DNA of 64,000 nt from Umbilicaria muhlenbergii (taxonomy: Eukaryota; Ascomycota; Lecanoromycetes; Umbilicariales; Umbilicariaceae), in contig KK106984.1 in NCBI GenBank assembly GCA_000611775.1, positions 464,364 to 528,363 on the forward strand, in the 5' to 3' direction. A program made the translations under genes and the position numbers. Each line of letters starts with the position of its first letter. Position 1 is the first letter of the stretch. A model generated the notes under the pieces. It made no database searches and had not been told where the DNA came from. It saw only the letters and a list, made by a program, of their open reading frames with translations. Below are positions 1 to 64,000 of the stretch, piece by piece.

Positions 1-242
1 GAAGTTGATGCTATCGTTAGTAAAGCCTGCCTACACTCTCACACGGCCTGCGCATATAAACATCCAGCTTCTGTCGTGCTGCGCGAACTCGAGTTCTCAT
101 CACCGTAGCAGCTTTTCCAGTCCTAGGTCAACCCATCTACTCTCGATATCTCAGCAGGTCGACGTTACCAATAGTACGACCCGCACCGGCAAAGCCTCTC
201 GCGTTTCACGGCTAACTCCTACACTAGAGGTCTACCGACAAG

Positions 243-464
243 ATGTGTAACTTCGAGCTCATCACCTACCGCTGTCAGCATCAAACACATCGCCGCTTTT
301 CCTATTGCCACTTCGCCCGCAGCGACCCTTTCCACGCATGCTTCGGGGTGAAGGTGCTCAAGCGCGAATGGCCGATGCCAACGGAAGACTGTGACGACTG
401 TGTGAGACAGAGGGAGAAGCAGCAGCAGCAGCAGCAGCATTTCCAAAACTTTCAGCGACAATAG
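243..464 (+). CDS. Small Cys/His-rich fungal protein, unknown function
   Basis: This intronless reading frame encodes 73 residues. It opens with MCNFELITYRCQHQ and has several Cys and His residues spaced like a small metal-binding knuckle (C2, C11, H13, H16, C22, H23, C33, then a CDDC-type pair near residue 50). It ends in a glutamine run coded by CAG repeats. Short proteins with this opening (a Cys, 'TY+C', then H/Y/C residues) are common lineage-specific proteins in filamentous ascomycetes; that is my recollection and the function is unknown. The start is the first ATG of the frame. Zinc binding is inferred only from Cys/His content. Confidence 0.55.
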   Translation: MCNFELITYRCQHQTHRRFSYCHFARSDPFHACFGVKVLKREWPMPTEDCDDCVRQREKQQQQQQHFQNFQRQ

Positions 465-1277
465 GAGTGTAATGACGGCGGTCAATTTCGGATCCTGGTT
501 TGGTATTCATGGGGATCGGAGCTCTGTCTGGCGAGTCTTAGGGACTGGTTGACTGATATTATTTTGTACGGCTTCATCTCCGGCCCAATGAGCAATGACG
601 TTGGTAATTGGCGGGCACTGGTTTTGCCCAGCGTTTCGGCGGATGTCATCTGATACTTCGGTGCCACTTCCCCACCTCTTTGCATTACAGCTCGGCTCCA
701 CGGCCGTGGCAATGTGCCAATATCTCGGTTTGTCCTACGCGGTACCTTGGTCACCAGATCTTAAATATCACAGAGTTATTACTTTTCTGCAGATCTCCTT
801 CTCTGCCCCATGATTCTACGTTCCGTTACAGAAGGAGAATGTCACCAGATAACACAGACCCCTTCTTCCCCCATTTTATGAGGTACAGTTGTTTGACTCG
901 CACAAGAGCAACTTCCCACAATACAAGCACCCTGGGAATACTTAAAGCGGATGCATCACCTTCTCGAACCCGTGGAAGCGAGCTGAGGCTATCCGTTTTA
1001 CTCACGTAGTATTGTCTTAAATACATCACCCGAATCTATTCGCAGCGAGAGACGAACCCGCCTAGGCAGTATAGAATACCACCTAATTACTAACGTGATA
1101 CCTAAGGTATGCCTCCTATGACCGCCCCGAATCGTCTGGTCTCTACTCTACGCACTACGCACCAATCACACCTAGTCTTCCGCAAAGCGGAGGTACCTCC
1201 GTTGATTTCCCGCTACACCACCCAATCCCACAGCACCTGGATTCCTCGTATCATCACATACTCCTCCATTTTGCACG
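465..1277. other. Intergenic, no supported gene
   Basis: Short overlapping frames exist on both strands, but none has a domain, a good start context or a plausible composition. Nothing else recognised. Confidence 0.5.
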
Positions 1278-1430
1278 TCTACCACCTATGCCTCGCTACT
1301 GACCCTCCAAAGTATGCGCCTCCATAGTGCTCATCTACCACCTATGCCTCCCTACTGACCTCCACAACATACGCCTCCATATTGCTTCTCTACATCCTCG
1401 CCTCCCTACCGAGCCTCCTCAACCCACACA
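1278..1430. repeat. Tandem repeat, about 55-56 bp unit, nearly 3 copies
   Basis: Copies begin at about 1278, 1334 and 1389 with 'tctac(c)acctatgcctc' and continue with a 'tacgcctccata' segment. The third copy is partial and more diverged. The repeat lies in a strongly pyrimidine-rich stretch (about 1280-1660) that creates long artefactual reading frames on both strands. Confidence 0.6.
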
Positions 1431-2381
1431 TGCCTTCTGCCCACCAACCCACCCCTTCCTCTTCCCATCCGTCCGCCACCCCACGCAAACCCCGGAAAGT
1501 CTCCGCACAACCCCGGCAAGACTCCCTTACCCGGCCCGCCTTCCCGCCACCATCCTGCAGCCGCCACAGCACAACCCTCATCCATCCGCCTGCCCATTCA
1601 CAAATAGAACCACATCCACCGGCACATGACCCACCGAAACCGCATGAAAATAGTTTGCGGGCGCTCATAATCCCATAATAAAGCGCACCCCGCCCTGCAG
1701 TGCAACACCGCCGATAGCAGATGGGATAAAGTGCTTCCGCCGGCCGGGTGCAGGAAGATTTCGGATCGCCGGCTCAGATGTACGTGTGACATGCAGCCGG
1801 TGTCCAGTTGGCCGCGTTTGGTTTCTGCACGGGTGGCGGCTGTGTTCTGTTGGGGTGGAATATCGACGACGCTTATGCGGGTGTGAATAATGATGCGGGA
1901 AGCCGGCAAGTTGGGTCCACGTTTTGGGGGGAGCAGGGGAGCAAGCGGGTGCACGCACGCGCGCACGGGCGCATGGATTGGCAGAGGGAGGGTGGGGGTC
2001 GCTTGGGGGTGAGGAGGGGGTGGGGATGGGGATGGGGATGGGGGGGCGTTGTAGGCGATGTGTGTGTGGCGAGTGGCGGGCGAAGGGTGAAGGGTGAAGA
2101 ATGATGGATGTGGAGGAAATAACGGTATGCGTGTCCGTGCTATTCGTTACGCGAGGTTGGATAATATGATAGCGTAGTGGATGTAGATTCCTTGTCTTCT
2201 TACAGTCAACTTGCAGGTGCACGTGCCTTCCCCATCCCAGGATCCAAACCCCCACGCACCGTCTATGCGTGGATAGAACGTCTCAACAGCATCCCCCCCT
2301 CCCTCCACGTATCTATTTTGAATCTTCACGTTCGCGGCCCCTCTCCCGGCTCCCCGGCCTGCCAAACCAACCACGCTATGT
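1431..2381. other. Intergenic; strand-biased C-rich then G-rich DNA
   Basis: Positions 1431-1660 are C-rich. Positions 1970-2100 on the same strand are G-rich, with a short GGGGAT repeat near 2022-2050. This is low-complexity DNA next to the 3' end of the Dap1-like gene. No gene supported. Confidence 0.5.
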
Positions 2382-3023
2382 CTACGCCGAAACCTTCCCC
2401 ACAATATTGTACCGCTTGCTGAAGAACGTAAACCAGTCGTCCAGCACCTTCTTCTCTTTATCATCCAGATCCTCCCATTCGGGTCGGCAGTCTTCGGCTT
2501 TGAGGCTTGATTGAGCGAGGGCGCGGGAGGCGTCGCGGCCGGCGAAGACTAGATAGTTTTGGGTGATTAGATGGATGATTTGATGGTGGGTTGGATTGAG
2601 GACGGGGTGATGGGGGATTATTTGGGGCAGTGCGCTTGGAGATTGCTTTGGGAGTGCGCTCGGGGACTGTGGGCGTGCGAGAGAAGTTGGTCGGGAGAGC
2701 GCTTTGATAGCAAGGGCAAGTGAGGAGGTGCTGGCGCAGAAGACGTACCGTGGTATGAGCCATTGGGCCCGTAGGCGGAATTACCGCTTACGTCGAAGAC
2801 GGTGCCTTTGATGGCTACGTATGTTGGGTAGGAGGAGCTATTGCCTAGCTATGTTATCAGCTCATTGGACCATGACATCAAAACAACTGGAATTGTGTAG
2901 AGGTAGAAGGGGTATGGTACCGTCGCATTTGGAGAGGTCTTCGACGCTGATGGGGTCATCCTTGGGTGGGTCGAGCTTGACAGGGTTTTTGGGGGCGAAA
3001 CCCTTGGGCTCGGAAGACGCCAT
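2382..3023 (-). CDS. Dap1/PGRMC-type cytochrome b5-like haem-binding protein
   Basis: Three exons (3023-2921, 2844-2749, 2548-2382) join in frame to a 121-residue protein. It starts MASSEPKGFAPKNPVKLDPP, then has PISVEDLSKCDG, AIKGTVFDVSGNSAYGPNGSYH, VFAGRDASRALAQSSL and a C-terminus ending in KRYNIVGKV. This is the cytochrome b5-like fold of the membrane-associated progesterone receptor / yeast Dap1 family, which binds haem through a tyrosine and supports sterol-synthesis P450s such as Erg11. The 'AYGPNGSYHVFAGRDASRAL' block is the signature. Both introns have good GT and AG ends, and the first has a CTGAT branch-like site. The N-terminal membrane helix of animal PGRMC1 is absent. Confident in family; cellular role is from known homologues. 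Confidence 0.88.
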
Positions 3024-3533
3024 GCTGGCTAGAACAATACTTTGGACTTCCAATGGCGTGCTCGCAAGTTGATACAGTTGTTGATTTAGGGCTTTTGGCT
3101 TGATGAGACGACGTTTGGCGGGCACGGCGGGGTGCAGGGGTGCAGGGGGTGCCAGTACTAGCGGAGCCTTGAACACTTCCCGCTCGGGAACTTTCACGGG
3201 GGAACTTTTAACGGCAATCTACGGTAGCTGCCGACATGACGGAGCCTCAAGTCTAGCATGTCTGCATTTTGACGCGTCCGATGGCGTCGTATCCGCTACC
3301 TCGGGGACGAGCACATGCTTCAATGGGAAGCATTCTGCAGCTTGACACATTGCCCCACAACGCTCAGATAAGGACTGCGCTTCGAGGAATCGTGCGCTTA
3401 GAGAGAGGCGCTAATGGAGCACGACCGAAGACAATCTAGAGAGCAATAAGGTGATGAGAACAAGAGCTCTCGTGAGCACGTTGATCCCACGCAATCAGTT
3501 CGCTAAACACGGGGCGCATGACGGCAACCACTT
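3024..3533. other. Intergenic between Dap1-like gene and agmatinase-like gene
   Basis: Holds the 5' flank of the Dap1-like gene and the 3' flank of the agmatinase-like gene. No gene or repeat recognised. Confidence 0.5.
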
Positions 3534-5913
3534 TCATGCCTTGACGGGATTCTGCACCATCAATGTCAACAGCGAATGTGCGACTTCAGCAGCAGCAAGA
3601 ACCGTTGTTTCCCCTGGATTATCGTAGATTGGCGCAACCTCCACAACATCTGCGCCGACAACCTGCAGCCCTTCAAGTCCATCGAGGATGCTGAGTAATT
3701 CGCGCGTGGTCCAGCCTCCAACCTCGGATGTGCCTGTGGCTACTGGTTGGTCAGCATCATACCATAGTTCGGAGTTGTACGGGCACGGCAAGAGGTATGC
3801 ACGACCAATAAAATAACAACACATCACTTCGGGCCCATCGCGCCAAACAATCCGAGTCGTCAATTGGTGCACATGGGCTTAATCAGCCCTCTGCGTGGTG
3901 CAGAAAAAATCTCACCCATCTCATGCGTTGTGTTGATCGGGAACTCCTTTAGGGCAATGCTCAAGCCTTCCCTGTAATCAAGCCGATGGCCACGATTACT
4001 GGGCCATGGAGCATGCGATGCTAGACCACCTTGCTGCAAAAACAGATCGAGTTCCATGCAGTGATTCTTCAGGGATTGTGACCCGGTCTTTCTCAACTGT
4101 TATGTGGGATCCCGTCTTCGCGTAGAATGGGCGGCGACGAGCCTTCTGCACAAGTGGAGAATGGCAGGTATGTGATGACAGCAGAAGCAAGAGTGAATGG
4201 GGGCTTACCAGGAGCGAATGCCGGATCGAGCACATCAATATCGACAGAAATCTAAGGAATGTAGCGTTAGCTCCTTGAGGCTCGGCACAATCGTCACGTA
4301 CTTACATAAACCTTGGAGCCACCAATTCGTTCCATGAGCTTCTTGATTACCCCATCAACACCGATTCGGTCAATTTGTCTCGCTGTGATGGTTTCAAAAC
4401 CACAACGGATATCGTTCCTCATGTCGCCCTTGCGTCGAATCAAGGGTGCTCTGATGCCCGCATGGATAGATGTGTTGACTATCAGACCTTCTTCATGGGC
4501 GAGATGCAAGAAAGTGCCTAATTCCACATGTGAGCACTCGCTACTCCGGTCTAGGATTGAGGGATTTAGCTTACCATGGTTGACACCGCTTTCATGCAAT
4601 ACTAGTCAATCCATATTGCTAGACGGGCAGCCCGCTACACAATGCAAAATCCGTCGACCAAAAGAGACTTACGCATAATGTGACACGCCACCGCCTTTAG
4701 ATTCAGTCAGCTCTTGCCACTTATAAAGAGCTCTAGAAGCTACGTACCCAGAACTTCGGGATCCCATGTGTCTGCAACTTGTCAGTATACTACGAACCAT
4801 TGCGAGCAGCTTTCATCCGTGTATGCAAGCAGACAATGGTACAGGTACGCTCACGCACCAATGTGACTATCGAAGTGAATTACTGATACAGGGCCCCATC
4901 TTTTGTGGGTGGAGCGAAGCGCGGCCAAGGTAGTGGTGTGGTCCCCACCCAGAGTGACGATACGTGGAATCGACGACTTTTCGGTTGCATTGGCAGTGCG
5001 TCCAGAGATTACCTTGGAGGAAATCAGCTAAAACATCGCCGGCCTTCATTGGTGTGAATGGACGAATAGCGATTCTTCAGCAGTCTACTGTCAACGATGC
5101 TGCGTACCTCATGTGCCTTCTGGAGCTGCTTGAGGGCAACGGTATTATCGAGGAAAGTCAGGGGCGCATCTCCGCAGTCAATAATCTTTGCCCAGTCTAT
5201 GAAAGTATTCTTTCCTTTATCCACTGATCAGTATACCATACTGTTCGAGTCTCGCCGGGCTGACGTTTTGTGCTTAGGCGGACGCCCTACCGGTGTAAAC
5301 ACTCCAACCCGCAAGAGCGGCCATGCGCCGAGATCCACGCCGAATACCTCCAGGACCGAACCTGGCACCAGGTCTTGCGGTCACTGACTGTTGAAAGTCA
5401 GCCTTGGACCCTGCTCTCAAACATGTTCTCTGAATCTCCACAGCCGTCTCACCGTCATAGACGGTACGGTCACACAATAAGATGCTGCGTCATGTCCTTA
5501 TCATCCAGGTTGAACGAGGCTCATGACAAGGGGTATATGCATCCAATCTTGTCATTGAATCTAGGCAATCTGGAAGTAGTTTGTAATGCATAGATAACGT
5601 AATGATATCATGATGTAGAATCAAAAAGATAGCAATATGCATGGGTGAAAGTCAAGCTTACAGTATCGAAAGGTGCCCCGAGGATAGCAATATCATACTT
5701 CTCGGTCTCAGATTTGTCGTCAAAACAACTGATATACGGAAGATTCGCGAAAGTAGTCAAGCCACTGAAAGCACTGCCAATGATTATATCTACATCGTCA
5801 CTTGGGCCCAACGGGGTCTGGTAAGCATCAAAACCTGCCACTGGAGGAAAGACGATTTCGCGGGCAGCCGCTGAGATGACAAGAAGAGCGATGGCCAATG
5901 CAGAAGACGCCAT
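3534..5913 (-). CDS. Secreted agmatinase-like ureohydrolase, about ten exons
   Basis: The arginase/agmatinase family hydrolyses guanidino compounds (agmatine to putrescine and urea) with two manganese ions. The translation shows the metal-ligand motifs in order: [14 protein letters not shown] (about 4960-4930), VIHFDSH (about 4890), the DTWDPEVLG insert, [15 protein letters not shown] (about 4255-4213) and [13 protein letters not shown] near the C-terminus. The N-terminus [17 protein letters not shown] is a clear signal peptide, so the enzyme probably enters the secretory route, unlike cytosolic arginase. Introns are frequent and short, except one of roughly 470 nt between the SVDID exon and the last exon (about 4212-3740). 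All junctions I checked keep the frame. Specific substrate is uncertain. Confidence 0.85.
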
Positions 5914-6759
5914 TGGTGCAACAGCCCTGGTCTGCAGGAAGTGGAAAGCGACGCAGAGCTCTAAAACATTACCTTGATGCTACCTGAGCTTCCTATTTAT
6001 ACTTCGTCTTTCGATAAGCAATCGGGAGCATGCAGGTACGTAAAAGGCTTGGCACTCGGACCCTGACGACGATCCTGGTCAAGGTGGCGTGTGGGTGTCA
6101 CTTGAGCCTGTTACGATAAACTGCCGGCACTGGACGGAGTAAAAAAACACTTGCTCAGCCCGCTGAAAACTCGCTGCTGCAGTATATGAGGTTCCAGAAA
6201 TTGAGACCTCTATTCATGATGTGTAGTCAAGCAGTTACTTCGGAGTCTGCTACCGTTGGTCTGTATCTACCCCGCGGCGTCAACGAGCCGGGAAAGCGGG
6301 CAACCCAGGCAGCGCCGGGCTAAGGGCAGTTGTGCCAAGAGCTCTATTGCCGTCCCCAACGTCTACCTGAAAGTAGCACGTTAGCCGCGGCTTCGTGAGA
6401 AGCGCCAACTTACAACTAAGGCACCTAGGGAGGTAAGGTAAGGATCTAATTGTCAGTTGACCAATACATACCACCATGGGGCCCCGCATTTGCGCGTCTT
6501 CTAGACAGAAGACGCCATAGTTCAGGAACCGCAGCGGATGGATCAAGGTCTGGGCCTGCCAAGGTGACCATTACGCCTGTGGAAGCAAAAGGACGCTGCA
6601 ATTCGGGCACCCTCGAGGGATTTCTTGTGAAACTTAATTGAGATTGTCAAGTTACAAATAGACCGTCCTCCAGCGTTTCTTTCTCGCATGTTGCTTTGTC
6701 CACTGTTCTTGGCCCCGATCTTTATCTGAATTTTGTGTCTCTGCTACTCCACAAAAACA
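5914..6759. other. Divergent promoter region
   Basis: This stretch lies between the agmatinase-like gene (-) and the surface-protein gene (+), so it should hold both promoters. Short frames here have no recognisable content. Confidence 0.45.
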
Positions 6760-7455
6760 ATGAGGACTACACTCGTTTCCTCCACGCTCCTCCTCGTCGC
6801 GGGTGCTCTGGCCCAACACAATGCCAGCACCGCGAATGGCTGCAACGACGGCTACTACCCCGGCACAGACACGGTCATCTACACCGTTCCATACACCTAC
6901 CAGCAGGTAATGTCGATTATCGGCGACTACCAAAACCTCACCTGGAGCGGAAGCCCCGCGGGCTCCGTCACTCTGAACGGAACAGACAACACCGTTGGCA
7001 CAGCTCGGACGTATGACATTGCCGGCGCACACGTAATCGAGACCATCACCGAGTATTCGAAGCCGCCGAACGGGCCATACGTCGAGGTTCACACCCTCGC
7101 CCCCCTTACGATTCCTTCTGCGAACGTTAGCTTTTATGGCGACTTCGATGGGACGACTGTCACTCCCATCTGCAACGGTGCCGCTAGTACCTTCAACTTC
7201 ACCATCAACTTCTGCGCCTCAAATGCGACGGTGGGGGCACAGGTCCTTCACCAGATCCACCTTACCGATGCTCAGACCGTGGGCGTGTTCCTTGGAGGCC
7301 GCAATTTTACCTCGTGCGCCGCGGTGAACAGTTCCTCGGGTACTCCGACCATGGGCGCGAGTCCGGCTGCTGCTACTTACACTGGTGCTGCAAGTGCCCT
7401 GGCTGGGAGTGTTGTGCTAGCTGGCGCTGCTGCGATTGCGGCTGTTGTGTGGTAG
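6760..7455 (+). CDS. GPI-anchored-like secreted protein, SRPBCC-like fold suspected
   Basis: This is an intronless frame of 231 residues. I start at the second ATG, 6760 (context ACAATGAGG), because it gives a clean signal peptide, MRTTLVSSTLLLVAGALAQ. The upstream ATG would place charged and polar residues before it. The body has several N-glycosylation sequons (NAS, NLT, NGT, NVS, NFT) and few cysteines. The C-terminus has a small-residue and serine region followed by a hydrophobic tail (AGSVVLAGAAAIAAVVW), the pattern of a GPI-anchor signal. The stretch around YTVPYTYQQVMSIIGDYQN to EYSKPPNGPYVEVHTLAPL faintly resembles START/SRPBCC lipid-binding proteins; this is a guess. Likely a cell-wall or membrane surface protein. 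Confidence 0.7.
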   Translation: MRTTLVSSTLLLVAGALAQHNASTANGCNDGYYPGTDTVIYTVPYTYQQVMSIIGDYQNLTWSGSPAGSVTLNGTDNTVGTARTYDIAGAHVIETITEYSKPPNGPYVEVHTLAPLTIPSANVSFYGDFDGTTVTPICNGAASTFNFTINFCASNATVGAQVLHQIHLTDAQTVGVFLGGRNFTSCAAVNSSSGTPTMGASPAAATYTGAASALAGSVVLAGAAAIAAVVW

Positions 7456-8429
7456 CTTCCATTTGTTAAACTTATTCCTTAGCTAGATACTCTCAGTCAT
7501 ATCAAGTAAAGGGGGAGCGTCTCTATGATCGTATTATTCGTCGACGTTAACGGAGAATTCGGCGTTCCATGTACCCTACCTGCTGCACACTCGCATATGC
7601 TTGATGCTAACAATTGGACATGCTCTCCTTGGAACCGACTTATAATCATAACCACCAGAAGCAAGGCACCGCCTCTAAAATGAGACATGAATACAGCTTG
7701 CTCCAGATCGAAGTGACCTTGGCTCATTAGAGTGACAAATGGGACATAATTGCATTTACTCCAGTCAAGTGCCGAGAAACCCGCATAAATAGCAAGCAGA
7801 CTTGGGGCACTGTAAAGTAATCCACCCCAGGCAAACAAGCCAGAGCAGCAGCATTTCAATGTCTGCGCGCTCCTCCTCGACGTCGTGCTTGATCAGAAGA
7901 GCACATAAGGCCAATCTCTGATCGCCACTAGAGGTTTCAATCAACAATCATCTTCGATACCCGCAATATTATCTTTTGGGCAGCGGTTCTTGTAGTCCTT
8001 CAGTTCAATCAATAGCGAGCCAATATCATGACTCAGCTGACTCGATCTTGCCGGCGCCAGAAATACTTGAACCGGGGTTGACTTGTGCTACTTTCCCTTA
8101 GCCAGGAATGCTTGTGGAATGAGCGGTATTAGAGATTACTCGGCGTTACGAACTAGCTGGTTAGGTTTAGCCGCCAGGGTTAGGAAAGTCCCCGGGGCTA
8201 TCGATCAAGCAATCTAGTAGCGCCTCTGGATCTCTTATTCCCGTTCCCAGACCCAAGGGGTTTCAATGGAGCCAGATACTTTATCATGAAGCATGATCTT
8301 TCCAAAAACCACGTCACGTTCGCACCTCAGTCCTATTCGATCAGTTCTTCTGCAGTCTCTTCTCTCCCAGGCATCTGTCAGAAGTCACAAGAGCTCCGAG
8401 TCCTGTTTCGCAGCTCAGGTGTATGGACA
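7456..8429. other. Intergenic, no supported gene
   Basis: A 120-codon frame on the minus strand (7497-7859) has mixed hydrophobic composition but no start context, domain or splice partners. Nothing else recognised. Confidence 0.4.
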
Positions 8430-8570
8430 AAACAAGTGGCAGTCTCCAGCTGGGGGCCCTCTCGATATTACGACAGCGAAAATGACATATCTAAATCATT
8501 GACGTGGATGCTGCAGAGAGCCATCATTTCTGTTATCTCTGCATAAACCTGTCCTCAATCTCTGTCTCGG
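8430..8570 (+). mobile_element. Partial copy of a short inverted-repeat (MITE-like) element
   Basis: The segment begins with AAAACAAGTGGCAGTCTCCA and continues through GCTGGGGGCCCTCTCGATATTAC. It matches 14148-14280 in the same orientation for over 100 bp, with divergence increasing inward. The opening block is the terminal repeat of the family seen intact near 23.6-24.05 kb. No opposite terminus is visible here, so this is an end fragment. Confidence 0.5.
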
Positions 8571-8839
8571 TTGTTGAGTGGTTGATAAATGCCACTTGTA
8601 TCTACTCCGAGCAGACCGAAACGACACCCCCAGTCTCTTACATGCAGGACTCAGCACCCTCGGTTAAGTTCCTACCGATAACCTTCAAGTAAGGCTTAAC
8701 CATGATAAGCTCTGTACTTTGTCTAAATGCTTACCATTCACGCCATTGACGTCCGTCCATGTCCAGCGGGGCCCGGACACATCCTTCTTGACTACTCTTT
8801 AACCTGGGAAAGCTCAGTACACTCACGATCACAACCACA

Positions 8840-9885
8840 ATGACCTCCGTCGAAGCAGCGGAAATCTTCGCCGTCAAAGGCCTGGTAGCCGTCATCACCG
8901 GCGGTGGCTCTGGTCTGTCCTCTTTCTCTTGACTTTACACCGTTGCATTGCTCTGGTAGCAAGATCTAATAGAAAGTCCTCATAGAAAGCTCTAACGCTT
9001 GCTATGCTAGGGATTGGCCTTGTGATGGCGAAAGCACTCGCCCTGAACGGAGCTCATAAAGTCTACATTATCGGCCGCCGGTAAGAAGTCCTTGAAGCCG
9101 CTGCGAAGGAATTGCCGTACGAAAACATTGTCCCACTTGTCGGTGACGCGACTTCGAAAGGCTCCCTTCGTTCCATTGCCTCGTATATTGAGAAAGATAT
9201 CGGTTACATCAATGTAGTCATCGGAAACAGTGGCATCCTTGGTCCCCGCACGCCCTCACTCACACCCAATAGCTCCTTGGAGGAGTTTCAATCGACGCTC
9301 TGGAATACGCTCTTTGAAGATTATACGGAGACTTTTGCCGTCAATACCTCGGCGGTGTACTATACCATCGTGGCATTCCTTATGCTTCTAGATGCAGGCA
9401 ACAGAAAGGGGAATGTATCGCAGAGGAGCCAGGTGATAGCTACGAGTAGTATTAGGGGCTTCAATAGGAACGCGCCAGGTGGTTTTGCGTATGGACAGAG
9501 CAAGGCCGCGACGACTCTTCTGATGAAGCAGCTTGCAACGAACTTGGTACCTTATAGGATTAGAGCGAACATCCTTACTCCTGGGCGCACGGTCTCACTT
9601 ACTTTACTTTCCCCCTTCCTTCCAATATCTTTGAGTTGGAAATGCGGTCCGACGGAATTGAACGTGGCTGACTGAGTGAGATTAGTCTTCCCATCTGAGT
9701 TGGCGGCACCACTCATAGGCACAGGCGTCTTTCCCAAAGAGAGGATCCCTGCTGAAAGAATGGGTACTATTGAGGACACGGCGGGCTGCATCCTTTATCT
9801 CACTAGTCGTGCTGGGGCATATTGCAACGGAAACGTCGTTGTCGCAGATGGTGGGCGGTTGGGTATCATGCCAAGTACTTATTGA
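8840..9885 (+). pseudogene. Short-chain dehydrogenase/reductase with in-frame TAA
   Basis: Exon 1 (8840-8912) reads MTSVEAAEIFAVKGLVAVIT and joins exon 2 (from 9011) to give the NAD(P)-binding TGGGSGIG motif. Exon 2 runs through NSGILGPR, a TSS serine block and the catalytic YGQSK. The tail (9686-9885) holds FPSELAAPLIGTGVFPKER and NVVVADGGRLG. Between GRR and EVLEAAAKELPYENIV the frame has TAA at 9082-9084, where a sense codon such as GAA is expected. Downstream sequence stays in frame, so an intron would delete conserved coding. The donor expected after RANILTPG is also not obvious: a phase-0 GTCTCA at 9592 can join to the AG before TTGGCG. I call it a probable recent pseudogene; sequence error is the alternative. 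Substrate unknown. Confidence 0.7.
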
Positions 9886-10412
9886 GTTGCATGATCTGTA
9901 TCATCAAATACGTCAGACGGATGGTAAGAGAAACATAGTACCGGACGATTCATCGCTCGGTCTCCAAACACTGTGGAGCTTGCCATACCGTGTTATGAGA
10001 CATGCACTGTAGAGGAGAAGATCGCAACGAGTCGTCTTGCTAAGGTGTAAGTAACAACGTCGCAGCTGAATTTTGCTTACGCTTCGCTAGAGAATTCAGA
10101 TACAACGTTCCATTTACCCTGGACGAACGATCGCTGGGGAGAAGATGATTGTTGGGCGAGAATCACTGTTTCGCTCGCTGTTAGCTTATTTTTCATAAGC
10201 CCGGCCGTCACTATAGTGCTGGACGGAAGCTAAGATTTGACTTAGGTTTGCATACAGGGGCATCATCAGAAGATTAACAAGCTGTCAGACAATGTCAATC
10301 ATGGATAGGTATCTCATCAATGATTGGTTTCTTATTTCACCCGCGCGATGTCTGCTTAACAATAACACGATCAAATGCATCCCTCGCCAATGCTAGAGTT
10401 TCATGTCTCGCC

Positions 10413-10914
10413 TTACTTTCCATTTCCATACTCGTCCTTCTTGTTTGAAGATACACTGTATTTCAGACCATTCCATGGCTGCTCTTTGGGTGTTTCTTCT
10501 ACCCATCGTTGCATGGCGTAATACCCACGCGCATCCGAAGTGCGATTGCTGGCCAACATGTTGCTCATGGCGGAGGGGTTCGAGGTGCTACCGGACTGGG
10601 TGGCGGCAGAGTTGGATGGCCAAGCACTGTGGGCCTTGTAACCCGTGGAGCGTGTGCTTTGGTGGTAGTAGGAGCTCTCCGAGGGCTCCGAATTTGCCTT
10701 TCGATTTGGAATGAATGTTAGTGGTGAAGGAGTGAAATTCGGACTGCTAGCACGGTAACAAGAAATACAGCAGGATGGGTATTTAAAGCGGGGCATGAAT
10801 AAGAGGAAGGGATCTTACTCGTTTGGAATAGGTGCAATCACTGCGGGGATTTGCAATGGCTTCTCCTGGGTTTCCCTGGGCTGGTTGGCTGTTTTGGTTG
10901 GTGTTGCCAGGCAT
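10413..10914 (-). CDS. Small two-exon protein, unknown function
   Basis: Exon 1 (10914-10819) starts MPGNTNQNSQPAQGNPGEAI. A 121-nt intron begins GTAAGA, has a CTAAC branch site and ends AAAG. Exon 2 (10697-10413) continues in phase 0 to ANSEPSESSYYHQSTRSTGY and ends near RWVEETPKEQPWNGLKY. The predicted 126-residue protein is rich in Ser, Asn, Gln and Pro, with no signal peptide or membrane segment. I do not recognise the family. The good splice signals and uninterrupted frame across both exons are the main support. Confidence 0.5.
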
Positions 10915-11189
10915 AGCTGTTGACTGGCTTCCAACAAGCAATCAGAGATGACACAGCGACGCTGGAGGCTAGACCTACATATGGTGAGAGACCGGAAGGC
11001 TATAGTGTTGTGACTGGAGCTGGAAGTCACTAGGTGTAGCCGAGAAGCCCTAATACAGTTGTAATCTAATATCAAAGAGAATCGGAGAAGTGCAGTGATG
11101 GCTAGTACGCAAAGGAACCGGCATAATATATACTTATTACTGAACTATACTCCCTGACGTTTGCCTGGATTCAGCTGTTCCCTTTTGCA
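10915..11189. other. Intergenic, no supported gene
   Basis: 5' flank of the small minus-strand gene. Nothing recognised. Confidence 0.4.
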
Positions 11190-11480
11190 CTTTTGTCCAT
11201 CTTTGTCGCCTCTCGCTTTGGAACTTCTGTCCATTGTTGTCGCCTTTCGCTTTGGAACTTCTGCAGCCATGGCAGATTTGGTTACACCCGCAGCAACCAA
11301 TCAAGGGCCTGCGTGGCGTGGGACTTTTGTTCGCTTCCCTCTCAGGCGTTGGAACTTTTGCAGCCATGTTCCCAATTGGTTATATCCGGCCCGCCCAATC
11401 TCTGACCACTTAAGACGCTGTGGCATGGAACTTTTGTTCGCTTCCTTCTGAGGCCTTGGAACTTTTGCAGAAGTGTTCGC
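11190..11480. repeat. Degenerate tandem repeats around 'tggaactt(c/t)tg'
   Basis: The motif TTGGAACTTYTG recurs at about 11217, 11250, 11349 and 11456, with a related ATGGAACTTTTG at 11425. Each is flanked by 'ttcgcttcc..ctcaggc' or 'cgcctytcgcttt'. A larger unit of about 105 bp (near 11320-11380 and 11423-11475) appears twice. No coding potential is convincing here. Confidence 0.5.
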
Positions 11481-12055
11481 CATATCGGTCGGACATCTCG
11501 CGTGATTACAGTCTCCACTTGAGTCGCCTCTCGTGCCTATAACGTACAATCCTCTGTTCCTCGACTTTCCGTATCATTCTGGCCTACTGTCCTCTGCGTT
11601 TGACCTTTTGCTACTTGCTTTACAGTGCGTGCACCTGATGGTCTCCTTGTGCAAGGCTGACTGCCTGTTGTACTACTGCGGCCTACAATCTTTGCTGTGC
11701 AATGTCCCCACCTACCCATTCTCATCTTACTTGTGCCGTGCTCTTCTGCCTGATCAGGTTCCTACCCTTCGACACAGGCATCGCGTCTTTGTTTGCTGAT
11801 AGTGGACGCAACTTACAAAATCTAGAAGTCATCCTTTAGCACCGTACGCAATAGTCTCCTATCGTACATTTCAGCCTTGCCGGCTTGAACTTCACTGGTT
11901 CAGGCGTTACGATCGCTCGATACCGGCGAGCTCCCAATCCACTATACTACGCTGCAGATACTCGCGGAATAACTAGGGAGTGCCGCGAGCATCACCTTTT
12001 GTTGCAACAATCAAGATTGAAGCTACACACTGCCCAGAAATTTAGGTTCCTGGTC
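11481..12055. other. Upstream region of the Clr5-TPR gene
   Basis: Pyrimidine-rich leader-like DNA. The coding frame stays open upstream to 11885, but the ATG at 12056 is the better start (TCATGGC context, followed by a typical fungal N-terminus). Confidence 0.4.
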
Positions 12056-14123
12056 ATGGCTACCAACAGCGCGTCTATGGCTCCGCCGTCGGAGGTACCA
12101 ATGCCATTACCGCGTCGGCGTGGGCAAAGGATTCCGCCTCAAGTGTGGAACGAGCAGCGTCCACGTTTTCAGAAGCTATATGTGGATTTGGATATGAGCC
12201 TTCCGGAAACGATGGAGGCCATGGAGAATACCTACAATTTCTACGCTAGGTACGAGAACCATGCCGCCCTTGGTCTTTGAGGTGATTGCAGTGGGGCAAC
12301 TGCTGACTTGGTCTGCTTAGTGAAAAGCAGTACAAGACTAAGATCAAGGAGTGGAACTTCACGAAGTACGTCAACGAAGTCAAGATGGAGAATATGTTGC
12401 GAAAGGAGAAGCGGCGCAGAACGCAAGAGGGTAAAGAAACGGCATTTACGCTCAACGATCGCGAGGTGGAACATGAGAAACTCAACCGCTTCCAGAAGAG
12501 AAGGAAGCTTCAGGATCATGAGATAGGCTCATCCACAGTCTGTAGGTGGCCGGACTTGTCTCACTATTACTGCCTGTCTGACGGTCTGCAGCTACAGCTT
12601 CGCGTGTCCAGTACTATACACCACCAGGCCAGAGCCCTTACGCAACACTAGCGGAGAGATCTCCAGAATGCGCGGGATCAGAAACTGGCTCCAGTTTAGC
12701 TCCCACAACGATCACGTCCGGATCTCATAGCACCAGTACGTCTGGTAGTGTCCTACTCCGCCTCACATGGAACGGTCTTGACCTGCGCGCTCTCCGTGAC
12801 ATGGAGAGGCGTGCCAAAACTCTCATTGATGATAACCCTACAGATGCGCTAGAAATCTTTCGTCAAGTCCTTGCGGGGTATGAGCATTTGCTTGGACCAG
12901 ATCAGGATGATGTGCACACAACTCTTGATTGGATGGGTCGCGCTTGCCTTCGGTTGAGCAATAATACTGAGGCAGAAGCTCTATTCGTCCGAGCTATCTC
13001 TGGTCATGAACGTGTTCATGGGCCTGATGATACAAGATCACTGATATCCGTAGCTAATTTAGCACAACTATACAAGATGCAATACCGGTTTGAGGACAGC
13101 GAGGTTCTCTATGTCAGAGCAATAAAGGGATTAGACCACACGCTACGACTTTCAACTGTGACCCTTAGGATCTTCTCGGACCTGGCTTCCGTTTATTTGG
13201 ATCAAGGCCTCGGTGAAAGAGCAAGCATCTGGTACAAACGTGCAGTAGCCGGTTACCGGAGTCTGGGAGCAGGACACGAAGATGAGCTTTTGAGAATTGA
13301 GATCAACTTGAGCCTTTTTAGCTACAATGATGGGGACCCTGCTACGGAAAGTTTGCTCATTGAAGTGCTGGCTAAGTGTGAGGCTCGAAACGGAGAGAAC
13401 CACGCGGGTGTCTTCGTCATGTTGTATGCGATCTGCAGGCGATATTGGAATCTCCAAGCCTGTGAGAAATTCGAACTCTATGATCAGAGGTTGCGTCCCT
13501 TCACAAGCAAAGTGTTCGGCAAAGATGAAACAATAGATGAAGATGTACTCTATTTTGGGATAAAATTGGCATGCATTTATTCCGAAATGGGACGATATGA
13601 GGAGGCAGAATCATTGTTCATGTGGCAAAAATTAAAGACAGACGGGGCGCTAGGCATTTACGTATTACAAGACATCGCAATAACACACGCTGAACATTAT
13701 ATCCGACAGAGCAAATGGGAAGACGCAGAGCGTCTCCTTCTCCAAGCAAAGGCTTTGGAGAACCAGGTCTGCCAACGACATCTCTCTGCGGACCTTGTGG
13801 CAGCCTTGGAGGATTTTCGAATTGGATCTGGCCGAGAAGCTGGTGCTCTATTACTCGCGCAGCGCACGCCTGGTCCTGATGCGCAAGGCTCTCCACATAT
13901 GCCAAGTCAAACTGTCGAGGATATTAACGCAGTCACTTCAGTCGAATTCCAACAACCGCTCGGAGAAGTTGATTGGTCAAACTTCCTGTTGCATAGTCCT
14001 AGTGCGTTCTCACTACCTTGGAGTCCTCAACAGCCGCCAGCGCCTCCGGGGGAACTTCAACCTGGGCTCGTGATGAACTGGGAGAACAGCGATATGATGG
14101 GCATGTATGACGTGGTCGAGTAA
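12056..14123 (+). CDS. Clr5-domain protein with tetratricopeptide repeats
   Basis: Three exons (12056-12249, 12321-12541, 12592-14123) join in frame to about 648 residues. Residues about 30-90 form a Clr5 domain: WNEQRPRFQKLYVDLDMSLP, a TMEAMENTYNFYA segment, then, across the first intron, SEKQYKTKIKEWNFTKYV. Clr5 is a fungal DNA-binding-like domain found at N-termini of large accessory proteins. A basic stretch (RKEKRRRTQEGKE) follows, then a Ser/Thr linker. From about residue 220 onward there are TPR-type helices of the kinesin-light-chain style (ALEIFRQVLAGYEHLLGPDQ, AEALFVRAISGHERVHGPDD, EVLYVRAIKG, ASIWYKRAVAGY). Probable role: regulatory or scaffold protein, possibly nuclear. The two flanking genes are unrelated. 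Confidence 0.8.
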
Positions 14124-14147
14124 TACCACGCACCAGGTGTATGAGCA

Positions 14148-14570
14148 AAACAAGTGGCAGTCTCCAGCTGGGGGCTCTCTCGATATTACAACAGCGAAGG
14201 CGATACGTGAAAGCTCTTGAAATGAGATTCAAGGGTTCTACCATCTCCGCATCAACCAGTCCGCGATTGTCTTGATTGTTGCGTAATTGAGCGGCAGGCG
14301 AAGCATCGAATTAAGTGGCATTCGTCAGATGAGGAGGCTTCCCAGTCGATATTCTGTTAGTGAAGAGAATTTCAAATAGGGTTGAGTGCACAGGTGCTGA
14401 AAGTTGAAATCGTTGAGCTCTAGCACTACACTCTTACCTTTACTGAACGACCATGTGCTGTTCATTATCGTTTCGCTGCTGAGAATCCCTCGGATTTCTG
14501 TGCTCTAAAACTGCCACTTATTTTGATGCAGCTGAGGACTGCCTCTTATTTTGTCCCTGCAGCTGATGGC
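14148..14570. mobile_element. MITE-like element with decayed inverted termini
   Basis: The left end reads CAAAACAAGTGGCAGTCTCC followed by AGCTGGGGG. Near 14540-14565 the sequence GCAGCTGAGGACTGCCTCTT then ATTTTG is an inverted, diverged copy, and a further partial end (ACTGCCACTTATTTTG) lies at 14510. Between them is non-coding DNA, including 'ctaccatctccgcatcaacc', which is also present inverted in the 23.9-kb copy. It begins about 25 bp after the Clr5-TPR stop codon. Confidence 0.45.
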
Positions 14571-15211
14571 CTGCTAAGGGATCACTGAGCGCAGGGTACA
14601 CGAGGTTAGGAGACAACGGAGGGCGCACCATCACTTCACCACAGATTGCAACGAGAAACATCAGCGCCGCGGACGCAAGGCCAACATGAATGCCAGTTCG
14701 TAGCCTGGGGAGCCTTTTGATAGCCCGACAAACAAGGCAAATCCAGAAGGTCTGAGCACGGAAATTCCGGGGCTAAACCGCTACAGACTGAGTGATTCCC
14801 CGCCTGACGACTGCCACTTATCGAGTCTCGACCCTGAATCCGAGTTGCAGTTCTCCGCGTCAAGCTTTCCGACAATCGAATGTAATAAGATTTCCGCTCC
14901 ATCCTCACCAAGTGGGGAAGCCCAGACCGTCCGATGGCCTGGCACGACGTCAGTCCGCCAAGGACCCCGAATCCGAAATTCCAAGAGTTAATCCCGCGTG
15001 GCCTTCGAACTCTACTCCAAGATCGAGACTCGAGGCCAACAAAATCGCCGGGCAATGTAACAGATCCTTTCCATCCCTCAGACCGGCCAAGTGCTTGGCT
15101 AGGCTTGGGAGATGAACGACCTCTCTCTTCGCCCCCAGGTTTTCAGTCTTTACTCTTTTCCTTTTCCACTTCTGTTTCTCGCGCTCTTGTCCATTACAGT
15201 TCTGCCCCATC
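14571..15211. other. Promoter region of the permease gene; stray element end
   Basis: A fragment GACGACTGCCACTTAT near 14805 resembles the MITE terminus. The last 100 bp before 15212 are pyrimidine-rich, typical of fungal core promoters. No gene supported. Confidence 0.4.
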
Positions 15212-17632
15212 ATGGCGACCATGGGGTTCCAAACCGCAGCTTCGGACCTCCACCCGACGGCCCTGCATCCTGTCAAGTCCGAGAAAGATACCTACGATGA
15301 GACGCCCATGGCTCGCGGTGTCGACGATGAGGCCGCGCCGTACTCGCTTCGCGACTCGGTTTCTTTGAAGCCGGCCTATGACAACACGCATCGTCAGCTG
15401 TTGTCGAGACATGTCAACCTCATAGGAATTGGGGGGACCATTGGTGAGTGGCCTTAGGACGAAGATGGCGGTCTTGGCGGCGGAGAGGGGTTTCTTGGCG
15501 GGAGGGGCTCTATTTTGGACGTGGTGGTGCTGGTGGATAGGGGCTGATTGTGGAGCATTGTTGTAGGAACGGCACTTTATGTGCAAATTGGACGTGGCCT
15601 GATTTATGGGGGGCCCGCCAGCTTGTTCCTGGCGTTCACGATCTGGTAAGTGGGGTCCTCTTCCCAGCACGAGGCGGGTAGCAACCAGCGTCGGGTGTCG
15701 TCGATACACCCAAGGGTAAAGCGGAGGAGAGTGGTTGGAGTTGAGGAGGCATTTCGGGTTCCCTAATCCCTTGTGTGATGAATTTCTTGTCTCTTATACA
15801 GCGTGTGATCTAGGTGTACATTCATATTGGCAGTCACAAACTGTACGTTCAACACTTGTTCAACACTTGCGCATACATGACCGTGTGACGATACAACCCA
15901 CCAACCCCTTGAGGACCCTGATGCAGCAATCCCAAGATCTCAAGACTTCCATGCGGCAATCCCCAACGCAGCAGCGCCTCCACGGAAGCACCTGGCGGGA
16001 ATTGTAAGTTTATTGCTAACATGAGCCTTTCAGGTATGGCGGAGATGGTAACCTACCTTCCAATCTCCTCACCCTTCATCCGCTTCGCCGGCCGCTACGT
16101 CGACGAAGCCTTCGGCATGGCCGCCGGCTACAACTTCTTCATCTTCGAAGCCGCGCTCGTCCCCTTCGAGATCGTCGCCTGCAACGTAATTATCCACTAC
16201 TGGAGCGACATCGTCCCAGCGGGGGGGCTCATAGCAATCGTGATATTCCTCTACGGGTCAGCCCTCTCCCTCATCCTCGCCCTTGACTCACCAGCGTCCC
16301 CGGAGAGAGAATCCCTGAGAAAGCATACTCGAGAGAGCTTCCCCACAAATCATTACTAACCCACCCACCGCAGCCTCATCAACATCTTCGCAGTAAAATG
16401 GTACGGCGAATCCGAATTCTGGCTCGCCCTCGGCAAAGTCCTCCTAATCGTCGGCCTAATCATCTACACCTCCATCACCATGCTCGGCGGCAACCCCCTG
16501 CACGACCGCTTCGGTTTCCGCTACTGGCGCGACCCCGGCGCCTTCGCCGAATTCTACGCCACCGGCTCCCTAGGCGCTTCATGGGCTTCCTGCAGTGTCT
16601 GATCCAAGCGTCCTTCACCATCGCCGGGCCCGACTACGTGAGTATGGCGGCGGGCGAGGCGGAGAATCCGAGGGTCGTAATGCCCAGGGCTTATAATGCG
16701 GTTTTCGGGCGCTTGATGGCGTTTTTTGTGTTGGGGAGTTTGGCGGTCGGTATCAATGTCCCGCATAATGACCCCGAGCTTGCCAGTGCCTTTTCGGAAG
16801 GCCTGCCGGGCGCCGCGGCCAGTCCGTACGTGGTCGCGATGAATAGGCTGCGGATCCAAGTATTGCCTGATATTGTGAACGCTATGGTGTTGACGGCAGC
16901 GTTCAGTGCAGGCAACAGCTATGTTTATTGTGCGAGTCGGAGTCTGTTTGGGTTGGCGCTGGAGGGGAAGGCGCCGAAGATTCTGACGAGGTGTACGCGG
17001 AATGGAGTGCCGATTTACTGCGTGCTCGTCGTGCTGCTCATTAGTCTATTAAGTTTCTTGCAAACCAGCAATAATGCTTCTGTGGTCTTGTCGTGGTTTG
17101 TCAATTTGGTACAGTTCCTCGTCTGCACTACATATTGTACCAACTTGCTGACTGCCGTAGGTCACGGCTTCTCAGCTCATCAACTTCTCAGTCATGTCGT
17201 ATACCTTTATACGCTTCATGAAAGCTTGTAAGGCACAGGGGCTCTCCCGAGACTCATTACCGCACAAAGGCTGGGGCCAACCGTACGCCGCATGGTACGC
17301 ATTGACTGGGTGCTTTATCATGGCGTTCGTGGGTGGATACACGGTGTTTCTACCGGGCAATTGGGATGTTCCAACATTTTTGTTTTCGTACACAATGATT
17401 GGCGTGTTTCCGCTGCTGTTCATTTTCTGGAAGGTCTATAAGAAGACGAAGTGGTTGAAAACGGAGGAGATTGACCTGTACAGGGGCGTCGAGGAGATTG
17501 AGGAATATACTAGGAACTATGTTGCGAGCCCACCAAAGTAAGTCGCGGCAAATATGGGGACGAAGGCAAGGAGGCTAATCAACGTGATGCAGAAACAAAG
17601 TGGAGTGGGTTTTTGAGAAACTCTTTGGCTAA
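15212..17632 (+). pseudogene. Amino-acid permease (APC/YAT family) with a one-base frameshift
   Basis: Exons 15212-15443, 15567-15645, 15814-15842, 16034-16256, 16374-17108, 17161-17537 and 17593-17632 give a protein of about 571 residues. It has a hydrophilic N-terminus, HVNLIGIGGTIG in the first membrane segment, then CTFILAVTNCMAEMVTYLPI (partly coded by a 29-nt micro-exon), FFIFEAALVPFEIVACN, TIAGPDYVSMAAGEAENPR and AFSAGNSYVYCASRSLFG. These are standard motifs of fungal plasma-membrane amino-acid/proton symporters. Between GSLG and RFMGFLQCLIQASFT, near 16573-16575, one base is missing. All introns before and after agree with exactly one lost base; in the unshifted frame TGA follows at 16600. 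Either a fresh loss-of-function allele or a sequencing error in an otherwise intact gene. Confidence 0.82.
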
Positions 17633-20064
17633 GCACTCACACGGTTCTCCAGCTAGGGAGCTTAGGTTGCGGGCATTTGTGAGAAAGGTTGTTAGAGTCC
17701 TAGATCACATCACATGAACTCCTGCTTGTGTGGCACTTTTTCGAAAACATATAGGGGACATGTATGTATATATATGCATATAAGCATACAACCGTTATAA
17801 TGTCGGATCTGGATGCCAAATGGTACGATCTAGGCGTGTCAACGGAACAGAGAGGGTTGGGCTCTTCGCTTCAGACAGTGGAGCAGTCAGTACGAATATG
17901 TTTGTATGTGAGCCCGAACAAGGTGCCCAAGCATCGTAAGCCTGCCGAATCTGATGCGGTGGTGAATCGTGGGTAACGCTGCTTTAATTTCTTAAACCAG
18001 CACATACCACCACCTGAGAGAAGACTCCGTAACGTCAGGTATTGGAGCATACACTGAGACTCGAACAGTTCAGCTTGTTTTAGAGCAACAGGACTCATTT
18101 GATAAGAATTCCATCATCCGCGCAAAGCTGAGAGGAGCCGTGGCATGGCTGCAATCGTTCTTTGAGCCAGTGGCAGTGTTGAAGAACGGCTATGGTGGTA
18201 TTGCTGCTTTTCGTCCCGCTGTTCCAGTTGATTCGTGCCTGAGCGACCGAAGCTGAGGGAATCTAGCAAGAAGCTTGTCCGATCGGGCGGTCGTCTTATC
18301 ACCCATAGGGGTTCGATTAATAAATGATTCTTCTTACGGCTCAAGTCTGACGAACCACATTGGTAAGTTGAATCCGACCTGCTCATCAGAACATCAGATG
18401 TGACAACGTGGAGACCGGAGAAGTCCCTTCTTTCCAGGGGCAAAGATGCCACAAGCGCTAGAGAGGGACAGGGCCAATAGCTATAGTCAAGCCTGGATGC
18501 GGTGCCATAAAGGGACTGCTGATCTACTAGTTTAGGTCAACAAAAGTCATCTAACAATGCCGCGAATTAGGCAAAGGAAAGCATACTCTCAAGTTCTACT
18601 CGTGGACTTTAGCAATGCCTGCCACTGGATATCTCTGCTGCACCTTAATGAGAACTACCTCGGAAATGTGGAGAACATAGATAGGTCTTCTGGCATCGTC
18701 AACTGATAGAAGAGTTTAGGCTCGAAGATTGAGAGATTGCGAAGGCTGAATTCCCGGGGACCATTTCGCGTATTCCATTCTCTGGCACAGTCCGAAGTTG
18801 GCGAAAAGGGGCAATGGTTGCCCAAGGCAGACTGACCCTGATGCGTGCTGCAAGGAATCCTTTCCCTTGGCGCAGGAAGCCAGAGAGCCTCGTGGCGTAA
18901 CTGATCACGGGAGTTCAGTCTTGCCGCTTGGCTTTTGCTGCCAGATGCGCCCACTGCATGGCTTCACCTAGGAAGACGACTAGGTACATTTCTGATTGAT
19001 GCGCGTGACCTCGTATGGGTCGTTGGAGTGTGGTTGTGCAGACAAGCAGCAACAGGACGTCACACAGGCGGGATGTTAATTCCCAAGCGCTTAGTATGGA
19101 AGGCTCCTCGACGAGGCAAAGAAACGTAGGGGTGTGATGGAAAATGTGGGCCCATAAGGGCATGGGCCTTCCAGAAGACGCGTAGAAGCTTTTAAAAGGT
19201 GCACCTGTGGAGCGTACTGGGAACAAGGGTTGACGATGTTTAGAAGGTTCGGAGACATCTTCGATGGCTGGGGGTAGCCTGGCATTGGCGAGCCTCGATT
19301 ACGCGCCACGAGGCTTACACTCCACCGAGTGAAAAGTTCCGGAAGGCTGGCTTTCTAAAGTCATCAATCGGGATTCAGTACACGCCTTGTCCAACGTAGA
19401 GGTACAAGGCCATACCATTGGACCTTTGGCTGAGTGGCCAGCACATGGAAGGGATCCAAGCTCTCGGGTCCTGTCTCACCCCATGACCAATATTCAGTGT
19501 CAATCAACACCGAAGATATACGTGACAATGACTGGATAGCCCCAAGTTCAAACAACCACGTCAGACCCAGCAGACGCAGAGAAACGCACCAGCCCTTGCG
19601 AACTTAAGCGTAATTGTTGACACATGTATTACCCAGGTACAGACGTATTGAAGTGGTGACTGTGGACCACGTGTGTGGGCTGCAACCAGCAATGGCGGTG
19701 AGATTTGTTTGTGGCGTGATGGCCAGTCCTTCTGCATGCTTCTATGCGGGCCAATGTCGTGATCCCCGACTCCTTGTATTGCCGGGGACGGAGGCTGCCT
19801 CGGTGCATAAGACGACGCGGATACTTGGTGTGCAGGTGAGGACGCGCCCGATTTGTGATGGTCTCGACGCTGTTTAGGCGGCCCTTCTCACTCGCGAGTT
19901 CAGCTTATCTTCCACGTGCCTTCCTCCAGTACCCCTCCTTTCTCTGTGAAAGTTGGTGCCCACATCTTGAAGAAGTCTCCGAGCTTCCACTCTCAAATGA
20001 AAGGGAAGGTCTCCAGCAAGTAACTATGGAGAGTAGCCCACGACAAAAAAAACCGTAAAAACTA
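17633..20064. other. Gene-poor stretch
   Basis: Only short overlapping frames below about 115 codons, none with a domain or splice pattern. A TA-rich patch lies near 17760-17800. Nothing else recognised. Confidence 0.45.
20056..20064 (-). terminator. Pol III terminator of the tRNA gene
   Basis: Directly after the tRNA discriminator base the minus strand has TTTTT (plus-strand AAAAA at 20056-20060), and a longer T run follows a few bases on. This is the expected RNA polymerase III stop and suggests the interrupted tRNA gene is, or recently was, transcribed. Confidence 0.6.
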
Positions 20065-20187
20065 TGCGGCTAGTGCGGATCGAACGCACGACCTTATGAT
20101 CTTCAGTCATACGCTGTGCGTATGATAAGTATTTGCTGGCAGTTATGGAAGAAGAGGACTTACCTCTCCCAACTGAGCTATACCCGC
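20065..20187 (-). tRNA. tRNA-Phe (GAA) interrupted by a 50-nt insert in the D-arm
   Basis: The mature parts read GCGGGTA (acceptor), TA, D-arm GCTC-AGTTGGGA-GAGC, anticodon arm TATGA-CTGAAGA-TCATA with anticodon GAA, variable AGGTC, T-arm GTGCG-TTCGATC-CGCAC, acceptor TAGCCGC and discriminator A. The A and B boxes are present. One acceptor pair (position 5 with 68) is mispaired. The cloverleaf is complete only if 20163-20114 is removed. That 50-nt segment starts GTAAGT, ends CACAG and sits between D-stem positions 24 and 25, not at the usual 37/38 intron site. Its 3' part (TCATACG) can pair with the start of the anticodon stem (CGTATGA), competing with normal folding. Either a non-canonical intron or an insertion that inactivated the gene. 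Confidence 0.8.
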
Positions 20188-22933
20188 ATTGATGTAGTTA
20201 ATAGACTTATTTCATTATATAATAATTTTAATCACAGACTCTCACCAGGGCCAACCCTTTCCACTCCGCGTATAACTGTGAACCTCATCTATTAATAACG
20301 CTTCCAGTATCTGCCATATACAGTAAAATATTCAAGAGATGAGAAGGAGAGTTATTGTGCGCTGACGGATAGACTATCCATCGGGTGTGCAAGCGTTGTA
20401 TAAGTTCCATAAGAAAGTAAGCAGAGCCTTCAAACCATTCGTCAGCGTGTGGGCTGGTCGTGACAGAATAGATTACTCCTTTAAGGCTCGCTGTACTCCG
20501 CTTGTTCTGGCAAGGAGCAATGTACGGTGTTAATGCGTTGAAAAAGGGGGGTGTTTACGGAGCCGTAGCTTAAAACAATCGAGCCAACTACCAATTACTT
20601 CACGAGTACTTGCCTCCGACAGCTGGAGTACATCGCCGAGAGCCTCATACTCATTCTAGTAGCGCGCATTAATACGACTTATGACATAAATTAGATAAGA
20701 TACAAATACGAGGTGATGCGAGCAAACCCAGAAAAGGACAGACACAGGAAGACAGCAGGAGACGGAGGACGGGGCTAGGCGAAAAAGGACGTGTAACCGG
20801 ATGAAGTAACTCTCCTGCACACAGACGACGCGAATAGTGCAAGCACATCAAGATGTCCGTTGGCCAACTGTGCCTATGGTTACCTAGTTGACAAGCGAGA
20901 CAAGGTAGCGATAGGATCCCTGTAAAACGTGTTAAATGCTCCGAGTGAGTACACCATTGGTTCAAGATCCATATGCAGCCGTGGCTTTTCTGCAACCTGC
21001 TCGTAGATGGGCTATCTTAAATGCGACCAATTGACTAGTCATGCGCCTCCTGCGCCTCCAGCATACTGGATGCCTTGCGCACCTGGCGCGCGGCGTTGAC
21101 AGCTGGCATCCTGCAGCAGAACTCAGTGGTAGGATCAGACAAGGAGCCGGAGTCCTTTTCGACGTCCATGCGATTGTCGGCATGGAACCAGCGCGACTAT
21201 CTCCGCCACGTAGAAGGGTCCAATCTACGAGCATGACGAGCAGCCACTTACCAATAGACCCCAGAAATTCATACCGAGTAGTGTTGGCTTGGCAACAAAG
21301 GATGGAACGGAGGAGTTTGGCGGCCTGGTGATTATGCTCCTTGCCGCAGACTTGGTCGTTGTCGCCGCTGCCGCCAATCCATTGGCGAGCTTTCAGGAAT
21401 GATCCGTTCTAATGATCTCGAACTCCCACTGGGCTCCGCCCCTGCGAGGCTGCACAGCTTACGATATTCACTTTCTTTTTGGCCTATCCAAGCATCCAAT
21501 AATCGAGGCTGTGGTGATGAAGTTAGCATGCAGTGTTCCGATAGCCATGGATGGCTGCACCGAAGGTTCTCGACGTTTACTCTCTACGGAGTAGCGCAAT
21601 GGATTAGTTCCCGGTGCAGCGGTGCTACAACCGCCATGTGGCGTGCCAGGATGTACGAGTAACGTCGAGTGGTCCACTTCACACTGTACCCTGAAAGTCC
21701 AGTCGGTTCGGGAAGCGTATTGCCGTCAGCTTACTGTGACAAGGCACGCGACGCAGTAGTGTGGAGGATGAGGGTACTCCACCATGCTCGACGGCGTTCA
21801 ATCTAATCAGGGGTCGTCGCAACGGATAAGTGGACGATTCGCGATCCAATGCCAGAATTCCCCAAGCCTTGAACTCACGGAAGAGGCCGATACTCCAAGA
21901 GGACATAAGGTGTGGGTAGTGCTTGCCCGGACCTGGCTCTTTCGTCTGCTATGACGACGTTTCCACTTGTTGTGCAACCTGCGTTGGAGGCCATTAGGCT
22001 TCAGCTCATGTCTGACTCGCGAGCGCCCTTCGGCTAGCTTAGGGCTGTTGGCTCAACCCTTACTGCCTCTACCATCTTTGACATGATCGCTACCCTGCAA
22101 CGATTAACAAAGCCCACGAAACTGACCAGTCACGGAGGACCGTTTGTACGACAACCAGTTGACTTGGCCTCGAATAAGCAGACTGCAGCTGTCCTTGCAT
22201 GCACACCCACACTACTGCAGAACAAAATGCAGTCTCATACCCGCAGAACCGGTCAACGCGTGTTTGATGCACAATGTTCGTCGGGTGGAGACGCTGAAAG
22301 CTGTCAAATCTGTACACCTCTACCCCAAGAGGTCTTTGAAGGTACGTTAGACCAGCAACGTGCATACTTGGATTCGAAAATTCCCAGGGTTCTCCTCGCT
22401 CATGTCTCAATGGAACAGGCCCGCTTAAGAAAAGTTGTACTAACTGGGGCGTAATTGTTCAGCCATCAGGGAAAGGGCATGGCGCTTCGGCAATCCTACT
22501 GATCTAATCAGAGATGACTGCCGCCAGGGTGGATCGGCTTCCTTGTGCATTGCTCCAGGCTCTGTCAATAAAATCCACAATGCTCTGTGCGCAAAATGTG
22601 GCATAACGTTGACCCTTGAGCAGCAAATGTCAGAGACGGTCCTCTCGTGCCCTTAGGGTATATAATCTGGACAACGGACTGGCCGAATAAGAAGTTCGTT
22701 GAATCACTGCAATGATATCTCAGCAGCATCTATTCATGACATTCTCACAGTCATCACTGGCAAACCTCAGCGTAAATCAGACCCTACGAATCGTCTGCTT
22801 CGCCGCCTCACGTTGCCAAAAGGGTTGACCCGGCTATCCCAATAGACAAGTTCAGTGCTAGCTTAGAGATAAACAAGCTGTGATTTTCCTAAGACGTCTA
22901 ATCAAGCATTCAGCCATCATTATATCGTTCAAG
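20188..22933. other. Gene-poor stretch
   Basis: No gene supported. The longest plus frame near its end (22083-22454, 123 codons, with CSSGGDAESCQICTP) has no recognisable domain. Confidence 0.4.
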
Positions 22934-23309
22934 ATGGCGTTAGTAGTACCCTAATCCCCTTCTAGATCTTTACTTATGCTCTTTCCATTTCATGAACGCT
23001 AATTCTAAACAGAGACTCTGATCACAGTGACGATAAGGGCAATCGTGATTCCCCAAAGTCACATACCCAGCCTTTGGACCAGCAACACCTTTCGAAGATC
23101 CATGAATACCTCCAAGAGGACGACCAATATAGAGCCTTCCTCTGCGGAAAAAGTACGGAAACTCTTGACAAAACGAGCCTCTTGAAAGCTTGGAGTGAAG
23201 ACTGGAATCGAATGAGTGGCACGAAAGAACATGACAGAGGTAATGTTGACCTGTTACTTGCAAGGAATTGATAGGTTGCTAACACGCTACAGTCAAGTCG
23301 AAAATCTGA
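22934..23309 (+). pseudogene. Copy A of a small-protein family ending in a PTS1-like SKI
   Basis: The conserved part (about 23020-23239) reads IHEYLQEDDQYRAFLCGKS, LLKAWSEDWNRMSG and KEHDRG. The donor GTAATG follows in phase 1, a 53-nt intron contains CTAAC, and the last exon (23293-23309) codes V-K-S-K-I-stop. The upstream start, ATGGCGTTAGTAGTACCC at 22934, matches the start of copy B at 26508 but meets a stop after six codons, so the N-terminal hydrophobic leader is lost or spliced differently. Shared with copies B, C and D: the motif, the intron phase and the short tripeptide exon. Function unknown; peroxisomal import is inferred from the C-terminus. Confidence 0.45.
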
Positions 23310-23601
23310 AGTGAAGCGGATTGTATAAGGCTCTGGCCGTTGGAAGATCGTAAGGCTGCAACTCAAAGCGGTCTCAGCATTAGGACGGACCGTCCGACTG
23401 TGTGTTCTCATAGGGTTGATTGGCGTTCATTGGCTTTTAGACGTGGGATGGCGCACCGTCTGTTATACTTATTTCTGAACTTGTATTTCGATCGCCGTTC
23501 CGCGTGTGTTACATCGTAAGAGTATCGGACATAAGTCATGCATAGAGGAGATTTTTCCACTGGGAAACTTAGCAAAATCAACTGACAGATGTGTGGACAA
23601 A

Positions 23602-23760
23602 TTAAGTGAGTCATCAGCTAAGGGTCCACCTGTTAATGCAGAGATGATGAAAGGACAAACGCTCATAACATTCGCCTTAGAAATTTAAATACATCGCTTT
23701 TACTGTTATGATATTGAGGAGGGCTCCATATATTAGCTGAAGACTGTCACTTATTTTGTT
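23602..23760. mobile_element. MITE-like element, copy with both termini
   Basis: The left end AAGTGAGTCATCAGCTAAGG and right end near 23742-23757 (TTAGCTGAAGACTGTCACTT then ATTTTG) are inverted relatives. The inside contains 'cctgttaatgcagagatg', shared with the next copy. About 155 bp, non-coding, AT-richer than flanks. Confidence 0.5.
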
Positions 23761-23861
23761 TATGCATCTACTGATTGTTTTCCCTGTATTTATGACTTAT
23801 GTCTGATACTTTTACAAAATCTCCCCTGTAAGCAGTGAGACGGCCGGCAGGCATGTGAACA

Positions 23862-24049
23862 TAAAGTGACAGTCCTCAGCTAGGGGTCTCCTCAAATACA
23901 CAACAACTAGAACGGACTTTTGAAGACCAGTTAATGCAGAGATGGTAGAAGCCATGAATCCCTGGAATATTCACTTCAAGGACTTAGACATATCGCTTTC
24001 ACCGTCGTATTCTTGAGACGGCCCCCGGCTGGAGGCTGCCACTTGTTTC
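23862..24049. mobile_element. MITE-like element, best-preserved copy
   Basis: The left terminus AAAGTGACAGTCCTCAGCTA then GGGGTC, and the right terminus GCCCCCGGCTGGAGGCTGCC then ACTTG, are imperfect inverted repeats of about 26 bp. About 188 bp in total with no coding capacity. Internal 'ccagttaatgcagagatggt' is shared with 23.63 kb and, inverted, with 14.24 kb. The superfamily is not certain; the size and long termini suggest a MITE of a cut-and-paste DNA transposon. Confidence 0.6.
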
Positions 24050-26507
24050 TTTCCACATGCCCGCGGGTTCAATATTGCTCATCCCCGGATGAGAGGTTTC
24101 CGACAATGTGGATGTTTCAGCTTGCGCGACGACCCCACCGCAGTCACAGTCGTACACTCGGCTACCTTATTTCGGCGACGTAAAGATACCTTAGGCAGCA
24201 GCGGTGCATTCAATTGGAAACATGACGCTGATACTCTGCAATGTACACTCAGCTGATTGTCAGCTTCCCCAATTGCTGCTTAAGGATGCTGGGTTGGCCG
24301 GCGAAACAGGCGCGGAAGTAAAGGTATCCGGCCAAACTTGGGCCGTAGGGCCAGCACATTGGTTGTACGGTGCATGGATGGTGTGACAATCTCGGCAGCA
24401 AAATCCATCTGCATGTGGACCGCAGTCATGAGCGACGACTGGAGGTAATCTTACCACGGGTCCTACCGCGACATTCCACATGGCAAGGACGAACTTGTGT
24501 ATGTCATCATGTCAGATTGGCACAGTGTTGGTGCTGCACTGCCACGTATGCCGAAAGTACACTGGGCTCCGCCCGCCACAGCAGCCAGCCACAGCTGACG
24601 TTGGATAAAGTACCTTAGCCTTCAACGCCTCATTTGTAGCCTTGCAGGGAAAGCGCGAAGACTATTTTGGATATGTCCCCGTCACACCAAGGTTTCGACA
24701 AGAAGCTGCATACTGGATGACGAATACTGTTCTCACTTGAGGGGTGTGCCGAAGAATCGGCAGGCCGGGACGAACTAGCAATTCAATTAAGGCAGGGTAG
24801 GCGCCAGCACTCAGAAACGGGGCATCGACAATTTGACAGCTTGCATAATGCGTGCACTTACCTAGGTGCGATTACTCAACCAACATTTCTCTCCCCCGCC
24901 TCGGTCCCGAGCCAACAATGTGTCCGAACGGATGGGCCAGACTTACAAATCCAACATCAGTGTTACTAGCCTCGTCCCTGAGGCTCTAAGGACAAAATCT
25001 CCCTCCTACCATCTCACCTATCTACAATTACACGGTCAGGCCCCCCGCGCTAAGCAAGGGTAAACGCTCGGGCGAAAGTCATCTGAAGTACTACGGAGCA
25101 CCAATAGGTTTGATGCTTGGCAAATTGGAAGTGCCCTTCGTGTGTAACCTGCTCGTCCGGAGTTATGAAGAGCATCGACGATCATCAGGAATATCGGGTT
25201 TATTATCAGCAGCTTCTAGATACACGTTCAGTGCAGGGCATGTTGACCAAGCTGTCAGGTGGGCGCGGGACACGTCTACACCTATCACGCGTTCTACCGG
25301 GTTCCCCTAACATTTTCCGATACGCCAGACAATTTTGCTGTTCGCATGCCTCCGAAAAGCCCTCGACGATAAGGCGTCCATTTGCTGTTCGCATGTCTCC
25401 CGGAGAGCCCTCAACGATATCCGTAAGGCGTCCAACATTCGCTACCAAAATACTGACCCAATCAGGCCCCTACCAGTTGCGGATTCTACACCTCTCGCCT
25501 GCTACCCACGCCGAACACAGATACGCTTTCTGCCTTACAAGAACACATCACAGCTGAAGCGGTCACATCGCCCTGCACCGAACAACCGCATGCGCGATCC
25601 CGGAAAGGAAGGGAGAACAACACGTGCCGAGGAGAAGATTGACGATCCCAGCATCATCCATCTCCACCGCATCAGCATCGAATGAGAGGCCCCAAAAGTG
25701 CGCATAGCTCCGTACACTGGTAAGATTACCTACGCTTGGCAGAAAGGAAGCACATCCCAACCATCAGCTTACTTCTTCGTACGGAGGTACGAAGTTGTTC
25801 CTGTGTAACGGTGCATGCACCTTCCCTCATACCCCTCCCCCTCCTACCCACACCCAAATCCAGCACCACCCCCAGCACCCACCCCTGTCGCATCTCCCTG
25901 AACAAGCACGCCGTCCAAGCCCCGGTCCGAAATTGTACCTTTCAGCTTGCCAACCCTTCGCCAAAACCCCGGCACACCGGGGTAAGCGAACGCCGTTTAT
26001 CCCTGCGAAAAAAGCCACTTCGCATAATTCGTGAAGACAGCTTAAATAAGGATTTGTGCGTCGCGAATCTCTGCAGGGAGCCGTCGACGAGTCAGACGTC
26101 TGGCACTGGCCCTGGACCCTGGTATGGGAGGAGGGAGGCTGTTGGCTACCCGAGGACGGCGGGGAGGTGGATGTGGAAAGGGTGGGTGCGTCGTGGTGCG
26201 ACCGTGGGCTTGGTGATGAAGGGATGGATCGGGGGTCTCTGCAGAGGAGGCTCTGGAGGGGGGTGTTTATATAATTGCTGCCGTGATGGAGCGAATGACA
26301 GTTTTTTTGAGTTGGTGAAATATCGTACTGCGGACGGCTCTGGCTATCGTCACCACCATCATCATCATCGTTATCATCAGAAGGGGCATTATTCATATCG
26401 TCCCGTGGAGAGCCCTCGCACTCAACCGCACTCCTAGGACTCTTGACTGATCCTACACCTCGTACCGTCCGATCCGCCATCAGTCAAATAGACAGGTCTC
26501 ATTCAAC
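24050..26507. other. Gene-poor stretch with a 47-bp duplication and codon-like microsatellites
   Basis: A direct duplication lies at 25334-25380 and 25381-25434 ('tttgctgttcgcatg...aggcgtcca', about 85% alike, the second copy 6-7 bp longer). Around 26340-26385 a CAT/ATC-rich microsatellite produces an acidic-looking minus-strand frame. No gene is supported. Confidence 0.4.
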
Positions 26508-26931
26508 ATGACGTTAGCACTACCTATCTCATTCCACTGTCTACTGTTTGTTCTAGCCGTCGGACCCGTCTCTCCTAACCCCTTCAAAGTATCCCCTCCA
26601 CCCACAACAATCAACCAAACCGAAACAACAATTCCCCGGCGCATCAAACCCCACCGCCGCCTGCCCAACACCCTCCTTCCATCCAAATCTACCGTCGCGA
26701 ATTCGATCAATACCGCGCCTTCCTCTGCGCCCCCCCCGACGAAGCAGGCATGCAAAGAAGACACCGGGAAGTGTTCCAAGCTATCGCGGCGGTCGACTCA
26801 ATCGACAACGATAAGGGTAAGTGGGGCTGGGTAGCTGGTGGGGCTTGCCGTTATGGCGTCTGTGGCGTTGTGGCTGTGTGGCTGAGTCGAGCGGGCTGAC
26901 GAACCGTTTAGCGAAACCCTCGAGGCTGTGA
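26508..26931 (+). CDS. Copy B of the small PTS1-ending family (SRL)
   Basis: The ATG at 26508 gives a hydrophobic leader MTLALPISFHCLLFVLAVGP. The conserved core AQHPPSIQIYRREFDQYRAFLCAPP...EVFQAIAAVDSIDNDKG (26663-26816) is open in a frame shifted by two. A possible 44-nt intron (GTTTGT at about 26549, CCTAAC, AAAG) would restore the frame; otherwise there is a frameshift. After the core the donor GTAAGT occurs in phase 1. The 95-nt intron ends GTTTAG, and the last exon (26912-26931) codes A-K-P-S-R-L-stop, a valid peroxisomal targeting tripeptide. Same architecture as copies A, C and D. The N-terminal structure is unresolved. Confidence 0.45.
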
Positions 26932-29106
26932 GGCGGGGAAGAGCGGCATCTTTCGTCCTCCGTGTGGACTGCTGCATCCATGGCCGGGCGGGAGCTTAGG
27001 TTAGACGGCTAGGCGAACTGGCGGTCTGGCGTTTCGGGAGGCTTTTTCGGGAGTCTTGGGAAGGGCATACTTTTGTACATGAGGGTGTTTCGTGAGCGAT
27101 CGGCTGGGTCGGTTGCCAACTCTACTTACTGCGCCTTCTGCGGGCCGGGATATGGGACCATCTGGCGCTCCTCGGCTTTACAAAAGTCGGTCGACGCAGC
27201 ACAGTTTGCTCGGTAGTGATCGTGAGATAGCAGGCCTATCAGCGAAACAGTCCAAAGCCCTCTCGCTCCTCTGGGCTCTTCTATCCAACAGTATGATCGC
27301 TTCGCTTGCAGCCTGTCTTCCCTGCACATATTTATTGAATCCTTGAAACAATGATGCCTCCGCCTATAGCACCGTTATTGGCCTGGCGTCTAATTAGGCG
27401 GACTTTCGATATTACCGCTCGGACCTTCGTGCGTGAGGACTCAGAGGTGCCCCCATGCGAGGGGTAATTATGATATAAAGTATACGTTTTAGCGTTGGGA
27501 CGCTTTGGCGGTGTCGGGGTTGCTCGCAAATCATCAGGGAGATTTCGCTAGCTGTACATCAACATCAAGACAGCACATCAAAGACTGCTGCTCGCACTAG
27601 CACTTCAGCAGGATTCGCGTACACGGCTTCGCGTACACCTCTCAATGCTGGGTTCTGCTACTGGACTGTTCGCATAGGCTTCTCTAACACTTACCTTCAT
27701 TGGTATCTTGTCGCCTTAGGACTAGCGAGGCACCCCCCTTGGTACTCGCAGCTAGAGCTTGATGCCCAATGACACCGAAGGCTGAGCTCCAATAGACGGT
27801 GAGCGGTAAGGTGTCCTACCCTTGACAGTTGGCCAATTCGACTCCAGCGTGTGGGCACGCGTGTTGGCACTCGTGTTGGCACTCGAGCGAGTACGCGCAG
27901 ATAGGTCTGGCTGGGCCTGTGAGCCGGAGCTACCCAGGAAAAATGCACGGGAACCTCCACCCCGGAACCCATTGCGCGTAGCATTTGCTTCGTAAAAGCC
28001 TCCATCGCTCGACATCCCGCCTTTAATGGCGCCACTGAAGCGCGTACTGGAAAGCAAACAGCCAAAGAGCCATGCTCACTGTAATCGGGCGATCGCAAGC
28101 TACGTGTTCGCGCGAGCCACAGCAGTGAGGGGTGGCGAGATGTCATGTTGATGAGGTCGCGGGGTTCGGAGATTTTCATGCGGCGACACAGCAGTCGCAT
28201 AGGCGAGAATGTGATGCGCTCCAATGAAGTACCATAATCGATAAATCCCTAGTCGGAAACGTCATCTAATTTTGACAGACCATCAAGATCGAGAGGCTGC
28301 ACCAAGGTTTGCGGCTTGCGCACGGAGGGACGGGTCCCCACAGGACTATGGTATGCGGCCCTGGTGGCTGAACCTAAGGTACTATCATGCTTTTTAGGCT
28401 TGTTGCTTCAGTCGAAGGTGACCGTAGCAGCGCATCCAGGGCCAGTGAGACCAGTGTCACCAGTCGAATATGGAGATTCGCATCAGAGTTCGGCGAAGAT
28501 GTCGAGGGCCCCCACGACAATGCGCTAGAGGAATGACCGAGGACTGGACAGCGGCGCAGCGGGTCAGGCGCGAACTTGTATGCCTTGGACTAGATCATGT
28601 ATCTTGCCGGTACAGTTGCAGCCAATATGGTTCCATGCACCTTTGACAGCATCGACACAGCCGCCCAAGCCAAACGGATGACAAATCCCCGCTGTCAGTC
28701 TCAAAAGGGAGATTTATGCGACCGCGTATGTACAAGCTCTGTCCGAACTCCGAAGAATCAGGTGTGTGCCGTGTACAGCGTATGCTGTACCGTACGGTTA
28801 TATCCGTTCCTAGCTGTGGAGGACTGGGATATCCTCATATCCTCATTGGCTCCATCGGATAGAACGGTCCACCTTTCTAGGACTATTGGCAGAGCCAGTA
28901 CCCTGGAATGTCTCGGCTGCTGACAGCAAGCTTGCGGAAAGTCGAGTGACGTGGACGAAATAGGCGAGTCCTGGCTAGGGCTTGAGGCCTTTCAGAATGC
29001 TGCATCTTCGGATGTAGACTTTATATAGACGTCTCTGTGATGCAGCTGTCTCTTACTCTGGCTAGCGGACTCAAACCCTTCGTGACTGGCAGTTCATAAA
29101 CACAAT
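26932..29106. other. Gene-poor stretch
   Basis: A 12-bp tandem repeat (gtgttggcactc and variants) lies at about 27845-27895 and gives Val-Pro-Thr-Arg repeats in a minus-strand frame. No supported gene. Confidence 0.4.
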
Positions 29107-29571
29107 ATGAGCCCGGCAGTATTGTGTCCCTTTATTGGTACAACCATCCACAGGCAAAGCGTGTGGTCGAGTACTCGCATGGACGGCGAATACAAGAAGA
29201 AAAGTCCCATGCGCGATGGGGTAGTCTGGACCCTCTCCCCTTTCCTCATCGTCATAAGGCTAGCCCGGGCTAATTTGATTTTCTGCGGTGAGATCGAAAC
29301 AAAGATACCCTACCGCTCGTGTACCAATAGCGATGCACCACCCTTTTCTCCCGCAGTCCAGATCTACCTGCAGGAAGTCGAGGAACATACAGATTTTCTA
29401 TGCCGCGAGCATCAGAGAGCAACGATAGAACACGTACTGCGACGGCTTATGTTGCTATGTGGAGTCGAGACTGGGATCATATGAGTGGTGCCGAAGTTCA
29501 AAGCAGAGGTATGAGTTGGCAAGCATGGAAACGAATGATGCTGACATATTCTAGGCAGCTCAAAGCTGTGA
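29107..29571 (+). pseudogene. Copy C of the small PTS1-ending family (SKL), frameshifted
   Basis: The frame from 29107 (or the internal ATG at 29209) includes a hydrophobic segment WTLSPFLIVIRLARANLIF and then SPAVQIYLQEVEEHTDFLC, matching the family core. The rest of the core, YVAMWSRDWDHMSGAEVQSRG, continues in another frame, so one frameshift lies near 29400-29430. The donor GTATGA follows in phase 1. The 46-nt intron has CTGAC and ends TTCTAG. The last exon (29555-29571) codes G-S-S-K-L-stop, a canonical PTS1. The match to copy A over AMWSRDWDHMSG versus AWSEDWNRMSG is the best between copies. Confidence 0.42.
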
Positions 29572-31898
29572 AACGGCACATGGGTCTTGGAAGAAACCGA
29601 ATTTGCTGTCGTGGAGTAAGACTGTTCACGAGTGGTTTTCGGGTTAGGGAATGGGAAGGATGAGATGGATCGTTGCCTCGCTTGGGTCAATAGTTTGCCA
29701 AGTCCTCCTTATCGATAGTGGCACGGGTGGATCTTCTGCTCGTAGCTCGTGCCCAAAAATTCCTGAAACGCGGTCGAACCGTGGAACGTGGAAGGAGCCA
29801 GGCTGCTCAGATCGAAGTTTCCCTGTTCAGCTTTTCGGGCTTTGTGATAAATTTTTGAATACGAGGCTGAAGAAGTTAGTTGCAGTCTCCTGAGTTTCAG
29901 AATCAGCTCTTCGCATCTCCAGTGCTCCGGAGTGACCGTCTCTTGGTGGTCATTACACACCTCCTTCGTATCCCCAATCTGAAACTGGCCTAAAGCAGGA
30001 GGGAAGACTAAAGTGCCCACTGGAAGGCGAGATGCCGTAGCGCCCGGAATCTAGGCCTCGCTACCTTATGTTGCTTGGGATGATTTGGCTCCGCCAATCT
30101 GACGCTCTCCCAGCGGCCGGCTTCCTAGCGACCCCCCACTTTAGCGAGCAGGATGGCATGGGCTCTGGCGTCATTTCTTCGTTCATGCATCTACGCGACT
30201 GGACGGTCGTCGTAATCGCTGGGTTACTTGGTCGCAGGGCAAACGTCGGTTGATGCTCGCGGGCGCTTCTGATCTGATCTAAAATCCATAGCAATAGAAC
30301 GCGCAGCAAAAGGATCAGTCAGGTGGTCCTAGTGCGCTCTGGGAGCCTCAAACCGCGTGCTGGGAAACACTAAATGGCTAGCCATTGCGCACTTCTTCCC
30401 TCCTACTTCGTTACTGATTACTTCAACAGGTAATATCGACAGCGATCTGGCTTGGAAGAGCAATCACTTAGTTCCAATCTGAGAGTCACAACACTTGCCA
30501 ACACGCAGTTGTGTGCGCAGTGCTGTTGCCTTCTTTAAATGCCTCGAAACCATTCACATTCTGCTCGTACTAAGTAGAATTCTCGTACCTGTTCTGCCAA
30601 GGGTGGATGCACCCGATAGGATCAGCATAAAGGATTGGTATGTTTGTCGACGAGGCAGCTTGCGAGGCATCCCTGTTTTCGCAAAGATGACGGGGATTTG
30701 AAAGATCAAGCGTACCTTAATCATGCGATCTCGTGTTATTTTTGCCAGCATACCCGGCGGTGATCCACCAATACCCCGTACTGTGGGCCCCACACCAAAC
30801 GAAGTATCGTAGGCTAGAATGACACAAGACAACGGGGTAGACGACGCTGGACGGGAAGCAGAAGCTTCGATCCGAAAATGAAACAGAGGAAAGTTCGAGG
30901 CCGGGGGCTCGTGCGAGTAATCCCTGTGGGAGTTGCGACAAGGTACCCCACGAGATGTATGAATAAGGTACCTTAGTAGTCTGGCTCCCGTGCTTTCGGC
31001 ATGATGCCTGAGCGCAATGCGCCAAAAGAATGGGGGTCCACGGCCAACGGAGTACTCGAAGTCAAAGCGAGACTTCCGTCATAAGCATTGAAGATCTGCC
31101 ATGCAGCAGGCTGCTTGTTGTTTGCGAATGGGAAAGCCAAGTGGGGGTGGCCGAAAGTAAGACGCTTCGACAATCGGTACGGAGGAAACTCTGTTCGTCG
31201 GGAATGCCGAACACCAGATACAAGGGGCGTGGATGGCTGGCACGAACGACGACGTGCAGAGCGAGAGCTGCCGCAGTGCAAAGTAAGGTAAGGTAGGTTC
31301 ATGTACAAAGAAAGGGCTTGGGGCAGAGGCGAAGTGCGAAGGGCGCACCACACCCTGGTCCTGGCGCACCTGCCCCTTCGCCCTACAAAAGGCCAGGGAT
31401 GTCATGGAGCATTGGCATCTGTCAACGGCCTGCCGTGCATCATTTGCCAATCGTTGGCTGGCTGGGTGGTGGTGGGCCTAAGGGATCGTTGTGAGCCGGC
31501 AGAGCGCCGCTGGTAAAGTTCTTACTCGGTCAGGGCCAGAGGAAAACGCGGGCACAACACAAGTGGAGACTGGAGCTGGAGGGGATGATAAGATACATTT
31601 GCCTTGTTTGACACTGGGCTTGGAAAGCACGCATCTTAGCTATAGAGTCAAGGCTGCCCTCCTTTTCGCAGACTAAATGCGCCCATCTCACACCGAGCCA
31701 GAGCCAAATGTCAACGGTAACTACGCTTGGCACCTCTTTCACTCCTTGGCAGCCGCATCCGCATCCGCGTCCGCGTCACTTCCCACCGCTCTCCTCCCAT
31801 ACCTTAGTCCCCTCTCATTATTGAGACTTGCCCGGAGTCATCTTGATCGCTTTCGAATCACTCAGAACTAACCCTACACCTAAGACAACCCGTCCACC
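29572..31898. other. Gene-poor stretch
   Basis: No supported gene. The last 150 bp are pyrimidine-rich (with a short gcatcc/gcgtcc repeat near 31750-31775), compatible with a promoter for copy D. Confidence 0.4.
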
Positions 31899-32312
31899 AT
31901 GAGGTATGTGCTACTTGAGAGTCGCTCTTGGTGTTTCAATCGCTGTTGCTTTCGTCGCTTATACTCGATACGCCATGCAGTACATCCAACGACCGCACCC
32001 ACAACCCGACCTCTTCGCCAACCGGTCGGGATGTTCGAACGGCCGATCCTCAAATTCCCCGATCGGTTCAACACCCTCCAGGCATCCAGGAACATATCAA
32101 AGAAGAACATCGATATAAAGCCTCTTTGGCACGACAACTCGAAGGGTATCCGGATAGACGCGAAGGAAGAGCACACTGGGTCGACGAGTGGGACAAGATG
32201 TTCGAGGGTTTGGGGAGCGATGGATGTGATGGTTCAGGTAAGTCACAGACATAGTCCTCCCATGCGGTATACCGAAGCTGATCTTGTCTTCATAGAGACG
32301 TCGAAGCTTTAA
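31899..32312 (+). CDS. Copy D of the small PTS1-ending family (SKL)
   Basis: The ATG at 31906 begins MCYLRVALGVSIAVAFVAYT, a good signal-anchor helix; an ATG at 31899 also exists in another frame. The family core QHPPGIQEHIKEEHRYKASL...EGRAHWVDEWDKMFEGLG (about 32060-32237) is open, but one frame off the leader; I could not find a convincing intron to join them. The donor GTAAGT is in phase 1 after DGSG. A 58-nt intron ends TTCATAG, and the last exon (32296-32312) codes E-T-S-K-L-stop. The 138-codon frame from 31899 read straight through the intron happens to end at the same SKL stop. Least decayed copy of the four. Divergent neighbour: none close; the FAD oxidoreductase ends convergently at 32547. 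Confidence 0.48.
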   Translation: MRYVLLESRSWCFNRCCFRRLYSIRHAVHPTTAPTTRPLRQPVGMFERPILKFPDRFNTLQASRNISKKNIDIKPLWHDNSKGIRIDAKEEHTGSTSGTRCSRVWGAMDVMVQVSHRHSPPMRYTEADLVFIETSKL

Positions 32313-32546
32313 AGCATACCGATAATGGCTTGCTTCGGAGCACACTGGTGCGACACATTGCAAGAAAAGCGTCGACGGCGAATACGGATTGGGAATGAGC
32401 GAAGGTGTTCTCCCAAAGGCGAAAAGAGTTATCGGATCGGTGTATATTTGGATGATAGATACCCTAATGCTGGATATTGGAGCGGTAACCAATGAGAGCT
32501 GAGTTTAGTCCTCAAAAACTTGCGGTCCTTGGATGTCTCATGCATA

Positions 32547-33929
32547 TCAACTCCCGAGCTTATGTTTGTATCTTTCCACTGTCATGCGGAAGGCCTTCGG
32601 GAACCACTGGTACAACTCTTCCTCATCGCCACCAGCCATCATAGTCGCCAGAGCCTTTGCCGACGAGAAGCACAACACCATGCCATGACCCTGAAAGGAT
32701 GCCGCAATAGACAATCCATCCATGTCGGGTATCTGGCCAATAAGAGGAAAACCGTCCGCCGAGTATCCCATGATCCCAGACCACTCCTTCCGTATTCTGC
32801 CATCCTGGTGATCCTGGCCCCAATTTCGATCAAAGTACTTTTTCGTACTGTCGCGAAGATAGCTGATGATGACAGGATCCGTTGTCGTATCGTCCGTGGT
32901 CCCAAACTCATACAAGCCTCCTTCAGCCGCTTTCGTCAATCCACCACCGATGATGACATCGCCAGCAAACTTCGAGCCTGGCCGTCGAGAGATCATGTAC
33001 TCATACCCGCCATCATATATGAACGAGTACGTGTACTTCAGTCCTTCGATGGGCATACCGTTCCCAGGCATGTGGGTCGTTACATGACCCCGCAGAGGTA
33101 CGATGACCCCTTGCAATGCCGGATACAAATACGCTGTATAGCCATTCGTCGCTAGAACCACCTTTTGCGCCTCGATACTCCCTCGTGGTGTCTCGACAAG
33201 CCATTTCCGCCGGCACCCGCCACTCTCGCCGCGTCGCGCAATCGATATGGCTGGCGTCTGGGTCTGCAGATTCAACTCTTTATCAACCAGCAACCCCAGA
33301 AGGCCAATCACGAATTTGTATGCGCTTAAGCTCCCCGCCTCGTACGTCAAGGCTCCGACCGCTCCCGGAGTTAAGAATTTCTTCTCGGCCTCCTGCCCAC
33401 TCAACCACTCATACCTCGACGCCGGGTCATGCTCACCCAATATCCTTTTCATCTCCGCCACAGCGTTCTTCGCTTTTTCCCATTCCGCTTCATCATACAC
33501 CACATCTACAGTCTCTCCTTCCCAGCTGTCGCACTCTATTTTATGTTCCCTTGCGAACGCATGCACAGCTTTCATAGAGCTGTATTCGAACCGCGCAATC
33601 TTCGCCGCCTCGGCCTCACCTAGCGAAGCTACGTTGCCGAGGAAAGAGCGGTAGGACGCGCATTTTGTGTGACCTCCATTACGGCCTGTGGCGCCGCTAC
33701 AGGCGGTACGCGCTTCGAGCATCACGATCGATGGCGGAGATGGCTGCTCGAGAAGACTGTAGGCGACAACGGTACCGGTGATGCCAGAGCCGATGACCAC
33801 GATGTCTGTGGAGGATGGAAGATCGTTCGTCGAGCGATGATTAGCAAGAGGAGATGGCGGATCTTGCCAGTACGACATGGTGGGATTCGGCCGTGGAATC
33901 CCCGGTGGTATGGTAGCGCGTTTTTCCAT
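32547..33929 (-). CDS. FAD-dependent oxidoreductase (DAO family)
   Basis: Single exon of 460 residues. I start at 33929 because that ATG sits in a CCACCATGG context; the frame is open 19 codons further upstream. The dinucleotide-binding motif VVIGSGITGTVVAYSLLE lies near residues 44-61. It is followed by LEARTACSGATGRNGGH, the usual second FAD-contact motif of the D-amino-acid-oxidase/GlpD superfamily. The C-terminal part has GIMGYSADGFPLIGQIPD and AASFQGHGMVLCFSSAKALA, the FAD-binding tail of the gamma-glutamylputrescine-oxidase-like (PuuB/ordL) subgroup. Oxidises an amine or amino acid and makes hydrogen peroxide; exact substrate unknown. The C-terminus (YKHKLGS) is not a peroxisomal signal. 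Confidence 0.88.
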   Translation of the reverse strand: MEKRATIPPGIPRPNPTMSYWQDPPSPLANHRSTNDLPSSTDIVVIGSGITGTVVAYSLLEQPSPPSIVMLEARTACSGATGRNGGHTKCASYRSFLGNVASLGEAEAAKIARFEYSSMKAVHAFAREHKIECDSWEGETVDVVYDEAEWEKAKNAVAEMKRILGEHDPASRYEWLSGQEAEKKFLTPGAVGALTYEAGSLSAYKFVIGLLGLLVDKELNLQTQTPAISIARRGESGGCRRKWLVETPRGSIEAQKVVLATNGYTAYLYPALQGVIVPLRGHVTTHMPGNGMPIEGLKYTYSFIYDGGYEYMISRRPGSKFAGDVIIGGGLTKAAEGGLYEFGTTDDTTTDPVIISYLRDSTKKYFDRNWGQDHQDGRIRKEWSGIMGYSADGFPLIGQIPDMDGLSIAASFQGHGMVLCFSSAKALATMMAGGDEEELYQWFPKAFRMTVERYKHKLGS

Positions 33930-34482
33930 GGTGGCTGGTGGTCCTCGGTGACAGAGTATATTGTCAGATCGTAATTGACCGCCCAAAAAGGGCGGGAATG
34001 CGTTTTATCTACATCTTTAGGTGGAGAGGGGAAAGAAGCGTCGTCCCGTCTGGGGCTGGAGTTTTGTACGAGGCTGAGGTTTGACGCTTGTCTTCATCTA
34101 GCTAGTCGCAAGTCTGTTGCATCGAATTACGTACGGAGAAGTCTCTTCCATCAAGATAATGTAAATGTGCGCCCTTGTCCTGCATTGACATCTCTGCATA
34201 AGAGAATTACAGCTGGGCATGGTCATGCAGATGACCCTGCTACCTTCAACACCTCGTTCGAAACTGAAGCGGTTCCACCCGCAGAAAGACGTTCGGGAAC
34301 ATTCACCAATGCCGAGGACGGGTATTGAGAGCAAATGGCTTTGATAAGTAGCTAAAGACCGAAGCTACCTTTCCCACTACTCTACTGCGTTCCCCTCCTA
34401 TTGCTTGTCTTGCTACCGTCTCCGAGACGTTCCGTTGCGAGCTTAGACCACACTGTCGGCTATTTGGGTCTGTTGATGAGTT
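33930..34482. other. Intergenic
   Basis: Promoter side of the FAD oxidoreductase and 3' flank of the next minus-strand gene. Nothing recognised. Confidence 0.4.
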
Positions 34483-35377
34483 CTACTCGTCATCATCACC
34501 ACCCTTGTTCTTCTTCTTCTTTCCGCCGCTGGACGGTGCGCCTTCTTTCTTCTGGTGAACCTTTAAGCGTGTCCACGACTCTTCCTTGTCCCACTCGAAG
34601 CCTGCCAGGACGGGGAGGTCTAGCTCGTCATCGGCCTTGATACGCAATGGCTGTCAGTATGCGATCGCTGATGGTGATAGAGAACTATTGGGTGCAAATG
34701 GCGAGAATGGAAGACTGACCTTCTTTTTAAACTGCTTGTGGATTGCGTCTAGTGCATCTTTTATCGTCACTCCTTTCAGATTGCGTGCAGTAACTTCAAG
34801 CCCTAGAGGGAAGTGTAGGTCGATCTTCTTGACCGGAGGGGTGGTGAGGAACTTCTTGAGTGCATCCTTGTCATCAACTGTTGATGGGGAGGTGTTCAAT
34901 TTCCTACAACAGGATGTCAGTGGCCATAACGCACGCGGAGAATAGTCCCAGGACTGCCGTGAAGCAGACAGCAGAAGATGAAGAGAGGCGGGAGGGAGTG
35001 AACCTTGCGCAAGATGAAGCAGACAGCAAAAGATGAACGGTGGAGGAAGAAGTGAACCTTGTGTAGGAGCTGGGCGACCTACCAGTTGAGCTTCTGCGTC
35101 TCCTTTGCTATCAACAATTCCTTTCCTTCCTTTTCTACAATCGGTCGTTAGCCTCGTGTTCCATCACTATCATTAGGGAGCCGGCATCTCCCAGCCCCGT
35201 CATGGAGCTTATCACCAGTGAAGGATGACGTTACATACCTAGGTCGTTGATGTTGTATACACCAGTAGCACTGGAGCTCGCTCTACGATGCCCTTTCACC
35301 TCTTTCTCAGGCGGCGAGGATGACAAACCCGAGACGGCCGAATCGACCTTGCTGAGGGGTGCGGTGTCTGCGGACAT
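34483..35377 (-). CDS. Conserved fungal protein of unknown function (possibly DUF6699)
   Basis: Four exons join in frame: MSADTAPLSKVDSAVSGLSS to VYNINDL; EKEGKELLIAKETQKLNW; KLNTSPSTVDDKDALKKFL to DAIHKQFKKK; and ADDELDLPVLAGFEWDKEES to the Lys-rich tail with a GGDDDE end. All junctions have GT/AG and keep phase. The central domain (about residues 65-160) has alternating hydrophobic strands (IDLHFPLGLEVTARNLKGVT) and ends with a WTRLKVHQKK strand. I associate this pattern with small basidio- and ascomycete DUF6699-type proteins, with limited certainty. The 5' Ser-rich region (HRRASSS) could be phosphorylated. No membrane segment. Confidence 0.7.
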
Positions 35378-35729
35378 GATAGCTGTGTTGTTTGAGACTA
35401 CCCGTTCGACAAACAAGATAGCGTAGATAGTCGATAGCTTCAGATAAGGAGTCAATGGATGATTGATGTTACGAAGAGGCAGAGGTTGAAGAGGTTGGAG
35501 TAGATCAGGTACGGGGTGAACAGAGAAGGACGGCTCGGAAAGGAGGTGGGTACAAGTGAATCAGTGCGGGGTCTGCTGATGCCACGCCATGTTTGGTCCA
35601 GTGACCAGCACCGCCGCTTTGAGGCAATTAATCACCTTGCGATTTAAGCTCTCTAATCGGCACCAGTTACCCCACACACTAGTCCACGATATTGCCGCTA
35701 ACCCCGCACGTCAAAGCTGGGGTATCTAA

Positions 35730-36044
35730 TGGGTCCTCGTAAAACGACACCCTCATTTCATACACTGACACCCCATATACATACATGTGTTACCTCAAGC
35801 TCCTAGCCGCTCGCTGCGCTCACTCCTAAGCCTAACCCCGAATACAGACAGCCTCGGTATTCGGTTATTACTAAACAATCCGCAGAATCCAGCGTTGAGG
35901 GTGGGTGTAGTGATCGCTAAAGCATTCACGTTGTGAAAGTTGGCTTTAGTTGAGGATTTAGGTAGGCCTCTAACCGAGTGTCCTATGTTTTTGGGGGTGC
36001 GGGGTGTCGATTCATGAAATATGGGTGTCGTTTTACGAGAACCC
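35730..36044. mobile_element. hAT-like MITE with 44-bp inverted repeats and 8-bp target duplication
   Basis: The left end GGGTCCTCGTAAAACGACAC then CCTCATTTCATACACTGACACCCC is matched, inverted, by 36001-36044 (reverse complement GGGTTCTCGTAAAACGACAC...GACACCCC) at about 85%. Both sides are flanked by the same 8 bases GTATCTAA (35722-35729 and 36045-36052). An 8-bp duplication is the hallmark of hAT transposition. The 315-bp interior is non-coding, so it is a MITE mobilised by an unseen transposase. The perfect duplication and high repeat identity indicate a fairly recent insertion. Confidence 0.8.
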
Positions 36045-36230
36045 GTATCTAAGCGAACGACAAACAAGCCGTTAAGCAAGTTGGCAGCGCAGTCCATTGC
36101 AATAACAACTCTATCTTCATTCCTCAAGGACCTGAGTGATACATTCAATGAGATCAGGTGCGTGCTGAGCAAGAGTTACGAAGTCTAGACTGTTTACGCT
36201 GTTCAGAATACCGAACGCTATCCTCCCCCT

Positions 36231-37548
36231 CTACTGGTGCCCTGAGATAGCCTTGGGTTCATACAGTTCCTCCAAATATTTCTCCTCCTCCTCCATCAAT
36301 GTCTTGCCCCTAACATCCAATGCTTCATCCATCCTTTCCACACTACTAAATCCGATGATCGGACTGGTAATGCGCTTATTAATCCACGCCAATGCCACGT
36401 GGCTCATCTTCCACCCGTGCTTCTCCGCCAGTTCCTGGACGCGGCTAATGATTTCCTTATCCACTTCACCCTGCCCATGAGTGGTGGCCGAACCCTGCTT
36501 CTCGCCAGCCGACCGACTTGTCGTACCGAATTCGGTGGGTGGACGAGCCAGGTGGCCGCGGCAGAGGGGAGCCCACTATTGTGCCTCGTCAGTTGGCCAC
36601 GTCAGTGCAGTTAAGGCGAAATACGTTGACGTACCGGAATGAGCCCGACACCCGTCAGATCACAATATTTGTTCATTTCCCTCTCCTCCTCGCGATACAG
36701 TAGATTATAGTGGTTCTGCATTGAAATGAACTTCGTCCACCCATGCTTCTCGGCGGTGAATTGCATCATGGCAAACTGATATGCCCACATAGAGCTGGCC
36801 CCAATGTATCGCACTTTCCCGGACTTTACGAGGTCATGAAGTGCTTCCATGGTCTCTTCAATGGGGACGTTCTTGTCAAAGCGGTGGATCTGGAGAAGGT
36901 CAAGATAATCGGTGTCGAGCCGTTTCAAAGAGGCATTGACGGCGGTGAAGATGGCTTGGCGTGAAAGTCCTGCGAGTTGTGTAAGTGCTTCTAGGCTCTA
37001 GGTCTTTCATGTGAGTGACTTTGGGGATTCTGATCGCATACCATGTTGATTAACATAGTCCCTGCTACTCTCTATCTCCTTCTCGAGCCCCATTGCGCGA
37101 AGTGAAGGCTCCTCCCCAACAGTAGCATAGCATTTGCTGAGAATGACCAGCTTGTGGCGTGGGAGGTTGTACTTTTTAATAGCCTTGCCGATGATATCTT
37201 CCGAAACGCCATTCGAATAGACATTCGCAGTGTCCCACTAAGAATCGCTTCAGTTAGGGCAATTGACCGCGAAGCCCATGACTTACGGTGTTGAGCCCTC
37301 TGTCATAAGCCGCTTTCAAGATCGGGAGAGCCTAGCATCTGTCAGCACTTTTACAACCCATCGGGTGAAAGGCTTGGCGGTTTTGATACCTCATCCTCCC
37401 CAAGGACCCATGGCATCCAATCCTGGTGCCCGATGCTCATGGCCCCAAGGATTGGGATTGAAACGCGCAGGCCACTCTTTCCCAGCTGCTTATACTCGGC
37501 TTTCGAATGCTCGAGAGACTCACGAAGTGATGCTGGCATGTCCCCCAT
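36231..37548 (-). CDS. Aldo/keto reductase
   Basis: Multi-exon gene starting at 37548 (CCACCATGGGGGACATG); the frame is open upstream, but without the family's pattern. It reads [20 protein letters not shown], then [86 protein letters not shown] and [19 protein letters not shown]. The AKR catalytic tetrad is visible: Asp (WDTA), Tyr (NVYSNG), Lys (LSKC), His (QIHRFD). The C-terminal half has [20 protein letters not shown], the NADPH-binding region. It belongs to the yakC/versiconal-reductase-like group of fungal AKRs. Reduces aldehydes or ketones with NADPH in the cytosol; substrate unknown. No biosynthetic cluster around it. Confidence 0.87.
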
Positions 37549-38361
37549 GGTGGCGGTTCTCAAAAATGTTCCGTAGTGTGGAGATGGGCTTAGGAATTTC
37601 TGTGGGACGGAAGATGGAGGTGAGGTTGCGACCTGGGTTACAAAGGTTTGCACAAGACTAGCTGAAGGCTGGGGAGCGGCCACCCACACGCCGCCTCCTG
37701 GTGACCCCACATCATTGCATTAAAAGAGACCGTCCCACCGATGACGCCGGTGACGGACAGGGGCGGCGGGAGAAGGGAGCTTGGATAAACAAGCAATGCG
37801 GGGAGCTTCGGTGCTAGCTACTCCGAAGCCCGTTATCTGTGCCCTAAAAGAAGCCTCTGAGCCTCAAGATGTATAGAGAGCCAACAAGACAAGTAGCCAA
37901 TCTGCAGATATCTTCTCTCCGTTCAAAACGCTTGAACCTCTTAGTAATAGCTCTAGCTATTCTCTAAGACTTCTAGAGACCCATTCGGGAAAGCCAGTGG
38001 ATCCCATCCCATCCTCACGGAATCGCGCCTCATTTTGTTCATTCCATTGTTCCCGATTGACACGATCATCCGCGCCTCAGAGGCCAATCGCTGAGGTTCC
38101 TTTAGAACCCTCACAGCTACGCTGCTAGTGACAGGAAGAGCCAGCCCACTTGTGACCATTTGCTACTACCTTAGCAAATCGTCCCTGCTCCAAGAGTACT
38201 CTATGATAGAGTCTCGGTGCTGACGATGTGAGCAGCCGGAGATACACACGGTTTTCCTTGTTCGTTTTGCAACATTTGGGCATTGATCGATGGCGGCGAT
38301 CGAGCAGAATTGGTGGAATTAGCCCTTCCGCAGCCGTGCAGTAATATTCTTCAATCTCAAT
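37549..38361. other. Intergenic
   Basis: Promoter of the aldo/keto reductase and 3' flank of the Rad10 gene. No gene or repeat recognised. Confidence 0.4.
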
Positions 38362-39546
38362 TCACTTATCCCGCAGCTTTGCCAATGCTGTCATAATACC
38401 TTCACTCAGCTCCTCCTCGTTCCTTGTAGTTTTCTTTAGATTAGCGAGGTCGCCAGCTCCATTATTCTGCCTCGCAAGACGACCTTCCTCTTCAGCAGCA
38501 GCGAGGAGGAGAGCTTCCTCTTCATCTTCCCCGGGCTCCCACATGGGTACGTCCTTAGCAGCTCGTATCTCACTTCTCTTCTCTGCAGCGGGTGTTGCAC
38601 CTGCATGTTGTTCTCCCAGACTCGACACTTCCCGACTCGGAACCAATCCAACCGGTATAGGCGCGCCAATTCCCAGCCTTGCCGGTGTATTTGATCCTTC
38701 AGTGCCCTCCTCGAAGAGGCTATCTGCTCTTGTTAGGCCTCTAAAGCTGTCGGCCCTCTCCAGCGCCAACCCTGTCCTCGCAGCCTTCTTTACCCTAAAA
38801 TTCTCTCTTACAGTTTCACACCACCTTTGTACTTTCTTCTCGCCCCAGCCTGCGATCATACCAATTTCTTCGGGCCGGGCATTGACTGCTGCTCGAACAC
38901 TGCCAAAAGCGGATACCAAGCCCACTGCGTCGGTCTTGTTGATACTTCTCGGTACTGTGATGAACTCCACTAGTTTCTCGGAGTACGATGTCGCTTGATG
39001 CGCACGAATCGACATTGGAGAAGCATGTTCATAGGACTTGTAGAGTTCGAGATAGCGCGCAGCTTCTTGGGCTGACCAGCAAAGAATCAAAGTGAGATTA
39101 TTGACCAAAGACGTCTTGGAAAGCTCCTTGAGCGACTCCTCGTGATTCTGAATATCCACCATAGTCAGAAGGACTCTTAGGTTGTACTTGCCCGCCAGCG
39201 CTCTGATGCGTGAGTAGATGTACTCGGGATGCAAGCGGTGGTACTTGAGACTCAGGAAAAGAGCGCATGTGGTGTTGCCTAGAACATAGTCGGAAGGAAT
39301 GTCCGACCATTCCCATGGTAGAGAGCGAATATTGCTGAGGATTGGGTTGCCCTTTTGGCGAGGGGATACAAGGATAGCTGAGGGTGCTGCGCGATTTGGG
39401 AGAGCTTGGGGCTTTGGCTGTTGGATCTTGGGAGCGCTGGCGCTACCTGCGTTGCTACTTGCTGACGCTCCCTTAGGTGTGTATGAGCGCTCTGCAGCTT
39501 CAATGGCAGCAGTAAAGTCGGCATCGTCTCCGAAATCGTCGTCCAT
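38362..39546 (-). CDS. rad10: ERCC1/Rad10/Swi10 structure-specific endonuclease subunit
   Basis: Single exon of 394 residues. The N-terminus is acidic and then low-complexity (MDDDFGDDADFTAAIEAAER). The central ERCC1 domain begins at about residue 66 with NPILSNIRSLPWEWSDIPSD and TTCALFLSLKYHRLHPEYIY, then LRVLLTMVDIQNHEESLKEL and LTLILCWSAQEAARYLELYK. A helix-hairpin-helix pair follows at about 205-255 (AVGLVSAFGSVRAAVNARPE, GMIAGWGEKKVQRWCETVRE). This protein pairs with XPF/Rad1 to cut DNA 5' of lesions in nucleotide excision repair and in single-strand annealing; it is nuclear. The C-terminal extension of about 130 residues is typical of filamentous ascomycetes. Confidence 0.93.
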   Translation of the reverse strand: MDDDFGDDADFTAAIEAAERSYTPKGASASSNAGSASAPKIQQPKPQALPNRAAPSAILVSPRQKGNPILSNIRSLPWEWSDIPSDYVLGNTTCALFLSLKYHRLHPEYIYSRIRALAGKYNLRVLLTMVDIQNHEESLKELSKTSLVNNLTLILCWSAQEAARYLELYKSYEHASPMSIRAHQATSYSEKLVEFITVPRSINKTDAVGLVSAFGSVRAAVNARPEEIGMIAGWGEKKVQRWCETVRENFRVKKAARTGLALERADSFRGLTRADSLFEEGTEGSNTPARLGIGAPIPVGLVPSREVSSLGEQHAGATPAAEKRSEIRAAKDVPMWEPGEDEEEALLLAAAEEEGRLARQNNGAGDLANLKKTTRNEEELSEGIMTALAKLRDK

Positions 39547-39797
39547 GTTTGCATTGCTCTGTGTCTATCTCTCGATTTGAAGCTTAGATGGATCGAATGA
39601 ATGCGGATTTTCGGGTGGAAAAACTCCGCGATGACGCAGCGATTGCAGGTCATATTTGCCCCTCGCTCACCGAACACTTAGACATCTCCAACACGAATCA
39701 AGAGACTGCAAAAGGTAAGCAAGTTCATCTCTGGAGCCATTTTCAAGAGCTAATAGGGACTCTGTTTGATTTGCAGAAACTTTTGTAACATTACAAA

Positions 39798-40022
39798 ATG
39801 CCACTTCCTATGCCCAGCTCCTCCGAGAGCCCCTCGAACTCCGAGACTGCAGTAGACACCAAGTCTGCCGTCAACCAAGCTGCTTCCTCTGCCTCGCATA
39901 CCGAAACTTCTCCGGCAACCTCTTCCGCGCAACACGCTAAGTCTGAAGCCGAGAAAGCGGCGGATAAGTTGTACGAGGAGAGGATGGAAGACGAGTACGC
40001 CAAGAGAGAGGGAGGTGCTTGA
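39798..40022 (+). CDS. Small acidic protein, unknown function
   Basis: 74 residues: MPLPMPSSSESPSNSETAVD, a Ser/Ala-rich middle, and a helical charged end EKAADKLYEERMEDEYAKRE followed by GGA. The helical C-terminus with GGA end recurs in short fungal proteins as I recall. The start has an AAAATGCC context. An apparent 5'-UTR intron (GTAAGC at 39715 to TTGCAG at 39776) supports a real transcript. It shares a roughly 250-bp divergent promoter with the Rad10 gene. Long minus-strand frames across it are antisense shadows. Confidence 0.5.
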   Translation: MPLPMPSSSESPSNSETAVDTKSAVNQAASSASHTETSPATSSAQHAKSEAEKAADKLYEERMEDEYAKREGGA

Positions 40023-40995
40023 GTGCAGACGAGGATCTTGGCGCGTCGGACAGTTTTGCAATATACAGTGCTCGTGGAGATCAGGAATGTATGATATGAG
40101 GAGAAAGCGACGGTGTTGGCGCGGGAGGAGCGGTCTTGGCCGTGGGTACGGGAAGGAGTGTTCTCGCCGCTGGTACTCCAAGTGCCAGTGTGGATATCTT
40201 CTGCATGGTTCCGCCTTTCCTCTTGCAGATACGGATAGTGACAGCTCGTCTGTGCTCGCCTACAAACAATCAAATGCGTCTAGGCTGCTTGAAATACTTG
40301 CAGGATCTCTGGCGGGAATATGCATCTGTCCCTCTTACAGCACGACTATCTGCCATCGCTCATGTGTGCCCAGTGGCACATATTAACATGGATTTGATGC
40401 GCTGGTCAATTGCAACGTTGCAGGCGGAGGGTTTGGCAAATGAATTTAGGCGGACATCAGACTCTGTTCTTTGTTGAAGTGCACATACTCCGGTCTTGGA
40501 ACACCAAGAGGCCTAGCCACAACTTCGTGATGTACTGCTACTTCGCACATTTGAGACTGCATCAACACAGGGCTCATGTGATGGGAATGACAAGTCGTGA
40601 CCACTTGAAGCCGAGGACCCAGTCAGAAATGCCAAGAGAGTTGTATACCCGCAGATTGATACGCAAGCAGTCTTATATATCTTGCTCTCCTGCATACTCT
40701 AGTATACCGTATGCTATTCCGCACCGTTTCAAATTTTGGAGCGGTTAATGCACTTTATGCACTGCCTGGATAACACGGGCTGTGTGGTGGCATGCTCTCC
40801 CCTGCTGCTTATTATTGCTCGCTTGTGATTGGCCGAAACATTTCGCATATGGGTGGTCACACATTTGAACCAACTTCTATTTCACTCGCGCTTGGCACCT
40901 CACTCTTCCTATGTGATAGAAGCCTCTTCAATCAGACATCTTCCTTAAACTTCAGGGAGTCTTCTCATATACTGAACGCACACTCCTGGACAGTC
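40023..40995. other. Intergenic
   Basis: No supported gene or repeat. The last part is the promoter of the CCC1-like gene. Confidence 0.4.
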
Positions 40996-42059
40996 ATGTC
41001 GTTTGCATTCCTTAAGTCGCTGTTCTTTCCCTCCAGGGCCACATCACCCGCGACGACGAGCGCAACACTGAACGGAATAGTACCTCCACAGGGAATCGCA
41101 TCAGGTGAGTTGGCTGTCCTACGGTCTGGTCATATACCACAGCTGTAGAGCGAAAATGACTAACCCTCCCTGTAGGAGGCGAAACTCTCCAGCTTGGAAC
41201 ACGTGACACGAGCCCTGCCAATACCGTCGATGTAGAAGCTCAGCGCGACAACCCTCAACAGCACGGAGAGCAGTCGGAAGGGGGGGGGCACCGGTTCAAG
41301 CCCAGCTCACGCATGATCTCGGACTCGATTCTTGGTCTTTCTGACGGATTGACCGTTCCCTTCGCACTGACCGCGGGTTTGTCTTCCTTCGGGAATACCC
41401 GCTATGTCGTCCTCGGTGGCCTGGCAGAGCTGTTCGCGGGCGCGATCTCCATGGGATTAGGCGGGTTAATGGCAGCTATGAGCGAAGCGTATGCGTTCCG
41501 CAGTAATTCACTTCTTGGTTGTGAGAAGCACCAGCTTACTCGATCATGCAGCGAATCGTACGCCGATAAGGTTACCAAAACCCGAAACCTCATCAACACT
41601 TCGCCAGACCAGACCTCTTCGCTAGTCGGCGCTGTCTTCGAGCCCTACCGCCTCTCCACCGAAACGACCAGCTTGATCTCAAAGAAGCTCCATGAGACGC
41701 CAGAAGAGCTTCTCGAGTTTTTAATGTGTTTTCACCACCAGGAGGCCAAGCCCAACTCATCACGGCCCTATATCTCCGCCTGTACTATTGCCACGAGCTA
41801 TTTCCTCGGCGGTCTAATACCTCTCATGCCGTATTTTTGCGTAAAGCACAATGAGGTACTGAAAGGATTGTGGTGGAGCATAGGCGTCATGGTCATTGCA
41901 CTGTTTGCCTTCGGTTGGTGCAAAACAGGTATAACGAGTGGATGGAGAGGCCAGAAGAAAGTGATAGTATGTCTGAGAAGAGCGCTGGAGATGGTTTTGG
42001 TAGGCACTGTGGCCGCTGGGACAGCTGTGGGTCTGGTGAGGGCGATGAACCACGGTTGA
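40996..42059 (+). CDS. VIT1/CCC1-family vacuolar iron or manganese transporter
   Basis: Three exons (40996-41104, 41176-41488, 41552-42059) give 309 residues. After a hydrophilic N-terminus comes ISDSILGLSDGLTVPFALTA, then VLGGLAELFAGAISMGLGGL, the first two membrane helices of the family. Across the second intron MAAMSEAESYADKV leads into the cytosolic metal-binding helices (ETPEELLEFLMCFHHQEAKP). Three further helices follow: ISACTIATSYFLGGLIPLMP, GLWWSIGVMVIALFAFGW and LEMVLVGTVAAGTAVGL. The family exports Fe(II)/Mn(II) from the cytosol into the vacuole in exchange for protons. A run of ten G at about 41280-41289 lies inside coding sequence, just before the first helix. Converges with the DUF4202-like gene. 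Confidence 0.9.
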
Positions 42060-42264
42060 TATAGAAATACCCATTCTTGTGATGACCATGGGCATGTGTG
42101 GCGTTGGTCGATACCCAGTAGTAGCCACGATAGTATCAGATCAAATGCAGCTCATGACTTGTGCCAAGCTTATTGGACGTCCTGCCACAATGTTTCGACA
42201 TGCAAGGCCGGGACATCGCTGGGCAATGGTGAAAGCCTTTCAGAACAAGAAGAGCAATCCGACT

Positions 42265-42852
42265 TCAACCCGAAAGAGCTCTGGTAACGAGATGTTTTGC
42301 GCGATCGGACATTGAGATCCCAAATGCCAGCTCATGGCCTCGTTCCGACATCTTTCCCCAAGTCTTCTTCAGTATGTTCACTATCTTATCTTCATCGTGC
42401 TCCTTCTCAAACTCTTCAAACTGGTCGTCCAGGAATACTAAACAAGCAACATCCTCCAGAACTTGGGTCTCCTCATCCTTCTTCATGTTCTCCTTCCGAA
42501 TCATCGAAGCCACCCTCGACGCGTCTTCTTCCGAGTACCCGCAGTCGAGACAGATTTGAGACGCCATCTCAGCTTGTCGCTTTTTGAGGTACGTACGCCA
42601 TGCATGATAGCCCTGCTTGTTCATTGGGTAGGAATCACGTGGTATCTCCCAACGCCGGAAGTGTTGTGCACGGACTGCCAGGCGCAGAATGTCTGGCGCT
42701 GATGGATCACGTTTCTCAAGGTACTTGCTCATCTTCTGAGCATAGTGAAGCTCATAAGGAACATCTTCACCGTCGATGGTGATCTTTCTCGGGTCCCGAG
42801 CATGAGCCTCGTCGATGAGTTTGAGCGCCGACGAGTACTTTGAGTCTGCCAT
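42265..42852 (-). CDS. DUF4202-like protein
   Basis: Single exon; I start at the internal ATG 42852 (MADSKYSSALKLIDEAHARD), since family proteins begin this way; the frame is open 11 codons further. About 195 residues. Landmarks are PYELHYAQKMSKYLEKRDPS, LRLAVRAQHFRRWEIPRDSY, GYHAWRTYLKKRQAEMASQI, VLEDVACLVFLDDQFEEFEK and a C-terminal KIVNILKKTWGKMSERGHEL. The conserved H-Q/A-H..RW and ED.ACLVFL..Q motifs suggest an HD-like all-helical metal-binding fold. This matches the DUF4202 family found in bacteria and fungi as I know it. Biochemical function unknown, probably cytosolic. Confidence 0.75.
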   Translation of the reverse strand: MADSKYSSALKLIDEAHARDPRKITIDGEDVPYELHYAQKMSKYLEKRDPSAPDILRLAVRAQHFRRWEIPRDSYPMNKQGYHAWRTYLKKRQAEMASQICLDCGYSEEDASRVASMIRKENMKKDEETQVLEDVACLVFLDDQFEEFEKEHDEDKIVNILKKTWGKMSERGHELAFGISMSDRAKHLVTRALSG

Positions 42853-43531
42853 GCCTTTGCAACCAAGACGATTCTTCGAGCCCAATTGAACGGTGCTCCA
42901 ACGTGAAGGGCTGATGTGCCCTCAAGCGGTCAGCACGAGTTACTCTATATTTCGAAGGATTTCTCCGGAACTAACGCGCTTCGAGGCTAGTGCAGGCAGT
43001 CGTTATCCGACGTTTCAGAGCCTGAGGAGGCCTGAGGAGCCTCAACCATCCAAGGCCAGGCGGTCACTGCTTAAAAGTCTCCTCCGTCAGGTGCAGATTA
43101 AAATATGGCAGGTCCACAACTACAGCTCGCCCTTCTTGGTTCACGACGAAAGACAGCTCTTAACCTTACTAAGAGTGCAACTTGTCCAAGTTGCATCCTT
43201 ACATGTAGAGCTCCTTAGGTCTGCTGTTGGACCTTTCCTAGCACTGTTCATGGACTCGCAGCTACTACCGGACGCTGTACTCGTACCACTGCAGCAAAGC
43301 AAAGGGTCATGCCCCGTGTTTCCCAGACAGGTCTAGCGCACAAGGTCACTGACATCATCTCAAATGACGACAGAGCGTGAGTGTGCACGGCACCTCACAG
43401 TAGCTACGAGGTGAACGTGATAGTTTGATAATCATTCGAAAATCAAAATCATTCAGTTCATTCAATTAAATCATTTCGAATCCATCAAAGAAATCCCGTC
43501 TCGAATCCGAAGCCCAATAGAAGCAGCAGTC
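42853..43531. other. Intergenic
   Basis: Divergent promoters for the DUF4202-like gene and the small gene at 43532. A 147-codon plus frame (42893-43336) has no recognisable content. Confidence 0.4.
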
Positions 43532-44087
43532 ATGGCGTCCTCCGACCCCCATCCCCAAGGCGGCGACCTCTCCGACATGGCCGCCGAAGGCACCACTATC
43601 CCGGGCGACGCCGGAAAGATGAACCTCATCCCCTCCGTCCCTCGCCCTGAGCAAATCGAAGACCCCAATGAGCTTGGTTCGGCGGATGTACAGGGTGCAG
43701 CGGATAACGCAACCGATATCCCCCGCGTACGTATCCACTACCCCGTCTCGCGATAGCTACGGATTCTCTTCAGCCGTGCGAGCAAGAGCTTTGCGTCTTG
43801 AAGTTCATTACTGATATGATTGCAACCGACAGCGCAACCGCGACATGGGCGCTACGGGCGAGGTGGTCACCGGCACTGGCGATCAACTGCCCGCACAAGT
43901 CGAGTCCAAACGATTGCATTTCGGCGCCAATGACCCATTGAGTAAAGGGCACGATAGATATGATAAGCACACAAAGCAGAAGGAGAGTGATTTGGAGCGG
44001 TACGCGGGTGAAGGGGCCGGTGTGGACAGGGCGCCGGGGGAGGAGGACGACGATGAGGATACCGTGAGGGATCGGAAGGGTGCGTAG
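43532..44087 (+). CDS. Small hydrophilic protein, unknown function
   Basis: Exon 1 (43532-43726) codes MASSDPHPQGGDLSDMAAEG to DNATDIPR. The intron begins GTACGT and ends CCGACAG. Exon 2 (43833-44087) codes RNRDMGATGEVVTGTGDQLP, SKRLHFGANDPLSKGHDRYD and an acidic end (APGEEDDDEDT...RKGA). The total is 149 residues with no membrane segment or signal. The FGANDPLSK core is a conserved-looking motif I have seen in small filamentous-fungal proteins, without a function attached. The high charge suggests a disordered or stress-type protein. Confidence 0.6.
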
Positions 44088-44303
44088 GTTTGGCCTGAAG
44101 GTGAGTCAGGGCTTCTCTCATGGAGGGTTTGAGAAGTGATTTGCATTGCTCAGAGCGGGAGGGGCACGTTTGGACCGTGTGTGTAGCTTCACCTGGGCTG
44201 TGAACTATCCAGATAAAATCATCGGAAACCTATTCGAGTGATCATGGATCTGTCTTATCTGATGTTCTGATGAGTCCTGCCCCTCAGCTTCCTCTACCGT
44301 TTC

Positions 44304-45856
44304 TCAAGTCTCCGGTCCTTGTTGGCTTTCATCCTTCTCTGCGGTCTCTTGCTTCTGTTCCTTCTCTGGGGGAGGAGGGAGCAGCAAAACATCAACCCGT
44401 GATGACACCCCAATCATATGATCGACTACTTGCGTCTCTTCCGAACTCATCTCCACAACGTCACCCCCATGAGCACACCAATCTACTCCGTCTTCCATCC
44501 CGAAATCCCAGCCAATCAGTTGCGACATATTATATCCAGGAGCCATCCAGTGCGTGAGAGTCGCAAATTCGCGGCTTTCCTCATTATGTTTGTCCTTGCG
44601 CAGACTGCTGTTAATCCACAGCGGTCTTTTCCTAGCATCCAGGTGAAGCAGTTGGGAGCCGCAAACCTCGGCACCTCTCTTCATCTTGTAGCCTATGATG
44701 CCTCCGTATATTGGGTTGAAATGGTAAGCCGCTCCTGATAGCTCCGTGGCGATCCAGAACGACTCTTTGTCACCTAAATAATGGAGTAAGCAATACCGGC
44801 ACGGTCGAAACGTAGAAACTTATTTTGCTTACCATATGTATGGGCGTAAGTCACACTCCGTACATCCCTTGTGTTCATCCACGTCGCAAAGACTAGACTC
44901 ATGAATACACTGGGTCTGCCCTTGTCCATACAGACAGCTCCTGACTCCATTTCGTGATAAGTCCCTTCCGTCCAAAACAAGCTTTTATTGAGCATGCCGC
45001 TGGGCTCTCGTCCATTCATTAAACCTTTGAACCAGGAGTGTCTATCCGCACTGCTATCGTCGGTCTGGAAGAATGCTCGATCGTGCCAAAAAAGCGTCCC
45101 TGTCTCGGCCAAGCCCGGCTCCTTTTCAAAAATGTGATCGGGATTCTGCAGGAAGATGATGTCTGCGTCGAGAAGGATGACTTTCTGAAAGCGACTCGCG
45201 AGCATCGCGAACGGTTTCTGAGCAAACCCACCGGTTTGTAGGCCGGCTATGTTATCATCGAAGTAATCCAGAAGGTTGAGGGTTTCGATATTGTTGTCGA
45301 GCGCTTTCAGGGCGGCACGGTTCGCGAATGGTAGATCGGCCTCGCCGGAATATGCGATCTCTATTGGAAGCGTAGATTTCAATGTATTTCGAAGCGTACG
45401 AATGAGATGACCAGCGTAAATGAAGTTCTGGGCACCAGCACAGATAACTATACCAGTCGTCTGCCTTTTGATCCATCCTCGGGAATTCCAAGGGGCATAG
45501 ATAGACCACGCAGGTTCCCACCAATGAAACTGTTGTCGAAGAAGGGCCACTAGAGGCTTGTAGTCCAGTGATTTATCTTGAGTAACTGCGTGTGCAAGAC
45601 GAGAGAAAAGCGCCATGCGGTCTCCCATTCCAGCGAAGTCCGAGATATCAATGTGCTTCTGGACAATAGCCTGCAACTCGATATAGGTACTGTTTGCAAC
45701 TTCTGCGTAATTTGTGCCATGGCTGGCCGACAAGGTACCCAAATGCTTTCCGCTATAACGAACACCAGTGATACTACTATATAGAAATATTAATAGCAGG
45801 ATGCAGGCAGTGAGCAGGATGGAGGCCTCCCGCCTCGCTCGAAGAAGCGGAAGCAT
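44304..45856 (-). CDS. Alpha-mannosyltransferase-like type II Golgi protein (GT71-like)
   Basis: Two exons, about 497 residues; the intron runs from GTAAGC at about 44830 to TATTTAG at about 44772. The N-terminus has a short basic tail and one membrane helix (SILLTACILLLIFLYSSITG), the usual type II Golgi topology. The catalytic part includes GIVICAGAQNFIYAGHLIRT, IEIAYSGEADLPF, GFAQKPFAMLASRFQKVILL and the DxD-type metal site DADIIFLQNPDHIFE. Then come GTLFWHDRAFF and ESGAVCMDKGR. This matches Mnn1/Mnt-type alpha-1,3-mannosyltransferases, which extend O- and N-linked mannans using GDP-mannose. Lies alone, divergent from nothing close. Confidence 0.85.
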
Positions 45857-45983
45857 CAGTAATCAGGAGTCAGTAGCTTGACAACAGCATGCTCTTCTCA
45901 TGCTTCGAGAGGTGCCATCAGGATGTTAAAGAGCTATTGACGAGTACCCCATATGTGGTGACTATAATCGGAATGACAAGAAA
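45857..45983. other. Promoter region of the mannosyltransferase gene
   Basis: Short spacer; nothing recognised. Confidence 0.3.
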
Positions 45984-46547
45984 TTAAGAGGTTCTGTCGG
46001 TCCATGCTTCAACATTCCGTAAAAGACCATCCAGAAGTAAGGGATCGAGATCCATTCGATGAAATGGGGGAGCATACCCATCGTTTGTCGTGGAAGCATG
46101 GTGTAAATAATGATCATAGCTTCTAAGCACGGTATATGCGCGTTCCAGATAAACGTGAGACTGTAAAGTGGACTCCTTGACTGCTTTTGAAGAGAAAACG
46201 TTATCGAAGAAAATTCGCCAAAGTTGAATCAATAAATTCGAGAGACCACAACACAAAAGTGGTCAAGCAGAGAGCCCGGAGAGCGCATGACTGTACAGTA
46301 TGTCATGTAGATGTAGATGTAAGGAGTCCACATAACAGAAACACATGAGTGCACTGAGACAGTGAGCCTGCAGATGCTCGAGAATATGTGCATCCCAGCC
46401 GATGGCCCAGAAATCAACTTCGAGGGCGCCCCTTGCCCCAATAGTATCACGAGAAAATCGATTGAGCGAATGATACTCCATGTTAAGGCTGACGAGCCGT
46501 GGTCTCTGCGGTTTCAGTACTGCTCTATATGTAGTTAGCTCCTTCAT
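45984..46547 (-). pseudogene. Possible gene relic: 188-codon frame with one in-frame TGA
   Basis: Two consecutive open segments (46547-46263 and 46262-45984) are in the same frame and separated by a single TGA. The first begins MKELTTYRAVLKPQRPRLVS and contains EVDFWAIGWDAHILEHLQAH. The second has LERAYTVLRSYDHYLHHAST and MDLDPLLLDGLLRNVEAW. The amino-acid content looks protein-like, helical and Leu-rich, but I recognise no family. It could be a relic of a host gene or a chance frame. Confidence 0.3.
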
Positions 46548-47527
46548 ATTGGAAGCTCGCTATGAGCCATGTACTCGTACTTCGATTTTTCGCTTTTCGC
46601 TTCGTAGAACACACAATCGATTTATTATTATCAACCACAGCGACACGATGTAAACTCCATGAGCCATCTCTGACTGCCGCATTAGCCACTTTGTGATATA
46701 CCTACGAGGGGCACTCCTGAACGTATTTCTTACTGTGTACACCATACATAGGCCATCCCAAGTCCTCAAAAGCGGATTTTGTTGATGGCACCCACCATGT
46801 CCTCAACGGCTGCTCAATCCGGCTACCTGACGATGGTGCTACCACTCCATCATTCCCCCACTACGCCGTCGCTTCGACTCTGAAACAGGTTCGCGCAAGG
46901 AGGTGTGGAGGCAGAGAGGATCCACGAACATTGGCACACCTTACCGTCTACCAAGTTTGGCATGCCTCACAATGGATCACAGCACGCGTGGGTAGCCCTT
47001 GGCCCTAAACCCTGGTCGTACGCCCGTATTGATTGGATACATGTCGAACATTTGACATTCTCCTTTGATTTCTCGGTTTCTCCTACCCTTGAGCCAGTTT
47101 CAAGAACGGCTTCATCTCCTATTCGTTCTGTTGCGTTGTTAGTCCTCTCCCTCCCACTTTCCTGTTGTCCAAGTCAGAAATCAAAACTTGGCAGTAATGG
47201 TCTTTGACCTCTTATCGCGCTTCTACGGAGTGCGAAGAGTCTTGAACAGCGATGATGATTGATGAGGTAACCTTTTTCATTGCGCATGTTGAGTACTTGC
47301 GCCGAAGGCGACTTCACGAAGGGCTTCCATTAGTGCTGTAGTTCACGCGCTTCTATGCTGCAAAAAGTTGTCCGTGTCTTATTGACGCAACGTTCTGATG
47401 AGTGGAGTGTACCTTATATATATTTCACGCGTGTTTTCACTACCTTGAAGACGCCACTAGATCCTTCATCTTTGTCACGAGACCAAGGCCATTCCTACCA
47501 GACTTTGAAGCAAATTCAGCAGTCACG
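46548..47527. other. Intergenic
   Basis: No supported gene. The last 120 bp contain TATATA (about 47416) and pyrimidine-rich leader DNA for the secreted-protein gene. Confidence 0.4.
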
Positions 47528-48160
47528 ATGCACTTCTCCACTCTTGGCCTCCTCGTCGCTCTGTCGCATTGCACAGCCCCTACACTAGCAGTCCCCCTCA
47601 ACCCTAACAGCAATCCCTCAATCCTAACCGCACGAAGCCAATACTGCTACAACGCCCCTCGCACCAAAGCAGGAACGTAAGTCCCCCCTACCCCCAATCC
47701 CACCATCTCAAGAACCCTAACCCCTCCTCCCAGCCACCTAGGCCACCGCGCCCTCCCACCCGCCACCCGCCCCCTCCCCCCTCGCGCCGGCCCCGAAATA
47801 ACCTGGTGCGCCCCCGACAGCGCCACCTATGTAATGATAGTAAACGAATACTCCCTGGAATTAATGCCAGAAACCGACGCCAACCAGCTCCTCCTCTCCG
47901 CCTACTCGGCCGTGCTGCACCAAATCCAGACGCACGGCGACGGCCTGCTGCCGCAGGGTCACTACACCTTGCAGGAAAACGGGTTGGAGCTGACGTTCGT
48001 GGACCAGAACAACCATCAGCAGACGTGGGGGGTTGTCGGGAGCGCCTTGATGGCTATCGGAGAGTATTTCGCTCAGTACCTCGGCGCGTTTGGGGCTATT
48101 ACGTTTGCGGTTTTTGATGGGCCGCATTTGGTGGGGACGGGGGCGTTGCAGTTGCCTTGA
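47528..48160 (+). CDS. Secreted protein, unknown function
   Basis: Exon 1 (47528-47676) codes a signal peptide, MHFSTLGLLVALSHCTAPTL then AVPL, and SQYCYNAPRTKAGT. The 57-nt intron (GTAAGT to TCCCAG) is C-rich. Exon 2 (47734-48160) codes ITWCAPDSATYVMIVNEYSL, LLSAYSAVLHQIQTHGDGLL and FVDQNNHQQTWGVVGSALMA, ending FDGPHLVGTGALQLP. The total is 191 residues, with only a few Cys (two before the intron, one after). The size and signal peptide fit a small secreted or effector-like protein, but no motif is recognised. Confidence 0.65.
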
Positions 48161-48872
48161 GGTGGGAGGTAAGGAAGAACGGGTATGGGAGGTTTGGGAG
48201 TGGGATTAGGATTGGGATTTGGGATCTGGGATTTTGGGGGGTTTGGGACATTGGGGGCCTGGTTGGTGGGTGGAGGATGGTGTTTTCTCCGAGTATACCT
48301 ATGCATGAGTCCTTTTGATCTTTTCTGTAATAATCGGTTTCGCGGCGTGAGCATAGCGGTGCAACCATTTCACCAACCTATTCACTTGTTCGCATCTACG
48401 CTCCCTCGCCGCTCAAAGCTCCGTTTCCAAACCCTCCACCTTATCTCGAAAACCCGGTTCGCCCCGTATTCACAGCTGGCGACATATCCCAGTAGGCGCT
48501 TGCTCCCAGCATCGAATTCGAGCTGGCTGCCCAAGGGGCGCTAGGACACGACACGAAGGACGTGGCAGCGTTAAGAGACCATTTGCAGAGGGAAGAGACA
48601 ACAATACTCTCACATCAGTTCCCACGAGGTTCAGAAGTTGGCTCATTCTTATATTAGTTTCCATCTCACTGTATTATTTGCACAGCCAATCTGCATTGCC
48701 GTCATTCAAGCTCCAGCAGAAGTCTGGGCGCATAACGCAACACAATGGCTTTTCCATCCCTCCCTGTATAGACTCTTCACTCAAGCAAACGCCGCACTGG
48801 CAAGCAATTCCCTCCGTGTTCCACGGTCCACCGGTGCCCGTAGCCCGTACGTCACAGACATATGTTCCCAGA
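48161..48872. other. Intergenic with G-rich low-complexity block
   Basis: 48165-48275 is a G/T-rich run of 'gggattgggattt'-like repeats on the plus strand, just after the secreted-protein stop; it could form stable G-rich structures. The remainder shows nothing. Confidence 0.45.
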
Positions 48873-50153
48873 TTAACCACTCAATAAATCCTTGACGCTC
48901 ATTCCCCGCGCCGTTCCTTTCGGTTTGCTATCTCTTCGATCCGTATTGAGCATCAATAGCGCCGCCGTAGCTTCCTGGTCCGAGTCCCTCATTCCTTCTG
49001 GCATTGGCAGAAGCGCGGGAGATGTCGAGGCCGAGTGCGCAAAGACGGGGTTGAAGGTCCGGTATTGTTGGCTCTGCCGCTGGTAGCTGTACTGGCTTTG
49101 CTGCTCTTGGGGTTCGAAGGCGGGAGATGGAACGGTTGAAGTTGCGGAAGAGTAGGACAAGGAGGTCCGGTGATAAGTAGGTCCGAGCGCAGGGGATGTT
49201 GTGTTTGAGTGAGAATGATATGAGTGGTACGACTGGGACTGGGCGGACGGTGGGGCAGGTGATGTGGTGGTCGTGGAGTCTTCCATCTCCAGATCCTCGT
49301 CTTCGTCTTCATCGTCATCGTCATCAATGGCGTCTTCACCTGCAGAGTTCGACTCAGTTGGTCGATGGGATGGGGTAGGCGCATGAGACTGAGGTGGGAG
49401 TGACGCTGATGGAGTACGGTTGGCCGCTTTCAGATCGGCCACGCATTGTTCCAGGTATCGTAGGTAATCAATGCTTGCCTGCGATTGTCCGGGTTAGCCG
49501 TTTTCTCTCGGGAACTGTTCGATCAAAGGTACCTGCAGAATAGCAAGCTTGTGCATCTCCTGGTCTTTGCATGCTGGTATCATATCTTTCAGAACGCCAA
49601 ATTCCTCATTCATCTTGGACCTCCGCCTTCGCTCGATCAAGCTGTGCGCTGTCTTGCGGGCTATCTTCCTTCCGGCTACACTCGTCGAGCTTGGTTGCTT
49701 CTTGGTGCCAGCTGCCGTGGACGAAGCGTGTGAACCAGCAGCAGCTTTCTTGCTTGAGGCCTTCGGTGTTGTCTGCGGACTAGTTTCATTGACCTCATCG
49801 TGGCTCTGCTGCGCTCTCGGTTTCATCTGGATGATCTTTCGAGATCTCGTCGGGGGTGGGGGCAACGAGAAGTCGGCTGTCGCCGCCGCCGGTCGTTGTT
49901 GCTGGCCACCAGACGAGCGTTTGCGGCTCTGCTCGGTCATAGTCAGGGCCGGGGATGTCGGGGATACCGGGTGGTAAGAGGAGTCGGACAGAGAAGAAGC
50001 GACCGAGGTGCTGGAGGAGCGATCGCTGCCCGCCGAGGCGATGGCAGGTGGAGGTAGGGCGAACGAGGTCTCGAGAGACGAGAGGCGCGAATTGTCTTTG
50101 CCCATGATATCGGTCGAGGACGCCGGGGTCGGAGGAAGGCCTGGGCGCGGCAT
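48873..50153 (-). CDS. bHLH transcription factor
   Basis: Two exons (50153-49533 and 49478-48873) split by a 54-nt intron give about 408 residues. The N-terminal part is Ser/Pro/Thr-rich. The bHLH spans about residues 160-225: basic region RKTAHSLIERRRRSKMNEEF with the His-Glu-Arg E-box contact pattern, helix 1 GVLKDMIPACKDQEMHKLAI, and after the intron helix 2 ASIDYLRYLEQCVADLKA. The intron interrupts the HLH at LQ/AS. The C-terminal half has a long acidic Asp/Glu run and Ser/Gln-rich tracts, as in activation domains. It ends GMSVKDLLSG. Binds E-box-type DNA as a dimer in the nucleus; target pathway unknown. MGKDN at residue 17 is an alternative start. Confidence 0.88.
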
Positions 50154-51560
50154 GATGGAGGCCTGAATTTGGGGGAGGGAGGTGGGTGTGTTCGTGAATC
50201 GCGGGCGTGATCGCGTGCTCAGCGACCAGCATGTGGTGGGAAAAGAAAGCGTGCAGCCTCCACGTCAAGAAGAGGAATGGTGGCGTGACAGCCGGAGAGA
50301 CTGGAAGAGCGCTGGATGTCGACGGAGATGACGGAGATGATTGTATTTATGTTTGAGACCGAGGAAGTGGTGAAGGTGAAGAAAAGGGAAGGCCCCTCTG
50401 CTGGTATGTCGAGGTCGGATAGGCCCATGATGAGCGTGGGAGCGTGGGAAGCGTCAACGCTGTCGCGTGCTCCTCGTGCCTGAAATCATAGGCCCATGAC
50501 ATTTCGTCCGTTCCGTCCATTTCGTCTTTGCACTCTGCGCGCAGTCGGCCGAAGCACAGCAGCAGCCGACGAGGCACATGGGGCGCGTGAGGCCATGCCA
50601 TTGGTCGGGAGCAGGGCCGCCAGCGCGTGTAGGCAGAGACATATAAGCTTTCCGTGGGCTCCTCCATACTATAGTACTCGGCACTGCCCATGCCCCATGC
50701 CCCATGCCCCATGCCCCATCCCCTATCCCCCAACCGCGCCCGCAGTTCCGGGGTACGAGTGCCATCCGTCGACCCCGTCGACCCCGTCGAATTCCTTCCA
50801 CACCTGCTTCAGATCCGTTTCCGATGACCAGCTTCCGCTGCTATCTGCTCGCACCGTGACGAGTGTCATCGTTCTGCCAGTGTCCTGTCAACGGGGGCAA
50901 AGGTTCTCCATGGAATGCTACACCACGACCTAATCAGCCCGTGGGCAAGAATGTGCTTGCGCGATCTACTATCTACGCAGTGCTTGATGGGAGGTTAAAA
51001 AAAGATGCTGGGCCCAATCAGCTCAGCTCGCCACTTGCCACGATTTTCTTCTTATCGCAAGGGAGATTAGGTACGGGTGCAATGCAAGCGCTTGATGCTG
51101 TGCCACGTCGAAGAGATGTCTGACAGCCTGGAGCGGTCTTCGGAGTCTCGCTCTATTGTAGACCCCTCGACTCGTCCGGAGTATTCCGTCCCACCTCCAA
51201 TCTTCTGCGTCCGTTCCAACGTAGAAAGCAATGTTGACCTTGTGTGTCCAAGAGAGTCAACGTCAACGATGACACTTTACATGGAGGGCACGGGTAATGC
51301 GAACAAGGGTAATGCGAACAATAGATGAATCCGCTTGTTCGTGCAAACGACATGTACTTGTACACTGAGTCAGACACAATGCACCTAGCCGGGTCCGGGG
51401 TCAATGGGGCACCAACTAAACTCGCTTCGGTCGTGGCCGCTTTGAACTCTGACCTTGAAGGTTCCCTGGAGCCTTAGGCGCAGCGTCGGCAGCAAGCCCG
51501 CTGATCATTCAGTTCCTCACCTCACTTCTCGCCTTGCCCGTGCCTGAACCTCACAAATCC
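50154..51560. other. Long divergent intergenic region
   Basis: Separates the bHLH gene (-) from Med19 (+), so it is promoter-rich. It includes a CCCCATG-type heptamer repeat at about 50688-50735. The antisense frames across it are low-complexity artefacts of that repeat. Confidence 0.4.
50688..50735. repeat. Heptamer microsatellite (CCCCATG)n
   Basis: About five copies of 'gccccat', the last ones diverging to 'cccctatcc'. It sits upstream of the bHLH gene. Confidence 0.7.
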
Positions 51561-52789
51561 ATGAACACCCAGGCATCGCATCCTGCAACCGTCACGACCT
51601 CCACGACACAATATGGGCCGACCGCGAGCTCGCATGCCAGTCAAGCCATGGACATCGACACGGACGGACAGAGCAGGCCTGGCCAAGACAAAGAGGAAGA
51701 CGTCATGGATACTTCGTTAGACCTCACTCACCACGCGCAGACCAGGGGCAAAGACGTCGATCGGGCCGAGGGGACGGAAGTGACGGCAACACTACAGTCA
51801 GAACCAGAAACGAAATCTGATGCTGAGCCTCCCGAGACTGACGTAGAAGCCCCATATCTACTGTGCAAAACTGGTAAGACTCTCTGCCGGGTTTACTCCC
51901 TGCGCGTGTCTTCGTTCTGTAGCAGATCGTGCATTGACAGCGAGCTATTGCAGCTCACGTGTTATCGCGACCTCATCCAACACAGGACCTCCTCTCACTC
52001 TATGGCCTCAATCCTCTGGCCGCCACCGTGGCGCGCACGGACCCAAACACCGGCGAGAAGATCAACAAGATGCGCAAGTCCTATGAAGGGAAGATCAAAG
52101 CCTTTGGCTTAGCAGGCAGAAACAAAGCCGTGAAGTACGACGGCGGAAAGGACATGGGACTGGTGGAGATGATAAAATGGCCCGACGACGAATGGCAGAA
52201 TCAGAAAGTCGCTGGTAAAGAAGTCATGAATGGGCTACCGGCTGCAGTTATGGCTAAGCTAGAGCGTGCGATGAAGATGGAGCCAGGGCCGGTGCCGAAC
52301 AACGAATTCTGGGAGGATGCGCTGGGCCATGAGAAGGCGAAGCCATTATCAGCCGTTACGGATCCCACTAAGAAAGCTGCTCTGCCAATCGCGGCATCTA
52401 CAGTCAAAGCCAAGATGCAAACGAATGGTGTCTCGGTACCAGCTGGCGCACCAGCCACTTCCGGAGCAATCAGGCCCAAGAGAAGCGGGATGAAGCGAAG
52501 CTACGACGAGCACAGCTTCGAAGGGTATGGGGAGGGTTATGTGGACGATGACGTGGATCCGTATGGTAGTGATGGATATTCATCCAGCAAGGGGAGTCGG
52601 AAGAGTCTATCAAAGAAGAAGCGGAAAAAGGTACTTGGCGCTGCAGAAGCTCAAATGCCTAGCAACACTAATCAAATCGACTGGCAGGAATATGGAGCTA
52701 CCAACCCACCTGCTGTAGGCGAAAGAAGTGGCAGTTACGGTGTGGGTATGGTAGGCATAGGGACAGGCATCGGCGCTTACGGACGGTGA
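51561..52789 (+). CDS. Mediator subunit Med19/Rox3
   Basis: Two exons (51561-51873, 51954-52789) give 382 residues. The N-terminus is Ser/Thr-rich and acidic. The Med19 core follows the intron: AHVLSRPHPTQDLLSLYGLN, PLAATVARTDPNTGEKINKM then RKSYEGKIKAFGLAGRNKAV and EMIKWPDDEWQNQKV. This 'DLL.LYGL..LA..VAR.DP.TGEK...+KSYEG+I' signature is that of the fungal Rox3/Med19 family. The tail has a basic KGSRKSLSKKKRKKVLGA segment that may act in nuclear import. Med19 sits in the Mediator head, linking activators to RNA polymerase II. Confidence 0.9.
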
Positions 52790-53628
52790 CATTGGTCAAA
52801 AGTCTTTGCTTGCCTGCCTCCCGCCCACATCCTATCCGAATCTTATCGAAGCAGAAGCGAATCACTCGACTATCTAGCTACACCATGAGTGGCTTCTGTC
52901 CTCTCACGCAATATCGATGTAGGCGACCTCGACTCGTCACGATTTCCACTTCGAGGCCTAGGATTGGCCCCCTCTTGTCTCAGGACCCACGCGTCCGCCG
53001 AGGCTATTACCTAGAGCATCTAATATCTCGTTTTACCTACGCCGTTCTCTCTCTCTCTCTTTGCATTACTCCGTTGGGTATACCCGTGTTTGCGACTTCG
53101 GCTCCACCGGCCTTTTGGCCATTGACCAGATGGCTAGGCGCATGGGCTGTGGGATCTTTGACAAATGGGAGCGTGGCGTTATTGGCGTTCGCTGGGCAGC
53201 TTCGGGACATCGCATTTGTGGAGGATTTCGTGCGTGTGACGGGCGACGTGTACGCTAGATGATGAGATAGAAATGGATGAATGCGATATCATACAAGCAC
53301 GCGACTGGATCGTTCACCGCCGTGCTACCGGTGCACATCCCCTCTCATTCTCGTTTTCCATTTGAACCGTTGACTTGGCGATTTGGACTTGCTCGGTCCA
53401 GCCACGGGGAGCAGCTGGGATGGACAGAAGGAACTGAGCCCGATCAAAGGAACAATTTGGATATTGATCTTAGACTACATAGTATGGGACGCCTAAACGC
53501 CGAGCCTTTGATCCATTAAACCCACCGTATCCAAACCCACCCGCACTCCGCCCATCGTTCCCCATCATTCCATCATCACATCATCACACAATCACAACAC
53601 CACAACACCACAACCCCCCCTTCGCCCT
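52790..53628. other. Intergenic with CAC/CAT microsatellite
   Basis: The plus frame to 53262 has no domain and I do not support it. Positions 53562-53620 are a CAC/CATCA-type simple repeat next to the P450 3' end. Confidence 0.4.
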
Positions 53629-55378
53629 CTACAACCCCCTCGTCCTCTCCTCACTCCCCTCCATCCACCCCCCCAACCTCTCCGCATCCCTGACCCTGAA
53701 CCCAACCTTGAACGGCTTCGGATCGAGCGTCAAACTCGTCTTGGACGCATTACACTCGAGCGCATCCAAAACCGGCGCATCCCGACCGTCCCGGGGCGGC
53801 AGGATCTCAAACGCCGAGATGAGCCGGATGAACGCCGTGTAGAGTTCGCGGTTGGCCAGGTGCGAGCCGGCGCACATGCGGGAGCCGGCGCCGTAGCCGT
53901 AGTGCGGGGTGCCGGTGCCGGCGGCGTCGGAGAGGTAGCGTTCGGGGAGGAAGGAGTGCGGGTCTTTGAAGTGGGTGGGGTCGTAGTTGGCGGCCCAGGC
54001 GTTCTGTGCCGGGGGGGGCAAGGCTTGTTAGCTGGTTGTATTTTCTGGTGGGGGATGGAGTTGGAAGTAATAGGGAAAGGGGGGGCTTGCCATGTAGAAT
54101 GTTGTGCCGGCGGGGAAGGTGGCTTTCTCCCAGTTGATGTCCTTTGTGCTGACGCGCGGGAGGGAGATGGGGAGGACGGTCCAGAAGCGGAGGACTTCTT
54201 TGACCAAGGCGGTGATGTAGGGCACTTTTTCTTCTGTCAGGCAGTGTTCCCATGCGTCGCCGTCGGGGTAGACGTTCATGATGTCTTCGTAGGCGCGCTT
54301 TTGGATTTCTTGGCCGTGGGGCGAGGAGAGGTAGGCGATGCCCATGATGATGTTGCCGGGGACTGTGTCGAGGCCTGCGGAGACCATGGTGAGGCACATG
54401 GATTTGATCTCGGCTGCGATGACGGTCAGCTACGTGGACGGGAAGCAGTGTTTTTGTCAGTCACCTTCGTTGAGCTTGGCTTCTGGGTCCTTTAGCACGT
54501 TTCCGGTAATGCAGGGTTTGTCCTCTCCCTTGGCAATCTTCTCCTTGAGCATGTCAAGCAGGAGCGTCAAGTACTTGTCGCGTCTTTCTCGATATTCCTT
54601 GGCTTCGTTGTTTCGACTCGGCCATATCCGCATCAGCGGGATGTAGTCCTGCCAGTTGTTGCTCGTGCTTCGCAGATTTGACACCATCCTCTCAACATGC
54701 ACAATCTCCTTGAGGAGGGCACTGTCGACTGACCCATTGATGCGAATCCCGTAGTTCAATGTCAGGCTCGTGTTCAAAGCAAACCGCTGGAAGTAGGCAT
54801 TTGGATCTATATCCTTCTGTCCATTGTCGCTATCCGCCAGTAGCTCTTTGATGCTAGTGTTACTCTCAAGATCGATGACAGGCATATAGCTTTGTACCGC
54901 GGGCTTGTTCAATGCGGTGGCAGCGGCCTTGCGCCGTCGCTTGCAAGAATCATCCCAAGGGGATGTGCCAATGGTGTATCCCTGAGAAGAGGACACAACG
55001 GTGTGGAAAGTGTGGAGGGTAGGACGGGAGATGAGGGCAGATTGGTTGTTGATCCAGATGTGCTTCACGCTCTCGAAGGTGTTCGCAAACACTATTCTCT
55101 GAGGCGTTGTGGGTCAGCACACTCAGTCCGAACGGTCTGGCAAGCCGTGCTCCACATACCCTGTTGCCCAATCGCACCTGAAAGACGGGTCCGAATTTCT
55201 TCACCCAAGCTCCGGCCCTCTTTGGGTGTTCGTCGCCAAGCTGCAGGAGGTTGCCAAATATGGGCACACCAGGAACCTCGGGGAGATTCTTGATTTTGGG
55301 GACATCAGTACGGTTGAGATATCGGATGACGAAGAACAAGACGGCAATGAGGGCAATGCCAACAGTCTGGTGTGCCAT
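53629..55378 (-). CDS. Cytochrome P450, CYP504 (phenylacetate hydroxylase) type
   Basis: Four exons. The N-terminal membrane anchor VGIALIAVLFFVIRYL is followed by the proline hinge LPEVPGVPIFGN. Next come AWVKKFGPVFQVRLGN, RIVFANTFESVKHIWINN, RPTLHTFHTVVSSSQGYTIG and the I-helix segment TMVSAGLDTVPGN. The K-helix is KEVLRFWTVLP. The haem loop YGAGSRMCAGSHLANREL keeps the invariant Cys. The sequence fits the CYP504 group, which hydroxylates phenylacetate (2-position, PhacA) or its 3-hydroxy derivative (PhacB); I cannot choose. The third intron (54090-54004) is GC-AG: exon ...FYM, donor GCAAGC, acceptor GGCACAG, next exon NAWAAN. It sits 0.75 kb from fumarylacetoacetase on the same strand. Confidence 0.88.
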
Positions 55379-56126
55379 GAGAGCTAGAAGCCAACGGCTG
55401 AGCAGCAGAAGAGCACTTGTATGTCAAAGTGTGTAATCGATTGAAGATTGAGGAGTGCACAGGATACGGATAGCAAGCAACAATGCAGATGAGGGGAGGT
55501 GCTCCAACATATATAGATCCGACGAGGTCCAAGCAAGCTTCAGGAAGGGGTCCCGCATTGTGAAATGCAGCCACGGAGCCAAGCGAGTCGATTCCGTCTC
55601 GACGCAGCGATGAAGCGTCCCCGCATGGCGCGGAGCGTGGATTGAAGTGCCGACGCGGATGGTCGGTCTTGACAGCGGCGATGCTTGGCCGCGCCTTGTT
55701 TTGCATCCAGGGTCTTCCAGGCGCCCGTCCCTCCCATGGGCCATTGCACTCCAAATCGCAACGGCTGGGCTGGTTCCGTGCGGAACTGCGGCGCAGGCAC
55801 GTGTTCCATGGTCCCTGAGCGCGGATTCGTTCCGCCTCGGTGAGGAGGCACGGGAGGCTTGAAGACAATGATACGATGCCACAGTGCCGACAGTGCCGTG
55901 AGTGCTACCTTCCGCCCAGTCATCTGCTCTTGCTGACAAACGTCTTTGCAGATCTATCATTCTCAACTTGCATGGTAAGCGCACACCTGCGGCTCATGCA
56001 CTCACGGCGATAAAATGGCGCCTCTGCGGAGAGCTTACACTCTCATGTGCGGAATCATTCTTAATTGCCCGTCCTTGCGAGCAAATTCCGCAGCCAAAGT
56101 AGGCATCGTGGAATCCCTTTGCCTGC
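55379..56126. other. Promoter of the CYP504 gene
   Basis: Overlapping minus-strand frames up to 187 codons have no domain. The region probably contains regulatory sites for the adjacent catabolic genes, but none is recognisable with confidence. Confidence 0.4.
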
Positions 56127-57477
56127 TCACATCTTCATCGCCGGCTCGATCATCCCAGCACATTCGCCAAAGCCCACCAAACCCCCTTCCTCATCTCCAG
56201 CCCAACCCTTGATGCACACAACATCATAATCCTCCAAAAACCTTCGCTCCTCGCCACCGTTGAGCTTCAATGTGGACTTGCCATTCGAGCATTGCTCCAG
56301 CAGGCTGCCCTGTGTCCCTGCTTCCGTCCCACTGATCGTGCCTGAGCCTAGGAGATCACCGACTTGCATGGGACAGCCCGTGATGGAGTGATGAGCCAAC
56401 ATCTGTGGGAAAGAGAACAGCAAATTGCGCGCATTCGTGCGCGTGATGGTCGTCGTCGTACCGGATTTCGCTGCCCAAGCTGTCAGCTACCACGAGCGAG
56501 ACATGAGATACTAATCAGGGCATACTGGTGAGGTCGACCTCCAGATTGATATTGTAGACGTTCTCTGTCCGCTGCTCCTGTAAATACCGCAGTAGTTCCG
56601 TCTCATTTTCCAAGCCTTTAGCCATGAATGGTTCCAGCGCATCAACCAGAACCACCCAAGGACTTATGGACGTTGCGAAATTCTTCGCATTGAAAGGCCC
56701 CAGCGGTACGTACTCCCAAGCTTGTATATCCCTCGCAGACCAGTCATTCATCAAGACCATTCCAAACAGGCTTTCCTCTGCATGAGCAATCGGTACCGGC
56801 TCGCCCATTTTGTTTGAGCGGCAAACAAAGGCACCCAGCTCGAGCTCCATGTCCAAACGCCGGCATGGTGTAAAGGTAGGATTCTTGATCTCTGCTGTCG
56901 GATTCTCCAGAATCTGGCCCCACGGTCTTTTGACTGATGCACCAGATACAATAACGGAGGATGCTCGCCCGTGATAGCCTACCGGAAAATGGGTATAATT
57001 GGGCTGCAGTGCATTGTCGGGGCCTCGAAAGAGCACACCAACGTTGTAAGCATGGTTTCGCCCAGCGTAGAAATCGGTGTAGTCGCCGATCCGCAGAGGC
57101 AAGTGGGTCCCCACGTCTTTCAACAGAAACAGCGATTTCTCTTGTAAGTGCTTTTGATCCTTCAGGATATGGGGATAGGGAGTATCTTCCGCGAAAATGC
57201 TCTGGAGATATCTCCGTACTTCTCGATGCACGGGGCGGCCGAGAGCGGCGAATGCGTTGAGGGTTGGCTGGTTGAAGGCCGAGAGATAAGAATGTATAAA
57301 GCTAAGCTCGGAGAAGCCATTGTTGGACGAGAAGGCTGCCAAATCGAGGGCATGTTCTCCGATGGCGACAGCTGGTCGAGGAGATGGAGAGGAGGCAGTG
57401 GTGATGATTCCGAACGGGATGTTGGCGAGCGAGAAGTGGGACGTGCGCGGAATCGGGAGCCAAGATGTTGCTGGCAT
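56127..57477 (-). CDS. fahA: Fumarylacetoacetase, last step of homogentisate catabolism
   Basis: Two exons; the intron lies between VDLTT and KSGTTTTITRTNARN (about 56521-56472). I use the ATG at 57477 (MPATSWLPIPRTSHFSLANI); 57498 is the other option. About 430 residues. The active-site region DYTDFYAGRNHAYNVG holds the metal Asp and catalytic His. HFPVGYHGRASSVIVSG, RRLDMELELGAFV with its two Glu ligands, and MNDWSARDIQAWEYVPLGPF with the Asp and the following Lys (FNAKNF) are all intact. Hydrolyses fumarylacetoacetate to fumarate and acetoacetate, closing tyrosine, phenylalanine and phenylacetate degradation. The neighbouring CYP504 acts at the entry of the phenylacetate branch. Confidence 0.94.
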
Positions 57478-58068
57478 TATGGTAGTTTCATGAAGCATCA
57501 GACTAACGGTCTATCTCAAGGTTATACATGGGGTTCCGAAGTTGCGCATCTTTGCGCACAGTAAATTACTTATGCCCTAGAACTTGACGCAGGGTCCACT
57601 ATACTATTACCTCGCATGACCGTACAGTATCCCCTTCCGCTTCTCGGCCTTGTTCCGTCCCCAACTTGTGGCTCTTCACTAGCTGTGTTATCTCACTTGT
57701 AATACACCCCATGGGTTATTTTCGGTTATCGCAAAAAAATAACCTCGGGGCCCAAAAAAGCAAGTTATTCACCCCCACCCCCACCTAATAACTACTTTTT
57801 TTGGGGGGGCAGGTTATCTCGTGGGTTATTCTTACGTTATAGAGTATTCCTGCTTATCGGCGCGCCTGGATTAATTCAAATATGGGGGAGCAGGCCTCCC
57901 TCACCGCTTTTTCATGCTTTCCATGCTTTCCATGTCCTTGTGCTGGGGCAATATCGTGACTTTCTTCTGCTTTGAGCTTTGCTGAAGCATTCCCTGCCTT
58001 CCTTCTGCTTAGCAGGCCTCGTTTTTGCCTTTGCGCCTGTAGAAAGCTCGCCGCCGGCCATTTTCACC

Positions 58069-60920
58069 ATGACGACGTCAATTGAGGTCCAGACTGAGAT
58101 GTTCGAGGCCCATGCCCGTGCCCTTGCCCTACGTGACAGCTGTAGGGCAGCGAATACGCACCGGAATTACAAGGGGCCGATCAAGGAGTGGAAGGTCTGT
58201 CCCCGCCTCAAAGAAGCCAGGGTGTGCACCGGTCAGCTGACTTTGTACAAGGACTGGTGCCTTAAGAAGGGCTTCGCGGACGGGATAATGGTCTACGAGA
58301 AGAAAGCCGTCCTCTTCCTGTCTTCAGAGGTCATTGACCGGCCCCTACGGGGCGGGGGCAAAAAACACAAACGGGAGACGCTGGCATATCAGAGCATCCG
58401 GACGAAATACGTGGCCGCCCTCATGTATATGTACGAGGCGCAGAAGTCGGATGAGCAGAACCACCACCCCAGTCCTTCTGGGGCAGCGTTGAAGACCCTA
58501 ATGGAGTCTCTGAAGAGGAAACAGGCCCAGGCACGGCGAGACGCCTTTGAAGATCATGCCCTGGGAAGCCTGCTCGACTCATACGACATCGTGGGTATGA
58601 GGAAGGTTATTTCAATGATGTGGAGCCAGACCTCCGTCCCAGAGCAGTACCTCCGGACGACGGCTAATTTCATTATGAGCCACCTGCTCATACTACGGGG
58701 TGAAAGCATGCGGATCACCGAGCTTCCAGACCTCTTTGTCATTGATTTTGACAATGAGGGTAGCCAATGCAAGGCCCTGGTCCTTATAAAGGACAATGGG
58801 AAGACCAACCCATCCGAGCTTCCAGACCTCTTTGTCATTGATTTTGACAATGAGGGTAGCCAATGCAAGGCCCTGGTCCTTATAAAGGACAATGGGAAGA
58901 CCAACCCATACAGGAAGATTGAGCACTGTGCCATGATGCGGAACAAAGAGCCCCTGCTCTGCGGCATGAGTGCCCTTGCGTTCTACTTCTTCTGAAGGTG
59001 GCACCGCACTGACGAGCCCTTCCCTACGTTCAGGGCTCGCAAGGAGTGGTACCGGACCCGCATGTTAATCAGGGAGCGGAAGGATGTCACCAAGCCGCTG
59101 CATTACAATACGCAGCTGGATTGGATGAAACGGGCTTACGACGAAGCCCATGTGCCTGTCATGAAGCCAACACATGGCAACCAACCCGGTGGGGCTCGTC
59201 ATGCGGAGCGGGCAGGCGTGGATGAGTCCCAGGTACGTCAATCTCATATTCACTGTTTTGATTTCCGCTTCTACTTTTATGCTATTTGAACGCCGTTTTT
59301 GAATGTCTGTTAAAGCATTTTAATTATATGTTTCAGGTTTACCCCTGATTTGAACTTTTTTGACGTCGGATTTCTCTTTCTGCGTCCATTTCCCGGGTCG
59401 GACGACAGCCCCGCCGACGTCGCCATCTCACAGAAATTGAAACCTCACTTGATGAGGCTCAAATTTACGGGTCCTTTACTTCAGAATGAGGCCTGCCTCC
59501 GACAAATGTCCTGGGTTGAGCCGAGCAAGACCGGTCTTGCAGCGTTGTCACCGCCGTCAGCCCCTATTCCTGCCGCCGGGCTGTCCGACTTTCTCAGTTC
59601 TTCTCTGTTGGACCTCATACTTATGTCGGGCAGAGGGTCTATAGGAAATCAATGGACCTGTGAATATGAGCCTGATCAGACAAGGTTTTGATTTTAGAAG
59701 GTCTCAACGTTACAGCCGTTTTGATTTTTCCTGGAAATTCCTTTCTTTGAGGTGCACTTCGCCACTGCTTTGTCTGGTGTAACCAGGCACGCTGTTTTTA
59801 TGTTTCAGAACTACCCCTGGCTAACTATTTCCACTGATAGATCCGTCGGGCTGGTCATTGAAACAATGATCAGATGAGCAATGTTTACCTGTCCAGCCTG
59901 CCCCGGGAGTTTATCTGTACCATGGCTGGCTTCCGTCGTCAAGGAAGCTTCTACTGCGCTAGGGCAGATGTGGTGCCTCCACAGGAGGTCAGTCAACACG
60001 TCTTCTCAGACGTTGAGGGTTGGCTTGCCTGTTTTGACGGCGTTGAGGGCTGTGAAACCCTGGAGTCTGATCTTGCTGAGCAAGGGTTTCTCAGGCTTCT
60101 GCAGGAGCTTCGTATCATTTTCCTGCAGGACTCAGCCATTCTACGGCCCATGTTCCCATCCCACCCGATATGGGAGCACCCCCTTTTTGAGACGCCTGCT
60201 TATCAGGCTTTTGCGGCCGAGGTCCTTGTGGCTCATGCTAAAACAGAAGTGCCTGAGGACCTGCAACTCCGCGCTGACATGCCTGTCATGGAGGAGAAGA
60301 TTTCGACTCTGCAGCAGGTAATTGAGGGAAAGGTGGATTACTGAGGCCAACACAACTCAGTCAAATTGGACGTTGTGGACGGCCATCTACAAGACATCCT
60401 ACAAGGCAGAATGGAGTGGACGCTTACGCCTACACGGCGTATTAACCCGGCTGCTGCTGCGAATGCTGCAATTCATTTGAATTTAACTGCCCCGTCAGCA
60501 GCAGAAACAGCCTCTATTGATTCTCAGCTGCAGGCAGCCTCAATAGAAACCTTTCCTGCTTTCCCTGATTTGGAGGAGTCAAATGCAGCAGATTCTGCTG
60601 CTTCGCCGCCTGATTTTAGCATGTCTCGAACCCTGACAACTGTGGCGGAAGCATGGCAGGAGTGGACTGCAGGCATTGCAGGGCGGCCTTCAATTCAGAG
60701 TCTTGAAGACGCCTGGGGCCCTGCGTGGAGGAAATTGCAGAGGGAGAAGATGTTTTACTCCCGCAGGAAGGTCCTGATCGATGAGATTAACAGGCGTACT
60801 GCAGAGAGTGACTCATGCAGAGCTGTGTCTGATTTGGAACAGTTACGCCTTCAAGGTAGAAGATCATTGGATGCTCTGCAGAAGCTGCTGAAAAAGCAGC
60901 AGAAGGATGCTCTGTTGTAA
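58069..60920 (+). pseudogene. Tyrosine recombinase with GCR1_C-like domain, three in-frame TGA
   Basis: Exon 1 (58069-59232) starts MTTSIEVQTEMFEAHARALA and has NTHRNYKGPIKEWKVC, FIMSHLLILRGESMRITELP (first Arg) and GGARHAERAGVDESQ (H-x-x-R box). A 608-nt intron (59233-59840) precedes IRRAGH-stop-NNDQMSNVYLSSLPREF, holding the nucleophile Tyr at 59885. The tail contains MSRTLTTVAEAWQEWTAGI, RPSIQSLEDAWGPAWRKLQR and SRRKVLIDEI, the GCR1_C-like DNA-binding region seen in fungal Crypton proteins. TGA stops at 58993, 59859 and 60342 replace codons expected to be CGA, TGG and CGA. A perfect 96-bp in-frame duplication lies at about 58718-58909. This copy is inactive; the frame is otherwise clean, so decay is recent. 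Confidence 0.82.
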
Positions 60921-61950
60921 GCTCCTAATTATATGTTTCAGGTTCACCCCTTACTCCTGAAATTGCCGGGCAAAACTAACTTTTCTAATAGGGTTCGCAA
61001 AACCGTCCCTTCATACCCCACATCCTGATCAGCCAACATGAGGGCTGCAGGTCTAGGACTTGAAGGGGACCTAGAGAGAGGTAATGGCTAGGGCTGAGGC
61101 AGGTTAGCATGTGTGGAGAAGACAGAGTTGAATGGCTCAGTGAGGTCCTGAATAAAGCCGGTGTTTTCAGTGATTTTGCGTATACCCCTTGCAGCGCTTT
61201 GTATCTAAGGCTTTGATCTTTGCATGTTATGATTCAATACATTTTCAATGATTTCTGAACTCCCTGTGAGTGCTCACTGTCTTTTATCTTTTAAACAAGG
61301 ACTTCTTGCGGTTTCGCTGTCATTTCTTGACAAAAGAATTTTATTCTGAGTGTGTTTCTTGCTTGGTTGGCTTCAAATTAACGCGTCTTACAGGTTTACA
61401 TGTGGCTAAACTACGTACAAGTCCCTGGCGTCATCGGACAAGGGAATGTGGCTGTCAAGGGGGGGGGTGAAAGTCTTTCACCTGCGGCGGCAATGGAAAA
61501 GGGGTAACTATAAATCACTCTCTGTTTGACAAGCCCTTTTGCCCGCCGCTAGTTATCAACAAGCACTGATATACGGGAAAGTTTCAAGGCAATCGGGCTT
61601 GACTTGGATTTTTGGTTATTTATTTTCTCAAGGGAAACTTGAAATCTTTGAAAATATTGACATGAAGGCGTTGCGTGGGTGCAAATCAGGGCCAATCAAC
61701 TTTCTACTAATAAATTGAATAGAGATACACATATATAAGTCCCCCTGAAATGCTGAGTTCCTCTGGGTGGCAGGAAACATCATATTCACCCCTGTCTTCC
61801 GTCCTCATCTTCACAAGCCCTACCCCCCCCTCCTCCGCCCTTGTCAGCTTGAAAAGGGCGCTTCCGCTGGCCCAGGAGCTCAGCCCGACCTAGCCTAGTC
61901 ATCATCAACGCCGTCGACGTTTGTCGGCGTCGAAAAACGGCAAAAATATC

Positions 61951-62094
61951 GACTTTGGGGGGAGTTGAACCCGTGTGCGTTACTCAGAGGATAGTTGTAG
62001 CTCAATTCATTGGCAGGCCGCAATGGGCCGCCTCTGAAAAGTCGCAACATATCATTCATCATTGTAACCACTGTGCCACCGAGGTGGCAAAGTC
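61951..62094 (-). other. tRNA-like segment with internal promoter boxes
   Basis: On the minus strand GACTTTG (62094-62088) and CAAAGTC (61957-61951) could form a seven-pair acceptor stem. TGGCACAGTGG fits a pol III A box and GGGTTCAACTCC fits a B box. The spacing between boxes is about 100 nt, too long for a plain tRNA, and the T-stem is imperfect. It may be a decayed tRNA with an intron, or the head of a tRNA-derived SINE. Weak call. Confidence 0.25.
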
Positions 62095-62665
62095 TGTGGC
62101 GGTAAAGGTCAATATAAACGTCGTCCGAGGCCCGCGGAGAGCGTAACGCGGCCGGCTAGGCAGTCTAAGTCAAATCGGGTGATTTTTTCACTGAAGGCCT
62201 GCTCTTTTGACCTCAAGAGACGCTCGGAGGAGGGTTGAAGTCAGTGATACCACTTTTGAAGGTGTGATAGGGTGGCAGAGCAGTCTAGGGCTTTAGGGCT
62301 GGGGCTTTAGGGGGGGGAAGGGGGGTTTTTTCTATTCAGCAACACCAAGCTGCAGATGATTGCCACCCCGCTTTGGGGCATGATTAGAATCACTTTGAAC
62401 ATCAATCCTGTGCAATTTCAAACCACTGAGACGTGACTAAATAGAACTATTAAAAATCGGGGGACTTGAAGCCTGCCGCACCCCACTTTCTCAGCGGTTT
62501 CTCCACGTCTACGTGCACAAATTAAACCATTTGAAAGCGTAAAATGCATAGATCAATTCGACACTGTTCAAGCTACGATTTGCAAATTTCAGGGATTATT
62601 TTGGCCCATACGTGGCTCAATAATCGAAAAAACCGCTTCGCGGGGTGTATTTTCAATGGGTTATT

Positions 62666-63256
62666 CGCTTCGCCTAGTAACCTGAGTTATAACCCGGCTA
62701 AATGCCCCCCGAGACAACAGTTCGTAATCTTACATCACCTGGATAATTCGCACGGCTCCGAATTTATTGCTGCCTAGGCCCTCTGGAGTTCTTCAGCGAC
62801 ACATGATCGATCACTGCACCTGTGAACGAAGCTATCAGCAAAAGCATCTGGGAACCTGAGCAAAGTTGTGCATCTGTCAATTAGCTAGAAAACGCTGCGG
62901 CGGATTCATACGTCCCGGCAATTTAGGAGCGCTTTGGTGATGGCCTTGATATCTATCGTAGTACCACTTCTTAGCTTCCGCCCATGACGACCATGGCATA
63001 GAATCACGCGGCATCACCGCAAAGTCTAGATGATTCAGACGTCCGATGGCAACACAACTGCAAAACGCCAATGCCGAAGAAACTCGCCAACGCCATGGGC
63101 GCCAATCTGCAAATGTAAATTTCCGCCACTGCAGTAAATGACCCACGCCAACGTCGGGTAAACCATAGAGGGGATAACCCAGGATAGCAAGATGGGCCAG
63201 CTACCGCTCAAAGCGCGAACATGTCTATCCAGCCCTCCTGTAACTTTAGACACTGT
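62666..63256. other. 3' flank of the SUMO gene
   Basis: A Trp-rich minus frame (63146-62877) has no recognised domain and is read as part of the 3' untranslated region. Nothing else supported. Confidence 0.4.
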
Positions 63257-63669
63257 TCAAGAGCCTCCAATCTGCTCTTGATGAACTTCCAAAGTATCCC
63301 CATCGGCCATCTCCAGCTAGACGAAAATCGGGTCAGTCTCACTCAACGTAATCCGATCGATACCTGCACAGAGAAAAAATGTGGCTTCTGGAGCGCCTGA
63401 AAAGGCTGAGAAAACCACTGGAAAGGATGACATACCGAATCAGGACTGTCTGTTGGGTTGACGCGCGCACCATCGAAGAGAAAGCGGACGGAACTAGGCT
63501 GCTTGCCTTGACGGTCGCAGAAGGCATCCATGAGCTTTTTGAGGGCTGTCGTGCGCTTTATCTTGAAGAACACCTCGTTGTTGTTGTCGGTGACCTTGAT
63601 GTTGAGGTGCTCAGACTCTTGGGGGTTTTCAGGTTTGCTGGTCCCGGGGCTCTGGTCCTGGTCAGACAT
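63257..63669 (-). CDS. SMT3: SUMO, ubiquitin-like modifier
   Basis: Exon 1 (63669-63436) codes MSDQDQSPGTSKPENPQESE, HLNIKVTDNNNEVFFKIKRT, TALKKLMDAFCDRQGKQPSS and VRFLFDGARVNPTDSPDS. A 119-nt intron starts GTATGT and ends TCTAG. Exon 2 (63316-63257) codes LEMADGDTLEVHQEQIGGS. The 97-residue precursor has the beta-grasp core, the FLFDG(A/T)R strand and the double-glycine end; one residue (Ser) after GG must be trimmed by a Ulp-type protease before conjugation. Acts as a covalent modifier of lysines, mainly nuclear. SMT3 is the yeast name; filamentous fungi often use sumO or pmt3. Everything fits an intact, essential-type gene. Confidence 0.95.
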
Positions 63670-64000
63670 TGCGTCGGTTGTGGGTTTTGAGCTTCTGAGG
63701 TTGAGATGAGTTCAGATAAAGCTGTGCGGGAAGCAGGGAAAGCGTGGACGCTGGTGTTTCTGAGTGATTGCCTCACGTCGCCTTGCGCTTGCTGAATGGT
63801 TTCTGTCAGTACGGCATAGCCAGTAAAATAGGGATCAGACATAGACGGGTACATACTGGGAAGAATGCAGATCTCTCAGTGCGGTGTTTGTCTGCTGAAA
63901 GCTGAAGAAGCAAGGGTTGAAGTGGTGAGGACGAGGGCAAGGTTGAAGACGTCGAATGATGGCAGTTAGGGACAGTGAATGTGCTGCCCCACTAGCGGCT
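63670..64000. other. 5' region of the SUMO gene
   Basis: Upstream flank and probable leader of the SUMO transcript. Minus frames across it have no recognised content. Confidence 0.4.

What the first reader, a model, noticed from the sequence alone, without database searches (positions are those of the whole stretch)
22934..32312. A local family of four small genes, each ending in a tiny exon that codes a peroxisomal targeting tripeptide
Four loci (22.9-23.3, 26.5-26.9, 29.1-29.6 and 31.9-32.3 kb, all +) share a core like Q-I-Y-x-x-E-x-x-x-Y-R-A-F-L-C followed by a W-x-x-D/E-W segment. They also share a phase-1 intron at the same place and a last exon of only 17-20 bp. Joined correctly, the last exons code VKSKI, AKPSRL, GSSKL and ETSKL, each followed by a stop. 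SKL and SRL are classical PTS1 signals, and SKI is a close variant. Three copies also have an N-terminal hydrophobic helix. The peptide exon can be gained or skipped by splicing, so targeting could be switchable. I know of no described family with this plan. Copies A and C carry coding damage, and the leader-to-core frame is unresolved in B and D.
Basis: partly seen in the sequence, partly recalled or inferred. Interest (0 to 1): 0.82.

Follow-up and report, generated by a model that had tools for sequence, protein, structure and literature searches.

The report
Tandem small genes with peroxisome-tag micro-exons
A stretch of fungal DNA carries four side-by-side, strongly diverged copies of a tiny unknown gene whose last 17-20 bases, reached by splicing, spell a peroxisome address tag, while the supposed membrane-helix start is really an intron.

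Summary
Four related loci lie head-to-tail at 22.9-32.3 kb (+). Each has a phase-1 intron, then a 17-20 nt last exon giving S-[KR]-[LI]-stop (SKI, SRL, SKL, SKL). A window scan for such exons behind consensus donors finds only B, C and D. With any GT it finds A-D plus two antisense places.

The "N-terminal hydrophobic helix" is an artefact. In A, B and D the core frame has no upstream ATG, and a 74-77 nt phase-2 intron directly after ATG+2 nt joins start to core in frame. A, B and D are then open three-exon genes of 82, 83 and 92 aa: a tail without predicted structure, a helical hairpin, a PTS1. C has frame lesions and is probably a pseudogene.

No significant relative in Pfam, NCBIfam, PDB, IMG/VR or GTDB. 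No fungal collection could be searched.

Best reading: a tandem array of small peroxisomal-matrix proteins with PTS1 micro-exons. Switchable targeting is possible but has no support beyond the exon's position.

The parts
22934..22938 (+). Copy A exon 1 (ATGGC, 5 coding nt)
   Evidence: start context TTCAAGATGGC
22939..23012 (+). A second in-frame acceptor would make it 89 nt
23013..23239 (+). Copy A exon 2: polar tail, then core KIHEYLQEDDQYRAFLC ... WSEDW
23240..23292 (+). Copy A intron 2, phase 1, 53 nt, branch CTAAC
23293..23309 (+). Copy A exon 3, 17 nt: V-K-S-K-I-stop (PTS1-like)
26508..26512 (+). Copy B exon 1 (ATGAC, 5 coding nt)
26513..26589 (+). Copy B intron 1, phase 2, 77 nt (GTTAGC...CTAAC...AAG)
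26590..26816 (+). Copy B exon 2: core SIQIYRREFDQYRAFLC; W-x-x-D-W absent
26817..26911 (+). Copy B intron 2, phase 1, 95 nt, branch CTGAC
26912..26931 (+). Copy B exon 3, 20 nt: A-K-P-S-R-L-stop (PTS1)
29216..29220 (+). Copy C probable fossil exon 1 (ATGGG before GTAGTC)
   Evidence: read from the sequence, by analogy with A, B, D; not in frame with the C core; inferred
29221..29292 (+). Copy C probable fossil intron 1, 72 nt, with CTAAT
   Evidence: read from the sequence; inferred
29293..29508 (+). Copy C exon 2, broken: VQIYLQEVEEHTDFLC in one frame, WSRDWDHMSG in another
   Evidence: start inferred
29509..29554 (+). Copy C intron 2, phase 1, 46 nt, branch CTGAC
29555..29571 (+). Copy C exon 3, 17 nt: G-S-S-K-L-stop (PTS1)
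31899..31903 (+). Copy D exon 1 (ATGAG, 5 coding nt)
31904..31980 (+). Copy D intron 1, phase 2, 77 nt (GTATGT...CAG)
31981..32237 (+). Copy D exon 2: GIQEHIKEEHRYKASLA ... WVDEWDKM
32238..32295 (+). Copy D intron 2, phase 1, 58 nt, branch CTGAT
32296..32312 (+). Copy D exon 3, 17 nt: E-T-S-K-L-stop (PTS1)

Best explanation
This is a head-to-tail array of four copies of a small three-exon fungal gene, three apparently intact and one broken. Exon 1 holds 5 coding nt, exon 2 nearly the whole protein, and exon 3 the 17-20 nt that supply the C-terminal PTS1. Shown from sequence: homology, intron positions and phases, frames, PTS1 ends. Inferred: after normal splicing the 82-92 aa protein is made in the cytosol, the Pex5 TPR domain binds its SKL/SRL/SKI end, and the protein enters the peroxisome matrix. 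Inferred with less certainty: being very small and without any known enzyme domain, it works there as a non-enzymatic helical-hairpin adaptor or modulator of another matrix protein. The copies have diverged strongly while the address tag was kept, most simply by selection.
For: Core homology above shuffles. A, B and D have no in-frame ATG upstream of the core, yet each has ATGNN|GT...AG of 74, 77 and 77 nt that joins the start in frame; such a model (5-nt exon, 70-80 nt intron) arises in 7, 7 and 15 of 2000 shuffles of the upstream DNA, and with a CTNAY branch in 5, 5 and 6. In all four copies the PTS1 acceptor is the first listed AG with a CTRAY branch site, which begins 14-18 nt before the end of AG. 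The tripeptide is kept although its codons differ (TCG/TCG/TCA/TCG, AAA/AGG/AAG/AAG, ATC/CTG/CTG/CTT, read). A neutral-drift simulation puts keeping a broad PTS1 plus stop in all four at 3.1e-3, 2.2e-4 and 1.0e-5 for assumed pairwise p of 0.3, 0.4 and 0.5. Third-position differences in the core are 11, 11 and 13 of 22 codons (A-B, A-D, B-D). The joint chance that the exon-2 codons of A, B and D (75, 75, 85) stay free of stops under substitution drift is 9e-3 to 4.5e-4. AlphaFold on A exon 2 with four aligned rows: residues 1-22 without structure, helices 23-48 and 53-68, mean pLDDT 69.8, pTM 0.30.
Against: No transcript, protein or localisation evidence. The loci were noticed partly for their PTS1 ends, and the 70-80 nt window of the intron-1 test was set after the models were seen. 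Selection on the core is not clear: in the 22-codon block synonymous against non-synonymous codon differences are 4:9 (A-B), 2:14 (A-D) and 4:12 (B-D), and first and second positions differ nearly as often as third. SKI is outside the [SAC][KRH]L signature used in PMC5309816. C is broken; B lacks W-x-x-D-W. No relative was found outside the window. The fold model is low confidence. The matrix function is inference. The drift figures assume independent copies, a star tree and an SKL ancestor.
Confidence: 0.68

Rival explanations
1. Splicing-switched targeting. Retaining or skipping the last intron makes a cytosolic form, and splicing makes the peroxisomal form, as in cryptic PTS1 isoforms of fungal glycolytic enzymes.
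For: The whole PTS1 sits on its own exon in four of four copies. Dual localisation by alternative splicing is known in fungi (passages of PMC3798809, and PMC4207609).
Against: Retained-intron ends look unrelated by eye: GNVDLLLARN, GKWGWVAGG..., a long run in C, GKSQT. No alternative acceptor is visibly shared. D keeps ETSKL when wholly unspliced, and an alternative 40-nt intron in D also ends ETSKL. None of this excludes a switch without a conserved second end.
Confidence: 0.14
3. A decaying pseudogene array, in which the PTS1 ends are leftovers without present function.
For: C is broken. The copies are strongly diverged without a clear excess of synonymous change. Ten ORFs tested between 20.9 and 31.1 kb have no Pfam match below E 0.05, so the interval looks gene-poor.
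Against: Exon 2 of A, B and D is open and all four copies keep S[KR][LI]-stop at about 50% third-position difference.
Confidence: 0.1
4. The proteins are real, but the C-terminal tripeptides are coincidence and they act in the cytosol.
For: No localisation data. Matching ends occur by chance elsewhere: S[KR][LI] at 36.9 and 60.8 kb with any GT, and the broad rule at 1.45-1.48, 17.9 and 28.1 kb.
Against: Four of four copies, with varied codons, in a configuration rare in the window.
Confidence: 0.04

Closest known systems
Fungal PTS1 isoforms made by alternative splicing (Ustilago maydis GAPDH; Freitag et al. 2012, not read, seen only as cited in passages of PMC3798809 and PMC4207609)
   Same: PTS1 reached by splicing at the 3' end of a fungal gene
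   Different: Those are conserved metabolic enzymes with a cytosolic form. Here the proteins are tiny, of no known family, and the PTS1 end is the only end seen in common between copies
Colletotrichum higginsianum ChEC51a and ChEC96 (PMC5942036, passages seen)
   Same: Fungal proteins with a PTS1-type C-terminus
   Different: Those are effector candidates drawn with a signal peptide; here the apparent leader is an intron
PEX39 (PMC12339391, passages seen)
   Same: Small (recalled) protein linked to peroxisomal import
   Different: PEX39 has DUF5572 and an (R/K)PWE motif; no such Pfam match and no PWE in A, B or D
HEX1/Woronin body protein (recalled)
   Same: Fungal peroxisomal protein that ends in a PTS1 (recalled)
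   Different: HEX1 is eIF5A-like (recalled); no such domain was reported here

Membership tests
PTS1 peroxisomal matrix proteins | C-terminal [SAC][KRH][LMI] directly before the stop | tested here: met
   4 of 4 copies: SKI, SRL, SKL, SKL; SKI (A) falls outside the stricter [SAC][KRH]L
PTS1 peroxisomal matrix proteins | Pex5-dependent import in cells | not testable with these tools
   needs GFP fusions
Splicing-regulated dual-targeted proteins | PTS1 encoded beyond a splice junction | tested here: met
   predicted in 4 of 4 copies; no RNA evidence
Splicing-regulated dual-targeted proteins | A second, non-PTS1 isoform in use | tested here: inconclusive
   retained-intron ends unrelated by eye in 4 of 4; expression not testable here
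Secreted PTS1 effectors | N-terminal signal peptide in frame with the mature protein | tested here: not met
   A, B, D: the leader is intron 1; C not resolvable
PEX39 (DUF5572) | DUF5572 domain and (R/K)PWE motif | tested here: not met
   no such Pfam match at E up to 10; no PWE in the A, B, D proteins
Any Pfam, NCBIfam or PDB family | Significant profile match | tested here: not met
   Pfam: PETase E 0.049 on A and TtuA_LIM_N E 0.45 on an open piece with the C core, both under cut-off, none on B and D; NCBIfam none on A, B, D; PDB best E 1.1

The most novel reading that the evidence does not exclude
A previously undescribed, fast-evolving fungal family of peroxisomal microproteins in tandem array, in which splicing of a 17-20 nt last exon gates entry to the peroxisome, so each copy is a cargo switched by splicing efficiency. 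Gene finders would miss its 5-nt first exon or misread the gene as a secreted protein.
Probability: 0.15. Interest if true: 0.72.

Novelty: new variant of a known kind. Interest (0 to 1): 0.5.

Why it matters
If right, a set of tiny peroxisomal proteins without recognised relatives has been overlooked, because its first exon (5 coding nt) and last exon (17-20 nt) are hard for gene finders to resolve (established knowledge, not tested here). It also shows a trap: a pyrimidine-rich first intron, read as protein, imitates a signal peptide and could be filed as a small secreted protein. Tandem copies with varied codons but a constant targeting tripeptide offer a natural test of how strongly selection holds a PTS1.

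Tried and rejected
Relatives elsewhere: alignment A1 in viral contigs (38 pattern stretches, 0 confirmed), A1 in genome contigs (91 stretches, 0 confirmed), A exon 2 alone in viral contigs (17 stretches, 0 confirmed). By their descriptions these collections are viral and prokaryotic, so the misses say little. More copies in the window: none convincing by profile. DNA repeats: none of the 16 direct families holds all four copies; one 20-nt family pairs B with D. A fatty-acid-response site CCTCGG/CCGAGG (motif recalled) within 1 kb upstream: 0, 2, 1 and 0 sites in A-D, no pattern. A fold search was not run: a two-helix hairpin at pTM 0.30 would match too much.

Literature: 7 searches. One search found 0 papers with 'pts1', 'last exon', 'intron', 'skl' and 'fungal' together. 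The others listed 20 of 37, 10 of 10, 12 of 26, 1 of 1, 10 of 21 and 10 of 10 papers; by title and start of abstract none describes this family. Passages, not whole texts, were seen of five papers. This is no proof that the family is not in print.
Full report
Observation. The four loci are there. From the sequence and the splice models, each has a phase-1 intron near its 3' end and a last exon of 17, 20, 17 or 17 nt that gives VKSKI, AKPSRL, GSSKL or ETSKL before a stop. The A, B and D cores and two pieces of C are related: z against 1000 shuffles is 14.1 (A-B), 7.8 (A-D), 7.8 (B-D); the C start piece gives 4.5 with A, 7.9 with B and 1.3 with D; the C end piece gives 9.1 with A, -0.7 with B and 3.4 with D. 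A profile from A, B and D finds the C pieces only at E 0.024 and 0.18, just ahead of the next hit at 0.27, and nothing better elsewhere in the six frames. So C's membership rests on pair scores with A and B plus the shared exon plan.

Chance. I scanned both strands of the window for an open frame of at least 35 codons, a donor, an intron of 45-110 nt and a last exon of at most 30 nt ending S[KR][LI]. With consensus donors (GTRNG), 7 combinations arise in 874 donor-phase cases, all at B, C and D. The broader rule [SAC][KRH][LMI] gives 13, the extra 6 lying at 17.9 and 28.1 kb on + and at 1.45-1.48 kb on -. With any GT, S[KR][LI] gives 31 in 6615 cases: 25 at A-D, 4 at 36.9 kb on + and 2 at 60.8 kb on -. 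Twelve dinucleotide shuffles of one strand gave 0-10 combinations with any GT (mean 3.9) against 29 on the real + strand, and 0-3 with consensus donors (mean 0.5) against 7.

The leader is an intron. In A, B and D the core frame contains no ATG upstream of the core; the only in-frame ATGs lie late, at 23212, 26750 and 32198. In each, an ATG is followed after two more bases by GT, and an intron of 74, 77 or 77 nt with a CTNAY branch site and an in-frame AG opens the whole protein. Counting any ATG and GT in the 220 nt upstream, A has 4 in-frame models (two with the 5-nt exon, introns of 74 and 89 nt), B has 1 and D has 2. A model with a 5-nt exon and a 70-80 nt intron arises in 7, 7 and 15 of 2000 shuffles of the upstream DNA, and with a branch site in 5, 5 and 6; that length window was set after the models were seen. 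Position (5 coding nt) and phase (2) are the same in all three. A, B and D are therefore open genes of 82, 83 and 92 codons. C shows the same plan as a probable fossil: ATGGG before GTAGTC at 29216, with a CTAAT near the end of a 72-nt stretch (read by eye). That start is not in frame with the C core; a start a few codons earlier would be in frame with the first C piece, by eye, but the core then still breaks before the W-x-x-D-W part. I take C as a pseudogene and did not mend it.

The PTS1 exon. For all four last introns I listed every AG from 40 to about 140 nt after the donor. The PTS1 acceptor is the first with a CTRAY branch site, which begins 14-18 nt before the end of AG. In D an AG at 40 nt, without such a site, would also end ETSKL. 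A retained last intron would give four ends that look unrelated by eye, so a conserved second isoform is not visible; that does not exclude one. The tripeptide codons differ between copies while the residues stay within the broad PTS1 rule. Under neutral drift from an SKL ancestor, with assumed pairwise differences of 0.3, 0.4 and 0.5, the chance that all four keep a broad PTS1 and stop is 3.1e-3, 2.2e-4 and 1.0e-5. The third-position difference in a 22-codon core block is 11, 11 and 13, but non-synonymous differences outnumber synonymous ones (9:4, 14:2, 12:4), so the core itself shows no clear purifying signal at this divergence.

What the protein is. Pfam up to E 10 gave only sub-threshold hits: PETase on A at E 0.049 and a LIM fragment at E 0.45 on an open piece with the C core; none on B and D. 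NCBIfam gave none for A, B and D, PDB at best E 1.1, and IMG/VR and GTDB no confirmed relative. AlphaFold on A exon 2 with four aligned rows gives an unstructured first 22 residues and two helices, 23-48 and 53-68, with mean pLDDT 69.8 and pTM 0.30. I commit to a small imported matrix protein that acts by binding rather than catalysis. The import step follows from the known role of PTS1 (established knowledge; passages). The binding role is inference from the small size, the predicted hairpin and the lack of a known enzyme domain.

Setting. The window looks fungal: a Rox3 mediator-subunit gene (fungal by recall) and GCR1_C/NDC10_II genes. A Pfam-recognised amino-acid permease ends about 17.5 kb, and a FAD-dependent oxidoreductase lies at 32547-34004 on -. 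Ten ORFs tested between 20.9 and 31.1 kb gave at best E 0.051 and 0.054, both under cut-off. A, B and C have a TATATA about 190-275 nt before the start; D has none within 1 kb; no chance level was computed.

Comparison. PTS1 by splicing is known for fungal enzymes (PMC3798809 and PMC4207609, passages; the original Nature paper was not read). Effector candidates with a signal peptide and a PTS1 are known (PMC5942036, passages), but here the signal-peptide test fails. PEX39 (PMC12339391, passages) fails by domain and motif. I file this as a new family of PTS1 proteins with an unusual micro-exon plan, not as a new kind of system.

Limits. No RNA data, no fungal proteomes and no localisation data were available. 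The organism was not identified.

Noticed in passing
31899-32312 (+): Copy D is also open from its ATG to the stop without any splicing (137 codons) and still ends ETSKL; the two introns add up to a multiple of three. 10 of 5000 mononucleotide shuffles of 31902-32294 stay open. This reading has no Pfam match up to E 1.
   Followed up: partly
26508-26834 (+): Copy B read through intron 1 gives a 108-aa ORF with a signal-peptide-like start and no Pfam match; automatic annotation could call it a small secreted protein.
   Followed up: partly
57976-60920 (+): NDC10_II and GCR1_C domains over three ORFs: looks like a Crypton-type DNA transposon (label recalled).
   Followed up: no
8.2-8.6, 14.1-14.3 and 23.9-24.1 kb: Six-frame pieces of these places match each other at about 48-91% over 17-28 residues, on both strands: probably a dispersed repeat, one copy just downstream of copy A.
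   Followed up: no
about 22659, 26268 and 29022: TATATA 190-275 nt upstream of the starts of A, B and C, not found within 1 kb of D: possible common promoter element; chance level not computed.
   Followed up: partly
23516-23815: Inverted repeat with 33-nt arms, 85% complementary, 234 nt apart, just downstream of copy A.
   Followed up: no
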